DNA of 46,977 nt from a bacterium. Its GTDB lineage: Bacteria; CLD3; SB21. The translations under genes and the position numbers were made by a program. The notes under the pieces are model-generated. The model was not told where the DNA came from and did no database searches. It saw only the letters and a list, made by a program, of their open reading frames with translations. Location of the stretch: positions 1 through 46,977 of the forward strand of contig JAIBAF010000025.1 in the NCBI GenBank assembly GCA_019695335.1. The letters are read 5' to 3'. This document shows positions 1-46,977 of the stretch, in pieces (positions within the stretch are counted from its first letter, which is position 1; each line of letters starts with the position of its first letter).

Positions 1-2156
1 CTCAATTGCACCCGGCCTTTGGCCAAATCGACGCCGAGGACTTTGACGTCGACTACATCACCGACAGCGACAACCTCCATCGGATTTTTAACAAATTTAT
101 GAGCAAGTTGGCTGATATGGACCAAGCCGTCCTGCTTAACTCCGATGTCGACGAATGCCCCAAAGTCAACAACGTTGCGTACGGTACCTTTGAGAATCAT
201 GCCCTCACGAAGATCTTCCATTTTAAGAACGTCGCTTTTGAAAATGGGTTTAGGCATCTCGTCGCGCGGATCGCGGCCTGGTTTTTTTAAATTGTCGATG
301 ATGTCTTTTAAGGTCGGTACGCCGATGCCGACTTCACCTGCTACTTTATCGAGCGGCAATTTTGAATTGCGCAGTTGAAGATCCAGAAAGCTTCCCGCCA
401 TCCGTACATCCAGGACATTAAATTTTTGCAGTAATTTTTGCGTGGCTTCATAGGACTCGGGATGGATGGACGTATTGTCAAACGGATTATCTCCTTCAGG
501 AATTCTTAAAAAACCGGCGGCTTGCTGAAACGCCGCAGGACCAATTCCTGGCACTTCCAGTAATTGATCACGACGAGCAAATTTCCCGTTTTTATCGCGA
601 AACTGAACAATGGCCGTCGCTGTTCGTGATGAAAGTCCTGAAACATAAGTCAAAAGCGATGCTGAAGCTGTATTTAAATTTACTCCAACATAATTTACTG
701 CCGACTCCACGACAACCGTTAAAGCATCGGCTAATTTTTTCTGATCACAATCATGTTGATACTGACCGACTCCAATCGATTTCGGATCGATCTTGACCAA
801 TTCAGCCAATGGATCGAGCAGCCGTCGAGCAATCGAAATATTGCCACGTTGCGCGGCTTCGAGATCAGGGAATTCCTGCTGTGCAACTTTCGAAGCGGAG
901 TACACCGACGCTCCGGCTTCACTGACAATCGTGTAAACGAGGTCGAGTTCTTTATCATCCTGTTTCAATTCAGAAATAACATCAGCTACTAATTGTTCGG
1001 TCTCACGCGAAGCCGTACCGTTACCGATAGCGATTACTGAGACTGAATGTTTTTTAGCCAAAGCTTTGATGATTTTTTTTGACGCGAGGATTTCACCCTG
1101 CGGTTCGTGAGGATAGATGGTCACTCCTTCAAGATATTTCCCGGTCTCATCGATCACAGCCACTTTACAGCCCGTCCGAAAACCCGGATCGATGCCCATG
1201 ATGATGCGGTTTTTGGTCGGTGCCTGCAATAAAAGATTTCTAAGATTTTCTGCAAATACTTCGATGGCATGCGCCTCAGCTTTTTCTGTAAATTCAGCGC
1301 GTACCTCACGCTCAATAGAGCCGGCGATCAGACGACCATAACCATCTTTGATAGCATCAATCATGTGAGGACGGAAAACAGATTTCGTTTTCTTCAAGTA
1401 CCGGCCGGCAATGTGGTTATGGCAGGTTTCTTCGTCAATTTCAACCGTCACACGCAATTTATCTTCGCGTTCTCCGCGATTGGCTGCCAGAATTCGATGA
1501 GGTGGCATTTTGGCAATCGGTTCTTTATAATCGTGATACATCTCATATTCGGTATCGGCCTCATCCTTTTTGGCGGAAACCAGAATTCCATTTTCTTTAG
1601 TAAATTCGCGAATGATCTTTCTCACGTCCGCATCTTCGCTGATCATTTCCGCAACAATATCGCGCGCACCTGCCAAGGCTTCATCGACCGATTCTACTTT
1701 CTTTTCTGTGTTCACGAATTCACGCGCACAATCTTCAGCGGTTCCTTCAATAATTTCTTGCGCCAGCATCATCATGGCCAAAGGCTCTAATCCCTTTTCT
1801 TTAGCAATAATGCCTCGCGTTCGGCGTTTAGGTTTGTATGGCAAATACAAATCTTCGACTTCTTGTAATTTGATTGCTGTCTGAATTTTTTGTTTAAGTT
1901 CATCGGTTAATTTGCCTTGTTCTTCGATAGAAGCTAAAACCGTTAACTTACGGGCTTCCAGTGAGCGGTAATACGTCATCTTTTCATGGATATCGCGAAT
2001 TTGATTTTCGTCCAATCCCCCGGTGACTTCTTTACGATAGCGCGCTAGGAACGGAACCGTATTTTCTTCATCCAATAATTTAATCGTTGCCGAAACGTTG
2101 TTTGCAGCAATCGCCAATTCTTTGGCAACCAAACGAATGATATCCAGTTCAGTCAT
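1..2156 (-). CDS. tex: Tex-family RNA-binding transcription accessory protein (3' end cut by window edge)
   Basis: Reading the minus strand from an ATG at 2156 gives an uninterrupted frame of 718 codons running off the window start. The domain order is that of Tex/YhgF: an N-terminal helical Tex_N region (starts MTELDIIRLVAKELAI), a YqgF/RNase H-like domain beginning near IIMGIDPGFRTGCKVAVID, a helix-hairpin-helix segment (YVSGLSSRTATAIVQFRD, then LLEVPGIGPAAF), and a C-terminal S1 RNA-binding domain (LKGTVRNVVDFGAFVDIGV). Family members are cytoplasmic nucleic-acid-binding proteins of about 720-780 residues linked to transcription and RNA handling, so only a short C-terminal tail is missing. 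An AAAGG motif lies about 11 nt before the ATG. The gene is separated by 127 nt from the DUF4249 gene upstream on the same strand, so it is probably a separate unit. I see no sign of degradation. Confidence 0.95.
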   Translation of the reverse strand, partial: MTELDIIRLVAKELAIAANNVSATIKLLDEENTVPFLARYRKEVTGGLDENQIRDIHEKMTYYRSLEARKLTVLASIEEQGKLTDELKQKIQTAIKLQEVEDLYLPYKPKRRTRGIIAKEKGLEPLAMMMLAQEIIEGTAEDCAREFVNTEKKVESVDEALAGARDIVAEMISEDADVRKIIREFTKENGILVSAKKDEADTEYEMYHDYKEPIAKMPPHRILAANRGEREDKLRVTVEIDEETCHNHIAGRYLKKTKSVFRPHMIDAIKDGYGRLIAGSIEREVRAEFTEKAEAHAIEVFAENLRNLLLQAPTKNRIIMGIDPGFRTGCKVAVIDETGKYLEGVTIYPHEPQGEILASKKIIKALAKKHSVSVIAIGNGTASRETEQLVADVISELKQDDKELDLVYTIVSEAGASVYSASKVAQQEFPDLEAAQRGNISIARRLLDPLAELVKIDPKSIGVGQYQHDCDQKKLADALTVVVESAVNYVGVNLNTASASLLTYVSGLSSRTATAIVQFRDKNGKFARRDQLLEVPGIGPAAFQQAAGFLRIPEGDNPFDNTSIHPESYEATQKLLQKFNVLDVRMAGSFLDLQLRNSKLPLDKVAGEVGIGVPTLKDIIDNLKKPGRDPRDEMPKPIFKSDVLKMEDLREGMILKGTVRNVVDFGAFVDIGVKQDGLVHISQLAHKFVKNPMEVVAVGDVVDVKVLGVDLAKGRVQL

Positions 2157-2235
2157 CAGAGCATCAACCTTTATGTAAGTAAAAATTTATTTTTGGCGAG
2201 GGGATTATAAGAGATTTGAAAAGAAAATGCAAGAC

Positions 2236-2269
2236 ATCCTAACAGGTCAGATTGAGACAGCCTTAGGAT
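2236..2269. terminator. Weak hairpin between the DUF4249 gene and tex
   Basis: ATCCTAA (2236-2242) and TTAGGAT (2263-2269) form a 7-bp inverted repeat with a 20-nt interior. The T-run (2272-2277) lies on the plus-strand side, while both flanking genes are on the minus strand. It is therefore an imperfect candidate for ending the receptor operon. The rest of 2157-2283 shows nothing else. Confidence 0.25.
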
Positions 2270-2283
2270 TGTTTTTTAGATGA

Positions 2284-3186
2284 CTACCATTCGGCATACT
2301 GCGAATGTACGATGAGAGTTATGTCTTTACTATAGTAATTAATAGAACCAAAACAACCAAGGCCTCCGACTATATTTGAAGTCCGCTCCAAGCCATGATA
2401 ATCATAATTAAAATAATTCGTGCTTGCTTCATCATAAACCAGTATTTCTATTCGATCAGGCCGCGTCTCTGTAACTCCGACAATTTCAGGATAGCTTGAT
2501 GACCATATCCAATTTTTACCATAACCAGAGTTATTGCCGAAAATATTTAACGCATTTTCAAGTATTGATCCAGTCAGAGTATAGAGATCTGGATAGTAAT
2601 AAATTACTGAATCGGAATCCATAACGCTAATTTCCAGGTTCACAATACTAAATTGATAGGAAGCATTGACAGTCTTTTTCCAACTATATTTAATCGCAGA
2701 ATTCGTAACGCGTGAATCAATCGTTGAATATACTTCCGTATAATCAGTATCTACTTCTAAAAACACAATTAAACTGTCCATATTCACTGGCTCAGTCAAT
2801 TGTGGAGTTATGGGCACTGTAGTTTCAGCATAAACTTTTTCGTCATCAACCTCGACTGATAAAGAATATTTTTGTCCTTCGCTGATTCTAAGTTCAGAAT
2901 AAATGTCTTCATAGAGACCCGGGCGTTTCTCAGTCAATACAATTTGTTGTCCATTTCCTTCAATTATCACATGAGCCCCAGATATTCTTGTTTTCAACGA
3001 ATCACGGTTGTATACACCATCCAGATCATCGACATTGATTGCGTGATTGACAAATACTTGTGTTTTAAATTTGTGATTTAAAACACAATGCACTGAAATT
3101 AAATTAACCTTTTCAGGAAATGTAGGAACGTCCGAACAGGCCGCGATCAAGGTTACTATTGTGCTCCAAAAAAACAAATTTCTCAC
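2284..3186 (-). CDS. DUF4249-type outer-membrane-associated lipoprotein
   Basis: This 300-residue protein starts with a lipoprotein signal peptide: a hydrophobic stretch followed by the lipobox LIAACSD, with the acylated Cys near residue 17. The mature part is a beta-rich domain with the layout of the DUF4249 family: an early VNHAINVDDLDG-like strand region, then an Ig-like section (EGQKYSLSVEVDDEKVYAETTVP). Known DUF4249 proteins are encoded directly after STN-containing TonB-dependent receptors and are thought to be surface lipoproteins cooperating in substrate capture; the substrate is not known. Here the gene follows the receptor by only 17 nt, as last gene of the sigma/FecR operon. The family assignment rests on sequence feel and context. 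The role as a receptor partner is inferred. Confidence 0.75.
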   Translation of the reverse strand: MRNLFFWSTIVTLIAACSDVPTFPEKVNLISVHCVLNHKFKTQVFVNHAINVDDLDGVYNRDSLKTRISGAHVIIEGNGQQIVLTEKRPGLYEDIYSELRISEGQKYSLSVEVDDEKVYAETTVPITPQLTEPVNMDSLIVFLEVDTDYTEVYSTIDSRVTNSAIKYSWKKTVNASYQFSIVNLEISVMDSDSVIYYYPDLYTLTGSILENALNIFGNNSGYGKNWIWSSSYPEIVGVTETRPDRIEILVYDEASTNYFNYDYHGLERTSNIVGGLGCFGSINYYSKDITLIVHSQYAEW

Positions 3187-3203
3187 TTTTATTTTTCTCC
3201 AAT

Positions 3204-5924
3204 TTAAAATTCAAAATGAGCGCCAAATGAAGGAACTATCGGAATACCAAAACTACGACGCTTTGCATAAGTAGTTGATAGAATATATCCTTCAGGCGTC
3301 TGAAAAGATTTGACCGTTTCTTTAACGTCGTAATACAACGGATTATTCTTGTAATAGCTATTAACGATATTGATGTAAGGTTTCAGCGTCCATTTCTTAT
3401 AAATTATCGTTTTTATAAAACTAACGTCTAACCTATGATAAATCGGCATACGCCCGTAAATATTAACATGATCAATTTCTGTTCCTTCCGCATTGTCAAC
3501 ATACTCAGACGCAGTAACTCGATCATTCGAAAAATAGCCATTCAAAAAAAATTGTTCTGTAGCAAATTGTGCGGGTCTGTATGCTCTTCCGCTATTAAAT
3601 GTCCATCTGAAATCCAGCGACCAGTTTTTGGGCAGTTTATAACTACCTAAAAAGGATAACGTATGGCGTTGATCATACGGAGTAAAATATTCTATACCTT
3701 CAAATTTTCTTTTAGTCCACGCGAGAGAATAAGCCGCTTCATAACTGAATCGACTACCGATTTTTTTCCAGATGAGTTCGAGACCGTAAGCATAACCCTC
3801 TCCGAAAACAAAAATCGGGGAAATGGCTGTTGAACGCCGGTTTTTAGCCATTCTGTATAACTTTTTATAATAAACTTCTCCTGAAAATCGGGTACGTATA
3901 TCCGGATAATATTCGGCTCCGGCAATGTAGTGAATCGATTTCTGCAATCGGTCACCAGCCGTTGAGAATGGAATTTCCAATAGCCCGATATATCCTTTCT
4001 CGCGCGAATTAAAATGAGACTGATAATAAACTCCGGTTGCAGCTTTTAACGCAATCTGATCATTATATTCATACCGAGCAGCTACACGCGGGCTGATAGC
4101 TGTCTTAGGAGATGATTGATCAAATTTTTCAATTCGCAATCCAGGCTTGATAATGAACCGATTATCGATATTCCATAGGTCTTCTATGTAGAAACTATAG
4201 TTATTTAGAAGGCGGTGGTAGGTAAATGAGTCCGGTGCAACATCAAAAAAAACTTCATACGTTTCCGTTCTGTTGAAGTCCATATTGTCCCAAAAATAAG
4301 AAAGAATTTGCCGGTTGTATTCAGCACCCAAAAGGAATTTATGGTTCTTGATTAATTCAAGTTCAATATCCCATTTAATGGTTTTGTCGTTTATTTGATT
4401 GTTTGTATAAAGCGGATGTTGATCTTCATTAGTATTAATGCTAGCAACTAAGTGACGAATGGAATCTGATGCTTGTTCGTCATAGCGAAATACTTTGTCC
4501 TGATCCATGTCAGTTGTAGCTATGGACTGATAGGCTGTAATAGTCGATATAAGCCAATCTTTCTTAAATTGCCAGTTCGCAGTAAAGTTATAGTTGTGCC
4601 ATGAATAATCATTAATTCTTCTGAATTCGTAATGAAGGTCTTCACGAACAAAGGCTCCGGTTTGATTAAAATATTCTTTATAAAATTTCCTGGTGTTCGT
4701 TTTTTGATAGAAATCACCAGATAAGAAACCAGACACGCTGAATTGGTTTGTTTCGTTTGGACTAAATATAACTTTCCCATAAAGGTCAGAGAAATTGTAT
4801 GGAACAGACTCTCCGACCAGTCCAAGTGTTTTCGTAAGCTTGCTCGCTTTATCCAAATAGGTTCTTCGTCCGGAAACCAAATAATACCATTGATCATTCA
4901 GACGACCGTCGAGAGTCAGCTTGGAACTCAATAAACTCAATGTTCCCGTGCCAGAAAATTTATCTTTCGCATTCGATTTGGTACGAACATCGATTACCGA
5001 GCTTAAACGGTTTCCATATTGAGAAGAAAATCCTCCCGCTGAAAAATTCACTTCATCAATGATATCGGTATTAAAAATTCCGGCAATACCAAACATGTGG
5101 TACGGCTGATAGATCACTGCCCGATCCAGCATTATCAGGTTTTGATCCGGCGTCCCTCCACGTACAAACAACTCACTGGTAATGTCATTAGGCGCTGTTA
5201 TACCCGGTAATGTTTGCATGGCCCTAAATAAATCCGGCTCGAGCACGCCCGGTGTGTTCGTTATCTTCTTTCGATCCAAAATAATGACACTTGGTTGGAT
5301 CCTCAATTTTTCGTCAGAGATACGTAGCGGATCTTTCTCGCCAGTGATAACAATATTTTCTCCTTCAAATATTTTAGGTGTCAGGCGGATCGTGTCTAAA
5401 TCTAACAACGGTTGAAATAACGAAATCGAACGTAATTCATATTCGTAGCCAATCACAGTTATTCTAAGATAATAATTGCCGTAAGGAATATGTTTGAGTG
5501 TAAAGTCTCCGGATGAATTGGAATATGTTCCCCAACCGGTACTGTCGATTAACAGATTGGCATACGACAGAGGCTCTGATGTTTTACCATCTACGACTAT
5601 ACCATTGATAGAACCGACCTCCGCACCGCGTCCTTTTTTGGCATCACGGAACAGATAAACATGTTTGCCTTCAATTGTAAAATTGATTTCAGTCTTTAAC
5701 AGAATTTCGTGCAAGGCCTTCTCAAGGTTATTGGCTTGAACCCTCGCCGAAATCTGATATTCATCAAGCGACTGGTCTACGAAAGAAAAACTAACGTGAA
5801 ATTTTGATTCTAAATCTTTTACTACTTCATTGAGAGGAACCTGGTTATAGTTCAGAACCATTTCCTGAGAATAAAGTTCTGAAAAACGGAATAAAATAAA
5901 AAAAACAAAAAACCGACTAACCAT
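3204..5924 (-). CDS. TonB-dependent outer-membrane receptor with N-terminal STN signalling domain
   Basis: A 906-residue FecA-like transducer. A signal peptide (about 1-19) is followed by an STN domain (about 23-92, with LESKFHVSFSFVDQ), a carboxypeptidase-regulatory-like beta sandwich (about 104-185, GSINGIVVDGKTSEPLSYAN), a plug domain (about 195-310, with LFVRGGTPDQNLIMLD and GGFSSQYGNRLSSVIDVRT) and a 22-strand-type barrel ending in an aromatic residue (GAHFEF). Receptors of this class import a ligand with energy from TonB and use the periplasmic STN domain to signal to FecR, which controls the ECF sigma factor. Those two partners are encoded upstream in the same operon. The SD sequence GGAG lies 3 nt before the ATG, just after the stop of the second micro-ORF. 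The ligand cannot be told from the sequence: there is no siderophore-synthesis or glycan-degradation gene nearby. Confidence 0.93.
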   Translation of the reverse strand: MVSRFFVFFILFRFSELYSQEMVLNYNQVPLNEVVKDLESKFHVSFSFVDQSLDEYQISARVQANNLEKALHEILLKTEINFTIEGKHVYLFRDAKKGRGAEVGSINGIVVDGKTSEPLSYANLLIDSTGWGTYSNSSGDFTLKHIPYGNYYLRITVIGYEYELRSISLFQPLLDLDTIRLTPKIFEGENIVITGEKDPLRISDEKLRIQPSVIILDRKKITNTPGVLEPDLFRAMQTLPGITAPNDITSELFVRGGTPDQNLIMLDRAVIYQPYHMFGIAGIFNTDIIDEVNFSAGGFSSQYGNRLSSVIDVRTKSNAKDKFSGTGTLSLLSSKLTLDGRLNDQWYYLVSGRRTYLDKASKLTKTLGLVGESVPYNFSDLYGKVIFSPNETNQFSVSGFLSGDFYQKTNTRKFYKEYFNQTGAFVREDLHYEFRRINDYSWHNYNFTANWQFKKDWLISTITAYQSIATTDMDQDKVFRYDEQASDSIRHLVASINTNEDQHPLYTNNQINDKTIKWDIELELIKNHKFLLGAEYNRQILSYFWDNMDFNRTETYEVFFDVAPDSFTYHRLLNNYSFYIEDLWNIDNRFIIKPGLRIEKFDQSSPKTAISPRVAARYEYNDQIALKAATGVYYQSHFNSREKGYIGLLEIPFSTAGDRLQKSIHYIAGAEYYPDIRTRFSGEVYYKKLYRMAKNRRSTAISPIFVFGEGYAYGLELIWKKIGSRFSYEAAYSLAWTKRKFEGIEYFTPYDQRHTLSFLGSYKLPKNWSLDFRWTFNSGRAYRPAQFATEQFFLNGYFSNDRVTASEYVDNAEGTEIDHVNIYGRMPIYHRLDVSFIKTIIYKKWTLKPYINIVNSYYKNNPLYYDVKETVKSFQTPEGYILSTTYAKRRSFGIPIVPSFGAHFEF

Positions 5925-5935
5925 AAACTCCTTTT

Positions 5936-6019
5936 TTAAAGTTTAAACAGAAATATGAACCAAACTCCCACTCCAACGATGCAAAACATTGTCAACACAA
6001 TCAGCATTCTGCAAATCAT
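5936..6019 (-). CDS. 27-residue single-helix membrane micro-ORF (sORF2)
   Basis: ATG at 6019 and TAA at 5936-5938 enclose 27 codons. After a short start (MICR) the peptide is almost wholly hydrophobic (MLIVLTMFCIVGVGVWFIFL) and ends FKL, so it would form one membrane helix. It lies 13 nt after the stop of the preceding micro-ORF and 11 nt before the receptor ATG, matching the tight spacing of the whole operon. Its own SD is weak (AAAGAA), so translation would probably depend on coupling to sORF1. I recognise no family. It could be chance, but the hydrophobic composition and packing argue for a real peptide. Confidence 0.45.
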   Translation of the reverse strand: MICRMLIVLTMFCIVGVGVWFIFLFKL

Positions 6020-6032
6020 AAATTTCTTTGTT

Positions 6033-6119
6033 TTACTTGACCAATAATAGTAAGAGCAGTGCGGTTACAACTAAAAAAGCAATGTGTAAGCACTGTCTGA
6101 GTAATGATGTTTCTTTCAT
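6033..6119 (-). CDS. 28-residue single-helix membrane micro-ORF (sORF1)
   Basis: The ATG at 6119 is preceded by a strong SD (AGGAG) that overlaps the TAG stop of the STN-repeat gene, with about 8 nt spacing. The 28-codon frame encodes a polar start (MKETSLLRQCLH) followed by a hydrophobic helix (IAFLVVTALLLLLLV) and a terminal Lys, so a small inner-membrane peptide is predicted. It sits 10 nt after the upstream gene and 13 nt before a second micro-ORF of similar design. It is too short for ordinary gene finders. No known family is recognised. A role in modulating FecR or the TonB system is only a guess from position. Confidence 0.6.
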   Translation of the reverse strand: MKETSLLRQCLHIAFLVVTALLLLLLVK

Positions 6120-6129
6120 TATAATTCTC

Positions 6130-7677
6130 CTATATTCTGATGCCAACTAAATATCCCCACCAACCTCTGACGAACGTGTTTTTCCGATCATAAACGTAGA
6201 CTTTTCCTCTTGAAAGAACGTCGCCATTGTTATGGCGCGAAATCCAGACATTCGCTGAAACGCCTCCGTAAAGAGCAAAATGATCATTGATTTTAAAACT
6301 CGGCGTCAGCTTAATATTATTGAGTAAATTTACGCGTCTCTCCCACAGGCGATTTTCATGCAGTTGGTGTGTCATAACGTCGAGATTGACTTCAACCATT
6401 TTGTAATTGTAAATCACACCTCCTACACCAATACCGACCGACCAGCGCGGAGGATTGTCGAAGCGATGGACTCCAACATCATAAATAGTGTAAAAATATT
6501 TCGTACCGTGCCTGTAGGCCAAATGCGTAAACTTGGATTCATTCATACTCGCTTCGAAATGATGCTGCCCGTTTTTAATAAAATTAAGCAATCCAATCGC
6601 GGCCACAGTATTGTCATCCGAAAAATTGACCAAACCAACTTGAATGCCTTTCACTTTTTTTCCAAAGTTGAACAACCCGACCTGAACACCCGTCGTTAAT
6701 TCAGATTGATTAACCGCAGCTAATTGAAGCCCGCTAACAGTTTTTGAGCGGTTAAAAAGTACTCCGATCTGAGCGCCGTTAGCATTTACAGAATTCAAGT
6801 TAACGCCTCCGATTTGTCCCCCCGTCACGTTTTTTGCCGTGTTGGCGCTTCCGATTTGGATGCCGGATAATTTTTCAGTAGCATTGTATCCACCCGCAAT
6901 TTGCAATCCACTTACCTGTAATGAATTAACATTGGCGCCTCCGCTGATTTGTAATCCATGCATGTATGTCTGCGCCGAATTACCTCCAAGCGCAATTTGA
7001 AAACCTTTAACAAAAGTTCTGTTAAAATTGCCGATTAATCCAATTTCAATTCCTTCCAGACCGATCGACTCGTGGGAAATCATATTCATCGAAAAGTTAT
7101 GAATTGTCGGACCGGAAAACGGGTAGTTAGTGTTTAATTGGTTCCACAACGAGAAATGGAAAAAATGTTTGGGGCTTTCAAAATGTTGGTTGCCGGGTAT
7201 TACATTGATCTGTTCTTTTATCAAAACATCATCAGCATCATCGGCATTAGCCAACTGTTGAAAAGAGGAGGTATCGATAGAATCTTTGCCGTCTTTTGAC
7301 AATACTGAATCCGGCAACGTCACTATTTGTGAAGAATGCGCATCGATCAAACTTCCTTTGATCTCGTTTTTAAATTCAGTTGCAGGCTTTATCTTCGAAC
7401 TATCCTGAAAAAGCAATATGTTCTTATCGTCAAGAATGGTATACGAAATCGGAACTTTCAGTAAAATTTCGTCTAAAGCCGATTTTACTCCTCGGGCAGT
7501 TTGAGGCGAATGCACTAAAACATTGTCAATCCATTGATCAACATAGGAAAACTTCACTTTATACTGACTTTCCAGTTCCTGCAATACTGAGTGCAGCTTT
7601 CTTGTTTCCTGCGCATTTTGCATACTCATGAGAGTACAGGACATTAACATGAATATTGGTATTATTTTGTATTTCAT
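6130..7677 (-). CDS. STN domain fused to LA_2272-like surface repeats
   Basis: This 515-residue exported protein has a signal peptide (1 to about 22), then an STN domain (about 27-92) clearly related to that of the neighbouring receptor (LESQYKVKFSYVDQ here, LESKFHVSFSFVDQ there). A low-complexity acidic linker follows. Residues about 206-370 hold roughly eleven units of 14-16 residues with the pattern xxGxQIGxxNxxxx (for example SGIQIGSANTAKN, TGVQVGLFNFGKK, KGIQVGLVNFSDD), as in LA_2272-type surface-repeat proteins. The C-terminal 145 residues are beta-rich and may complete a membrane barrel. STN domains usually sit on TonB receptors or secretins; here there is no plug. The gene lies 14 nt after fecR and has an AGGAT SD. 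I infer an outer-membrane protein able to contact FecR. Ligand and function are unknown. Confidence 0.75.
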   Translation of the reverse strand: MKYKIIPIFMLMSCTLMSMQNAQETRKLHSVLQELESQYKVKFSYVDQWIDNVLVHSPQTARGVKSALDEILLKVPISYTILDDKNILLFQDSSKIKPATEFKNEIKGSLIDAHSSQIVTLPDSVLSKDGKDSIDTSSFQQLANADDADDVLIKEQINVIPGNQHFESPKHFFHFSLWNQLNTNYPFSGPTIHNFSMNMISHESIGLEGIEIGLIGNFNRTFVKGFQIALGGNSAQTYMHGLQISGGANVNSLQVSGLQIAGGYNATEKLSGIQIGSANTAKNVTGGQIGGVNLNSVNANGAQIGVLFNRSKTVSGLQLAAVNQSELTTGVQVGLFNFGKKVKGIQVGLVNFSDDNTVAAIGLLNFIKNGQHHFEASMNESKFTHLAYRHGTKYFYTIYDVGVHRFDNPPRWSVGIGVGGVIYNYKMVEVNLDVMTHQLHENRLWERRVNLLNNIKLTPSFKINDHFALYGGVSANVWISRHNNGDVLSRGKVYVYDRKNTFVRGWWGYLVGIRI

Positions 7678-7691
7678 ATGATCCTATGCGG

Positions 7692-8657
7692 TTAATAAAC
7701 TGTGTACATCGAGTCATTGACAGCTTGATATTTCATCCCCGCTGTCAGGCAAATCACATTTAAAGCTTTTTGCACGGACGATCGGTCGATACGCCCTGTA
7801 AAAGTCAATTCATTACCTTTCGATATCGATATCTGAACGTCAAATTGTCTCTCAATTTCTTTTATGACATTGTGCAAAGGCTCGCGTTCAAAATACATTT
7901 CACCGATCATCCAGTTAATTTTCTTTCTTGAGTCGATCGCAAAAGGCTCCTCTGGAGATAAACCTTTATGAACTAAGGTCGCTAGGCCAGGGGTAAGAAC
8001 TACTGACGCTGAATCCGATGCTGTCACGCTGACTTTTCCTGTCAAACACGCTACTTCTACTTTTCCATCGCGTGAACGGATATTGAAAGTCGTTCCTAAA
8101 ACTTTAGTTACTACTCCTTCCGAATTAACCTCAAACGGGATTTTATCTTTAATTACGCTGAAATAAGCTTCACCCGATAAAATCACTTCACGTTTTTTGC
8201 TCCATGCGTTTTTTTGATAACTCAGTGATGAACCGGCATTGAGAGTTACTTCGGAGCGATCCGGAAGTGTTATAGTTTTTTGTTCACCTTTCATAGCAAA
8301 TTCGATAATGGTTTGTTCACGGTTGATCCACAAATATGATCCGATCATAAGTACTACGGCTGCAGCAACAGCAATGGCTTGCCATCGATGACGTAATGCG
8401 GCGGTCGCTGTTTGCTTCTTCTCATTAAAGAATAACCGTCGGCTTATATTTTCCCAGCGCTGATCCCGGCTTAAAGCTTTTCTCATCGGCAATTGACCGG
8501 TCATTTGCCATACTTTTTGCAGATCATCAAAAAACTGTTTCTCTTCAGGATGTGCCTCAATCCACTTATTGAATTCAGTTAATTCATCACCCTGAACGGC
8601 TCCGGATATCCACCGAGCTATAAACACATCATCATGATAATTTTCAAGAGTTTCCAT
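7692..8657 (-). CDS. fecR: FecR-family anti-sigma / sigma regulator
   Basis: The protein has 321 residues from the ATG at 8657. A GTG six bases upstream is possible, but the SD-like GCGGGTGA sits 2-5 nt before the ATG and overlaps that GTG. Residues 1-90 are a cytoplasmic helical domain that should bind the sigma factor (FNKWIEAHPEEKQFFDDLQ). A transmembrane helix follows at about 93-111 (AIAVAAAVVLMIGSYLW). The periplasmic FecR beta domain spans about 115-215 (FAMKGEQKTITLPDRSEVTL, GEAYFSVIKDKIPFEV, VLGTTFNIRSRDGKVEVACL). The C-terminal DUF4974/STN-like domain reads FEREPLHNVIKEIERQFDVQI. In characterised systems FecR relays the ligand state of the receptor to the ECF sigma factor. This gene follows the sigma gene by about 97 nt and precedes the two STN proteins, giving one complete signalling unit. 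Confidence 0.93.
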   Translation of the reverse strand: METLENYHDDVFIARWISGAVQGDELTEFNKWIEAHPEEKQFFDDLQKVWQMTGQLPMRKALSRDQRWENISRRLFFNEKKQTATAALRHRWQAIAVAAAVVLMIGSYLWINREQTIIEFAMKGEQKTITLPDRSEVTLNAGSSLSYQKNAWSKKREVILSGEAYFSVIKDKIPFEVNSEGVVTKVLGTTFNIRSRDGKVEVACLTGKVSVTASDSASVVLTPGLATLVHKGLSPEEPFAIDSRKKINWMIGEMYFEREPLHNVIKEIERQFDVQISISKGNELTFTGRIDRSSVQKALNVICLTAGMKYQAVNDSMYTVY

Positions 8658-8692
8658 AATCACCCGCTTTACGTTATAGGGATCTCGTCTTG

Positions 8693-8716
8693 ATTATCAT
8701 CTGTTCTTATGATAAT
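8693..8716. promoter_or_regulatory. 8-bp inverted repeat in the sigma-fecR spacer
   Basis: ATTATCAT (8693-8700) and ATGATAAT (8709-8716) flank an 8-nt loop in the only sizeable gap of the operon. It could be an RNA hairpin adjusting the sigma to FecR ratio, or an operator. There is no T-run, so it is not a standard terminator. Confidence 0.3.
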
Positions 8717-8754
8717 ACACCTGACTTGGACAAAACCCTGATGCTAAAAGTTAT

Positions 8755-9300
8755 TTATTTTTTTAAAAAAGGCTGTAGACACGCCCTGAGGAGTTTCAAA
8801 GCTTTTCCAATGTGGGATTCAACAGTTTTAATGCTGATACTGAGCCGTTCGGTAATTTCCTTGTAGGAAAGATCATCAATCCGGCTTAACATAAAAACTG
8901 TTCGGGGATGTTCGGGTAAAGCGGCAATACAATTAAAAACAGCCTGACGATATTCTTTGGTTTCGAGCAGCGATTGAGGGGACTCGGATGTAAAAGCTTC
9001 TTCATCCTGTGCCGTATATTTTAAGACAACTTTCCGGTGCCTGATAAAATTTAAACAAAGATTATTAGCGATAGTGTATACATACGATTTGAGAGACAAG
9101 CCATCTTTTAATTGATGCCGCGTTTCCCAGAGATTAATAAATGTATCCTGTAAAATATCTTCCGCTGCTTCCGAGTCCCCGATTTTGTAGCAAATAAAAT
9201 TGTATATAGATTCTTCGTACAAATCGAAAAACTCTTTAAACGCTAACCGGTCGGAAGCGCGGATTCTTTGTATAAATTCAGGAAGAATTTCAGAAGCCAT
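8755..9300 (-). CDS. ECF-type RNA polymerase sigma factor (FecI-like)
   Basis: A 181-residue two-domain ECF sigma factor. Region 2 lies at about 15-80 (FKEFFDLYEESIYNFICYKI, then EAAEDILQDTFINLWE) and region 4 at about 120-175 (LPEHPRTVFMLSRIDDLSYK, then the helix-turn-helix ERLSISIKTVESHIGKALK). It redirects RNA polymerase to its own promoters and is held in check by the FecR encoded next. The start is supported by an AGAGG SD 4 nt upstream. A sigma-70-like promoter (TTGATT-N17-TATATT) ends about 27 nt before the ATG, so the operon may be expressed by the housekeeping sigma as well as, or instead of, by autoregulation. Length and motif order are normal for the family. Confidence 0.95.
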   Translation of the reverse strand: MASEILPEFIQRIRASDRLAFKEFFDLYEESIYNFICYKIGDSEAAEDILQDTFINLWETRHQLKDGLSLKSYVYTIANNLCLNFIRHRKVVLKYTAQDEEAFTSESPQSLLETKEYRQAVFNCIAALPEHPRTVFMLSRIDDLSYKEITERLSISIKTVESHIGKALKLLRACLQPFLKK

Positions 9301-9326
9301 GTACCCTCTGTTTAAAAATACGGTGC

Positions 9327-9355
9327 AATATATTTTGAGATGACATCAAAATCAA
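9327..9355 (-). promoter_or_regulatory. Predicted sigma-70-type promoter of the ECF sigma/FecR/receptor operon
   Basis: On the minus strand TTGATT (9355-9350), a 17-nt spacer and TATATT (9332-9327) match 4/6 and 5/6 of the sigma-70 consensus. The inferred start of transcription near 9320 leaves a leader of about 20 nt with an SD. This is prediction by eye only. Confidence 0.45.
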
Positions 9356-9373
9356 ATACGTAAAAGAACGTAT
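9356..9373. promoter_or_regulatory. Inverted repeat ATACGT-N6-ACGTAT in the divergent promoter region
   Basis: ATACGT (9356-9361) and ACGTAT (9368-9373) are perfect inverted copies, located exactly between the two predicted divergent promoters. The right arm touches the predicted -35 box of the rightward promoter. This is a plausible regulator-binding site, but it is a short motif that may be chance. Confidence 0.3.
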
Positions 9374-9401
9374 GGACTTTCCCAAGAAGACTATTTATAC
9401 T
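9373..9401 (+). promoter_or_regulatory. Predicted sigma-70-type promoter of the SRPBCC/epimerase pair
   Basis: TGGACT (9373-9378), a 17-nt spacer and TATACT (9396-9401) match 4/6 and 5/6 of the sigma-70 consensus. The transcription start would be near 9408, about 20 nt before the ATG at 9428. Confidence 0.4.
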
Positions 9402-9403
9402 GA

Positions 9404-9418
9404 CCACAAATTTTGTGG
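9404..9418. promoter_or_regulatory. 15-nt perfect palindrome (odd centre) overlapping the predicted start of transcription
   Basis: CCACAAATTTTGTGG consists of two 7-nt inverted halves around one central T, directly downstream of the predicted -10 box and 9 nt before the SRPBCC start codon. This is a classic position for a repressor operator. No regulator gene is adjacent. Confidence 0.4.
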
Positions 9419-9427
9419 AATATATTC

Positions 9428-9883
9428 ATGTTTACACTGAAACGTATACAACAAATCGATCAATCGGTTACTAAAGTGTTTGAGTTTTTTGAACAACCGG
9501 AAAATCTGTCACGTATTACACCGCCCTGGCTTAACTTCAATATTCTATCGCCATCGCCGATTGAAATGAAAAATGATGCGATTATCGATTACACGATTCG
9601 ATGGTTCAAAATTCCAATTCGCTGGAAAACAAAAATTACAGAATACAACCCGCCGCATTTTTTTGTGGATCAACAGATTCAAGGTCCGTATAGCTTTTGG
9701 CACCATGCGCATACGTTTACTGAAACGGAATACGGAACGCTCATGACTGATATCGTCCGATATGCTTTGCCGATGTGGATTGTTGGTGATTGTATGCATG
9801 CAATCATTATCAAAAAACAATTGAATGACATTTTTGAATATCGCCAACTGGCGATTGATTCGATTTTCAAAAAAACAAATTGA
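9428..9883 (+). CDS. SRPBCC (START/Bet v1-like) ligand-binding protein
   Basis: The chosen ATG at 9428 gives 151 residues. An in-frame TTG at 9413 would start inside the palindromic site and is unlikely. The fold signature is that of small SRPBCC proteins: an opening strand-helix (LKRIQQIDQSVTKVFEFFEQ, PENLSRITPPWLNF), central strands (IRWFKIPIRWKTKITEYNPP, FFVDQQIQGPYSFWHHAHTF) and a long C-terminal helix. These proteins bind hydrophobic ligands in a cavity and are often encoded beside, or fused to, TIGR01777-type epimerases. Such an epimerase is the next gene, 78 nt downstream, so the two probably act in one pathway. The ligand is unknown. Confidence 0.85.
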   Translation: MFTLKRIQQIDQSVTKVFEFFEQPENLSRITPPWLNFNILSPSPIEMKNDAIIDYTIRWFKIPIRWKTKITEYNPPHFFVDQQIQGPYSFWHHAHTFTETEYGTLMTDIVRYALPMWIVGDCMHAIIIKKQLNDIFEYRQLAIDSIFKKTN

Positions 9884-9961
9884 ATTTAAGCCTCTAATCA
9901 TAGTAATATTGATCAATCACGTCCAACAATATTTTTATTTTTCTATTTTAATTTATCTATT

Positions 9962-10861
9962 ATGAAAATCGTTTTAGCGGGTGCAACAGGATTTATCGGA
10001 AAATTTCTAATTCAATCGTTACAAAAAGCGCACCATACAATGGTTGTTTTAACACGGCGCAACATCAAGATCGATGGGACAATCGCAGTTCAATGGGACG
10101 CAAGAACATTGGGACAATGGAGTGAATACATCGATGGTGCCGATGCCGTGATCAATCTGTCCGGTGAAAGTATTGCCGCAAAGCGCTGGAACAATGATCA
10201 AAAAAAACGCCTAACCGACAGCCGTGTTCTAACTACCCGCGTTCTTATCCAATCAATGGCCAAGGCTTCAAAAAAACCTCACTCCCTGATTAATGCTTCT
10301 GCCGTAGGGTATTACGGACATGTCGAAGATAGCGATGTAACGGAATCCCGTTTGCCGGCCGATGATTTCATGGGCAAGTTGTGTCGGGATTGGGAAACTG
10401 AAGCCTTGAAAGCGGAAGATTTTGGTGTGAGGGTAGTATTACCAAGAATAGGAATCGTTTTGGGAGGCGACGGCGGAGCACTTCAGAAAATGGCTTTGCC
10501 GTTCAAATTTTTTATTGGCGGACCATTGGGTTCCGGATATCAGTGGATGCCTTGGATTCACCGCGATGATGTAATTACCGGTTTTCAATTTGTACTAAAT
10601 CAGATAAATTTACGCGGACCAGTGAATTTTACTGCTCCTGATCCTGTCCGAATGAAAGATTTCTGCAAAACGCTGGGAACTATTCTTCGCCGTCCTTCAT
10701 GGGCGCCCGTGCCATCATTTGCTTTGAAACTGCTCCTCGGCGAAATGGCTGCTATTGTAACCAATGGGCAAAAGGCCGTTCCTAAAAAATTAATCGAAGC
10801 CGGATTTGAATTTAAGTATACCGATTTAAAAAAAGCTCTATCGGCGGCCTTGACCGGTTAG
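9962..10861 (+). CDS. TIGR01777-family NAD(P)-dependent epimerase/oxidoreductase (YfcH-like)
   Basis: A 299-residue extended short-chain dehydrogenase. The N-terminus carries the Rossmann motif GATGFIG for NAD(P) binding (residues about 7-13). The middle shows the family hallmarks NLSGESIAAKRW, INASAVGYYG and GIVLGGDGGALQKM. The C-terminal DUF1731 region (PSWAPVPSFALKLLLGEMA) ends with PKKLIEAGFEFKYTDLKKAL. Family members are cytoplasmic and structurally known, but their substrates are not well established. The gene forms a pair with the SRPBCC gene and ends only 6 nt from the convergent hydrolase gene, leaving no room for a terminator of its own. Confidence 0.92.
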   Translation: MKIVLAGATGFIGKFLIQSLQKAHHTMVVLTRRNIKIDGTIAVQWDARTLGQWSEYIDGADAVINLSGESIAAKRWNNDQKKRLTDSRVLTTRVLIQSMAKASKKPHSLINASAVGYYGHVEDSDVTESRLPADDFMGKLCRDWETEALKAEDFGVRVVLPRIGIVLGGDGGALQKMALPFKFFIGGPLGSGYQWMPWIHRDDVITGFQFVLNQINLRGPVNFTAPDPVRMKDFCKTLGTILRRPSWAPVPSFALKLLLGEMAAIVTNGQKAVPKKLIEAGFEFKYTDLKKALSAALTG

Positions 10862-10867
10862 AAGCAA

Positions 10868-11701
10868 TTATATTGCCTTCAACGCATCATTTAAACGATC
10901 ATTAAATTCCTGCGGAGCCTCGATCATCGGATAATGGCCGGTTCCGTGCACCTGGAATATGCGGTATCCTTTCTTGCAGTGCTTTTTCAACAAGTCTTCG
11001 CTGATCGGATGAATATCGGAGTTGATCAGCATCAAAGGCACCTGAAGCTTTTCGCATAATTTTCTTTCCATGGTCGACGTAAGAAAAACGCTTTGCAATG
11101 TAGCGGCCGCCGCCTTGTGATCTACATTCAGAATATCATTGACTACCCGCTTGCGAACCGTGCTGTCGGTTGTTTCACTGAATAACGACGGTGCAAATTG
11201 ATTGACCGTATTGACGTAATCATCTTCAAACATTTTAAGAATCATCTCCGACTGCGCTTTTGCACTGTCCGGTAAATCAGTTCCGAGTTCCTGAAGGTTA
11301 TCGATGCCAATGAAACCGATGACCTTGGATGGAATTTTTTCATTTACGAGTAAATTCACGTCACCCGACATTGAGTGACCTATTAAAACAACGCTGTCTA
11401 ATTTTAGCTGGTTGATCAGATCAACAACATCGTTAGCGTAATTTTGCATGGTCCATTCCGTGCGCACAACTTTCGATTGTCCGTGCCCCGCAAGATCCAG
11501 AGTAAGAATTCTATATCGATCCTTAAATGCTGCGACCTGTGATTCCCAATAAGTTTGATTAATACCCCATCCATGCAAGAACACCAGAGTTCGTGTACCG
11601 TCACCGGTCAGGACGTAGTTAAGAGGAGTATTTATTTTGTGTTCCGGCTGGCAAGATATGGCCAGCAAAAAAAATACAATTAAAAAATTTGCAAATTTCA
11701 T
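10868..11701 (-). CDS. Alpha/beta-hydrolase lipoprotein
   Basis: This 277-residue protein has a lipoprotein signal (hydrophobic stretch to LAISCQ, Cys17) and then an alpha/beta-hydrolase fold. The oxyanion region is VFLHGWGINQTYW. The nucleophile elbow is LIGHSMSG, with Ser110; the usual last Gly of GxSxG is replaced by Ser (GHSMS). An acidic residue is likely in LINSDIHP, and the catalytic His lies in VHGTGHYPMIEAP near the end. It would act as an esterase, lipase or peptidase on the periplasmic or outer-membrane side, with the substrate unknown. An AAGGAGGTGC-type SD precedes the ATG (CAAGGAGGTGCAAA). It follows the amidase gene by 23 nt, so the two may be cotranscribed. Confidence 0.88.
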   Translation of the reverse strand: MKFANFLIVFFLLAISCQPEHKINTPLNYVLTGDGTRTLVFLHGWGINQTYWESQVAAFKDRYRILTLDLAGHGQSKVVRTEWTMQNYANDVVDLINQLKLDSVVLIGHSMSGDVNLLVNEKIPSKVIGFIGIDNLQELGTDLPDSAKAQSEMILKMFEDDYVNTVNQFAPSLFSETTDSTVRKRVVNDILNVDHKAAAATLQSVFLTSTMERKLCEKLQVPLMLINSDIHPISEDLLKKHCKKGYRIFQVHGTGHYPMIEAPQEFNDRLNDALKAI

Positions 11702-11724
11702 TTTGCACCTCCTTGTTTCGATTT

Positions 11725-13278
11725 CTAACTACCCTTCTCATAATATTCGACAAATTTTTTAATTCCGTCAACAATGCCTTGCGCCATCTTATTCTGAAAA
11801 TCGTCGGATTTGAGTAATTTCTCTTCTGTCGGATTGGATATAAACGCTGTCTCGACCAAAATGGACGGCATTGAAGCGCCCATCAGCACATAAAAAGGTG
11901 CCTGCGCCACACCGCGGTTTTTGATATCCATTTTCGTGTCAATACCTTTCAGAACCAGCCCCGCCAGCTCTTCACTTTCTTTGACAAACACACTCTGCAT
12001 GATGTGTGCAAGGATGAATTTTTCATCCGTGAAATCACCGTAATCATGAACTTCTTCTTCCATATGAATGACTTCATTCTCCTTGCGGGCAACGGCAAGC
12101 GCTTCGTCATTACGGCTTGGCGAAAGAAAAAACGTTTCAAACCCATTGCCCTTTCGATTGGTCGATGAATTGCAATGAATGCTGACGAACACTTTTGCGT
12201 TCTGTGCATTCGCGTATTGCGTACGTCCTTTAAGTGTAATGTATTTATCCGTGCTGCGCGTATAATCTACTTTGATACCCAATTGTTCCTGAACAAGCTT
12301 ACCGACTTTAAGCGTGATGGCCAATGTAATATCTTTTTCTTTGGTGCCGCCTTTGCCCGAAGCTCCAATATCTTTTCCACCATGCCCGGCATCTAAAACG
12401 ATTTTATCGATTTTCCACTGACTTTGTTTTTGAGTTAAATTAACGCCGGACTGCGTTGAAGGACCATCCAGCAATTTAGGATCATTAACACGGAAGCTAA
12501 CTAAAATCAGATGGTTTTTTTCATCGTAAGTAATTTCCTGCCCTGGAATATCGGCTGTTAATTGAAAAGATAATTGCGCCGAATGTTTATGCTGAAAAAT
12601 TAGTGATTTTTTGATGAGTTTGTAAGCTTCTGCTTTCAGGATAGATTCGGAAAGACTGTTATCATAAACACCCCCGGACACAGTAATGTAAACCCACGTT
12701 TTGTTTTTCCAAATTTCTAATTCGCTCGCCGAAAAATCCTTTTCAGTTTTCAATTTAATCAGAAGACCGTTCGATTTTTTTTCAAAATCGATTCGTGTTA
12801 AATTAATTTTAGATGGGATTTTACTCTCAGTCGTTTCATCAGAATCTTTGGTAGCTGCTTTGACTTCATTAAGATTGGCAGAGGCGAGAGTTTGTCCGTT
12901 GACAGTGACCGGCGCGGAAAGAATGCTATTCAGAACCGGTATGAAAAATTGTACCGGAACAAATATGCGTCCGTCGATATACAATGATGTCACCGGCATT
13001 TGCACGATCAATTTTTCATCGATAACGACGAATGCATTATACGCCGTCACTTTGATTTCATGCTGCGGAACGTATAAAACGGATTTCTTTTTGACGGGAT
13101 TATCGAAAATTCCGGCGTTGGTCAGGTCGGCCAGATCTTTCAGAGAAACAAAATCCTGATCGCCAGAATAAACTGAAACAACGCTTTTTGAATTGTCGCG
13201 ATAATTCAGTTTTAGTTCGCTCTGCCCCGCAACAGTCTGGACCAATAGCCCGATGAAGAAACATAATTTTAAATTCAT
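11725..13278 (-). CDS. N-acetylmuramoyl-L-alanine amidase (Amidase_3) with N-terminal wall-binding-type domains
   Basis: A 517-residue exported murein hydrolase. A signal peptide (1 to about 18) is followed by a region resembling the copper amine oxidase-like N-terminal domain (about 27-130, VIDEKLIVQMPVTSLYIDGR, IFVPVQFF), an AMIN-like beta domain (about 155-265) and a C-terminal Amidase_3 domain. Zinc ligands are visible as His299 (VLDAGHGG), Glu314 (GTKEKDITLA) and His368 (VSIHCNSS). The catalytic Glu476 sits in ILVETAFISN. It cleaves the bond between MurNAc and the peptide stem during cell separation or wall turnover in the periplasm. The start codon overlaps the purD stop (ATGA), which fixes the start and implies translational coupling to a purine gene, an unusual partnership. 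Confidence 0.93.
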   Translation of the reverse strand: MNLKLCFFIGLLVQTVAGQSELKLNYRDNSKSVVSVYSGDQDFVSLKDLADLTNAGIFDNPVKKKSVLYVPQHEIKVTAYNAFVVIDEKLIVQMPVTSLYIDGRIFVPVQFFIPVLNSILSAPVTVNGQTLASANLNEVKAATKDSDETTESKIPSKINLTRIDFEKKSNGLLIKLKTEKDFSASELEIWKNKTWVYITVSGGVYDNSLSESILKAEAYKLIKKSLIFQHKHSAQLSFQLTADIPGQEITYDEKNHLILVSFRVNDPKLLDGPSTQSGVNLTQKQSQWKIDKIVLDAGHGGKDIGASGKGGTKEKDITLAITLKVGKLVQEQLGIKVDYTRSTDKYITLKGRTQYANAQNAKVFVSIHCNSSTNRKGNGFETFFLSPSRNDEALAVARKENEVIHMEEEVHDYGDFTDEKFILAHIMQSVFVKESEELAGLVLKGIDTKMDIKNRGVAQAPFYVLMGASMPSILVETAFISNPTEEKLLKSDDFQNKMAQGIVDGIKKFVEYYEKGS

Positions 13279-14555
13279 ACTTGACCCATTCGTTTTAACG
13301 CTCTGTGGCCGATATCCTTCCTAAAGTGCATACCTTCGAACGATAGATGCCCCACCGTTTCGTATGCGCTCTGAATTGAACTGGCGATGGTATCGGTAAA
13401 TGCTGTTACGCCGAGAACCCGTCCTCCGCTGGTGATAAATTTCCCGTCAGACTTTTGCGTCCCTGCATGAAATACAACTGCGTTCTGCGACACTATTTTT
13501 TCAAGTCCGGAAATCGTTTTACCTTTTTCAAATAGGTCGGGATAACCCCCGGACGCCAGTACCACGCACGTTGCGGCCATGGAATTAAGCCGCAAAGAAT
13601 GATCGTTTAATTGATTCGTCGCAACCGCAAGAAAAAGCTCGACTACATCGCTGTCGATTAGCGGCATCAGGACCTGGCATTCCGGATCGCCAAACCTGCA
13701 ATTGAATTCAACTACCTTCGGGCCTTCGTTGGTCAACATCAGTCCGCAATACAAAACTCCTTTGTACAAACGACCCTCCGAAGCCATTCCTTGAATGACA
13801 GGACGGATGATCGTACGCTCTACTTGTTCCATTATTTCAGGTGTTACTACCGGAGCCGGAGCGTACGCTCCCATACCACCGGTATTGCCGCCGCGATCGC
13901 CGTCGAATATGCGTTTATGATCCTGGGCTGCCGGCAAAAGTACATATCCCTCACCATCTGTAATCGCAAAAACAGAAGCTTCTTCGCCGGCCATTTTTTC
14001 TTCGATGATAATTTTATTACCGGCAGAGCCAAATTTTTTATCCGACATGATCAGATCGATGGCGTTTAAGGTTTCCTGCACATCCGCCGCAACAATCACG
14101 CCTTTACCGGCTGCCAATCCGTCTGCTTTAACAACGAATGCCCGGTTTGTAGATTGGACAAAATTTTTTGCAAGAGTGGAATCGGAAAATATTTCAAATC
14201 CGGCCGTAGGCACGTTGTATTTTTTCATCAACTGTTTTGAAAAAACTTTACTGCCTTCGATTTCAGCCGCTTTGGCCGAGGGCCCAAAAATGCCCAAACC
14301 GTGTTTAGTAAATTCGTCGGCAATACCCAGCGTCAGTGGCTCCTCCGAACCCACGACCGTCAAATCGATTTTCTTTTCCTTCGCAAATCGAAGTAAACCT
14401 TCAATATCATTAACTTTGACGGGAACACATTCGGCGATTTGGCTAATCCCGCCATTGCCCGGAGCACAATAGATTTTAGAAGCATGGCGTGATTGAGCGA
14501 TTTTCCAAACTAAGGCATGCTCGCGGCCGCCGCTCCCGATAACGAAAATATTCAT
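13275..14555 (-). CDS. purD: Phosphoribosylamine-glycine ligase
   Basis: This 426-residue protein carries out the second step of purine synthesis: 5-phosphoribosylamine + glycine + ATP to glycinamide ribonucleotide, in the cytoplasm. Diagnostic stretches are MNIFVIGSGGREHALVWKIA at the start, NRAFVVKADGLAAGKGVIVA, the ATP-grasp core (AAQDHKRIFDGDRGGNTGGM, GAYAPAP), the metal-binding EFNCRFGDPECQVLMPLI and a C-terminal VLGVTAFTDTI. Length and motifs are full and normal. GAGGATCCACC before the ATG supplies an SD at 7 nt. Other purine genes are absent from the window. The gene is the first of a minus-strand set with the amidase and the hydrolase. Confidence 0.97.
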   Translation of the reverse strand: MNIFVIGSGGREHALVWKIAQSRHASKIYCAPGNGGISQIAECVPVKVNDIEGLLRFAKEKKIDLTVVGSEEPLTLGIADEFTKHGLGIFGPSAKAAEIEGSKVFSKQLMKKYNVPTAGFEIFSDSTLAKNFVQSTNRAFVVKADGLAAGKGVIVAADVQETLNAIDLIMSDKKFGSAGNKIIIEEKMAGEEASVFAITDGEGYVLLPAAQDHKRIFDGDRGGNTGGMGAYAPAPVVTPEIMEQVERTIIRPVIQGMASEGRLYKGVLYCGLMLTNEGPKVVEFNCRFGDPECQVLMPLIDSDVVELFLAVATNQLNDHSLRLNSMAATCVVLASGGYPDLFEKGKTISGLEKIVSQNAVVFHAGTQKSDGKFITSGGRVLGVTAFTDTIASSIQSAYETVGHLSFEGMHFRKDIGHRALKRMGQV

Positions 14556-14591
14556 GGTGGATCCTCAAACGGTAGTCATATCACGGAAGGA

Positions 14592-15302
14592 TTATTGCGA
14601 AACTTTTTCATTGAATTCAAAACGGTGTTCGGTCCATGAGACGATCGGCTTTTTGCCGTCGGATGCAGGATTGTAACGGCATTTATAAACCGTTTCAATG
14701 GATAATTTTTCAAGAATAGCATTGTTGGTCGAATTTGACTTTACTTTATGATTGATCACTTTTCCGGTTACATCCACCTCGACTAGCAGTACGATAACGC
14801 CCGAGACGCCTTGTTTTTGTAATTCTTTCGGATATTCCGGAAATTTACTTACCATCAGTTTTGGTGGAAAAAGTTCGGTTTTATTGCCTCCGCCGGGAGG
14901 AACCGGCGGTGCGGGAATTTCCAGAAGCCCGTCTTCGGTTCCGAAAATCAGATCCGTTTCATCGACCATCAGTTCTTCAGGAATGTCCGCTGCGATTGGA
15001 ATTACCGGTTTGATCGGTGCACCCTTGACCGAGATCGGCTGCAATGTTTGCGGTACGTCAGTCACCTCAAGGATGATTGGAGCTTGGGTCAGATTAATTT
15101 CTGGCGGCGTTGGCTTTGGAATCAAATTAAACAGAATAACCATCAGTGTAATGGAACTCAAAAGCCCGATTTCCATCGTTTCGTAATATTTTTCCCTAAG
15201 GTGATGAAATGCGCGCACGATACCCGGCCGAATGGTTTCATCTGATTTAACGTCTATAGGTTCTGGAAGTATCATCAATAAGCTTTCAACATCGTCAATC
15301 AT
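14592..15302 (-). CDS. TonB-like energy transducer
   Basis: This 236-residue protein has an N-terminal cytoplasmic segment of about 45 residues and one membrane helix (about 46-62, IGLLSSITLMVILFNLIP). A Pro-rich periplasmic linker follows (KPTPPEINLTQAP, EIPAPPVPPGGGNK). The C-terminal TonB domain (about 155-232) includes FPEYPKELQKQGVSGVIVLL, VEVDVTGKVINHKV and CRYNPASDGKKPIVSW. TonB proteins couple the proton-motive force (through ExbB/ExbD) to outer-membrane receptors, so it could power the receptor at 3204-5924. ExbB and ExbD are not in the window. It lies 26 nt after the molybdopterin-dehydrogenase-type gene. The cytoplasmic N-terminus is longer than in classical TonB. An internal start at residue 10 is possible, since neither has a clear SD. 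Confidence 0.87.
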   Translation of the reverse strand: MIDDVESLLMILPEPIDVKSDETIRPGIVRAFHHLREKYYETMEIGLLSSITLMVILFNLIPKPTPPEINLTQAPIILEVTDVPQTLQPISVKGAPIKPVIPIAADIPEELMVDETDLIFGTEDGLLEIPAPPVPPGGGNKTELFPPKLMVSKFPEYPKELQKQGVSGVIVLLVEVDVTGKVINHKVKSNSTNNAILEKLSIETVYKCRYNPASDGKKPIVSWTEHRFEFNEKVSQ

Positions 15303-15328
15303 TAGACGATTGAGAACTTTGAATGTTT

Positions 15329-16333
15329 CTACTCGACAAGTTCCTTGCCCTGCATCAGGCTTTCTAATAATCGCTTAGTAAAAACCTTAACCATACGTTT
15401 GCGATAACCAGGACGAAAATTGGTCAAATCCATTGGTTTGGCCGCGTCATAGGCGATCCGAGCAACTTCTTCGATTTCTTTGTCTGTAATTTTCTTGCCA
15501 ACTAAAATATCTTTGACTTGTTGCACTTCAAACGGACAAGAAAATACGGCACCGAGTACGATCGAAGCATCTTTACAAATTCCTTTTTCATCGATAACCA
15601 AGCCCACGGCAACACCCAGCATCGGATAATCAATCGCTTCACGTCGCCTCAATTTCAAGTAACCACCGCGAAATCCCTTCGGCTGAGGCGGAACCAGAAC
15701 TTCGACCAGAATTTCATCCGGTTTCATCGTATGAAAATTCATACCGTCATTTTGATAAAACTCTCTGAGCGGCACAGTGCGTTCGCCGTTTGCGCTGATC
15801 AATCTGACAGATGCATTTAATGCATACAAAACCGGGACGGTATCGCATGATGAAATCGCATAACAACGGTGTCCGCTCGGTGCAACTCGGCACACGTCGC
15901 CTTCTTTTTTCATACAACCATTGAGAGCGGTACGCCAGAACTTAGACTGATTGTAATAAAAGCACCGCGTGTCCAATAGGATATTGCCGCCGATGGTGCC
16001 TTTATTTTGTAAAAGCGGCGTCGCAATTTTGCGCGCAGCTGATGCCAAAGCCGGATAGTTTTCGGTAACTGTCGGATGACAACCTACGTCCGTTATTGTT
16101 ACGAGTGCGCCAAGTCGTAAACCCTTTGATGCATCGAAATGAACCGATTTTAACTCATCAATACGGTTAATACTGATCAAATATGAAGGTTCGAACAGTT
16201 TGTTCTTCATGCTGGGAATCAAATCCGTACCGCCGGCCAGAATTTTGGCATTCGCCTGATGCTGATGTAATAATTGCACAGCTTCGTTGATACTGGAGGG
16301 CGCAAGAAATTCAAACGGAGGCAATGTCATCAT
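15329..16333 (-). CDS. FAD- and [4Fe-4S]-binding subunit of a xanthine-oxidase-family enzyme (4-hydroxybenzoyl-CoA reductase beta-like)
   Basis: A 334-residue protein of the CO-dehydrogenase/xanthine-dehydrogenase flavoprotein subunit family. The N-terminal FAD site shows KILAGGTDLIPSMKN and later RKIATPLLQNKGTIGGNILL. Directly after it is an insertion with Cys124, Cys140, Cys148 and Cys157 (DTRCFYYNQ, NGCMKKEGDVC, GHRCYAISSCD). The spacing of these cysteines agrees with the four that bind an additional [4Fe-4S] cluster in the beta subunit of Thauera 4-hydroxybenzoyl-CoA reductase; ordinary xanthine-dehydrogenase M subunits lack it. The C-terminal domain follows (KPDEILVEVLVPPQ). Such subunits normally sit beside a molybdenum subunit and a [2Fe-2S] subunit, but neither is adjacent. 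The SD GGAG lies 10 nt before the first of two ATGs. The true substrate is unknown. Confidence 0.85.
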   Translation of the reverse strand: MMTLPPFEFLAPSSINEAVQLLHQHQANAKILAGGTDLIPSMKNKLFEPSYLISINRIDELKSVHFDASKGLRLGALVTITDVGCHPTVTENYPALASAARKIATPLLQNKGTIGGNILLDTRCFYYNQSKFWRTALNGCMKKEGDVCRVAPSGHRCYAISSCDTVPVLYALNASVRLISANGERTVPLREFYQNDGMNFHTMKPDEILVEVLVPPQPKGFRGGYLKLRRREAIDYPMLGVAVGLVIDEKGICKDASIVLGAVFSCPFEVQQVKDILVGKKITDKEIEEVARIAYDAAKPMDLTNFRPGYRKRMVKVFTKRLLESLMQGKELVE

Positions 16334-16361
16334 AGAAAATAACTCCGGTATTATAATACGT

Positions 16362-17024
16362 TTATGCGATAACGGAAGGTGATGATAATTTTTTCAAAAT
16401 TTGAATCCGATCGGCCGGCTGCTGAGCACCGAAAACGTACGAACCTGCAACCAAAACGTTCGCTCCGGCTTTGATCACCCGCAATCCCGTCTTGTCGTTA
16501 ATTCCGCCGTCCACTTCGATGAAAACTTTACGATGCGCCAGCATAGTACGAATGGCTTGAATTTTCTGGATGCTCGTTTCTATAAATTCCTGCCCGCCAA
16601 AACCCGGATTGACCGACATTACCAGAATCAAATCCACATCGTCCAGAACATATTCTAACGTCTGATGCGAAGTAGCCGGATTTAATACAACACCGGCTTT
16701 CGCGCCGGTCTCTCGAATATGTTGCAACGTTCGTTGCAAGTGCGTGCACGCTTCCTGATGAACAGAAATAATATCGGCCCCGGCTTTGCGGAAAGCGTCG
16801 ATATAGCGTTCGGGTTTTTCGATCATCAGGTGAACATCCAGAGGTAGTTGTGTGATCTTCCGGAGGTGCTCGACCACGATCGGGCCGATGGTAATATTCG
16901 GAACAAAATGTCCATCCATCACATCAACATGAACCCAGTCCGCACCGGCTTTTTCTGCTACATGAATATCGCGTTCGAGATTATTAAAATCCGCCGAAAG
17001 GATCGAAGGCGCAACAACAGGCAT
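16362..17024 (-). CDS. rpe: Ribulose-phosphate 3-epimerase
   Basis: A TIM-barrel enzyme interconverting ribulose 5-phosphate and xylulose 5-phosphate in the pentose phosphate pathway. Motifs in order are VAPSILSADFNNLERDI, HVDVMDGHFVPNITIGP (metal-binding His and catalytic Asp), LDVHLMIEKPERYI, VLVMSVNPGFGGQEFI and FIEVDGGINDKTG (second catalytic Asp). I chose the ATG at 17024 (220 residues), where the known proteins begin a few residues before APSILSAD. The frame stays open to an ATG at 17048 (228 residues), which would leave almost no leader from the predicted promoter at 17063-17091. Neither start has a good SD. The gene is complete and normal. Confidence 0.95.
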   Translation of the reverse strand: MPVVAPSILSADFNNLERDIHVAEKAGADWVHVDVMDGHFVPNITIGPIVVEHLRKITQLPLDVHLMIEKPERYIDAFRKAGADIISVHQEACTHLQRTLQHIRETGAKAGVVLNPATSHQTLEYVLDDVDLILVMSVNPGFGGQEFIETSIQKIQAIRTMLAHRKVFIEVDGGINDKTGLRVIKAGANVLVAGSYVFGAQQPADRIQILKKLSSPSVIA

Positions 17025-17062
17025 AACTGTAAATCGAGTTTGATTCATGAAATAAGCTTATC

Positions 17063-17091
17063 AACATAGAAAATTTCGGATAGAGAATCAA
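17063..17091 (-). promoter_or_regulatory. Predicted promoter of rpe and downstream genes
   Basis: On the minus strand TTGATT (17091-17086), 17 nt and TATGTT (17068-17063) resemble sigma-70 boxes, 4/6 each. The remaining AT-rich gap up to 17392 has no gene, RNA motif or strong hairpin that I can see. It must also hold the unidentified promoter of the plus-strand FG-GAP gene. Confidence 0.3.
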
Positions 17092-17392
17092 TTTGTTTTT
17101 AGCCAATGAATGACCGAGTTGAATTTTTTCATGTATTAATTTGTAGATCAAAAATGAACTTCGTTCTCTTTAATTCCATTTTTTTTCCAACAGTTTGTGA
17201 CTATTAAATCTCTTTAATGTTTTCACCCTGTTCTCAGCAATTACCAGTTGATTTTATAAAGCGAAAGGGACATATTGCTACAGCTGTATGTTGAAGCGGC
17301 CTTTGACCTATTTTTTTATTTGATCAACTGCTCTTCATTTCGGTAGAAGTCTTAAACGTTCTCATTATTCAATCCATGATTTAGCTAACTTC

Positions 17393-18649
17393 ATGACCAA
17401 AGCGTGGGTCATATTGTGGTTTATCTGTGGACGTGTTGCGTGGGGGCAAGAGCTTTTGTCGCCTGGCACCGTTTTCACAGTGTGCAGTGAGCCCTCAGCT
17501 ATGGCTGTTGGTGATTTGAATAATGATGGCACTCTTGACATCATTGTAGCCGGAAAAAGTCAGGATAACAATCAGGGTGTTTTGTCGATCTTCTATGGTA
17601 AAGGCGATGGCTCGTTTAGTGATCCTAATAATCTAACAACCGATAAATTTCCGGTCGACGTCCAGATTGCCGATGTTGACCGAGACGGCTTGGATGACAT
17701 CATAGCCATTCACTCGCCGTCACAAACCACGACCGTTTTGATTAACGAAACCCACGGTCAATTCAAAGAAAAAGATAACTTTAAAACAAAAAGCGATCCC
17801 AGCGCATCAGGTCTGGGTGATTTTAATAAAGACGGTATCCTTGACCTGATCATTGCATCTGCTTCAACTAAAGAATTACACCTATACAAAGGAAACGGAA
17901 AAGGACAGTTTAAATACGGCGGCAGCCTGTTGCTTGAATCGAATCCATCACGAATCCGAGTGAATGATTTTGCCGAGTCAGGAATCGCGCATGTTTTAGT
18001 GAAACCCGATCAGTCTTCAACTGTGATGCTTGTAGTTCCGTCAGAAAAAGGTTCCAACAAATGGGATTTTTCCTCGGCAACATTTGATATGCGCACCAAT
18101 CCGCTTCTAGCTCGCATCGGTGATATGGACGGCGATGGAAAAGAGGATGCCGTTGTATTGAAAGATGGCGAAATTCAAATTATTTTCAGTGAAAATGAAG
18201 GGTTGTTTTTAGATAAAATTTATTCCCTCAAAGCACCTTTTGCGGTCGCCGCATGGGCTATTGGCGACTTTAATCGTGATGGAAAAAATGATGTTGCCGT
18301 TTTGGATCCGAATACAATGGTGATTGGAATTTACACTAATAATTCAGGAACAACGGCAGCTAAACCCGATTATAAAAAAGTAGCCGTTATTTACGATAAC
18401 GATTTTTCAAAACCCAATACAGCTGACGTTGGAATTTTATCGTCCTATAAACACGTAAGCATGGAATTGTTCGACAACGAAGGAAAGTTGATTCGAAAAT
18501 ATTTTGAATTCGATTCGGATTTGCCTGAAGGACAATTTGCACTCGAGTGGAATGGTACCGATGAAAATGATATTCCGGTCAGTGATGGGCAATATGTTTT
18601 TTATTATAAATTAGGTTCGCTGGTCATCACGCGAACTGTAAAAAAATAA
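17393..18649 (+). CDS. Exported FG-GAP/VCBS-repeat protein with C-terminal FlgD-Ig-like domain
   Basis: A 418-residue protein with a signal peptide (about 1-19, ending RVAWGQ). At least five FG-GAP/VCBS beta-propeller repeats carry calcium-loop motifs of the type DxNxDGxxD: VGDLNNDGTLDIIVAG, IADVDRDGLDDIIAIHS, LGDFNKDGILDLIIAS, IGDMDGDGKEDAVVLKDG and IGDFNRDGKNDVAVLDPN. The last 65 residues form a FlgD-Ig-like sandwich (MELFDNEGKLIRKYF, LEWNGTDENDIPVSDGQYVF) ending TRTVKK, a layout common in FCB surface proteins and similar to T9SS tails. It is probably a cell-surface or secreted binding protein. It is followed by the carboxypeptidase gene with 4 nt spacing and a PorV/PorQ-like gene, forming a likely operon. 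The binding partner is unknown. Confidence 0.85.
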   Translation: MTKAWVILWFICGRVAWGQELLSPGTVFTVCSEPSAMAVGDLNNDGTLDIIVAGKSQDNNQGVLSIFYGKGDGSFSDPNNLTTDKFPVDVQIADVDRDGLDDIIAIHSPSQTTTVLINETHGQFKEKDNFKTKSDPSASGLGDFNKDGILDLIIASASTKELHLYKGNGKGQFKYGGSLLLESNPSRIRVNDFAESGIAHVLVKPDQSSTVMLVVPSEKGSNKWDFSSATFDMRTNPLLARIGDMDGDGKEDAVVLKDGEIQIIFSENEGLFLDKIYSLKAPFAVAAWAIGDFNRDGKNDVAVLDPNTMVIGIYTNNSGTTAAKPDYKKVAVIYDNDFSKPNTADVGILSSYKHVSMELFDNEGKLIRKYFEFDSDLPEGQFALEWNGTDENDIPVSDGQYVFYYKLGSLVITRTVKK

Positions 18650-18653
18650 CTTA

Positions 18654-20165
18654 ATGAAGAAGGTACTGATGATATTTTTTCGCTGTCTTTTTTTTGCGCT
18701 CTTGATTAGCACCCCACTCTTTGCACAAAACCCATCTCCTGCCGTTCAAAAACTCCGAAAAGATATTGATCAGTTGGTCAACCAATATTTTCTGGATAAT
18801 GCGTGGTGGGGTATCACTGTCCAATCGATCAAAAACGGTGAAACGCTCTACACGTTGAATGCTAAGAAAAATCTCATTCCGGCCTCGAACATGAAGATAT
18901 TAACCAGCGTGTTTGCGCTCGACAAATTGGGTCCCGATTTTCAATACACGACGCGCGTATACCTTCAAGGCTCTTTTGAAAACGATACAACTTTCACCGG
19001 CAATGTCATTATCCGTGGTATGGGAGACCCGACGATTTCCGGCCGGTTTCAAGAAAAAAATAACGTAACTAAGATTCTCGAAGACTGGCGTGACAGCCTG
19101 AAAGCTCGTAATATCAAAATCATCAAAGGTAACATTATCGGGGATGATAATTTTTTTGGCGACGATATTCTCGGTAAGAATTGGGAATGGGACAGCGAAT
19201 CGTATTGGTATTCGGCGCAGGTCAGCGGATTGTCGTTCAACGATAATTGTATCGATTGGTACGTCACTCCCGGTAAAAACATAACGTCTCCGGGACGGAT
19301 TCAGATTGTTCCAAATACTCATTATATCAGCATCGATAACCACATTGAAACAGTAGCATCGGAATATCAGTCAGAAGAAGTGGATTTGATCCGGGACCGT
19401 GCGACCAATCGTGTTCGTGCAGTAGGTAAAATTGCCATTGGCTCGCCGGTAAAGGTTGGTTACGTCACCGTAGAAAACCCGACATTGTACACCGCAACGG
19501 TCTTTAAAGAAATTCTGGAACAAGACAGTGCCATTATTGTGAATGGTAATCCCGCTGACATCGACAGTTTAATTGGTTTCACTTACGACCCTGACCACGA
19601 TTCTACAATCATACAAATCGCCTCGTATGTGTCGCCAAAATTGAGCGAGACGCTCAAGGTGGTCAATAAAAAAAGCCAGAATTTTTTTACAGAACAACTT
19701 CTTCGGACGGTTCCGGCTGTAATGCAAAGAACCGGAAATGCTGACACGGCTTTAGCCATGGAAAAAGAATTTTTACAACAGATCGGCCTCAATATCAAGA
19801 AAATGGTCATCGTCGATGGCTCGGGTTATGCTCGTACCAATCAAATTTCACCCAGCAATTTCGTCGATGTATTAAAGTATATACGTTTACATAAATACTG
19901 GAAACCATTCTATGAATCGCTGCCGATTGCAGGCGTCGACGGCACTATTAGCTATCGTATGAAAGGTACTGCTGCAGAAAGCAATGTGCGCGCGAAAACA
20001 GGTTTTTTGGATAATGTACGAACCATATCCGGTTTTTTACGGACAGCGGACAATGAAGAGTTAGTATTCAGCATTATGTGTAATAATTTTACGGTCAATA
20101 AATTAGACGTCGAAAAAGTGCAAGATGATATTCTTGCCCGACTAGCAACATTTACCCGGAATTAA
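18654..20165 (+). CDS. dacB: D-alanyl-D-alanine carboxypeptidase/endopeptidase (PBP4, peptidase S13)
   Basis: This 503-residue protein has a signal peptide (about 1-25, ending LFAQ). The three penicillin-binding active-site motifs are present: SxxK as Ser78-Asn-Met-Lys81 (PASNMKILTS), SxN as Ser194-Phe-Asn196 (SGLSFNDNC), and KTG near the C-terminus (RAKTGFLDNVRTISG). The family marker VDGSGYARTNQISP is also present. S13 enzymes trim the terminal D-Ala and cut peptide cross-links of murein in the periplasm. Length fits the DacB class with its inserted domains between the first two motifs. The start is close behind the FG-GAP gene, and the following PorV/PorQ-like gene begins 13 nt after its stop, so the three genes are likely cotranscribed. 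Confidence 0.94.
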   Translation: MKKVLMIFFRCLFFALLISTPLFAQNPSPAVQKLRKDIDQLVNQYFLDNAWWGITVQSIKNGETLYTLNAKKNLIPASNMKILTSVFALDKLGPDFQYTTRVYLQGSFENDTTFTGNVIIRGMGDPTISGRFQEKNNVTKILEDWRDSLKARNIKIIKGNIIGDDNFFGDDILGKNWEWDSESYWYSAQVSGLSFNDNCIDWYVTPGKNITSPGRIQIVPNTHYISIDNHIETVASEYQSEEVDLIRDRATNRVRAVGKIAIGSPVKVGYVTVENPTLYTATVFKEILEQDSAIIVNGNPADIDSLIGFTYDPDHDSTIIQIASYVSPKLSETLKVVNKKSQNFFTEQLLRTVPAVMQRTGNADTALAMEKEFLQQIGLNIKKMVIVDGSGYARTNQISPSNFVDVLKYIRLHKYWKPFYESLPIAGVDGTISYRMKGTAAESNVRAKTGFLDNVRTISGFLRTADNEELVFSIMCNNFTVNKLDVEKVQDDILARLATFTRN

Positions 20166-20178
20166 AATAAAGCAGGCT

Positions 20179-21084
20179 ATGAAACGATTGTTGATTTTTT
20201 TTGCGGTCAATGGTCTATTGGCGCTATCGGTATTGGCAGGTACCGGTGAAACCGGTTTTGCTTTTTTGAAAATCGGTATCGGCGGACGCGCGGCCGGCAT
20301 GGGTGAAGCAACTTCCGCGGCGGCATCCGATGCCACGGCGACGTACTGGAATCCGGCAATGTTGACGGTCAATTCGTTCAATAGCATTGTTTTTACACAC
20401 AACCGCTGGATCGAAGACGTCACGCATAATTTTTTCGCAGCTAAATTTGTAAATGACCGGCATGCTTTTGGAATACATTACATCTCCACGGGAGTTGACG
20501 ATATCGAACAACGGGAAATTCCCTCCGAAGAGCCTACGGCATTGTTTTCTTCACACGATCTTGCAATCGGATTTTCATACGCTTACAAAATCAATGAACG
20601 CTCGTCAATAGGACTGACCACCAAATATATCTATGAGCGCATTCAAAATTCCGTTCATGCATGGGCTGTCGATGCCGGTTTCACTCATTTAATGTCGCTC
20701 GATGGGCGTAACTTACGACTTGCTTTTGTAATTACTAATATAGGCGCTTCAGGTAAGTTACGCAGCCAGTCGATTACTCTTCCGACAAGTATGCGATTCG
20801 GCGGTCAGTATGAAATACTGACTCATTCGAAATACCAATGGAATATTGCTACAGACATTGTCAAACCGCTCAAAGAAAGGTTGCGAGTGAATACCGGAAC
20901 CGAATTTGGGTTCAATGATCTCACATTTCTTCGGGTGGGATATCAACTTGGATATAAAACACGTGGAGTCTCGGCGGGATTAGGCTTAAAAGCGCTTGAT
21001 AAAATTCGAATTGATTATGGATTCACATCCTTTTCGCATGCGCTAGGCTCGGCACATCGCATTTCAGCCTCGTTTGAATTCTAA
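20179..21084 (+). CDS. PorV/PorQ-family (UPF0164-like) outer-membrane protein
   Basis: A 301-residue protein with a signal peptide (about 1-20). The family signature follows at the mature N-terminus: FLKIGIGGRAAGMGEATSAA, then ATATYWNPAML. The rest is alternating beta strands of a FadL-like barrel, ending in the aromatic HRISASFEF. In Bacteroidota, PorV and PorQ belong to the type IX secretion system, where PorV shuttles cargo at the outer membrane. In other FCB phyla such proteins are numerous and mostly uncharacterised. Here the gene is in an operon with an exported FG-GAP protein and a murein peptidase, and a second family member lies at 23982-25061. Its stop is 4 nt from the end of the convergent cNMP gene. 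Confidence 0.85.
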   Translation: MKRLLIFFAVNGLLALSVLAGTGETGFAFLKIGIGGRAAGMGEATSAAASDATATYWNPAMLTVNSFNSIVFTHNRWIEDVTHNFFAAKFVNDRHAFGIHYISTGVDDIEQREIPSEEPTALFSSHDLAIGFSYAYKINERSSIGLTTKYIYERIQNSVHAWAVDAGFTHLMSLDGRNLRLAFVITNIGASGKLRSQSITLPTSMRFGGQYEILTHSKYQWNIATDIVKPLKERLRVNTGTEFGFNDLTFLRVGYQLGYKTRGVSAGLGLKALDKIRIDYGFTSFSHALGSAHRISASFEF

Positions 21085-21088
21085 AAAT

Positions 21089-21562
21089 TTATTTCCGTTT
21101 GGCAAATTCACTGAGAAGACTGTTCGTTGCCCGCAAACGTTTAGCAAACGTAATACAAAACGCCCACAAAACTTTTCGCGCAAAATTATCATCATTCATT
21201 ACAATTTTAATAAACTGACTGTTCCTGACCTCAAGTAATCGGCTGTCTTCAATTGCGACAACAGTTGCAGAACGCGGCTCTCCATCCAGCAGCGACATCT
21301 CTCCGAAATAATCTCCTGCGGTCAAAAGCGCGACATCTTCGATCTTGTCTCCTTCGACTTGTTTGGTGATTTTCACTCTGCCCTCGATAATAAGATAGAA
21401 ACAATCGCCAAGATCTCCTTCTTTGAAAATGATTTGTTCTTTTTCGAATTTTTTTCCACTGGCAACTTTTAAAACCTTATTAATATCACGCGTTTCCAAA
21501 CCGTCAAAGATTTCAACGCTTTTAATGAGATCTTCCAGAGATTTTTGTTTTGCATCAGGCAT
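21089..21562 (-). CDS. Stand-alone cyclic-nucleotide-binding domain protein
   Basis: This 157-residue protein is essentially one CRP/PKA-type cNMP-binding domain (about 15-130). Beta-roll segments are IFDGLETRDINKVLKVAS, IIFKEGDLGDCFYLIIEG and RVKITKQVEG. The phosphate-binding cassette is GDYFGEMSLLDGEPRSATVV, with Glu88 and Arg97 in the positions that contact ribose and cyclic phosphate. A helical tail follows (ARKVLWAFCITFAKRLRATN). There is no DNA-binding helix-turn-helix, so it is not a CRP-type transcription factor; it may be a regulatory subunit acting through protein contacts. It is the last gene of the pyrB-rfbB set, 40 nt after rfbB. The partner and nucleotide are unknown. Confidence 0.9.
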   Translation of the reverse strand: MPDAKQKSLEDLIKSVEIFDGLETRDINKVLKVASGKKFEKEQIIFKEGDLGDCFYLIIEGRVKITKQVEGDKIEDVALLTAGDYFGEMSLLDGEPRSATVVAIEDSRLLEVRNSQFIKIVMNDDNFARKVLWAFCITFAKRLRATNSLLSEFAKRK

Positions 21563-21602
21563 AAGCCCCTACCGGGTTGAAGAACACAATGAATTTAAAA
21601 AC

Positions 21603-22613
21603 TTATTTTCTTTCTTCATAGTTCTTTTTCATGAATTCCTGGTAAGCTTTTTGTTTTTCTTTAATCTTGCGCCACCAAGACTCATTTTTTACATACCATT
21701 GGATGGTTTCAACAATAGCTTCATCGAAACGGTATCGCGGTTTCCATCCAATGCCGGCAATTTTTGAACAATCGACAGAATATCGTCGGTCATGTCCAGG
21801 ACGATCGGCGACTTTTTTGATTAATGATTCAGGCTTATTCAGCGATTTTAAAATCCGCCCTGTAATTTCGATGTTGGTTTTTTCATTGCCCCCGCCAATA
21901 TTGTATACTTCACCAATTTGCCCATGATGAAGCACGGCATCAACAGCCTCACAATGATCAATCACATATAACCAGTCCCGAACATTCATGCCGTCGCCAT
22001 ACAACGGTAATGGGATATTATCCATTGCGTTCGTCACGAAAAGAGGAATTAATTTTTCCGGATATTGATAAGGACCGTAATTGTTCGAAGCGCGTGTAAT
22101 CAATGTCGGTGTTCCATACGTCACATAATAGGCGCGCACCATCATATCACCACCTGCTTTGCTGGAAGAATAAGGGCTATTAGGCATTAAGGGATGATTT
22201 TCTGTAAAAGAACCTTCTTCGATCGAACCGTATACTTCATCCGTTGAAATCTGCAGATAACGGTCAATTTTATACTTTTTAGCTGCTTCGAGCAATGTCA
22301 TCGTTCCCAGGACGTCCGTTTTGACAAAACTTTCAGCTTCATGAATCGAGCGGTCTACGTGGGTTTCCGCAGCAAAATTAATTATGGCATCGACGTTGGA
22401 AACCAAGTTATCGACAACATCTTTATCACAAATATTGCCCTGATAAAAGAAAAAACGTGGGTTTTTTTCCAAGTCCGCTAAGTTTTCACGGTTGCCGGCA
22501 TAGGTCAAAGCATCCAAAACCAATATCCTGTAATTAGGATATTTATTCACCATGTATCGAACAAAATTACTGCCAATAAAACCGGCTCCGCCGGTCACTA
22601 AAATTGACTGCAC
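21603..22613 (-). CDS. rfbB: dTDP-glucose 4,6-dehydratase
   Basis: A 336-residue extended short-chain dehydrogenase converting dTDP-D-glucose to dTDP-4-keto-6-deoxyglucose, the second step towards dTDP-L-rhamnose and related sugars. Visible motifs are the Rossmann VTGGAGFIGSNFVRYM, NFAAETHVDRSIHEAESFV, ISTDEVYGSIEEGSF (with the Thr-Asp-Glu catalytic set), the YxxxK pair in NSPYSSSKAGGDMMVRAYY, and ASNNYGPYQYPEKLIPLF. The start is GTG at 22613 with an AAGGAG SD 8 nt upstream. No other rfb gene is adjacent, although a flippase for glycans is encoded at 28287-29801. It lies 35 nt after pyrB on the same strand. Confidence 0.96.
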   Translation of the reverse strand: MQSILVTGGAGFIGSNFVRYMVNKYPNYRILVLDALTYAGNRENLADLEKNPRFFFYQGNICDKDVVDNLVSNVDAIINFAAETHVDRSIHEAESFVKTDVLGTMTLLEAAKKYKIDRYLQISTDEVYGSIEEGSFTENHPLMPNSPYSSSKAGGDMMVRAYYVTYGTPTLITRASNNYGPYQYPEKLIPLFVTNAMDNIPLPLYGDGMNVRDWLYVIDHCEAVDAVLHHGQIGEVYNIGGGNEKTNIEITGRILKSLNKPESLIKKVADRPGHDRRYSVDCSKIAGIGWKPRYRFDEAIVETIQWYVKNESWWRKIKEKQKAYQEFMKKNYEERK

Positions 22614-22648
22614 ACCAATAACTCCTTTATAAATGAATTTAAAAAAAA

Positions 22649-23569
22649 TTATTTTTTAAGACTGAGCAGATACAAGACGGCCATTCTTATGGCCACACCA
22701 TTGAGCACTTGATCTAGAATAACCGAGTGAGGGCCATCGGCGACGTCACTGGTCATTTCTACGCCGCGATTGATCGGGCCCGGATGCATGATTGTAATCG
22801 GTTTCGATACGGCCGCTAATTTTTCAAGCGTAAGTCCAAACTGATCGTGATACTCGCGCAGAGAAGGATATAATTCCAATCCCTGCCTTTCCAACTGAAT
22901 TCGCAAAACATTCAACGCATCGGCATCACGAATGGCATCACGAATATTGGTATACAACCGGACATTCAATCGGTCAACATCGCGGGGTAAAAACGTCGTT
23001 GGCCCGCATAATGATACATCAGCACCCAATGCCTTCAAGCCGTGAATATTTGACATGGCGACACGACTGTGGGCAATATCACCAACAATCACTACGTGTA
23101 TGCCTTTGAGATCGCCGTGTTTTTCCTTAAGAGTAAGTATATCCAATAAACCCTGCGTCGGATGTTCGTGCGCCCCATCGCCTGCATTGATCACGTGTGC
23201 TTTGAGCCGCTGAGATAAAAAATACGGCGCCCCGGCTGAAGCATGCCGTATAACGACCATTTCCACTTTCATAGCTTCAATATTTTTGGCCGTGTCTTTA
23301 AGTGTTTCGCCTTTTTGCGTGCTGCTGCCAGTTGTTGTAAAATTAATCGTATCAGCCGAAAGCCGCTTCTGAGCTAATTCAAACGAAATACGTGTACGCG
23401 TGGATGCTTCGAAAAACAGGTTGACGATTGTATACCCCTGGAGAGTTGGAACTTTTTTAACAGGCCGATTGAGTACTTCTTTGAATGAAACCGCCGTCTC
23501 CAGTATCAGCTCGATTTCTTCTTTGCTCATACCTTCCAGACCAAGCAAATGACGGCTGCGTAACTCCAT
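22649..23569 (-). CDS. pyrB: Aspartate carbamoyltransferase catalytic subunit
   Basis: The enzyme makes carbamoyl-aspartate from carbamoyl phosphate and aspartate in pyrimidine synthesis. Motifs are the carbamoyl-phosphate loop FEASTRTRISFELAQKRL, GSSTQKGETLKDTAKN, HASAGAPYFL, INAGDGAHEHPTQGLLDILT and, near the end, IMHPGPINRGVEM. I chose the ATG at 23569, giving 306 residues, the usual length of this subunit. The frame is open to an ATG at 23662 (337 residues), but those extra 31 residues look unlike the family, lack an SD and contain a good promoter (23601-23629). No pyrI regulatory gene or other pyr gene is seen. It heads a set with rfbB and the cNMP protein. Confidence 0.95.
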   Translation of the reverse strand: MELRSRHLLGLEGMSKEEIELILETAVSFKEVLNRPVKKVPTLQGYTIVNLFFEASTRTRISFELAQKRLSADTINFTTTGSSTQKGETLKDTAKNIEAMKVEMVVIRHASAGAPYFLSQRLKAHVINAGDGAHEHPTQGLLDILTLKEKHGDLKGIHVVIVGDIAHSRVAMSNIHGLKALGADVSLCGPTTFLPRDVDRLNVRLYTNIRDAIRDADALNVLRIQLERQGLELYPSLREYHDQFGLTLEKLAAVSKPITIMHPGPINRGVEMTSDVADGPHSVILDQVLNGVAIRMAVLYLLSLKK

Positions 23570-23600
23570 GCTGATCCCGAACGTTGTTAAAAACCTGCCC

Positions 23601-23629
23601 AATATATCATGCGAGCCCTTCTTTAGCAA
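23601..23629 (-). promoter_or_regulatory. Predicted promoter of pyrB
   Basis: On the minus strand TTGCTA (23629-23624), a 17-nt spacer and TATATT (23606-23601) match the sigma-70 consensus at 4/6 and 5/6. The start of transcription would be near 23594, leaving about 25 nt of leader. The promoter lies inside the longer possible pyrB frame and so supports the shorter start. The stretch 23630-23916 holds no gene that I can support. Confidence 0.4.
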
Positions 23630-23916
23630 GAAATTTTTGCCCGCAGAGTTATTACTTGACATGTAAAATACTTTTTTTTATATTCTTACGTTAATATTCT
23701 TCCTCTATTTACTGCAAAGGAGATTATCGATCGGACAATTGTTACAGCGCGTACTCATTTGATACAAAATTGCTCTGATTAGAATCTCAATCTTCCTGTT
23801 ATAGTTTGAACTTGCTAACCAAAACGGAATTGTTTAGTTTTACTATAGTAATTCGCTATTTTTAATTTTACAGATATAAAGGAGATGCGAGCAACAACAT
23901 TTGTTAGAACTATTTA

Positions 23917-23946
23917 TTGACAACATTAGCTTTGAATAAATAAAAT
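23917..23946 (+). promoter_or_regulatory. Predicted promoter of the second PorV-like gene
   Basis: A perfect TTGACA (23917-23922), an 18-nt spacer and TAAAAT (23941-23946, 5/6) lie about 36 nt before the ATG. A GGAGG SD (23973-23977) sits 4 nt before the start codon. Confidence 0.45.
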
Positions 23947-23981
23947 TTTCTTGTCATCAAGTTTATCTCCATGGAGGTTCT

Positions 23982-25061
23982 ATGGTATTTCGTAATAAGT
24001 ATATATCGGGTTTTTTGTTTCTAACGTTGCTCACGCATGTAGCACCAACCGATTCGATGCAGGCTCAAACCAGTGAAGCAGGCGTCTTATTTTTATTGAT
24101 TCCCCCTGGCGCACGCCACAATGGTATGGGCCAGACGGGTGTATCGACCGTCAAAGACGCCAATGCAATTTATTGGAATCCAGGCGCATTATCATTTATT
24201 TCGACGCCGGAACAGCCACGTGACGTTCAATTCATGCATGTTGAATGGCTCCCGGGATTCAATCTCAACGACATGTTTTACGACTATGCATCAATGTCTT
24301 GGTATCTTCCTGAAATCGGCGTTGTCGGTTTGAATTTTACGTTTTTCAATCTTGGAGAACAAGATATCACTGACGAAATTGGTGAAAAACTTGGAACGCT
24401 GAATAGTTTTGATATGGCCATTGCCGCTTCGTATTCGACAAAATTAGCGGAAGATATCGGTGTCGGCGGTAATATTAAATTCATATATAGCCGTCTGTCG
24501 AATCTAAGAATTAAAAATACAGGTGAAAATGAAAAGGGTATCGGTAGTTCCGTAGCACTCGATATCGGTATAATGAAGAAAAACCTGTGGGTCAAAGATT
24601 TGACATTCGGCGCCAGTATTGCCAATATCGGTCCCCGCATTGCCTACGTTGATCAGGACCAAGCCGATGTACTTCCAACTAATCTACGAATCGGCTTCAC
24701 CTATCCGGTTTACAAATCTGAATTCAATAACGTTCATGCTACCTATGAAATCAACCGCTTGATTGTGCGCGGCCGCAAAAACGGATCGGACGACCTTTCA
24801 AAAGCATTGTTTACTACATGGGGTGATAACGGCTGGCATCGAATCGGACACAATATTGGTGTGGAATACACTTATTCTGATTTTCTTTCTTTACGTACGG
24901 GCACCGCGCTTGATGTCGCCGGTAAAGTCTATGATCTTAATTTCGGCGCCGGTATTAAGTATTCAATGATTCGGCTCGATTTCGCTTACACAACCAAGTT
25001 AGCCGGAGAATTTAATCCGCGTGATGGCTCACAATTTTACAGCATCGGATTGAATTTTTGA
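23982..25061 (+). CDS. PorV/PorQ-family outer-membrane protein (PorV-like)
   Basis: A 359-residue protein with a signal peptide (about 1-29, ending SMQAQ). The family signature is LFLLIPPGARHNGMGQTGVS followed by ANAIYWNPGALSF. The remainder has the alternating strands of an outer-membrane barrel (SFDMAIAASYSTKLAEDIGV, GGNIKFIYSRLS, LTFGASIANIG) and a terminal Phe (YSIGLNF). PorV proteins take part in type IX secretion at the outer membrane. The next gene, about 90 nt downstream beyond a terminator, encodes a protein with a T9SS-like tail, which suits that role. It has its own promoter and a strong SD, and it ends before a clear rho-independent terminator, so it is probably a single-gene transcript. 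Confidence 0.87.
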   Translation: MVFRNKYISGFLFLTLLTHVAPTDSMQAQTSEAGVLFLLIPPGARHNGMGQTGVSTVKDANAIYWNPGALSFISTPEQPRDVQFMHVEWLPGFNLNDMFYDYASMSWYLPEIGVVGLNFTFFNLGEQDITDEIGEKLGTLNSFDMAIAASYSTKLAEDIGVGGNIKFIYSRLSNLRIKNTGENEKGIGSSVALDIGIMKKNLWVKDLTFGASIANIGPRIAYVDQDQADVLPTNLRIGFTYPVYKSEFNNVHATYEINRLIVRGRKNGSDDLSKALFTTWGDNGWHRIGHNIGVEYTYSDFLSLRTGTALDVAGKVYDLNFGAGIKYSMIRLDFAYTTKLAGEFNPRDGSQFYSIGLNF

Positions 25062-25085
25062 TTTTTTTGTATAATCTGTTGAAAC

Positions 25086-25128
25086 AAAAACCGAGGCAGT
25101 TCGAAAGAGCTGTGTTCGGTTTTTTTTT
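25086..25128 (+). terminator. Rho-independent terminator after the PorV-like gene
   Basis: AAAACCGA near 25087-25094 pairs with TCGGTTTT ending near 25123. An inner CAG/CTG pairing is possible, and a run of nine or more T follows to 25128. It separates the PorV-like gene from the pseudo-M6 gene. Confidence 0.8.
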
Positions 25129-25154
25129 GGAAATCTAAAGCTGAAAAAAACTGC

Positions 25155-28100
25155 ATGCGATCAGTCATACTTCTGATTCTCTTATCGTCATCTTTAATCG
25201 GACAAAATCTCCAACTCCGTAAACACCTGTCATTGGCCAGATCATCTGCGGCAACGATGACATCCGGAATACCGCGTCATGTTAATGTACTCGCGTTACG
25301 CGTTCAATTTCGGCTTGAAGATCCCGACAACGATCGCACAACGGGTAATGGTCATTTTGATTTAGGCGCCAATCCAAATCGTACTATTGACCCACCTCCG
25401 CATAATAAACGTTATTTCGAAGATCAATTGCTCGCTATGAAAAATTATTTTCTCGATGTGTCTGACAGCAATTTGATCATTGATTATACTGTAAAACCCG
25501 ATAACGACGATGAAGCCATTACGCTCAATAAATTCATGCGCGAATATGGCAGAGACGCGTCGGAAGAACAGCGAAGCCTGCGGCTGGCGGAATTTTTCTA
25601 TGATGCTATTGCAAAAGCCGATAGTATGGGCACAATTGATTTTTCGTTGTATGATTATGTCATAATTTTTCATGCCGGTGTTGGTCAGGACTTTAGTCGT
25701 AGCGACAATACTCCGGATGATCTTTCATCGCGATTTGTAACATTGGATCTTTTGCAGCAACGATTTGGCTCAACCTTCGATGGAGTTCCGGTTAATAATG
25801 ACAACATTAAAATTCATAATGGCATTGTTGTACCAGAGACGGAAACGCAAGCATTGATTGATCCGTTTTTTGGATTGGAAGACACGGTCGAAGTTGGCCT
25901 TACTGGAATTCTTGTTTCTAATTTCGGAAGCCAGCTTGGTATGCCTGACCTTTTTAATACGAGTAATGGAACAAATGGTATCGGCGTGTTTGGCCTGGAA
26001 GACCAGGGTGCGCTCAATGGTGACGGGTTGATTCCTGCCGAACCTGATCCGTGGACAAAAATTTACATGGGCTGGGCTGCACCTATCGTCATCAGCGATA
26101 GTATCAATTTGATGCTTTCTCCAAAAAAAATAGCCGGAAAGAATACCATCATTAAAGTCCCAATTAATTCAAGCGAGTATTTTCTTATTGAAAATAAACA
26201 GCAAAACGTCATCCCAGATGAATTGTCACCGACTTTTATCTTTCATGCGATCAAAGACAGCAATGAATCGACAGGTGTCGTAACCTATGATACGTTGTAT
26301 AAAGCCGGCGCCATCCGATCGTCAGAAACTAAAGTGATAACCAACATCGATGAATACGACAGCGCTCTACCGGGAAACGGCCTGTTAATATGGCACATCG
26401 ATGAAAAAATCATTACTTCTAATTTGATTTCCAATTCAATTAACAATGATCCCAACAGGCGCGGCGTGCGTTTAGTAGAGGCGTCCGGCAGCCAGGATAT
26501 TGGTTTTACCAATAGCGGTGATTTGTTTGATTTTTACTTCAAAGGTAATGAAGCATTCGCAGTCTTTAATCAAAATGTTGACTCCATTTTTCTGACGCCA
26601 TTTTCAGTGCCCAATTCCCTGAGTAATGATCGTGCCAATCACGGCATTACGATCTCTCAAATCAGCACGCTGCAACCGATTATGTCGATGAACATTCGGA
26701 CATCGTTGATGCAAAAAGGTTTTCCGCAATATACAGGAGAGCGATTCGGTTTCAATTCAGTTACCTATGGCGACATTGCCGGCGATACCCGCGAGGAAAT
26801 TATTGCCGCGAGTAGCGATGGAAGTGTGTGGGCTTGGAACTCTGATGGTAAACCGGTTATCACAAGTTCTCATTTCAAAACTTATTACGGATTAGGCGGC
26901 GATTCGACCGAATACCCCGTCGCATTTTTTGCTTCAACTTCAGATTCCATTTTAGTTTCACCTGCATTGGCTGATTTGGACAATGATGGAAAGTCAGACA
27001 TCATCGTCGGTACAAAAAGCGGGCACATTGTAGCGTGGAAGGCTGAAGATGCCGACGTCGACCAATCGGCTGATACGTTGTTTGTATATCAAACCGGAAA
27101 TGCTATCACGTCAAGTCCAATGATTATGCCTGATAAAAAAATTATTGCAGGATGTCAAAACGGATTATTGGTCATCCTCAATTCTAATGGCACATTGGCC
27201 AATTCAGTGAATTTGAGCCACCCGATTTTATCTACAGCCTTATTTAATAACGATTCGGTGTTGGTCAGCACATCGTCTGAACTGATTATTTTATCGATAT
27301 CAACAATGAATTTTTCGGTATTGGACAACGCATCAGGATCCTTTATTGCCGGCGACTTATCACACAGCGGGCGTACAACAGCCATCGCATTGGATCAGTC
27401 CGGAACGACCGGCGTCATTAAAACTTTTCTTGGTCCAAATTCCAATCTGTCTTTTTCAGTATCGGAAAAAGTTTTTTCCCAGTTGTCAATGGCCGATATC
27501 GATAAAGACGGTTTTTTAGAAATTGTGCTGGCTGGCTCAAATAAAATTTATGCGTTTAATCATAACGGAAGTTTAGTTACAAATTTTCCAATTACGCTTA
27601 ATGCCCGTAATCCTGTTGGTCTGATTTCTTCTTCCGTTTTAATCGGCGATATCGACGGAGATAATGCTATGGATCTTTTGACGGCCGCTTCGAATGGCTT
27701 GATCCATGCGTACGATTTGAAAGGCAGTCCTAAATCCGGATTTCCACTGGCTACAGGTCAATCGATTTTAGGATCCCCAGCCATCTTGGATGCCGATCAC
27801 GACGGCGACATTGAGATCGTTGCTGCGTGCGAAGACGGGTTTATTTACATGTGGGATTTGCCCGGAACATATAATTCAGCCCAAATCAAGTGGGGACAAT
27901 TTCTGCACGATGCCGTTCATTCGGCCTTTACAGATGAACAAGCAACACCCATCACACCCGGCAATGAATTAATGCCCAAAAGATCGGTGTATAATTACCC
28001 GAATCCGGCTCGAGGTGAGAGCACAACCATCCGATATTATTTATCCGAACAAGCGGATGTAACGATTCACATTGTTGATTTAGCCGGTGATTTGGTTCAA

Positions 28101-28253
28101 ACGCTTCGAGGACCAGGCGCTGCTGCTACGGATAATGAAGTTGTGTGGCCGTTAAACAAGATTCAGAGCGGCATTTATTTTGCGAAAATAACCGCCAAAA
28201 CTTCGGGTGGGAAAAAATCCACGCGTACCATCAAAATTGCGGTGTCCAAGTAA
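25155..28253 (+). CDS. Exported M6-peptidase-like protein with degenerate zinc site, FG-GAP/propeller repeats and T9SS-type tail
   Basis: This is a 1032-residue protein. A signal peptide (about 1-16) is followed by a domain laid out like M6 (immune inhibitor A-type) metallopeptidases to about 350: VNVLALRVQFRLEDPDND, KRYFEDQLLAMKNYFLDVS, and then GILVSNFGSQLGMPDLFNTS with GIGVFGLEDQGALNGDG. M6 enzymes have HEFGHxLGxPDLY where this protein has SNFGSQLGMPDLF (Ser255-Asn-Phe-Gly-Ser259), so both zinc His and the catalytic Glu are gone. Residues about 530-930 hold FG-GAP/PQQ-like propeller blades (ADLDNDGKSDIIVGT, ADIDKDGFLEIVLAG, GDIDGDNAMDLLTAAS, LDADHDGDIEIVAAC). The last 80 residues (YNYPNPARGESTTIRYYL, SGIYFAKITA) are a type A T9SS-like sorting tail. 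It is predicted to be a secreted, non-catalytic binding or structural protein. Confidence 0.85.
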   Translation: MRSVILLILLSSSLIGQNLQLRKHLSLARSSAATMTSGIPRHVNVLALRVQFRLEDPDNDRTTGNGHFDLGANPNRTIDPPPHNKRYFEDQLLAMKNYFLDVSDSNLIIDYTVKPDNDDEAITLNKFMREYGRDASEEQRSLRLAEFFYDAIAKADSMGTIDFSLYDYVIIFHAGVGQDFSRSDNTPDDLSSRFVTLDLLQQRFGSTFDGVPVNNDNIKIHNGIVVPETETQALIDPFFGLEDTVEVGLTGILVSNFGSQLGMPDLFNTSNGTNGIGVFGLEDQGALNGDGLIPAEPDPWTKIYMGWAAPIVISDSINLMLSPKKIAGKNTIIKVPINSSEYFLIENKQQNVIPDELSPTFIFHAIKDSNESTGVVTYDTLYKAGAIRSSETKVITNIDEYDSALPGNGLLIWHIDEKIITSNLISNSINNDPNRRGVRLVEASGSQDIGFTNSGDLFDFYFKGNEAFAVFNQNVDSIFLTPFSVPNSLSNDRANHGITISQISTLQPIMSMNIRTSLMQKGFPQYTGERFGFNSVTYGDIAGDTREEIIAASSDGSVWAWNSDGKPVITSSHFKTYYGLGGDSTEYPVAFFASTSDSILVSPALADLDNDGKSDIIVGTKSGHIVAWKAEDADVDQSADTLFVYQTGNAITSSPMIMPDKKIIAGCQNGLLVILNSNGTLANSVNLSHPILSTALFNNDSVLVSTSSELIILSISTMNFSVLDNASGSFIAGDLSHSGRTTAIALDQSGTTGVIKTFLGPNSNLSFSVSEKVFSQLSMADIDKDGFLEIVLAGSNKIYAFNHNGSLVTNFPITLNARNPVGLISSSVLIGDIDGDNAMDLLTAASNGLIHAYDLKGSPKSGFPLATGQSILGSPAILDADHDGDIEIVAACEDGFIYMWDLPGTYNSAQIKWGQFLHDAVHSAFTDEQATPITPGNELMPKRSVYNYPNPARGESTTIRYYLSEQADVTIHIVDLAGDLVQTLRGPGAAATDNEVVWPLNKIQSGIYFAKITAKTSGGKKSTRTIKIAVSK

Positions 28254-28286
28254 CATGATCACCTTATTCATTGAGGCTTGCATCGT

Positions 28287-29801
28287 TTGAGCGCGAATCA
28301 ACAAACGATTTCTGAAACAAGTGTCGTTGCCAGGGGCGCCTTTATCAACTTAATCGGCAATCTCGGTAAACTCTCCCATTTCGTTTTTGATATTATTGCA
28401 ACTCGAGTGTTGGGACAGACGGTTTTCGGCTATTTCAGCACTACGTGGTTAATTATGAACCTTGCCTTTATCGTATGCTATTTTGGCGCTCATCGCCTCG
28501 TGATCGATTTTGTCGTCAAAAGCCGGACTGAAAATGATGAAGAATATTACAAGGGTATTGCGGCATATATTTATCTGAGCTTCATGCTCAGCGCGTTTTT
28601 TGTGCTTTTTATGTACTTGTTTGCAGGTGACATTGCACGATGGCTGGATAAACCGCCTCTGGAAGAATATCTGAAAATCATGTCGTGGTCAACGCCGTTT
28701 TATTGTTTGACGACCATTTTATTGACGGCAACGCGCGGATTAAAATTTATGAAGTTTTGGGTATTCGTGCGAAACGGCGCCGAACCATTTCTTGATCTCA
28801 TATTTTTATGCATTATTTTCTTTTCGCTCTCTATTGTGGCAGCTCCGTTCTATGCCAAAGCGCTGGGTTTCACTGGCGGATGCTTTGTTGCACTATACTT
28901 TTTCAATAAATTTTTTTCGTTTAAAAAAATCTTCCGGTTTTGGCCTCCATTCAGTATTTGGAAACGGATCGTATCATTCGGATTACCGGTCATGTTTGCC
29001 GACTTTCTGTCCATTGTAATTTTAAAAGTTGACGTTATTGTGCTTAGCATTTTAGCGCCTGCGGGGCCCGTGGCCGTATTTCAGATAATTCTGAATATTG
29101 CCAATACCATGCGCAACATCCCGCAGGCTATCGACCCGATCATGATGCCGGTTGTAGTCGAAATGCGTCAGAAGAAAAATTACGACGCGCTAGAAAAAAT
29201 TTATTCTACAATCATCCATATCAGTTTTTTTCTCAGTGCAGGATTTTTTGTACTCAATGTACTTTTCGGTCATTTGCTGTTGAACGTTTACGGAAGCGAT
29301 TTTGTATACGGCACCACGGCTCTTGTTCTCACATGTTTTGGCATTATGCTGCATACAGTTTTTTCAAGCGTCGAACCGGTATTGATCATGTCAGGATTTC
29401 CTTATTTAAATTTATTTAACAATATTTTTTTCGTTGTGGTCAATCTTGTGATAGATTTTCTGCTCATTCCAAGTTATGGAATCCTTGGTGCAGCTATCGG
29501 ATGCGTCACGGCCAGTGCTTTGACAGCCGGTTTGCAGTTGGGACAACTTTATTTTAAACTCAAGTTACGACCGATTCGATGGGATAATTGGCAAGTCGCG
29601 GCGTTTGGCGCTGCTTTTTTTGTAATCTATAGCGGACTTGACTTACTGTTCGATCGATTAGGTATCAACAACATAACTATACAAATTTTTTCTTTTATTT
29701 CTTATCTTGTATTATATCTATATTTCGGGTGGAAATGGATTTTTCATGATGATGATCGATTGATATTCTCAACTATTCTAAAAAAGAAACAGACTTCTTA
29801 G
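28287..29801 (+). CDS. Polysaccharide/oligosaccharide flippase (Wzx/MATE-like)
   Basis: A polytopic inner-membrane protein of about 504 residues with 12-14 hydrophobic segments and the typical beginning of polysaccharide-biosynthesis flippases: TSVVARGAFINLIGNLGKLS followed by VFDIIATRVLGQTVFGYFS. Later landmarks are FGLPVMFADFLSIVILKVDV, NTMRNIPQAIDPIMMPVVVE and LLIPSYGILGAAIGCVTAS. Such proteins move lipid-linked sugar repeat units across the membrane. I chose the TTG at 28287 because the only SD (GAGG, 28273-28276) is 10 nt before it; another TTG at 28278 would leave only 1 nt. It is 33 nt after the pseudo-M6 gene. Its TAG stop directly adjoins the SD of the RNase R gene. The substrate glycan is unknown; rfbB at 21603-22613 may serve the same product. 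Confidence 0.9.
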   Translation: MSANQQTISETSVVARGAFINLIGNLGKLSHFVFDIIATRVLGQTVFGYFSTTWLIMNLAFIVCYFGAHRLVIDFVVKSRTENDEEYYKGIAAYIYLSFMLSAFFVLFMYLFAGDIARWLDKPPLEEYLKIMSWSTPFYCLTTILLTATRGLKFMKFWVFVRNGAEPFLDLIFLCIIFFSLSIVAAPFYAKALGFTGGCFVALYFFNKFFSFKKIFRFWPPFSIWKRIVSFGLPVMFADFLSIVILKVDVIVLSILAPAGPVAVFQIILNIANTMRNIPQAIDPIMMPVVVEMRQKKNYDALEKIYSTIIHISFFLSAGFFVLNVLFGHLLLNVYGSDFVYGTTALVLTCFGIMLHTVFSSVEPVLIMSGFPYLNLFNNIFFVVVNLVIDFLLIPSYGILGAAIGCVTASALTAGLQLGQLYFKLKLRPIRWDNWQVAAFGAAFFVIYSGLDLLFDRLGINNITIQIFSFISYLVLYLYFGWKWIFHDDDRLIFSTILKKKQTS

Positions 29802-29810
29802 GGAGGAACT

Positions 29811-31952
29811 ATTAAAGAAACATTAAACCGGCTTATTGCATTTTTTCGACAACAACCCGGAAAACAATTCAAGTTGAAGGAAATTGCCCGCCAGTTAGGT
29901 ATTAAGTCGGCAAAAGAACTCGACAAATTATCCGATGCCGTTAATGAACTGCTCCATAACGGATCGCTCGTCAAGAAAGGCAAATATTACAGCTATCGCT
30001 CAAGCCTGCTTCAAGGAACTATTTCAATCAACAAAAGTGGCGAGGGTTTCGTAACCGTTGTCGGATACGAACAGGATTTTTTTATTTCGCCATCACGATT
30101 ACGTACGGCTTTACATGGCGATAAAGTGATGATCGTGCCTATTGCAAAACGACGCAGCGGCAAACGTATTGAAGCCGAGGTTGTCGAAGTAATTGAACGG
30201 AAAAATACGCGCGTAATCGGTACGTTTGAACAGCGTCCGCAATTTGCACTGGTCATCCCCGATGATGTTCGTTTCCGGCGTGATATTTATGTTGCCGCTG
30301 GCGCTACAAACCATGCAAAGCCTGGACAAAAAGTTGTTGTCCGACTCGATTCGTGGGAAGATGAATATCAGAACCCTGAGGGTACGATTGTCGAAGTTCT
30401 TGGTTTTCCTGATGAAAAAGGTGTGGACGTTCTTTCGGTTGTCAAAGCACACGACTTACATTTCGATTTCCCAAAACGAGTGATGGAAGAAAGCGATCGC
30501 ATTTCTGAAATGATTCCGCCGGAAGAAATTGAACGCCGGATGGATTTTCGTGAAGAAATTTGTTTTACAATCGATCCTTTTGACGCCAAGGATTTTGATG
30601 ACGCCGTATCATTGAAATTGCTTGATGACGGACATTATCTGCTTGGCGTGCACATTGCCGATGTTAGCTACTATGTTCGCGAAAAGACAGAGTTGGATCG
30701 TGAAGCATACAAACGCGGAACCAGCACTTATCTGGTTGATCAGGTTATACCGATGCTGCCGGAAAAATTATCCAATGTCGTCTGCAGTCTTCGTCCGCAT
30801 GTTGACCGATTGACTTATAGCGTATTTATGGTGATCGATCATACCGGCGCTGTTGTCGATTACGATATCGTTGAAACGATCATTCACAGTAAACGCCGGT
30901 TCACCTACGAAGAAATTCAGAGCGTCATCGACGGACAAACGCCCGATGCATTGGATTCGGCTATCCTGGATCAGATACTTACAATGCGCCAACTGTCACA
31001 ACTTTTAACCAAGAAGCGGCTCCACGACGGCAGCATCGATTTTGACACGCCTGAATCAAAGTTCATCCTTGACGAAAATGGAAAACCTGTTCAATGTTAT
31101 CGCAAAGACCGCTTGGCCAGTCATCGTTTGGTCGAAGAGTTTATGCTGTTGGCTAATCAAACCGTCTCGAGACATATCGGTTTGCACACTCATACTTCGA
31201 AAAAAAATCATTACCCGTTCTTGTATCGTATTCATGATAAACCGGTGACGGAAAAGTTTGAAAATTTCCTGCGGTTACTCAAAGTTTTCGGGCATGATTC
31301 GCATTTACCTAAATCCCGCGATCAAATAAGACCTAAACAAATTCAAAAAATTATTGAAAAGGTTAAGGGTACAAAAGAAGATCTTTTAATCGAAAAAGTT
31401 GCTATTCGCTCGATGGCTAAAGCAGAATATTCACCGGTCAATATTGGACATTTTGGTTTGGCATTTGATTATTACTCACACTTCACCTCACCCATTCGCC
31501 GGTATCCCGACTTGATCGTACACCGTCTTCTCAAAGAGTACGATCAGGGAATGACTTACAAACGTGTCGATTGGTGGCGGGAAGTATTGCCTGAAATGGC
31601 CAAACATTGCTCTGATCGAGAAAAAATCGCCATGGAAGCCGAACGTGAGTCAATTAAAGTAAAACAAGTTGAGTTCATGATGCAGCATATCGGTAATGTG
31701 TACGAAGGCATCATTTCAGGCGTAACCGGATTCGGAATTTTTGTGGAAATTGCTGAATTTCTGATTGAAGGATTGATTCACATCCGCAACCTCGAGGGCG
31801 ATTATTATATTTTCGACGACAAAAATTATCGCTTAACGGGCGAACGTAAAAAACGTTCATTCCAACTGGGTGATGAAGTGACGGTACGAGTCGCAAACAT
31901 CAATCGTGATAAACATGAAGTGGATTTTGAACTTGTGGACAATGAATTATGA
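29811..31952 (+). CDS. rnr: Ribonuclease R, apparently initiated at an AUU codon
   Basis: 3'-to-5' exoribonuclease of the RNase II family, 713 residues from 29811. Order: N-terminal winged-helix region (LNRLIAFFRQQPGKQFKLKE, ELDKLSDAVNELLHNGSL), cold-shock domains (SGEGFVTVVG), the RNB catalytic domain with the metal-binding aspartates Asp255, Asp261, Asp263 and Asp264 (IDPFDAKDFDDAVSL), HYPFLYRIHDKP, HFTSPIRRYPDLIVHRLL, and a C-terminal S1 domain (YEGIISGVTGFGIFVEIAEF). It degrades structured RNA in the cytoplasm. The first ATG/GTG/TTG in frame is the TTG at 29874, which lacks an SD and would cut the winged helix. The ATT at 29811 has GGAGG 4 nt before it, and the frame is closed upstream by the flippase stop. 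Its stop overlaps the lptG-type ATG. Confidence 0.93.
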   Translation: MKETLNRLIAFFRQQPGKQFKLKEIARQLGIKSAKELDKLSDAVNELLHNGSLVKKGKYYSYRSSLLQGTISINKSGEGFVTVVGYEQDFFISPSRLRTALHGDKVMIVPIAKRRSGKRIEAEVVEVIERKNTRVIGTFEQRPQFALVIPDDVRFRRDIYVAAGATNHAKPGQKVVVRLDSWEDEYQNPEGTIVEVLGFPDEKGVDVLSVVKAHDLHFDFPKRVMEESDRISEMIPPEEIERRMDFREEICFTIDPFDAKDFDDAVSLKLLDDGHYLLGVHIADVSYYVREKTELDREAYKRGTSTYLVDQVIPMLPEKLSNVVCSLRPHVDRLTYSVFMVIDHTGAVVDYDIVETIIHSKRRFTYEEIQSVIDGQTPDALDSAILDQILTMRQLSQLLTKKRLHDGSIDFDTPESKFILDENGKPVQCYRKDRLASHRLVEEFMLLANQTVSRHIGLHTHTSKKNHYPFLYRIHDKPVTEKFENFLRLLKVFGHDSHLPKSRDQIRPKQIQKIIEKVKGTKEDLLIEKVAIRSMAKAEYSPVNIGHFGLAFDYYSHFTSPIRRYPDLIVHRLLKEYDQGMTYKRVDWWREVLPEMAKHCSDREKIAMEAERESIKVKQVEFMMQHIGNVYEGIISGVTGFGIFVEIAEFLIEGLIHIRNLEGDYYIFDDKNYRLTGERKKRSFQLGDEVTVRVANINRDKHEVDFELVDNEL

Positions 31953-33043
31953 TTCTGTTCATATCCATATTGGACCGTTATTTAGTAAGAAAATTTCTGG
32001 CGGTGTTGATCTTTGCCCTGATCGCCATGGTTTCAATATTTGTGGCTGTCAACTACGTCGAAAACGCCGATAAATTCATCGACAGAAAAGTTCCAACCGA
32101 CATTATCATCAGCTATTATCTAAATTTCATTCCCAATATCATTACATTAACGCTGCCTGTCGATATCTTGCTGGCTAGTTTATTTTCGATCGGGAGTCTT
32201 GCTCGATTCAACGAATTGACAGCTATTAAAGCGTCCGGAGTAAGTTTGTACCGTCTTATTTTTCCGGTGTTGATGTGTGCAGCCGGTGTCAGTCTATTGA
32301 ATTTCTGGATCAGTGAGAACGTTGTCCCAACAGCCAATCAAAAAAAAACTGATTTGTGGCAAACGCATGTGGAGCGCGTTAATATCAACCGGCGTGCGAT
32401 GGGCCGCGATATAGCGATGTACGACCCGAGCGGTGTTAAAGTATTCATTGATAAATTCGATAAGAACAGACTGATCGCCAGCAATATATCGATTCAAAAG
32501 TTTTTCGGCACACAGTTAATCGAGCGAATGGATGCTCTAGAAGCAAACTGGGATTCCTCCAAGAATTCATGGAACTTCAAAAACGTTAGCGTTCGCACCT
32601 TTGATCAAGGACATGAAAAAGTCGAGCGCCTGACTGTGCTCGTAAAAGATGATCTGTTTTTCGATCCGGATGATATTTTGAGGCGCGAGCGTAATCCTGA
32701 AGAAATGAATTTCGAAGAGATGAGCGCTTTTATTTTGAAGCTCAAACGCAGCGGAGCTCGTACGGAAAGATGGGAAGTTGATTACCATTTAAAATTTTCA
32801 TACCCGCTGACTTGTTTTATCATGGTACTTTTCGGAGCGCCCCTCGCGGCATCCCGTCGCAAGAGTGGTGCTGGAATGAATATTTTTCTTACTCTCGTTA
32901 TTTGCTTCTCATATTGGATTTTGATTCAAATGGGCCGTTGGATGGGTTACAGTCAGTCCCTGACTCCGATTCAGGCAGCTTGGCTTGGCAACGCGGTTTT
33001 CGGCTTCTTAAGTCTTCTGATTTTGTCGCGAATGAAAAGCTAA
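31949..33043 (+). CDS. lptG: LptF/LptG-family LPS export permease (YjgP/YjgQ)
   Basis: A 364-residue inner-membrane protein. An N-terminal group of membrane helices (LVRKFLAVLIFALIAMVSIF, then NFIPNIITLTLPVDILLASL) carries the family motif FNELTAIKASGVSLYRL. A periplasmic beta-jellyroll-like middle follows (about 130-260), then a C-terminal helix group (YPLTCFIMVLFGAPLAASRR, IQAAWLGNAVFGFLSLLIL). In the LptB2FGC complex these permeases extract LPS from the inner membrane. Only one of the F/G pair is in the window, and lptB is absent. The symbol is by similarity; LptF remains possible. The ATG overlaps the RNase R stop (ATGA), so the two are translationally coupled. Confidence 0.88.
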   Translation: MILFISILDRYLVRKFLAVLIFALIAMVSIFVAVNYVENADKFIDRKVPTDIIISYYLNFIPNIITLTLPVDILLASLFSIGSLARFNELTAIKASGVSLYRLIFPVLMCAAGVSLLNFWISENVVPTANQKKTDLWQTHVERVNINRRAMGRDIAMYDPSGVKVFIDKFDKNRLIASNISIQKFFGTQLIERMDALEANWDSSKNSWNFKNVSVRTFDQGHEKVERLTVLVKDDLFFDPDDILRRERNPEEMNFEEMSAFILKLKRSGARTERWEVDYHLKFSYPLTCFIMVLFGAPLAASRRKSGAGMNIFLTLVICFSYWILIQMGRWMGYSQSLTPIQAAWLGNAVFGFLSLLILSRMKS

Positions 33044-33057
33044 GATGGAAAATAAAA

Positions 33058-33094
33058 GAAGCGTTGCAGAACCCCTAAGAAACTGCAACGCTTC
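33058..33094 (+). terminator. Strong 12-bp hairpin after lptG
   Basis: GAAGCGTTGCAG (33058-33069) pairs perfectly with CTGCAACGCTTC (33083-33094) around a 13-nt loop, 14 nt after the lptG stop. There is no T-run after it, so it may act as an RNA 3'-end stabiliser or a factor-assisted terminator rather than a textbook rho-independent one. Confidence 0.5.
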
Positions 33095-33113
33095 ACAAAT
33101 TGATCAAAAGCCC

Positions 33114-33200
33114 TAACTTCAGACCAATTTACCCTAAACCCTCAAAACAAGGAGAAAATTTTCAAAAAACTGAAATGAACTTCACAGAAATCTGAAGTTA
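33114..33200. repeat. Inverted repeats with alternative pairing in the lptG-truA gap
   Basis: TAACTTCAGA (33114-33123) is the exact inverse of TCTGAAGTTA (33191-33200). A third copy of the first half, AACTTCA (33178-33184), can pair with the same right arm (33193-33199) around an 8-nt loop. The two hairpins exclude each other. A T-rich stretch follows on the plus strand. The remaining gap to 33319 is AT-rich and shows no gene. Confidence 0.35.
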
Positions 33201-33319
33201 CATTTATTTTTACTAATTTTAACTGTTTGTTTTTAAACAATTAAAGTTTAATCGTTGAATACTTACTTTTAAATAGGACAATTATTGTACCATGTTGGAG
33301 TCTACGTAGAGAATAAGCT

Positions 33320-34048
33320 TCAATAAATCACTTCTTCAAGACACAAACCTACGGCTGGCGCCGTAAATCCTGCAAGTTTACGATCCTCTTTTTCGATAAT
33401 GACCGGCAAGTCATTCGATGAAATTTTCCCTTTTCCCAGATTAATAAACGTTCCTACGAGACATCGTACCATGTTGTGCAGAAAACGGTTAGCATGAATT
33501 TCAAATATTTTTAATCCTTTTTCTTCATACCATTGCGCACCAATGACATTACAGCGATAATGATTGACTTCCGCTTCCGAAAGACAAAAAGTCTTAAAAC
33601 TTTTTTCTCCGAGCAAATGCACAACCGATTCCTGCATGATTTCAAAATTCAGCGTATGAGGGTAATACCAATGATACTGGCGACCAATAGCTATCGGCTG
33701 CTGAATGATCCGATATCTATATCGTCTGCTTTTGGCGGAAAATCGCGCATGAAAGTTCAAATCAACTTCTTCGACAGCTGTAATACGAACATCGTTAGGT
33801 AACACGGCATTAAGGCCTTTTTGTAAAGCGCCTGCTTCGATCAGTTTTTCAATTTTAAAGTTGCCCACTTGCCCCCGCGCATGAACTCCCGTATCAGTAC
33901 GTCCGGCCCCTTCAACTACGGCATCTTCGCCGGTAATATGCTTCACGGCTTTTTGCAATTCGCCCTGAACCGAACGTTGTTCTTTTTGGAACTGCCATCC
34001 GTGAAATTTCGTTCCGTCGTATTCGATATTGATTTTGATGTTGCGCAT
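33320..34048 (-). CDS. truA: tRNA pseudouridine(38-40) synthase
   Basis: A 242-residue enzyme isomerising uridines 38-40 in the tRNA anticodon stem. Diagnostic motifs are the N-terminal IEYDGTKFHGWQFQKEQRSV, the catalytic loop VEGAGRTDTGVHARGQVGNF with Asp52, FHARFSAKSRRYRYRI, and the C-terminal NRFLHNMVRCLVGTFINLGK. Length and motifs are normal. It follows the COX24-type mini-gene, from which it is separated by a palindromic terminator, so it probably has its own promoter in the short gap. It is convergent with lptG, with about 276 nt between them. Confidence 0.96.
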   Translation of the reverse strand: MRNIKINIEYDGTKFHGWQFQKEQRSVQGELQKAVKHITGEDAVVEGAGRTDTGVHARGQVGNFKIEKLIEAGALQKGLNAVLPNDVRITAVEEVDLNFHARFSAKSRRYRYRIIQQPIAIGRQYHWYYPHTLNFEIMQESVVHLLGEKSFKTFCLSEAEVNHYRCNVIGAQWYEEKGLKIFEIHANRFLHNMVRCLVGTFINLGKGKISSNDLPVIIEKEDRKLAGFTAPAVGLCLEEVIY

Positions 34049-34056
34049 AATTCAAT

Positions 34057-34091
34057 TAAAAAAATTAGCCTCGTTCATCGATGAACGAGGC
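34057..34091 (-). terminator. Palindromic rho-independent terminator between the COX24-type gene and truA
   Basis: A 24-nt perfect palindrome (34068-34091, arms GCCTCGTTCATC and its inverse) is followed on the minus strand by TAATTTTTTT. It would end transcripts coming from the sppA/HU/COX24 genes. The plus-strand side has only TTTT. Confidence 0.7.
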
Positions 34092-34110
34092 TTTTACGCA
34101 TGAACGCTAA

Positions 34111-34206
34111 TTAACGCGCTTTTTTCTTATGACGATCGCGTCTAAGTCTTTTTTTGCGCTTATGCGTCGCCATTTTTCTTCTTTTTCTTTTTTTTCCGCA
34201 GGGCAT
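34111..34206 (-). CDS. 31-residue COX24/AURKAIP1-type (mS38-like) basic mini-protein
   Basis: ATG at 34206 and TAA at 34111-34113 give 31 codons. The SD AAGGAG lies 5 nt upstream. The product is extremely basic and has the pattern of the small bacterial COX24/AURKAIP1-domain proteins known from Bacteroidota and relatives (MPCGKKRKRRKMATHKRKKR, then LRRDRHKKKAR). The mitochondrial member AURKAIP1 is ribosomal protein mS38, so a ribosomal role is plausible for the bacterial forms. It sits 36 nt after the HU-like gene and is followed by a terminator. It is too short for usual ORF thresholds. An internal start at Met12 is less likely, because the SD favours the first ATG. Confidence 0.88.
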   Translation of the reverse strand: MPCGKKRKRRKMATHKRKKRLRRDRHKKKAR

Positions 34207-34242
34207 TGGAACTCCTTCGTTAATGAATTTATCTGTTTGTAA

Positions 34243-34530
34243 TTATTTTGTTTCGTTTACAGCTTTTTTAAGATCCTTCGACGGTCTGAATTGCGGAACG
34301 CGGCGTTTGGGTAATTGAATCATTTCACCGGTTTTAGGATTACGTGCCAGACGCGGCTCACGTTCAATAATCCGAAAACTTCCCAGACCCCGGATTTCCA
34401 CTTCTTGCCCGTTTTTCAAAGCTTCATTGATGACTACAATAAAACCATTGATCACGGCTTCCGTTTCAATTTTGGTTAGTCCGACAGCTTCTGTAATTTT
34501 TCCGATAATATCCGCTTTGGTAATATTCAT
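34243..34530 (-). CDS. HU/IHF-family DNA-binding protein
   Basis: A 95-residue nucleoid protein. The N-terminal dimerisation helices (TKADIIGKITEAVGLTKIE, then FIVVINEALKNGQEVEI) lead to the hallmark RGLGSFRIIEREPRLARNPK and the DNA-binding arm with its Pro tip (TGEMIQLPKRRVPQFRPSKD). It bends and compacts DNA as a dimer. The sequence sits between HU and IHF-alpha types, so I give no symbol. It begins 3 nt after the sppA stop without an SD, so translation is probably coupled to sppA. Confidence 0.95.
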   Translation of the reverse strand: MNITKADIIGKITEAVGLTKIETEAVINGFIVVINEALKNGQEVEIRGLGSFRIIEREPRLARNPKTGEMIQLPKRRVPQFRPSKDLKKAVNETK

Positions 34531-34533
34531 AAA

Positions 34534-35415
34534 TCAAAAACCGTATTTATAACTGATGACGGGATAACTTTTAAATTCCGGCAGAAATGTACCGATTTTA
34601 GCGCCGGCATCTTCATCAAAAAATATTTCGAATAATGACGGTTTACGTTTTTTCTCACGCACGACTTCCGGCTCGCCTTCGATGCCGGCACGTCGACCCG
34701 CAATCATGACTGCATCGTCGTATGTGCCCAGAACGTCTACTAACTGTAAGTCTTTTGCTTGTTGTCCTGTAAAAACACGGCCATCGGCATATCGACGGAC
34801 ATAGGCCGTGTCAAGCTGCCGCTCTATCGCCACAGCCTGTACAAATTGTTCGTAAGCGTTCATTACAAAATTTTGGAGATATTCAGCTTCGGCTTTAGTC
34901 ATGTCTCGGTAAGGACTCAACGCATCTTTGAATTGACCGCTTTTGATGGTAGTGAATTTAACGCCGACTTTATCCAGCAATTGATCAACGTTGGGATATT
35001 GAATAATGACGCCGATGCTGCCGGTAATAGTGCCGGGGTTGGCTACGATCGTATCGGCGGCACATGCGACGTAATAACCGCCCGATGCGGCCACACTGCC
35101 CATCGATGCAATCACCGGTTTTCCACCGGAACGAATTTTTTTGATGATATCGTAAATTTCCTGCGAAGGAGTGATGCCGCCGCCCGGGCTTTCGATGCGA
35201 AAGACAATCGCTTCTACCGAAGCGTCGTCACGGAACTTCTTAAATTGTCTGACGATGTCGCGTGAGTCAAAAATTTCTCCGTCTAATTCGATCAATGCCA
35301 CTTTTCTTCCAAAACTCACGTCAGGCCATACCAAATTATACAGCATAACGATGAACAGCGAAATAAAACAAAACCCGAACAGGCTCAGTAAAATGACAGT
35401 CGATTTACTTTTCAT
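34534..35415 (-). CDS. sppA: Signal peptide peptidase SppA (peptidase S49, short form)
   Basis: A 293-residue inner-membrane protease degrading leftover signal peptides. An N-terminal membrane helix (about 8-30, ILLSLFGFCFISLFIVMLYN) is followed by one S49 domain. Markers are FRIESPGGGITPSQEIYDII, the nucleophile Ser111 in MGSVAASGGYYVACAADTIV, NPGTITGSIGVI, and the general base Lys163 in IKSGQFKDALSPYRDMT. It is the short, single-domain form (SppA36K-like). A possible but poor promoter (TTGACT-N17-TACCTT, 35490-35462) lies in the 105-nt gap behind the last peptide-binding gene. HU follows at 3 nt. Confidence 0.94.
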   Translation of the reverse strand: MKSKSTVILLSLFGFCFISLFIVMLYNLVWPDVSFGRKVALIELDGEIFDSRDIVRQFKKFRDDASVEAIVFRIESPGGGITPSQEIYDIIKKIRSGGKPVIASMGSVAASGGYYVACAADTIVANPGTITGSIGVIIQYPNVDQLLDKVGVKFTTIKSGQFKDALSPYRDMTKAEAEYLQNFVMNAYEQFVQAVAIERQLDTAYVRRYADGRVFTGQQAKDLQLVDVLGTYDDAVMIAGRRAGIEGEPEVVREKKRKPSLFEIFFDEDAGAKIGTFLPEFKSYPVISYKYGF

Positions 35416-35520
35416 TTCTTACGACTCAATCTGAAATCATTCGTTTCAAAAAATGCGTCGCAAGGTATTAAAAAAACCGTTTAGAGTCAATACTTATGCT
35501 TGTTTGCAGAGATATGACCG

Positions 35521-37137
35521 CTACATCCGTTTCAACCAAACTTTATTAAATTTCCGGACTGAACTGGAATGCAATTGGAAATCCATGACATTTTCCTTCA
35601 TGGGGACAATCGTCACGGAATGGGCGATGGTGAACCAAGGAAGATCTTTATTAAAAACCTCGCATGCTTTTTTATAAATACTGCTGCGTTCGACCGGATC
35701 GGATGTTGCTTTACCTTTGAGAATCAATTGATGCATGGCTTCGCCGGTGTAAAATGCCGCATTGGTCGAAGGTTTGCGTTCGGCAATGCTCTTATCAAGA
35801 AGCGGATAAAAGAAAAAATGAGGATCGGGCGCATCGCCTACCCAGCCGGCAATCGTCAGATCGTGTTCGCCATTACCGCGGCGACGGAGAAATTCATCCC
35901 AAGAATACATGACGATATCGGTTTCAATACCAACTTCTTTAAGATCGGCCTGAATGATTTCCGCCGCCAGTTTGCCGTTAGGCATGTATTCGCGTACGAT
36001 TGGCATTGTCCACAAGGAACATTTGAAGCCGTTCGGCAATCCCGCTTCGGCCAGTAATTGTCTGGCTTTGGCCGGATCATGCAATGTAAACCGAATTTCT
36101 TCGTTATATCCGAGCACGCTGGGCGGAATCGGATTTTTCGCAGAGCGTCCGAGTTGAGCAAAAACTTTTTCGACCAATTTATCGCGATCGATTGCCAACA
36201 CGATGGCCTCGCGTACTTTCGGATTGTCAAAAGGTTTTTTACTAGTATTCATAGCGAGATAAGAAATATTCAATCCGGGTTGTTTCGAATATTTGATGCC
36301 CGCCGTGTTTTCAATTTCAGTAATATCGGATTGATCCGGTACGCCCATCATATTGATCGCACCGGATTTCAACATTTGCCATCGTTGTTTAGCGTCAGGA
36401 ATCGGCTTAAAAATCAGCGTATCGATAAACGGCCGCCCTCCCCAAAATTGTTCGTTGGCTAGTGTGACAACATTCCCGCTCGCATCCCACTCGAGAAACC
36501 GGAATGCGCCTGTTCCGACGGGATTTTTCGAAAAATCTTTGCCGTATTTTTTCAACGCATCCGGACTGACCATCCCGAGAAAATTCAGCGTCAGAATATT
36601 CAAAAATGTTGCATCGGGCTCATTTAAAACAAATTCAACGGTGGAATCATTAATTGCGTGAATGGACTTAATGATTTTGTCCATATTAAAATTTTTCCAG
36701 TAATCGTAATCGAGATCTTTGAAGTGGGAAGGATGTTTGGGATCGCGCTGCCTGTCAAAATTATACACGACGGCATCGGCATTGAATGGCGTTCCATCAT
36801 GAAACGTCACACTTGTCCTCAGGCTAAACGTGTACGTTTTTCCATCGTCCGAAACTTTCCATGATTTCGCCAGAGCCGGATCGATGGCGACTTTTCCGGC
36901 TCTTTGTTCGACTAAACCGTCAAAAATATTGACCACAATAATCGATGATTCTGTTTCCCGTGTGAATGCGGGATCGAGCGTGAGAGGCGGTCCGTTTTTT
37001 CCGTAAATGATCGTCCCGCCATACTGAGGTTTCGAAGAATCGATAGTTCCGTTCGTACGTTGATTCGATTTTCCACACGAACATAACAATAATACAATAC
37101 ATGCAGCCAGCCACGGCTTACGTTGAAATCGTTTCAT
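35521..37137 (-). CDS. Peptide-binding lipoprotein, SBP family 5 (tandem copy 4)
   Basis: A 538-residue periplasmic solute-binding protein of the DppA/OppA type with a lipoprotein signal (IVLLLCSCGKSNQ). Shared family stretches are YGGTIIYGKNGPPLTLDPAF, AKSWKVSDDGKTYTFSLRTS, VTFHDGTPFNADAVVYNFDR, NPVGTGAFRFLEWD and KPFDNPKVREAIVLAIDRDK. Its IAGWVGDAPDPHFFF segment keeps the Trp-x-x-Asp that in OppA/DppA holds the alpha-amino group of the peptide, so peptides are the likely ligand. Such proteins deliver to an ABC permease, but none is encoded nearby. It is the last of four paralogues in a row and closest to the copy at 37240-38850, with which it shares PDPHFFFYPLLDKS. AAGGAACG before the ATG serves as SD. 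Confidence 0.93.
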   Translation of the reverse strand: MKRFQRKPWLAACIVLLLCSCGKSNQRTNGTIDSSKPQYGGTIIYGKNGPPLTLDPAFTRETESSIIVVNIFDGLVEQRAGKVAIDPALAKSWKVSDDGKTYTFSLRTSVTFHDGTPFNADAVVYNFDRQRDPKHPSHFKDLDYDYWKNFNMDKIIKSIHAINDSTVEFVLNEPDATFLNILTLNFLGMVSPDALKKYGKDFSKNPVGTGAFRFLEWDASGNVVTLANEQFWGGRPFIDTLIFKPIPDAKQRWQMLKSGAINMMGVPDQSDITEIENTAGIKYSKQPGLNISYLAMNTSKKPFDNPKVREAIVLAIDRDKLVEKVFAQLGRSAKNPIPPSVLGYNEEIRFTLHDPAKARQLLAEAGLPNGFKCSLWTMPIVREYMPNGKLAAEIIQADLKEVGIETDIVMYSWDEFLRRRGNGEHDLTIAGWVGDAPDPHFFFYPLLDKSIAERKPSTNAAFYTGEAMHQLILKGKATSDPVERSSIYKKACEVFNKDLPWFTIAHSVTIVPMKENVMDFQLHSSSVRKFNKVWLKRM

Positions 37138-37239
37138 GATCGTTCCTTATGTGTATATCTAAGATAGTGTGTGTATCTAAACGACTAAAACAATTGAATA
37201 CTCATTCAAAAAAAATCCAATGGCTGACGACATAGCCAA

Positions 37240-38850
37240 CTATTTCTTAAGCCAGACTTTATCGAATTTTCTTACTGAGCTGGCATGCATGAGATAATTC
37301 ATGACATTGTCACGCATAGGCAATATAGCCACAGCATGATCGATCGTGAACCATGGAAGATCACGATTAAACACTTCACACGCCTTTTTATAAATATTGC
37401 TTCGTTCCAACGGATCGAATGTTTCCTTACCTTTGACGATCAATTCATGCATTTCTTCGCTCTTGTAAAATGCCGCATTATTCGAAGGGCGCTGTTCCGC
37501 ACTGGATTTATCGAGCAGCGGATAGAAAAAGAAATGCGGATCGGGAACATCGCCGACCCATCCTGAAATGATCAGATCATGCTCGCCGTTACCGCGGCGC
37601 AGAAGATATTCTTCAAAATTAGGAATAGAAATTTCTGTTTCAATACCGACGGCTTTCAAATCCGCCTGAACCATTTCTGCGGCCAATTTACCATTCGGCA
37701 TATATTCACGCGTAACGGGAAGCGTCCATAAGGCACACTTAAATCCATTAGGGAAACCTGCCTCAGCCAAAAGTTGTTTGGCTTTTTCAGGATCATGCGG
37801 TGTAAAACGAATCTCATCATTGTATCCGAGTAAATTCGGAGGAATGGGATTTTTGGCCGGACGTCCCATTTGCGAAAGGACGGTCTTAACGAGTTTTTCA
37901 CGGTCAATCGCATACACAATCGCTTGGCGCACTTTTAAATTATCAAATGGCTTCTTATTCATGTTCATCGCCATGTAGGCAACATTGACGCCGGGCTGCT
38001 GAGAAACTTTAACGCCGGCGGTATTTTGAATTTCGTCGATATCAGCCAGATCCGGAACGCTCATCATGCTCACTGTTCCGGCTTTGAGCGCTTGCCAACG
38101 CTGACGGGCATCCGGAATCGGTTTAAAAATCAACGTGTCTACATACGGTTTGCCATTCCAGTATTGATCGTTAGCAATAGTCACCACACTTCCATCATTG
38201 TTCCAACTGACAAATTTAAATGCGCCCGTACCAACCGGATTTTTATAAGCATCGGCGCCGTATTTTTTCATTGCGCTTGGGCTGACAATCTGCAGAAAAT
38301 TCATCGATAAAATATTTAAAAATGTTGCATCCGGGCTCGTCAGGTTAAATTCAACGGTAGAATCATTCAACGCCTTAATGCTCTTGATGATATTGTCCAT
38401 ATTGAAACTGCGCCAGAAATCAAAATCGGCTTTGCCGTGAAAAGGATGTTTTGGATTGCCTTGACGCTCAAAGGAAAATAAAACGGCATCGGCATTAAAC
38501 GGCGAACCGTCATGGAAAGTAACGTCCGTACGCAAGTGAAACGTGTATATCATACCATTGGTCGAGATATCCCAGGATTTGGCGAGACAAGGATCGATGG
38601 CGATCTTGCCGGCACGTTGCTGCACCAAGGCATCAAAAATATTATCAACAATGACCGTCGATTCCGTTTCTTTGGTCAATGCCGGATCTAACGTCAGCGG
38701 AGGACCGTTTTTCGCATAAATGAATGTACCGCCATATTGAGGCTTGGATTCATCCGACGTGGATTCTTTACGTTGATCCGATTTTCCACAGGCAATCATC
38801 ATTACCATCGTACCAACGATAAGCCATGAGATAGGGTTAAGGAATTTCAT
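37240..38850 (-). CDS. Peptide-binding lipoprotein, SBP family 5 (tandem copy 3)
   Basis: A 536-residue paralogue of its neighbours. The lipoprotein signal ends in MVMMIACGKSDQ. Core motifs are YGGTFIYAKNGPPLTLDPAL, TKETESTVIVDNIFDALVQQ, VTFHDGSPFNADAVLFSFER, NPVGTGAFKFVSWN and KPFDNLKVRQAIVYAIDREK. The ligand Asp is kept in ISGWVGDVPDPHFFF. The protein should be anchored by its lipid in the inner or outer membrane, facing the periplasm. An AAGGATAAGCTT stretch gives an SD for the ATG. It is 102 nt from copy 4 and 41 nt from copy 2, consistent with one transcript. It shares a subgroup with copy 4 by the PHFFFYP signature. Confidence 0.93.
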   Translation of the reverse strand: MKFLNPISWLIVGTMVMMIACGKSDQRKESTSDESKPQYGGTFIYAKNGPPLTLDPALTKETESTVIVDNIFDALVQQRAGKIAIDPCLAKSWDISTNGMIYTFHLRTDVTFHDGSPFNADAVLFSFERQGNPKHPFHGKADFDFWRSFNMDNIIKSIKALNDSTVEFNLTSPDATFLNILSMNFLQIVSPSAMKKYGADAYKNPVGTGAFKFVSWNNDGSVVTIANDQYWNGKPYVDTLIFKPIPDARQRWQALKAGTVSMMSVPDLADIDEIQNTAGVKVSQQPGVNVAYMAMNMNKKPFDNLKVRQAIVYAIDREKLVKTVLSQMGRPAKNPIPPNLLGYNDEIRFTPHDPEKAKQLLAEAGFPNGFKCALWTLPVTREYMPNGKLAAEMVQADLKAVGIETEISIPNFEEYLLRRGNGEHDLIISGWVGDVPDPHFFFYPLLDKSSAEQRPSNNAAFYKSEEMHELIVKGKETFDPLERSNIYKKACEVFNRDLPWFTIDHAVAILPMRDNVMNYLMHASSVRKFDKVWLKK

Positions 38851-38891
38851 AAGCTTATCCTTTTTATTTTTAGTTCGAAAAGATTAAAACC

Positions 38892-40484
38892 TTATTTTTT
38901 TAACCACAATTTATTGAACTTTCTTACCGACGTTGAATGCAATTGAAAATCCATGACCATCTCTTTCATCGGAACGATGGTTACGGAATGCGCGATGGTA
39001 AACCAAGGTAGATCGCGGTTGAACACTTCGCATGCTTTTTTATACGCATTGCTGCGTTCCAGTGCATCGGCCGTAGATTTACCGGTTAAGATCAACTGAT
39101 GCATTTCATTATCCGAATAAAATGCAATGTTCGAGGATGGAAGTTTTTCTGCAACGGATTTATCTAACAAGGGATAGAAAAAATTATCCGGATCCGGTAC
39201 ATCGGCAACCCACCCAATGATAGCCATGTCGTGTTGCCCGCCGTAAGTTTTTTCAAGATATTCACTCCACGGAAAAGTCTGAATGGTCACTTCGATACCG
39301 ACATCTTTAAGATATTTTTGTATCAACGTGGCGGCTTTGGACGGATCGGGCATGTATTCACGCGTCAATGGCATCGTCCATAACGTCGTTTTGAACCCGT
39401 TGGGAAAACCGGCGTCGGTAAGTAATTGACGCGCTTTGGCCGGATCGTACGGCGTCGGACGGATTTCGTCATTGTAACCGATCAACATCGGCGGAATTGG
39501 ATTTTTCGCCGACCGCCCGAAGGCTTTAAAAACTTCCTCCACTAATTTCTCTCGGTCAATTGCCAAAACTATTGCCTGACGAACCCGCGCGTCTGTAAAC
39601 GGTTTTTTCTTCATGTTCATGGCAAGGTAGGAGATGTTCAAACCTGGCTGTTTTGAAAACTTAATTCCCGGCGTTTTTTCTATTTCCGCCATGTCCGTTT
39701 CGCTCGGAGCCGCCATCATATCGATGGCGCCGGCTTTGAGCAGTTCCCACCGCTGATGCGCATCAGGAACTGACCGCATTACTAGCGTATCAATATACGG
39801 GCGACCATTCCAATAATTGCCATTGGCCAACAAAACGATATCGCCATCATCATTCCAACTCGCGAACCGGAAAGGACCTGTTCCGACCGGATGTTTATAG
39901 AAATCTTTTCCGTACTGTTGAAGCGCCGAAGGACTGACGATCAGACACACGTGATGGGAGAGAATATTCAAAAAAGTTGCATCCGGATTATTCAATGTGA
40001 TTTCGACGGTGGAATCATTGATCGCACGGAGGAATTTGATGAGTTTCGTCATTTCAAATCCTTTCCATGAAGAGTAATCGGCATCCTTCCAGTAAAAAGG
40101 ATGTTTGGGATTACCTTGCCGCTCGAAGCTAAAAATAACGGCTGCAGCCGTAAGCGGTTCGCCGTTATGAAACGTGACGCCGGAGCGAAGATGGAAAGTA
40201 TACACTAAGCCGTCCTTGGAAATTTCCCAAGAGTGGGCCAAACCGGGATCAATGGCTGTTTTACCCGCGCGTTGCGCGACCAAGCCGTCGAATAAGTTCG
40301 CCAGGACGACGGACGATTCGGTTTCTTTGGTCAGCGCAGGATCGAGCGTCAATGGAGGGCCGCTTTTTGCATAAATCAACGTGCCGCCGTATTGAGGTTT
40401 GATTTCGCCGGTCAATTCCTTCTTGTCGGATTTTCCGCACGCTATCAAAATCAGGCCGCACGTCAGGGTCAGGATATAACGCAT
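38892..40484 (-). CDS. Peptide-binding lipoprotein, SBP family 5 (tandem copy 2)
   Basis: I set the start at the ATG 40484 (530 residues), which has the SD GAGGTG at 4 nt and begins directly with the signal peptide (MRYILTLTCGLILIACGKSD). A further ATG at 40517 would add 11 polar residues before the signal and lacks an SD. Motifs are YGGTLIYAKSGPPLTLDPAL, AHSWEISKDGLVYTFHLRSG, VTFHNGEPLTAAAVIFSFER, HPVGTGPFRFASWN and KPFTDARVRQAIVLAIDREK. The IIGWVADVPDPDNFF segment holds the ligand Asp and resembles classical DppA more than copies 3 and 4 do. Its upstream spacer carries the hairpin at 40506-40538. Confidence 0.93.
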   Translation of the reverse strand: MRYILTLTCGLILIACGKSDKKELTGEIKPQYGGTLIYAKSGPPLTLDPALTKETESSVVLANLFDGLVAQRAGKTAIDPGLAHSWEISKDGLVYTFHLRSGVTFHNGEPLTAAAVIFSFERQGNPKHPFYWKDADYSSWKGFEMTKLIKFLRAINDSTVEITLNNPDATFLNILSHHVCLIVSPSALQQYGKDFYKHPVGTGPFRFASWNDDGDIVLLANGNYWNGRPYIDTLVMRSVPDAHQRWELLKAGAIDMMAAPSETDMAEIEKTPGIKFSKQPGLNISYLAMNMKKKPFTDARVRQAIVLAIDREKLVEEVFKAFGRSAKNPIPPMLIGYNDEIRPTPYDPAKARQLLTDAGFPNGFKTTLWTMPLTREYMPDPSKAATLIQKYLKDVGIEVTIQTFPWSEYLEKTYGGQHDMAIIGWVADVPDPDNFFYPLLDKSVAEKLPSSNIAFYSDNEMHQLILTGKSTADALERSNAYKKACEVFNRDLPWFTIAHSVTIVPMKEMVMDFQLHSTSVRKFNKLWLKK

Positions 40485-40505
40485 GATGCACCTCGTGTGT
40501 TGTGG

Positions 40506-40538
40506 ACGCAGCATCATGACACAATCATGTCACTGCGT
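40506..40538. promoter_or_regulatory. Two-step hairpin between peptide-binding copies 1 and 2
   Basis: The outer arms ACGCAG (40506-40511) and CTGCGT (40533-40538) and the inner arms TGACA (40517-40521) and TGTCA (40528-40532) form a hairpin with a 5-nt bulge. A T-run lies only on the plus-strand side (40549-40554). On the coding minus strand it could be a processing or attenuation element 22 nt before the start of copy 2. Confidence 0.35.
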
Positions 40539-40596
40539 TGCAGGAGTCTTTTTTATCATTCAGTTAGTCTTTCAAATGTATTTGTGGTTAAAATTT

Positions 40597-42201
40597 TTAC
40601 TTATTGAGCCATACGTGATTAAATTTACGCGCATAGCTGGCATACGGCTGAAAATTCATCACGTATGACTGCATCGGCACAATCACGACCGAATGCGCAA
40701 TAATAAACCATGGTAAATCTTTATTAAAAACGGCACAAGCATCGCGATAGACTTTCGCCCGCTCAACCTGATCGGAAGTGGCTTTACCTTTTGTGAGCAA
40801 ACGATACATTTCATCGGACTTATAAAACGCAATATTGTTAGATGGATAGATTTCTGCAACTTTTTTGTCGAGCAGCGTGAAAAAATTATCCGGATCCGGA
40901 ATATCGGCAATCCAACCCATTACAGCCAGATCGTGTTCGCCACGGTAAATACGTTCAAGATAATCGTTCCATGGATACGTAACAATTTCGGTTTCTACGC
41001 CAATTTGTTTCAAATCGTTTTGAATCATGGATGCCGTTTTTTGTCCGTCCGGCATGTATTCACGGGAGATCGGCATAGTCCATAATTTTAATTTAAGGCC
41101 ATTGGCATAGCCGGCTTCCGCCAAAAGTTTTTTCGCTTTTTCAGGATCGTATGGCGTGGGGCGAATTTCATCATTGTATCCCAAAATCATCGGAGGAATC
41201 GGGTTTTTAGCAGGCCGTCCGAATTCACCATAAACTTCACTCACTAATTTTTCACGATTAATACCGTAAACGATCGCTTGTCGCACCCGTAAATCGCTGA
41301 ACAATTTTTTGTTCATGTTCATCGCCAGATAAGCAATATTGACGCCCGGCTGTTTGAACGTTTTGAATTTCGTATTTTTTTCAATTTCCTTCATGCGATC
41401 AGGTCCTGGCGATTCGATCATGTCGAATTCGCCATTCATGAGCTTTTGATAACGCTCTTCGTGTTGATCGACGGCTTTAAAAACGAGCTTATCCAAATAA
41501 GGTTTCCCATCCCAGTAATCGGCATTGGCTTCGAGCGTCAATGTACCGTCCGAATCCCATTTGACGAATTTAAACGCGCCCGTACCGACGGGATTTTGTG
41601 AAAAATTTTCTCCGTATTTTTCCATAGCGGTCGGACTCACGATCGCTGTAAACAACATGCTTAAAATATACAAAAATGTTGCGTTGGGTTCGCGCAACGT
41701 AAAAACTACCGTTGAATCGTCGGATGCCTTGATGTCATTGACAATATCGTTCATGCTGAAATTTTTCCAATATTCGAATTTGTCGGCCGGACGATGATGC
41801 GGGTGTTTTACGTCCCGTTGGCGGTCAAAACTAAAAAGCACCGCTTGGGCATTGAAAGGAGTACCGTCATGAAAATTCACGCCGGTACGCAAATGGAATG
41901 TATAAGTCAGGCCGTCTTTGGAAATATCCCACGAACGTGCAAGAGCAGGCGCGATGCCGGTCGTGCCAAGTTTCAGTTGCACCAAAGGATCGAATATATT
42001 GTCGCATGGAATGGTCGATTCGGTTTCAGCCGTCAGCGCCGGATCCAATGTTGCCGGAGGATTGTTTTTAGCATACACGAGCGTCCCGCCGTACTTGGGT
42101 TTTAACTCGCCTTCATTTTTCGCATTATCACCGGATTTACCGCAACCTATGGCTAAAATCAGGGTTAACAAAAACACAAAACCGTAATGTTTGATCAGCA
42201 T
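40597..42201 (-). CDS. Peptide-binding lipoprotein, SBP family 5 (tandem copy 1)
   Basis: The first of the four paralogues in transcription order, 534 residues, with lipobox LILAIGCGKSGD. Motifs are YGGTLVYAKNNPPATLDPAL, ARSWDISKDGLTYTFHLRTG, VNFHDGTPFNAQAVLFSFDR, NPVGTGAFKFVKWD and KLFSDLRVRQAIVYGINREK. The ligand-binding Asp is present in VMGWIADIPDPDNFF. It differs from the others by KLGTTGIAPALARSW where they have RAGKxAIDPxLAxSW, so it is probably the most divergent copy. GAAGGAG lies 10 nt before the ATG. It starts 57 nt after the 921-residue unknown gene, which may belong to the same transcript. Confidence 0.93.
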   Translation of the reverse strand: MLIKHYGFVFLLTLILAIGCGKSGDNAKNEGELKPKYGGTLVYAKNNPPATLDPALTAETESTIPCDNIFDPLVQLKLGTTGIAPALARSWDISKDGLTYTFHLRTGVNFHDGTPFNAQAVLFSFDRQRDVKHPHHRPADKFEYWKNFSMNDIVNDIKASDDSTVVFTLREPNATFLYILSMLFTAIVSPTAMEKYGENFSQNPVGTGAFKFVKWDSDGTLTLEANADYWDGKPYLDKLVFKAVDQHEERYQKLMNGEFDMIESPGPDRMKEIEKNTKFKTFKQPGVNIAYLAMNMNKKLFSDLRVRQAIVYGINREKLVSEVYGEFGRPAKNPIPPMILGYNDEIRPTPYDPEKAKKLLAEAGYANGLKLKLWTMPISREYMPDGQKTASMIQNDLKQIGVETEIVTYPWNDYLERIYRGEHDLAVMGWIADIPDPDNFFTLLDKKVAEIYPSNNIAFYKSDEMYRLLTKGKATSDQVERAKVYRDACAVFNKDLPWFIIAHSVVIVPMQSYVMNFQPYASYARKFNHVWLNK

Positions 42202-42258
42202 GATGGTGCTTCTCCTTCATTGATAATTCATGGGAATTGGAAAAAATTATAGTGAAAC

Positions 42259-45024
42259 CTATGAAGCGTATTGCAATGTATACGGCGATAGCTGACTTGC
42301 CATCTCAAAACGGATACGCGCATAATCTAAAATCTCGTGATTTTCAATGGCCTGTTCTTTAAGGCCGTCGGCGGCAATTACATATTTATTTGTAGCAAGC
42401 GCTTCTTTAATAAACGTCATGGAACTGAACGTTTCGGAAACGATACTTTGCAGTGTAATGGCATAAAACACGCGATACAACGTCGCTTTGTCTAAGTTGA
42501 AAACTTCTCTGCGTGCGGGCTCGAGATAATCCGGAAATTTATCCGGCACGATCGTATACGTTTTTTCAGCTTCTTCGCCTGTTTCAGGATCGATCATCGG
42601 CTTGCCCGATTTATCTTTTTTGATAACCTTCACGTCGACTTTCCCGTATTTGCCGTTAAAACAATCGCGGCAAATCGAATCCAACGGTAAAGGCTCACGT
42701 GATGCTTGCAGTCCCAAATCACATTTCAAGCGTTCGACCAATTGTTTGATGCCAAGCTCGACCTTGAGTTCGTTGCTGCGAAGTTTTGTAGAACTATAAC
42801 TCAGCAGTGCAATGGCCTCATCGGTCAGTCGATTAATTTTTTGTAAGTTTTGAAGTTCCTCGCGGCTGGTTTGATTAATGAACGCAAGCAGTTGCTCACG
42901 CGTTTCAACTTGTTTTCTAAGCGTATGCACGTCGATATTTTCACGAGCTTCTTTATATTCGTATTGTTCGAGAATGCGTTTTGCATCGATATTTTTAATG
43001 CTGCGCAGCAATTCATTTTGAGTCAATTTAATGAGCGAACGTTTACCCGTACGCTTTAATTCATACACTTCCATATCCCAGCCGGATGCCAGGAATTGTG
43101 CGATGAGAATACTCCGGATTTTTTCATATTTTGCGTAATAAGCAACGGGAAATTCTCCGCGATTTTCCATATCGCGCTTGGCATGTTCTTCTTCATCGCT
43201 TAAAAGATCAAGAAATTTATCATCGACGATTTTGTATACTTTGCTTCGCAAGTCCATCCGAGCTGCATCCAATTCTTTATCATGATCGGCTTTCGCAAGA
43301 ATATAATCGAATAACACTTCTTCATCGATCAAACGCAATGACAGTTGCAGTTCGCGGTTGTTGATTACGTGATAGAGAATGATCCATTGTTCGTCAAGCG
43401 AACGGTCTTTGAGAGGCGTTCGTTTTTCTTTTTCAGGTACTTCTAAATTTTGACGGTCAAATCCGTTGTAATGCAGCGTTTCTTTTCCGGCGTGCGTGCC
43501 GTCATATTCGTACCGCAATTTTTTGATTTCCCGATACAAATTGATGCGCCGAGTAAAACTGTAGGTGAGAGAAAGTCGTCCGGCGAGAATTTTGATAATT
43601 TGATCCGGCATTACATCGCCTAATTCCTGTGTCAGCATCGCCGCAATATAAAATGACATGATCGCCGACGCGTGGCGGCGTTCCGCAGCACGCTCGATAA
43701 ACATTTCGTGGATCAGCGGAAGTTCGGACTGATTGACCATGAACGTCCGGAACTGTTCTTCAATGGGTTCAAATCCTTCAAGCGTCGTGGTATTGGTCAT
43801 GATGCGGTTTAGAAAAAATCGCACTTCAAGATCCGGCACGCGCTGGCGGTACTGGCTTGGTAAATTATTCATCACGGCCTGTCCGTTGATCGTTTCAACG
43901 TCGGCTTTGATGTTGTTGCAAAACATTTTCAAAATGACTTCATTCATTTTAATTTGCGTGTTCGGAGCCAGGAGTAGTTTACCGAGCGCATACATGACAA
44001 AATGTTTGATTTTCGGCGTGTAATCTTTGATCATGGCCAAAGCAGGTTCAAAGAGTTGTTCGTTCTTCGTATCGCGCATGATTTTTTGAAGCCGCTTTTC
44101 ATCAAAGTAATAATAAACCAGACCTTCGAGGACTTCATACGCTGTAAGTTCGGCTATAACTTTGCGTTTGGCGTTTTCCGAAAGCGCTTCTCCCTTTTGC
44201 TTTTCAACAAGACTGATCGTTTTTTTGATTTCTATCGCAAGCGCTTCATCGGCTTTTTTGATCTCCTTTTGCATGGAGTTCTGATTTCTAAGGCTAGTGG
44301 AAAAATCGTACAGGCCGGGCAATACCGTTTCCGCCTCACCGACTTCCTTCAAACGATCGTATAGAAAATCGATAATATAATCCGAGTATCCGTACGACTC
44401 AACAGATTCGCGGATGATTTCTTTAAAGAACACGGGGTAAACGTACTGATCCAGATCCAGTTTACCGCCCCATCCGTCGTTGAGTTTTTTATAACCTTCA
44501 AGATAAATATTATCACAAAACCCTGAAAAATGATGGATCAACCGGACCATGCTGCCAACGTCGTTTTTCGATTTAATAAAATCTGTGTAAATTCTCATCA
44601 TTCTCGAAAACCGGTCGACGTCGTCATCGGCTTCCATAAAAGGTTTGAAAATCTGAAAAACCGCTTCCATCGCATTGCGGAAATGATCGATGAATTCCTC
44701 GCCCGATGGCAATTCCAACATTTCATCTTTAAATATCAGCCCGTCGATTGCGTCAACATCGAAACCCTGTTCCGTCAGAAAATCAAACAGTTTCATGTAC
44801 ATCATGCGATGCGTAATAAAAAACGACGGGAGAGAATTGAAACCCTTCCGGATATCTTTGTTCTCTTCGAGCGTGATCAAAATATTCATCAGCGATTTTA
44901 GTGCGGCTTTGCTGTTGGATTCGCTGATCGGCAATACCCGGTTCAATCCGCTGATATAGTTGTCGTAAACTGCTTTAGTGCTGTCGTCGACGCCGACAGT
45001 TAAAATATGTTTGGTATCAATCAT
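42259..45024 (-). CDS. Large cytoplasmic protein of unknown family
   Basis: A 921-residue open frame with normal composition that I cannot assign. It has no signal peptide or membrane helix. The sequence is highly charged and appears mostly alpha-helical, with Lys/Glu-rich stretches suggesting coiled coil around 275-310 (KKADEALAIEIKKTISLVEK) and 680-750 (QVETREQLLAFINQ, LQNLQKINRLTDEAIALL). A single CxxC (Cys785-Arg-Asp-Cys788) occurs in DSICRDCFNGKYG, followed by a basic insertion (KVIKKDKSGKPMIDPETGEE). No nucleotide-binding or catalytic signature is evident. It lies 40 nt after the acyl-CoA ligase and 57 nt before the peptide-binding genes, on the same strand, so cotranscription is likely. 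No SD is visible before the ATG. Function unknown; it may be a scaffold. Confidence 0.85.
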   Translation of the reverse strand: MIDTKHILTVGVDDSTKAVYDNYISGLNRVLPISESNSKAALKSLMNILITLEENKDIRKGFNSLPSFFITHRMMYMKLFDFLTEQGFDVDAIDGLIFKDEMLELPSGEEFIDHFRNAMEAVFQIFKPFMEADDDVDRFSRMMRIYTDFIKSKNDVGSMVRLIHHFSGFCDNIYLEGYKKLNDGWGGKLDLDQYVYPVFFKEIIRESVESYGYSDYIIDFLYDRLKEVGEAETVLPGLYDFSTSLRNQNSMQKEIKKADEALAIEIKKTISLVEKQKGEALSENAKRKVIAELTAYEVLEGLVYYYFDEKRLQKIMRDTKNEQLFEPALAMIKDYTPKIKHFVMYALGKLLLAPNTQIKMNEVILKMFCNNIKADVETINGQAVMNNLPSQYRQRVPDLEVRFFLNRIMTNTTTLEGFEPIEEQFRTFMVNQSELPLIHEMFIERAAERRHASAIMSFYIAAMLTQELGDVMPDQIIKILAGRLSLTYSFTRRINLYREIKKLRYEYDGTHAGKETLHYNGFDRQNLEVPEKEKRTPLKDRSLDEQWIILYHVINNRELQLSLRLIDEEVLFDYILAKADHDKELDAARMDLRSKVYKIVDDKFLDLLSDEEEHAKRDMENRGEFPVAYYAKYEKIRSILIAQFLASGWDMEVYELKRTGKRSLIKLTQNELLRSIKNIDAKRILEQYEYKEARENIDVHTLRKQVETREQLLAFINQTSREELQNLQKINRLTDEAIALLSYSSTKLRSNELKVELGIKQLVERLKCDLGLQASREPLPLDSICRDCFNGKYGKVDVKVIKKDKSGKPMIDPETGEEAEKTYTIVPDKFPDYLEPARREVFNLDKATLYRVFYAITLQSIVSETFSSMTFIKEALATNKYVIAADGLKEQAIENHEILDYARIRFEMASQLSPYTLQYAS

Positions 45025-45064
45025 GATAATAAAAGTTTATAAATGACTTTCTGTGACCATATCA

Positions 45065-46885
45065 TTAAAATGCGTCGCGAGCATCTTCCAGGTTTTTACT
45101 GTACAATTCATGAATAATATTTTCGAAATTATCGATCACGACGTTGCGTTTAACTTTAAGCGACGGCGTAAGTTCGCCCGATTCGATCGTAAACGCGCGT
45201 GGCAGCAGAGCGAATTTTTTAACTTTTTCATAGCGGGCAAATCCGGCACGGTCCTGGGCTTCCTGAATTACCTGATCCAACATCTTGTATATTTCAGGAT
45301 GTTTGAGCAATTCTTCTTCGGAATTAAATTTCAATTGATTCGATTTCGCATAGTTCCGGAGCCTTTCAAAATTCGGCACAATGAGCGCACTGATAAAATT
45401 GCGTTTATCGCCGATGACCATGACTTGTTCAATATACGGAATGGTGACTAAAATATTTTCGATCGGTTGAGGCGCAACATTTTTACCACCGGATGTGACG
45501 ATAATATTTTTCTTGCGGTCCGTGATCGTGAGATAATCGTCGGAATCGAGAAATCCGATATCGCCGGTATGAAACCATCCGTCGGCATCAAGGACTTCTT
45601 TCGTGGCGGCTTCATTTTTATAATACCCGAGCATGACGTGAGGGCCGCGAGTAAGGATTTCTCCATCCTCGGCAATTTTGACTTCCACGCCTTCTATCGC
45701 GCATCCGACGGAACCGAACTTGATCAATGCCGGCCGATTGACTGTAATAACCGGCGACGTCTCCGTCAAGCCGTATCCCTCTAAAATCGTGACGCCCATA
45801 TCGGCAAAAAATTCGGCAATTTCTTTCGAGAGCGGCGCTCCCCCCGATACCATGATTTTAATTCGGCCGCCTAAACGTCCCCGCAATTTGGAGTACACCA
45901 GTTTATCGGCAATTTTATACGAAAATCCTTTGCTCCCCGTTTCTCGCGCTTTTTTACCGACGCGCTGCGCCCACGCAAAAATTTTCCGACGGATCGGCGG
46001 AGCCGAAGCAAGATTATCGCGGACACGGTCATACATTTTTTCGTACAATCGGGGAACGGCTGTCATCAGCGTTGGCCGAACCTCACCCATATTCGCCGCC
46101 ACTGTTTCAATGCTCTCGGCATAGGCAACGGACGATCCGTTGAAAAACGGCAGGTAATGGCCGGGATTGCGTTCGAAAATATGCGACAACGGAAGGAATG
46201 ATAAAAATACATCGTCATGCATCACGGGAAAAACAGTTGAACAAACCATAGAATTCGACAATAGATTTTTGTGCGTCAGCATAACGCCTTTAGGGGTACC
46301 GGTTGTTCCGGACGTATAAATGATCGTCGCCACGTCGTTCGCTTGGACTGCATTGGACGCTTGTTTGAGATAATCCGTTTTACCTTCGGTGAATTTTTTT
46401 CCAAGAGCCTGCAGCTCATCAAAATGTAATACCCAGTCGTTTTTCTTCGGATCTTTGGAAAACAAAACCACGTGCGTCAATTGCGGGCATTTAGATTTTA
46501 CTTGTATGACTTTTTCCAATTGCTCCGCATCGGCGACGAAGGCGATTTTGCTGTCGGAGTTTTTGAGAATGTATTCGACTTGGGGAACGGGAAGCGTGGG
46601 ATATATGGGAACAGTAACCGCACCTAAACTTAAAATCGAAAAGTCGCTCATTGCCCATTCCTGGCGTGTGCCGGCTATGATGGCGACTTTATCATTTTTC
46701 TTGACGCCAAGCGAAGCAAGCCCCATCGCCATGTTGCAAATGATGGCCCCAACTTCGGAGTACGTCTGGCCGCGATATTGGCCGTCCCGTTTGGTCATGT
46801 ACAAGGTTTTATTTGCAAATTTCGCAATGTTTTCATGAAACATATGCGCAATCGATGGCACAGAAGTATTTGCCAACGGATCCAT
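45065..46885 (-). CDS. Long-chain acyl-CoA synthetase (AMP-forming, FadD15-like)
   Basis: A 606-residue adenylate-forming enzyme activating fatty acids to acyl-CoA via acyl-AMP. The P-loop is at about 191-200 (IIYTSGTTGTPKGVMLTH). Later motifs are FLSFLPLSHIFERNPGHYLP, ILEGYGLTETSPVITVN, GEILTRGPHVMLGYYKNEAA, DGWFHTGDIGFLDSDDYLTI (the ATP-ribose Asp), TDRKKNIIVTSGGKNVAPQP (hinge), and a C-terminal Lys region ELTPSLKVKRNVV. This is the FadD15/FACS type, peripheral at the inner membrane. AAGGAG lies 7 nt before the ATG. The 92 nt upstream (46886-46977) show no other gene or clear promoter. It is first of the minus-strand series that includes the unknown 921-residue protein. Confidence 0.95.
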   Translation of the reverse strand: MDPLANTSVPSIAHMFHENIAKFANKTLYMTKRDGQYRGQTYSEVGAIICNMAMGLASLGVKKNDKVAIIAGTRQEWAMSDFSILSLGAVTVPIYPTLPVPQVEYILKNSDSKIAFVADAEQLEKVIQVKSKCPQLTHVVLFSKDPKKNDWVLHFDELQALGKKFTEGKTDYLKQASNAVQANDVATIIYTSGTTGTPKGVMLTHKNLLSNSMVCSTVFPVMHDDVFLSFLPLSHIFERNPGHYLPFFNGSSVAYAESIETVAANMGEVRPTLMTAVPRLYEKMYDRVRDNLASAPPIRRKIFAWAQRVGKKARETGSKGFSYKIADKLVYSKLRGRLGGRIKIMVSGGAPLSKEIAEFFADMGVTILEGYGLTETSPVITVNRPALIKFGSVGCAIEGVEVKIAEDGEILTRGPHVMLGYYKNEAATKEVLDADGWFHTGDIGFLDSDDYLTITDRKKNIIVTSGGKNVAPQPIENILVTIPYIEQVMVIGDKRNFISALIVPNFERLRNYAKSNQLKFNSEEELLKHPEIYKMLDQVIQEAQDRAGFARYEKVKKFALLPRAFTIESGELTPSLKVKRNVVIDNFENIIHELYSKNLEDARDAF

Positions 46886-46977
46886 GACATGACTCCTTGG
46901 TAAAATTTTGAAACGTGTAATAACTTGCTAAATACCCAGCTTACCACGGCGGTTCGCTGCAACATGTCCATGTGTCC

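Follow-up and report, generated by a model that had tools for sequence, protein, structure and literature searches.

In the literature cited here, signalling through FecR-type anti-sigma factors is a property of TonB-dependent receptors, which act as importers and signallers at once, and the two activities are hard to separate experimentally (PMC9249621). In Pseudomonas, the STN domain of PupB binds and stabilises the two-part periplasmic region of PupR, the C-terminal part of which is itself an STN (PMC7186176), and the STN of FoxA binds FoxR without the signal, shielding FoxR from proteolysis (PMC11637429). In the 46,977-nucleotide stretch of bacterial DNA analyzed here (contig JAIBAF010000025.1 of assembly GCA_019695335.1; hereafter the window), one gene encodes a protein that, like FecA, PupB, FoxA and the SusC proteins of ECF/anti-sigma-controlled loci, has an N-terminal STN and adjoins genes for an ECF sigma factor and a FecR-type protein. 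Unlike the STN-bearing TonB-dependent transducers, this protein (hereafter STN-LA, as are its relatives) has an LA_2272 repeat domain and neither a plug nor a TonB-receptor barrel; the other STN protein of the window operon belongs to that classical transducer type. Secretins (PilQ, GspD) are also outer-membrane-related proteins that carry an STN-type domain N-terminally, and PilQ appeared as a weak profile match, but STN-LA proteins carry no secretin domain and are linked to sigma and fecR genes rather than to an operon for secretion or pili. Within the LA_2272 family (NF047436), which includes the VC2662 family, VC2662 itself is described as hypothetical and uncharacterised, and the open-access literature yielded nothing on the combination of STN and LA_2272.

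The cluster lies on the minus strand (Table 1) in the order ECF sigma factor, FecR, STN-LA gene in third place, TonB-dependent receptor and DUF4249 gene, with 14 bp between the FecR and STN-LA genes and 205 bp between the STN-LA and receptor genes. The initial annotation had given the coordinates 6130-7677 and the length of the product correctly but not the strand, which is minus. A signal peptide was recognised by eye at the N-terminus of the 515-aa protein, and a promoter scan across the window operon returned matches at chance level only. Elsewhere in the window, four family 5 extracellular solute-binding proteins of 534-541 aa each are encoded in tandem (35521-42201, minus strand), adjoining the gene of a 921-aa protein without a Pfam match (42259-45024). 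In what follows the window's genome is G000, G003 and G006 are genomes of the same family, and G001 is of the same genus.

Table 1. Features of the STN-LA cluster, with positions in the window.
Feature	Position	Strand	Basis
STN-LA_2272 protein, 515 aa	6130..7677	minus	ORF coordinates, Pfam, NCBIfam, repeat count
STN domain, residues 25-92	7402..7605	minus	BLASTP 41% to receptor STN; hhalign 97.4%; HMM E 1e-17
S/D/K-rich linker, residues 93-172	7162..7401	minus	composition; AlphaFold pLDDT 24-34
Ten GxQ/GxE repeats (LA_2272 repeats), residues 209-351	6625..7053	minus	NCBIfam, motif count
Conserved C-terminal region, predicted all-beta, ending ..WWGYLVGIRI	6133..6624	minus	alignments, C-terminus survey
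FecR anti-sigma factor (FecR + FecR_C)	7692..8663	minus	Pfam; genome search
ECF sigma factor (TIGR02985)	8755..9300	minus	Pfam, NCBIfam
TonB-dependent receptor: STN (about 5664-5855), CarbopepD_reg, plug, barrel	3204..5924	minus	Pfam; HMM
DUF4249 protein, receptor partner	2284..3186	minus	Pfam; receptor-DUF4249 order also in G003, G001

The N-terminus of the window protein is confirmed as an STN domain. It had been annotated as closely resembling the STN of the receptor in the same operon, and BLASTP, run as one single comparison, bears this out with 41% identity over 66 aa (E 7e-16). Pfam is weak on the window protein itself (FecR_C, 13.8 bits, under the cut-off), while across the 20 STN-LA proteins of the survey described below Pfam STN matched in 16 at E ≤0.1, with a best E of 1e-8. 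In profile-profile comparison, the N-termini of these 20 proteins matched receptor STNs with 97.4% probability and the STN-like C-terminal domains of FecR proteins with 92%. A mixed STN profile of 14 rows (eight Bacteroidota STN-LA proteins, two from the window's family and four receptors) led to the anti-sigma structures 4m0n/4m0h (E 0.0015) and to the PupA signalling domain 2a02 (E 0.009), and an F-S-Y motif is conserved within the STN of STN-LA proteins. The fold proposed in the initial annotation is thus upheld by sequence profiles; an AlphaFold model of the full protein (five-row alignment) shows the expected order of helices and strands in the STN, but its mean pLDDT of 50 makes it too weak to count as evidence.

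Downstream of the linker, the motif G-x-[QE]-[ILVM]-[AGS]..N occurs in 10 copies between residues 209 and 344, every 14-16 aa, compared with a mean of 0.06 and a maximum of 2 in 2000 shuffles of the window protein. With one or two degenerate copies added, the "about eleven" repeats originally reported are a fair count. The NCBIfam model LA_2272_repeat (NF047436) scores 54 bits against a curated cut-off of 25, and the C-terminal region is common to LA proteins with and without an STN, as judged by alignments and a C-terminus survey, so that in both respects the protein resembles the STN-less members of its family. Pfam and NCBIfam gave no match to a plug, TonB-receptor barrel or secretin domain, and our receptor HMM did not match the protein, in agreement with the earlier description of repeats in place of plug and barrel. 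A CarbopepD_reg_2 domain stands between STN and repeats in 17 of the 20 STN-LA proteins overall, including most Bacteroidota members, and no CarbopepD_reg match was found in the linker region of the window or G003 proteins. Phenylalanine is the last residue in 13 of the 20, with hydrophobic alternation near the C-terminus, which fits outer-membrane insertion but does not prove it. An AlphaFold model of the LA domain (three-row alignment) is all-beta, with repeats at pLDDT of about 70-83 and an overall mean of 56; at mean pLDDT of 50 and 56, the models do not separate a beta-solenoid from a beta-barrel for the repeats, and Foldseek with these low-confidence models of the full protein and LA domain returned only non-significant PDB matches.

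Scanning named genomes with the single protein returned no relative, and viral contigs yielded nothing; a search with a two-row alignment returned one relative, from Membranihabitans, which became the starting point of a survey of the Bacteroidota. Of 395 genomes from the phylum to which Membranihabitans maritimus belongs (Bacteroidota), 87 contained a match to the LA domain at E 1e-12. Sixty loci were taken, and their predicted ORFs were scored with purpose-built HMMs for sigma, FecR, receptor, STN and LA; together with the window, G003 and Membranihabitans, they provide 20 STN-LA proteins and 43 loci in which every LA protein lacks an STN, most of the latter from one clade. Five of the 20 STN calls (L067, L073, L109, L113 and L119) rest on visual inspection, which showed clear N-terminal motifs.

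The architecture occurs in one further genome of the window's family and in at least 18 of the 395 Bacteroidota genomes, a count based on the stronger matches. A fecR gene is present in the cluster of 19 of the 20 STN-LA proteins, in contrast to none of the 43 STN-less loci (Fisher p 3e-15, with loci counted as independent though related). A sigma gene was detected in 18 of these 19 clusters (L073 being the exception), and fecR lies directly upstream on the same strand of 18 STN-LA genes, at gaps of -143 to +114 bp. The one protein without this linkage, an orphan with STN, CarbopepD and LA domains (L070:6112-7875, genome G376), has neither a sigma nor a fecR gene within about 6 kb, and its genome has nine FecR genes elsewhere. 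A held-out check, in which plasmids were searched by tblastn with one STN-LA protein as query, supports this linkage: it recovered two Persicobacter plasmids solely through protein similarity, each with the order sigma-FecR-STN-LA and a full-length relative, and a Hymenobacter LA protein from the same search has neither STN nor FecR. The initial annotation had asked whether STN plus LA_2272 sits beside fecR in other genomes; it does so almost without exception, and the combination is a real, recurring architecture of two phyla.

A genome-wide search found exactly one FecR (PF04773) in the window's genome, so the two surface STN proteins can share only that FecR as partner. The FecR_C/STN model matched this FecR, the operon receptor and a PilQ-like secretin encoded outside the sigma-fecR cluster, with the LA protein below the threshold of that model. 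One FecR with two STN-bearing surface proteins, as originally proposed, is therefore the layout present here, and it is seen only in the window's family, namely G000 and G003. In G003 the same set of genes is reordered (STN-LA, sigma, a small lipocalin-like gene, FecR, receptor, DUF4249), the receptor again bears an STN, and a second FecR-model match falls on a 227-aa frame that does not match FecR_C. The small lipocalin-like protein between sigma and fecR (L018:9256-9681) matches Pfam Lipocalin_4 under the cut-off. In G006, sigma, FecR and receptor are present and the LA protein was not found in the genome. The G001 contig begins inside a receptor gene, so absence of the LA protein cannot be claimed there; in this contig (L025:1-5664) the receptor-DUF4249 pair, single in the window, occurs twice in tandem.

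As a general design, the two-input proposal does not extend to the Bacteroidota, where the LA protein is usually the sole carrier of an STN. Unlike the STN-bearing TonB-dependent transducers, the Bacteroidota receptors alongside STN-LA have no STN: in seven loci (L069, L074, L099, L109, L113, L119 and L122) the downstream TonB receptor passes from its signal peptide directly to CarbopepD_reg, and a scan of eight receptors, including that of L073 upstream of its FecR, found an STN or FecR_C in 0/8 and a plug in 8/8. At nine further loci (L024, L067, L068, L071, L072, L079, L082, L087 and L088) a TonB receptor was not found in the stretch. Within these Bacteroidota loci FecR has the LA protein as its sole STN candidate, although further FecR systems elsewhere in the genomes make a distant STN receptor possible. 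A control set of 20 ordinary FecR loci from ten genomes had a receptor/SusC-sized gene (827-1212 aa) directly downstream in every case and an LA protein in none. Pairing of every Bacteroidota FecR with a non-receptor is ruled out by this control, and since its loci are all of receptor type, STN-LA represents the less common alternative to an STN receptor.

When 32 STN domains were placed in a tree, the LA-STNs of the window's family grouped with the receptor STNs of that family and two Bacteroidota receptors (100/99), and all 18 Bacteroidota LA-STNs fell on the other side with other (Bacteroidota) SusC STNs (100/99). A single LA-STN clade is rejected weakly (p 0.03, for a short domain with 85 tree columns and a group chosen after viewing the tree). 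Judged from these sequences, the STN was likely fused to LA domains on at least two occasions, or else swapped later within the operon.

With a probability of roughly 0.7, we read the STN-LA protein as a surface-signalling transducer for the neighbouring FecR rather than a TonB-dependent receptor. What places it in FecR signalling is an STN on an exported protein, encoded in a cluster with an ECF sigma factor and a FecR that bears an STN-like C-terminal domain. The STN would be exported to the periplasm and bind the STN-like C-terminal domain of FecR, and the LA_2272 repeat and C-terminal domain would lie in or on the outer membrane and sense a signal. A change in the LA domain would then alter the STN-FecR contact, leading to FecR cleavage and release of the ECF sigma factor; if PupB/PupR and FoxA/FoxR are a guide, FecR is probably shielded by this contact in the resting state, and signalling begins once the contact is lost. 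In the window's genome, the LA protein and the TonB receptor would share the single FecR. Because the Bacteroidota LA protein usually carries the only STN, our default reading is that of a replacement transducer. The LA protein is dispensable in G006, which counts against the transducer reading, as do the orphan L070 and the one-clade origin of most STN-less comparison loci. More tentatively, and with the odds slightly against it, STN-LA_2272 proteins may constitute a second, widespread class of FecR transducers that do not import, formed at least twice, having taken over signalling from a TonB receptor that is STN-less in several loci; in the window's family, one FecR would combine the input of such a sensor with that of a classical STN receptor.

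In P. aeruginosa, free STN domains, when overproduced, shield the anti-sigma factor and prevent signalling (PMC11637429), and the STN of the LA protein might similarly keep FecR protected while sensing nothing, thereby fixing the threshold that the TonB receptor must pass to signal. Such a decoy is conceivable for the window, as the receptors of G000 and G003 also bear an STN, but we consider it unlikely: the nine Bacteroidota loci without a nearby TonB receptor and the seven with an STN-less one offer nothing in the locus to decoy against, and a decoy needs no conserved repeat/C-terminal domain of 340 residues, yet that domain is retained. Slightly less probable still is that the LA protein is an output of the sigma factor, such as an adhesin or envelope protein, whose STN would serve assembly or oligomerisation, a role that STN-type domains have in secretins (PMC11637429), and not FecR signalling. 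Six STN-LA loci (L024, L067, L068, L072, L074 and L082) also encode STN-less LA proteins, and LA proteins may thus be targets of the system; however, among the surveyed loci the STN is found only on fecR-clustered LA proteins and the one orphan, LA proteins elsewhere manage without it, and the STN of the window protein has its nearest match in the receptor encoded in the same operon. This last resemblance, at 41% identity, makes duplication of the domain within the operon a plausible origin, and could be taken to mean that the STN is a remnant of a receptor gene stripped of plug and barrel, left beside fecR by a chance fusion or neighbourhood. The presence of the architecture in two phyla, its conserved F-S-Y motif, a probable separate origin and fecR linkage in 19/20 cases make a mere remnant very improbable.

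If the transducer reading holds, it suggests that a protein that is not an importer can sense the outside via FecR. An STN on a protein other than a TonB receptor, with the receptor absent or STN-less, would separate import from signalling, so that the contribution of import and TonB to signalling could be tested directly. It would also offer a first clue to the function of LA_2272 repeat proteins, a group common in Bacteroidota that otherwise lacks an explanation.

Two further observations concern the genomic context of LA proteins. Ten of the 20 STN-LA loci (L068, L069, L071-L074, L082, L087, L088 and L122) contain a gene for a DUF2807 (head GIN domain) protein, as against none of the 43 STN-less LA loci; in the distant genome G036 such a gene (L015:2140-3036) also comes after an LA gene that lacks the STN, and none was found in G000 or G003. 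The DUF2807 protein is a possible functional partner of LA proteins. In G036, which has four LA loci, the LA repeat/C-terminal domain is also fused to a caspase (Peptidase_C14) domain (L004:1498-3756); the LA domain is a reusable module that occurs with differing N-terminal domains.
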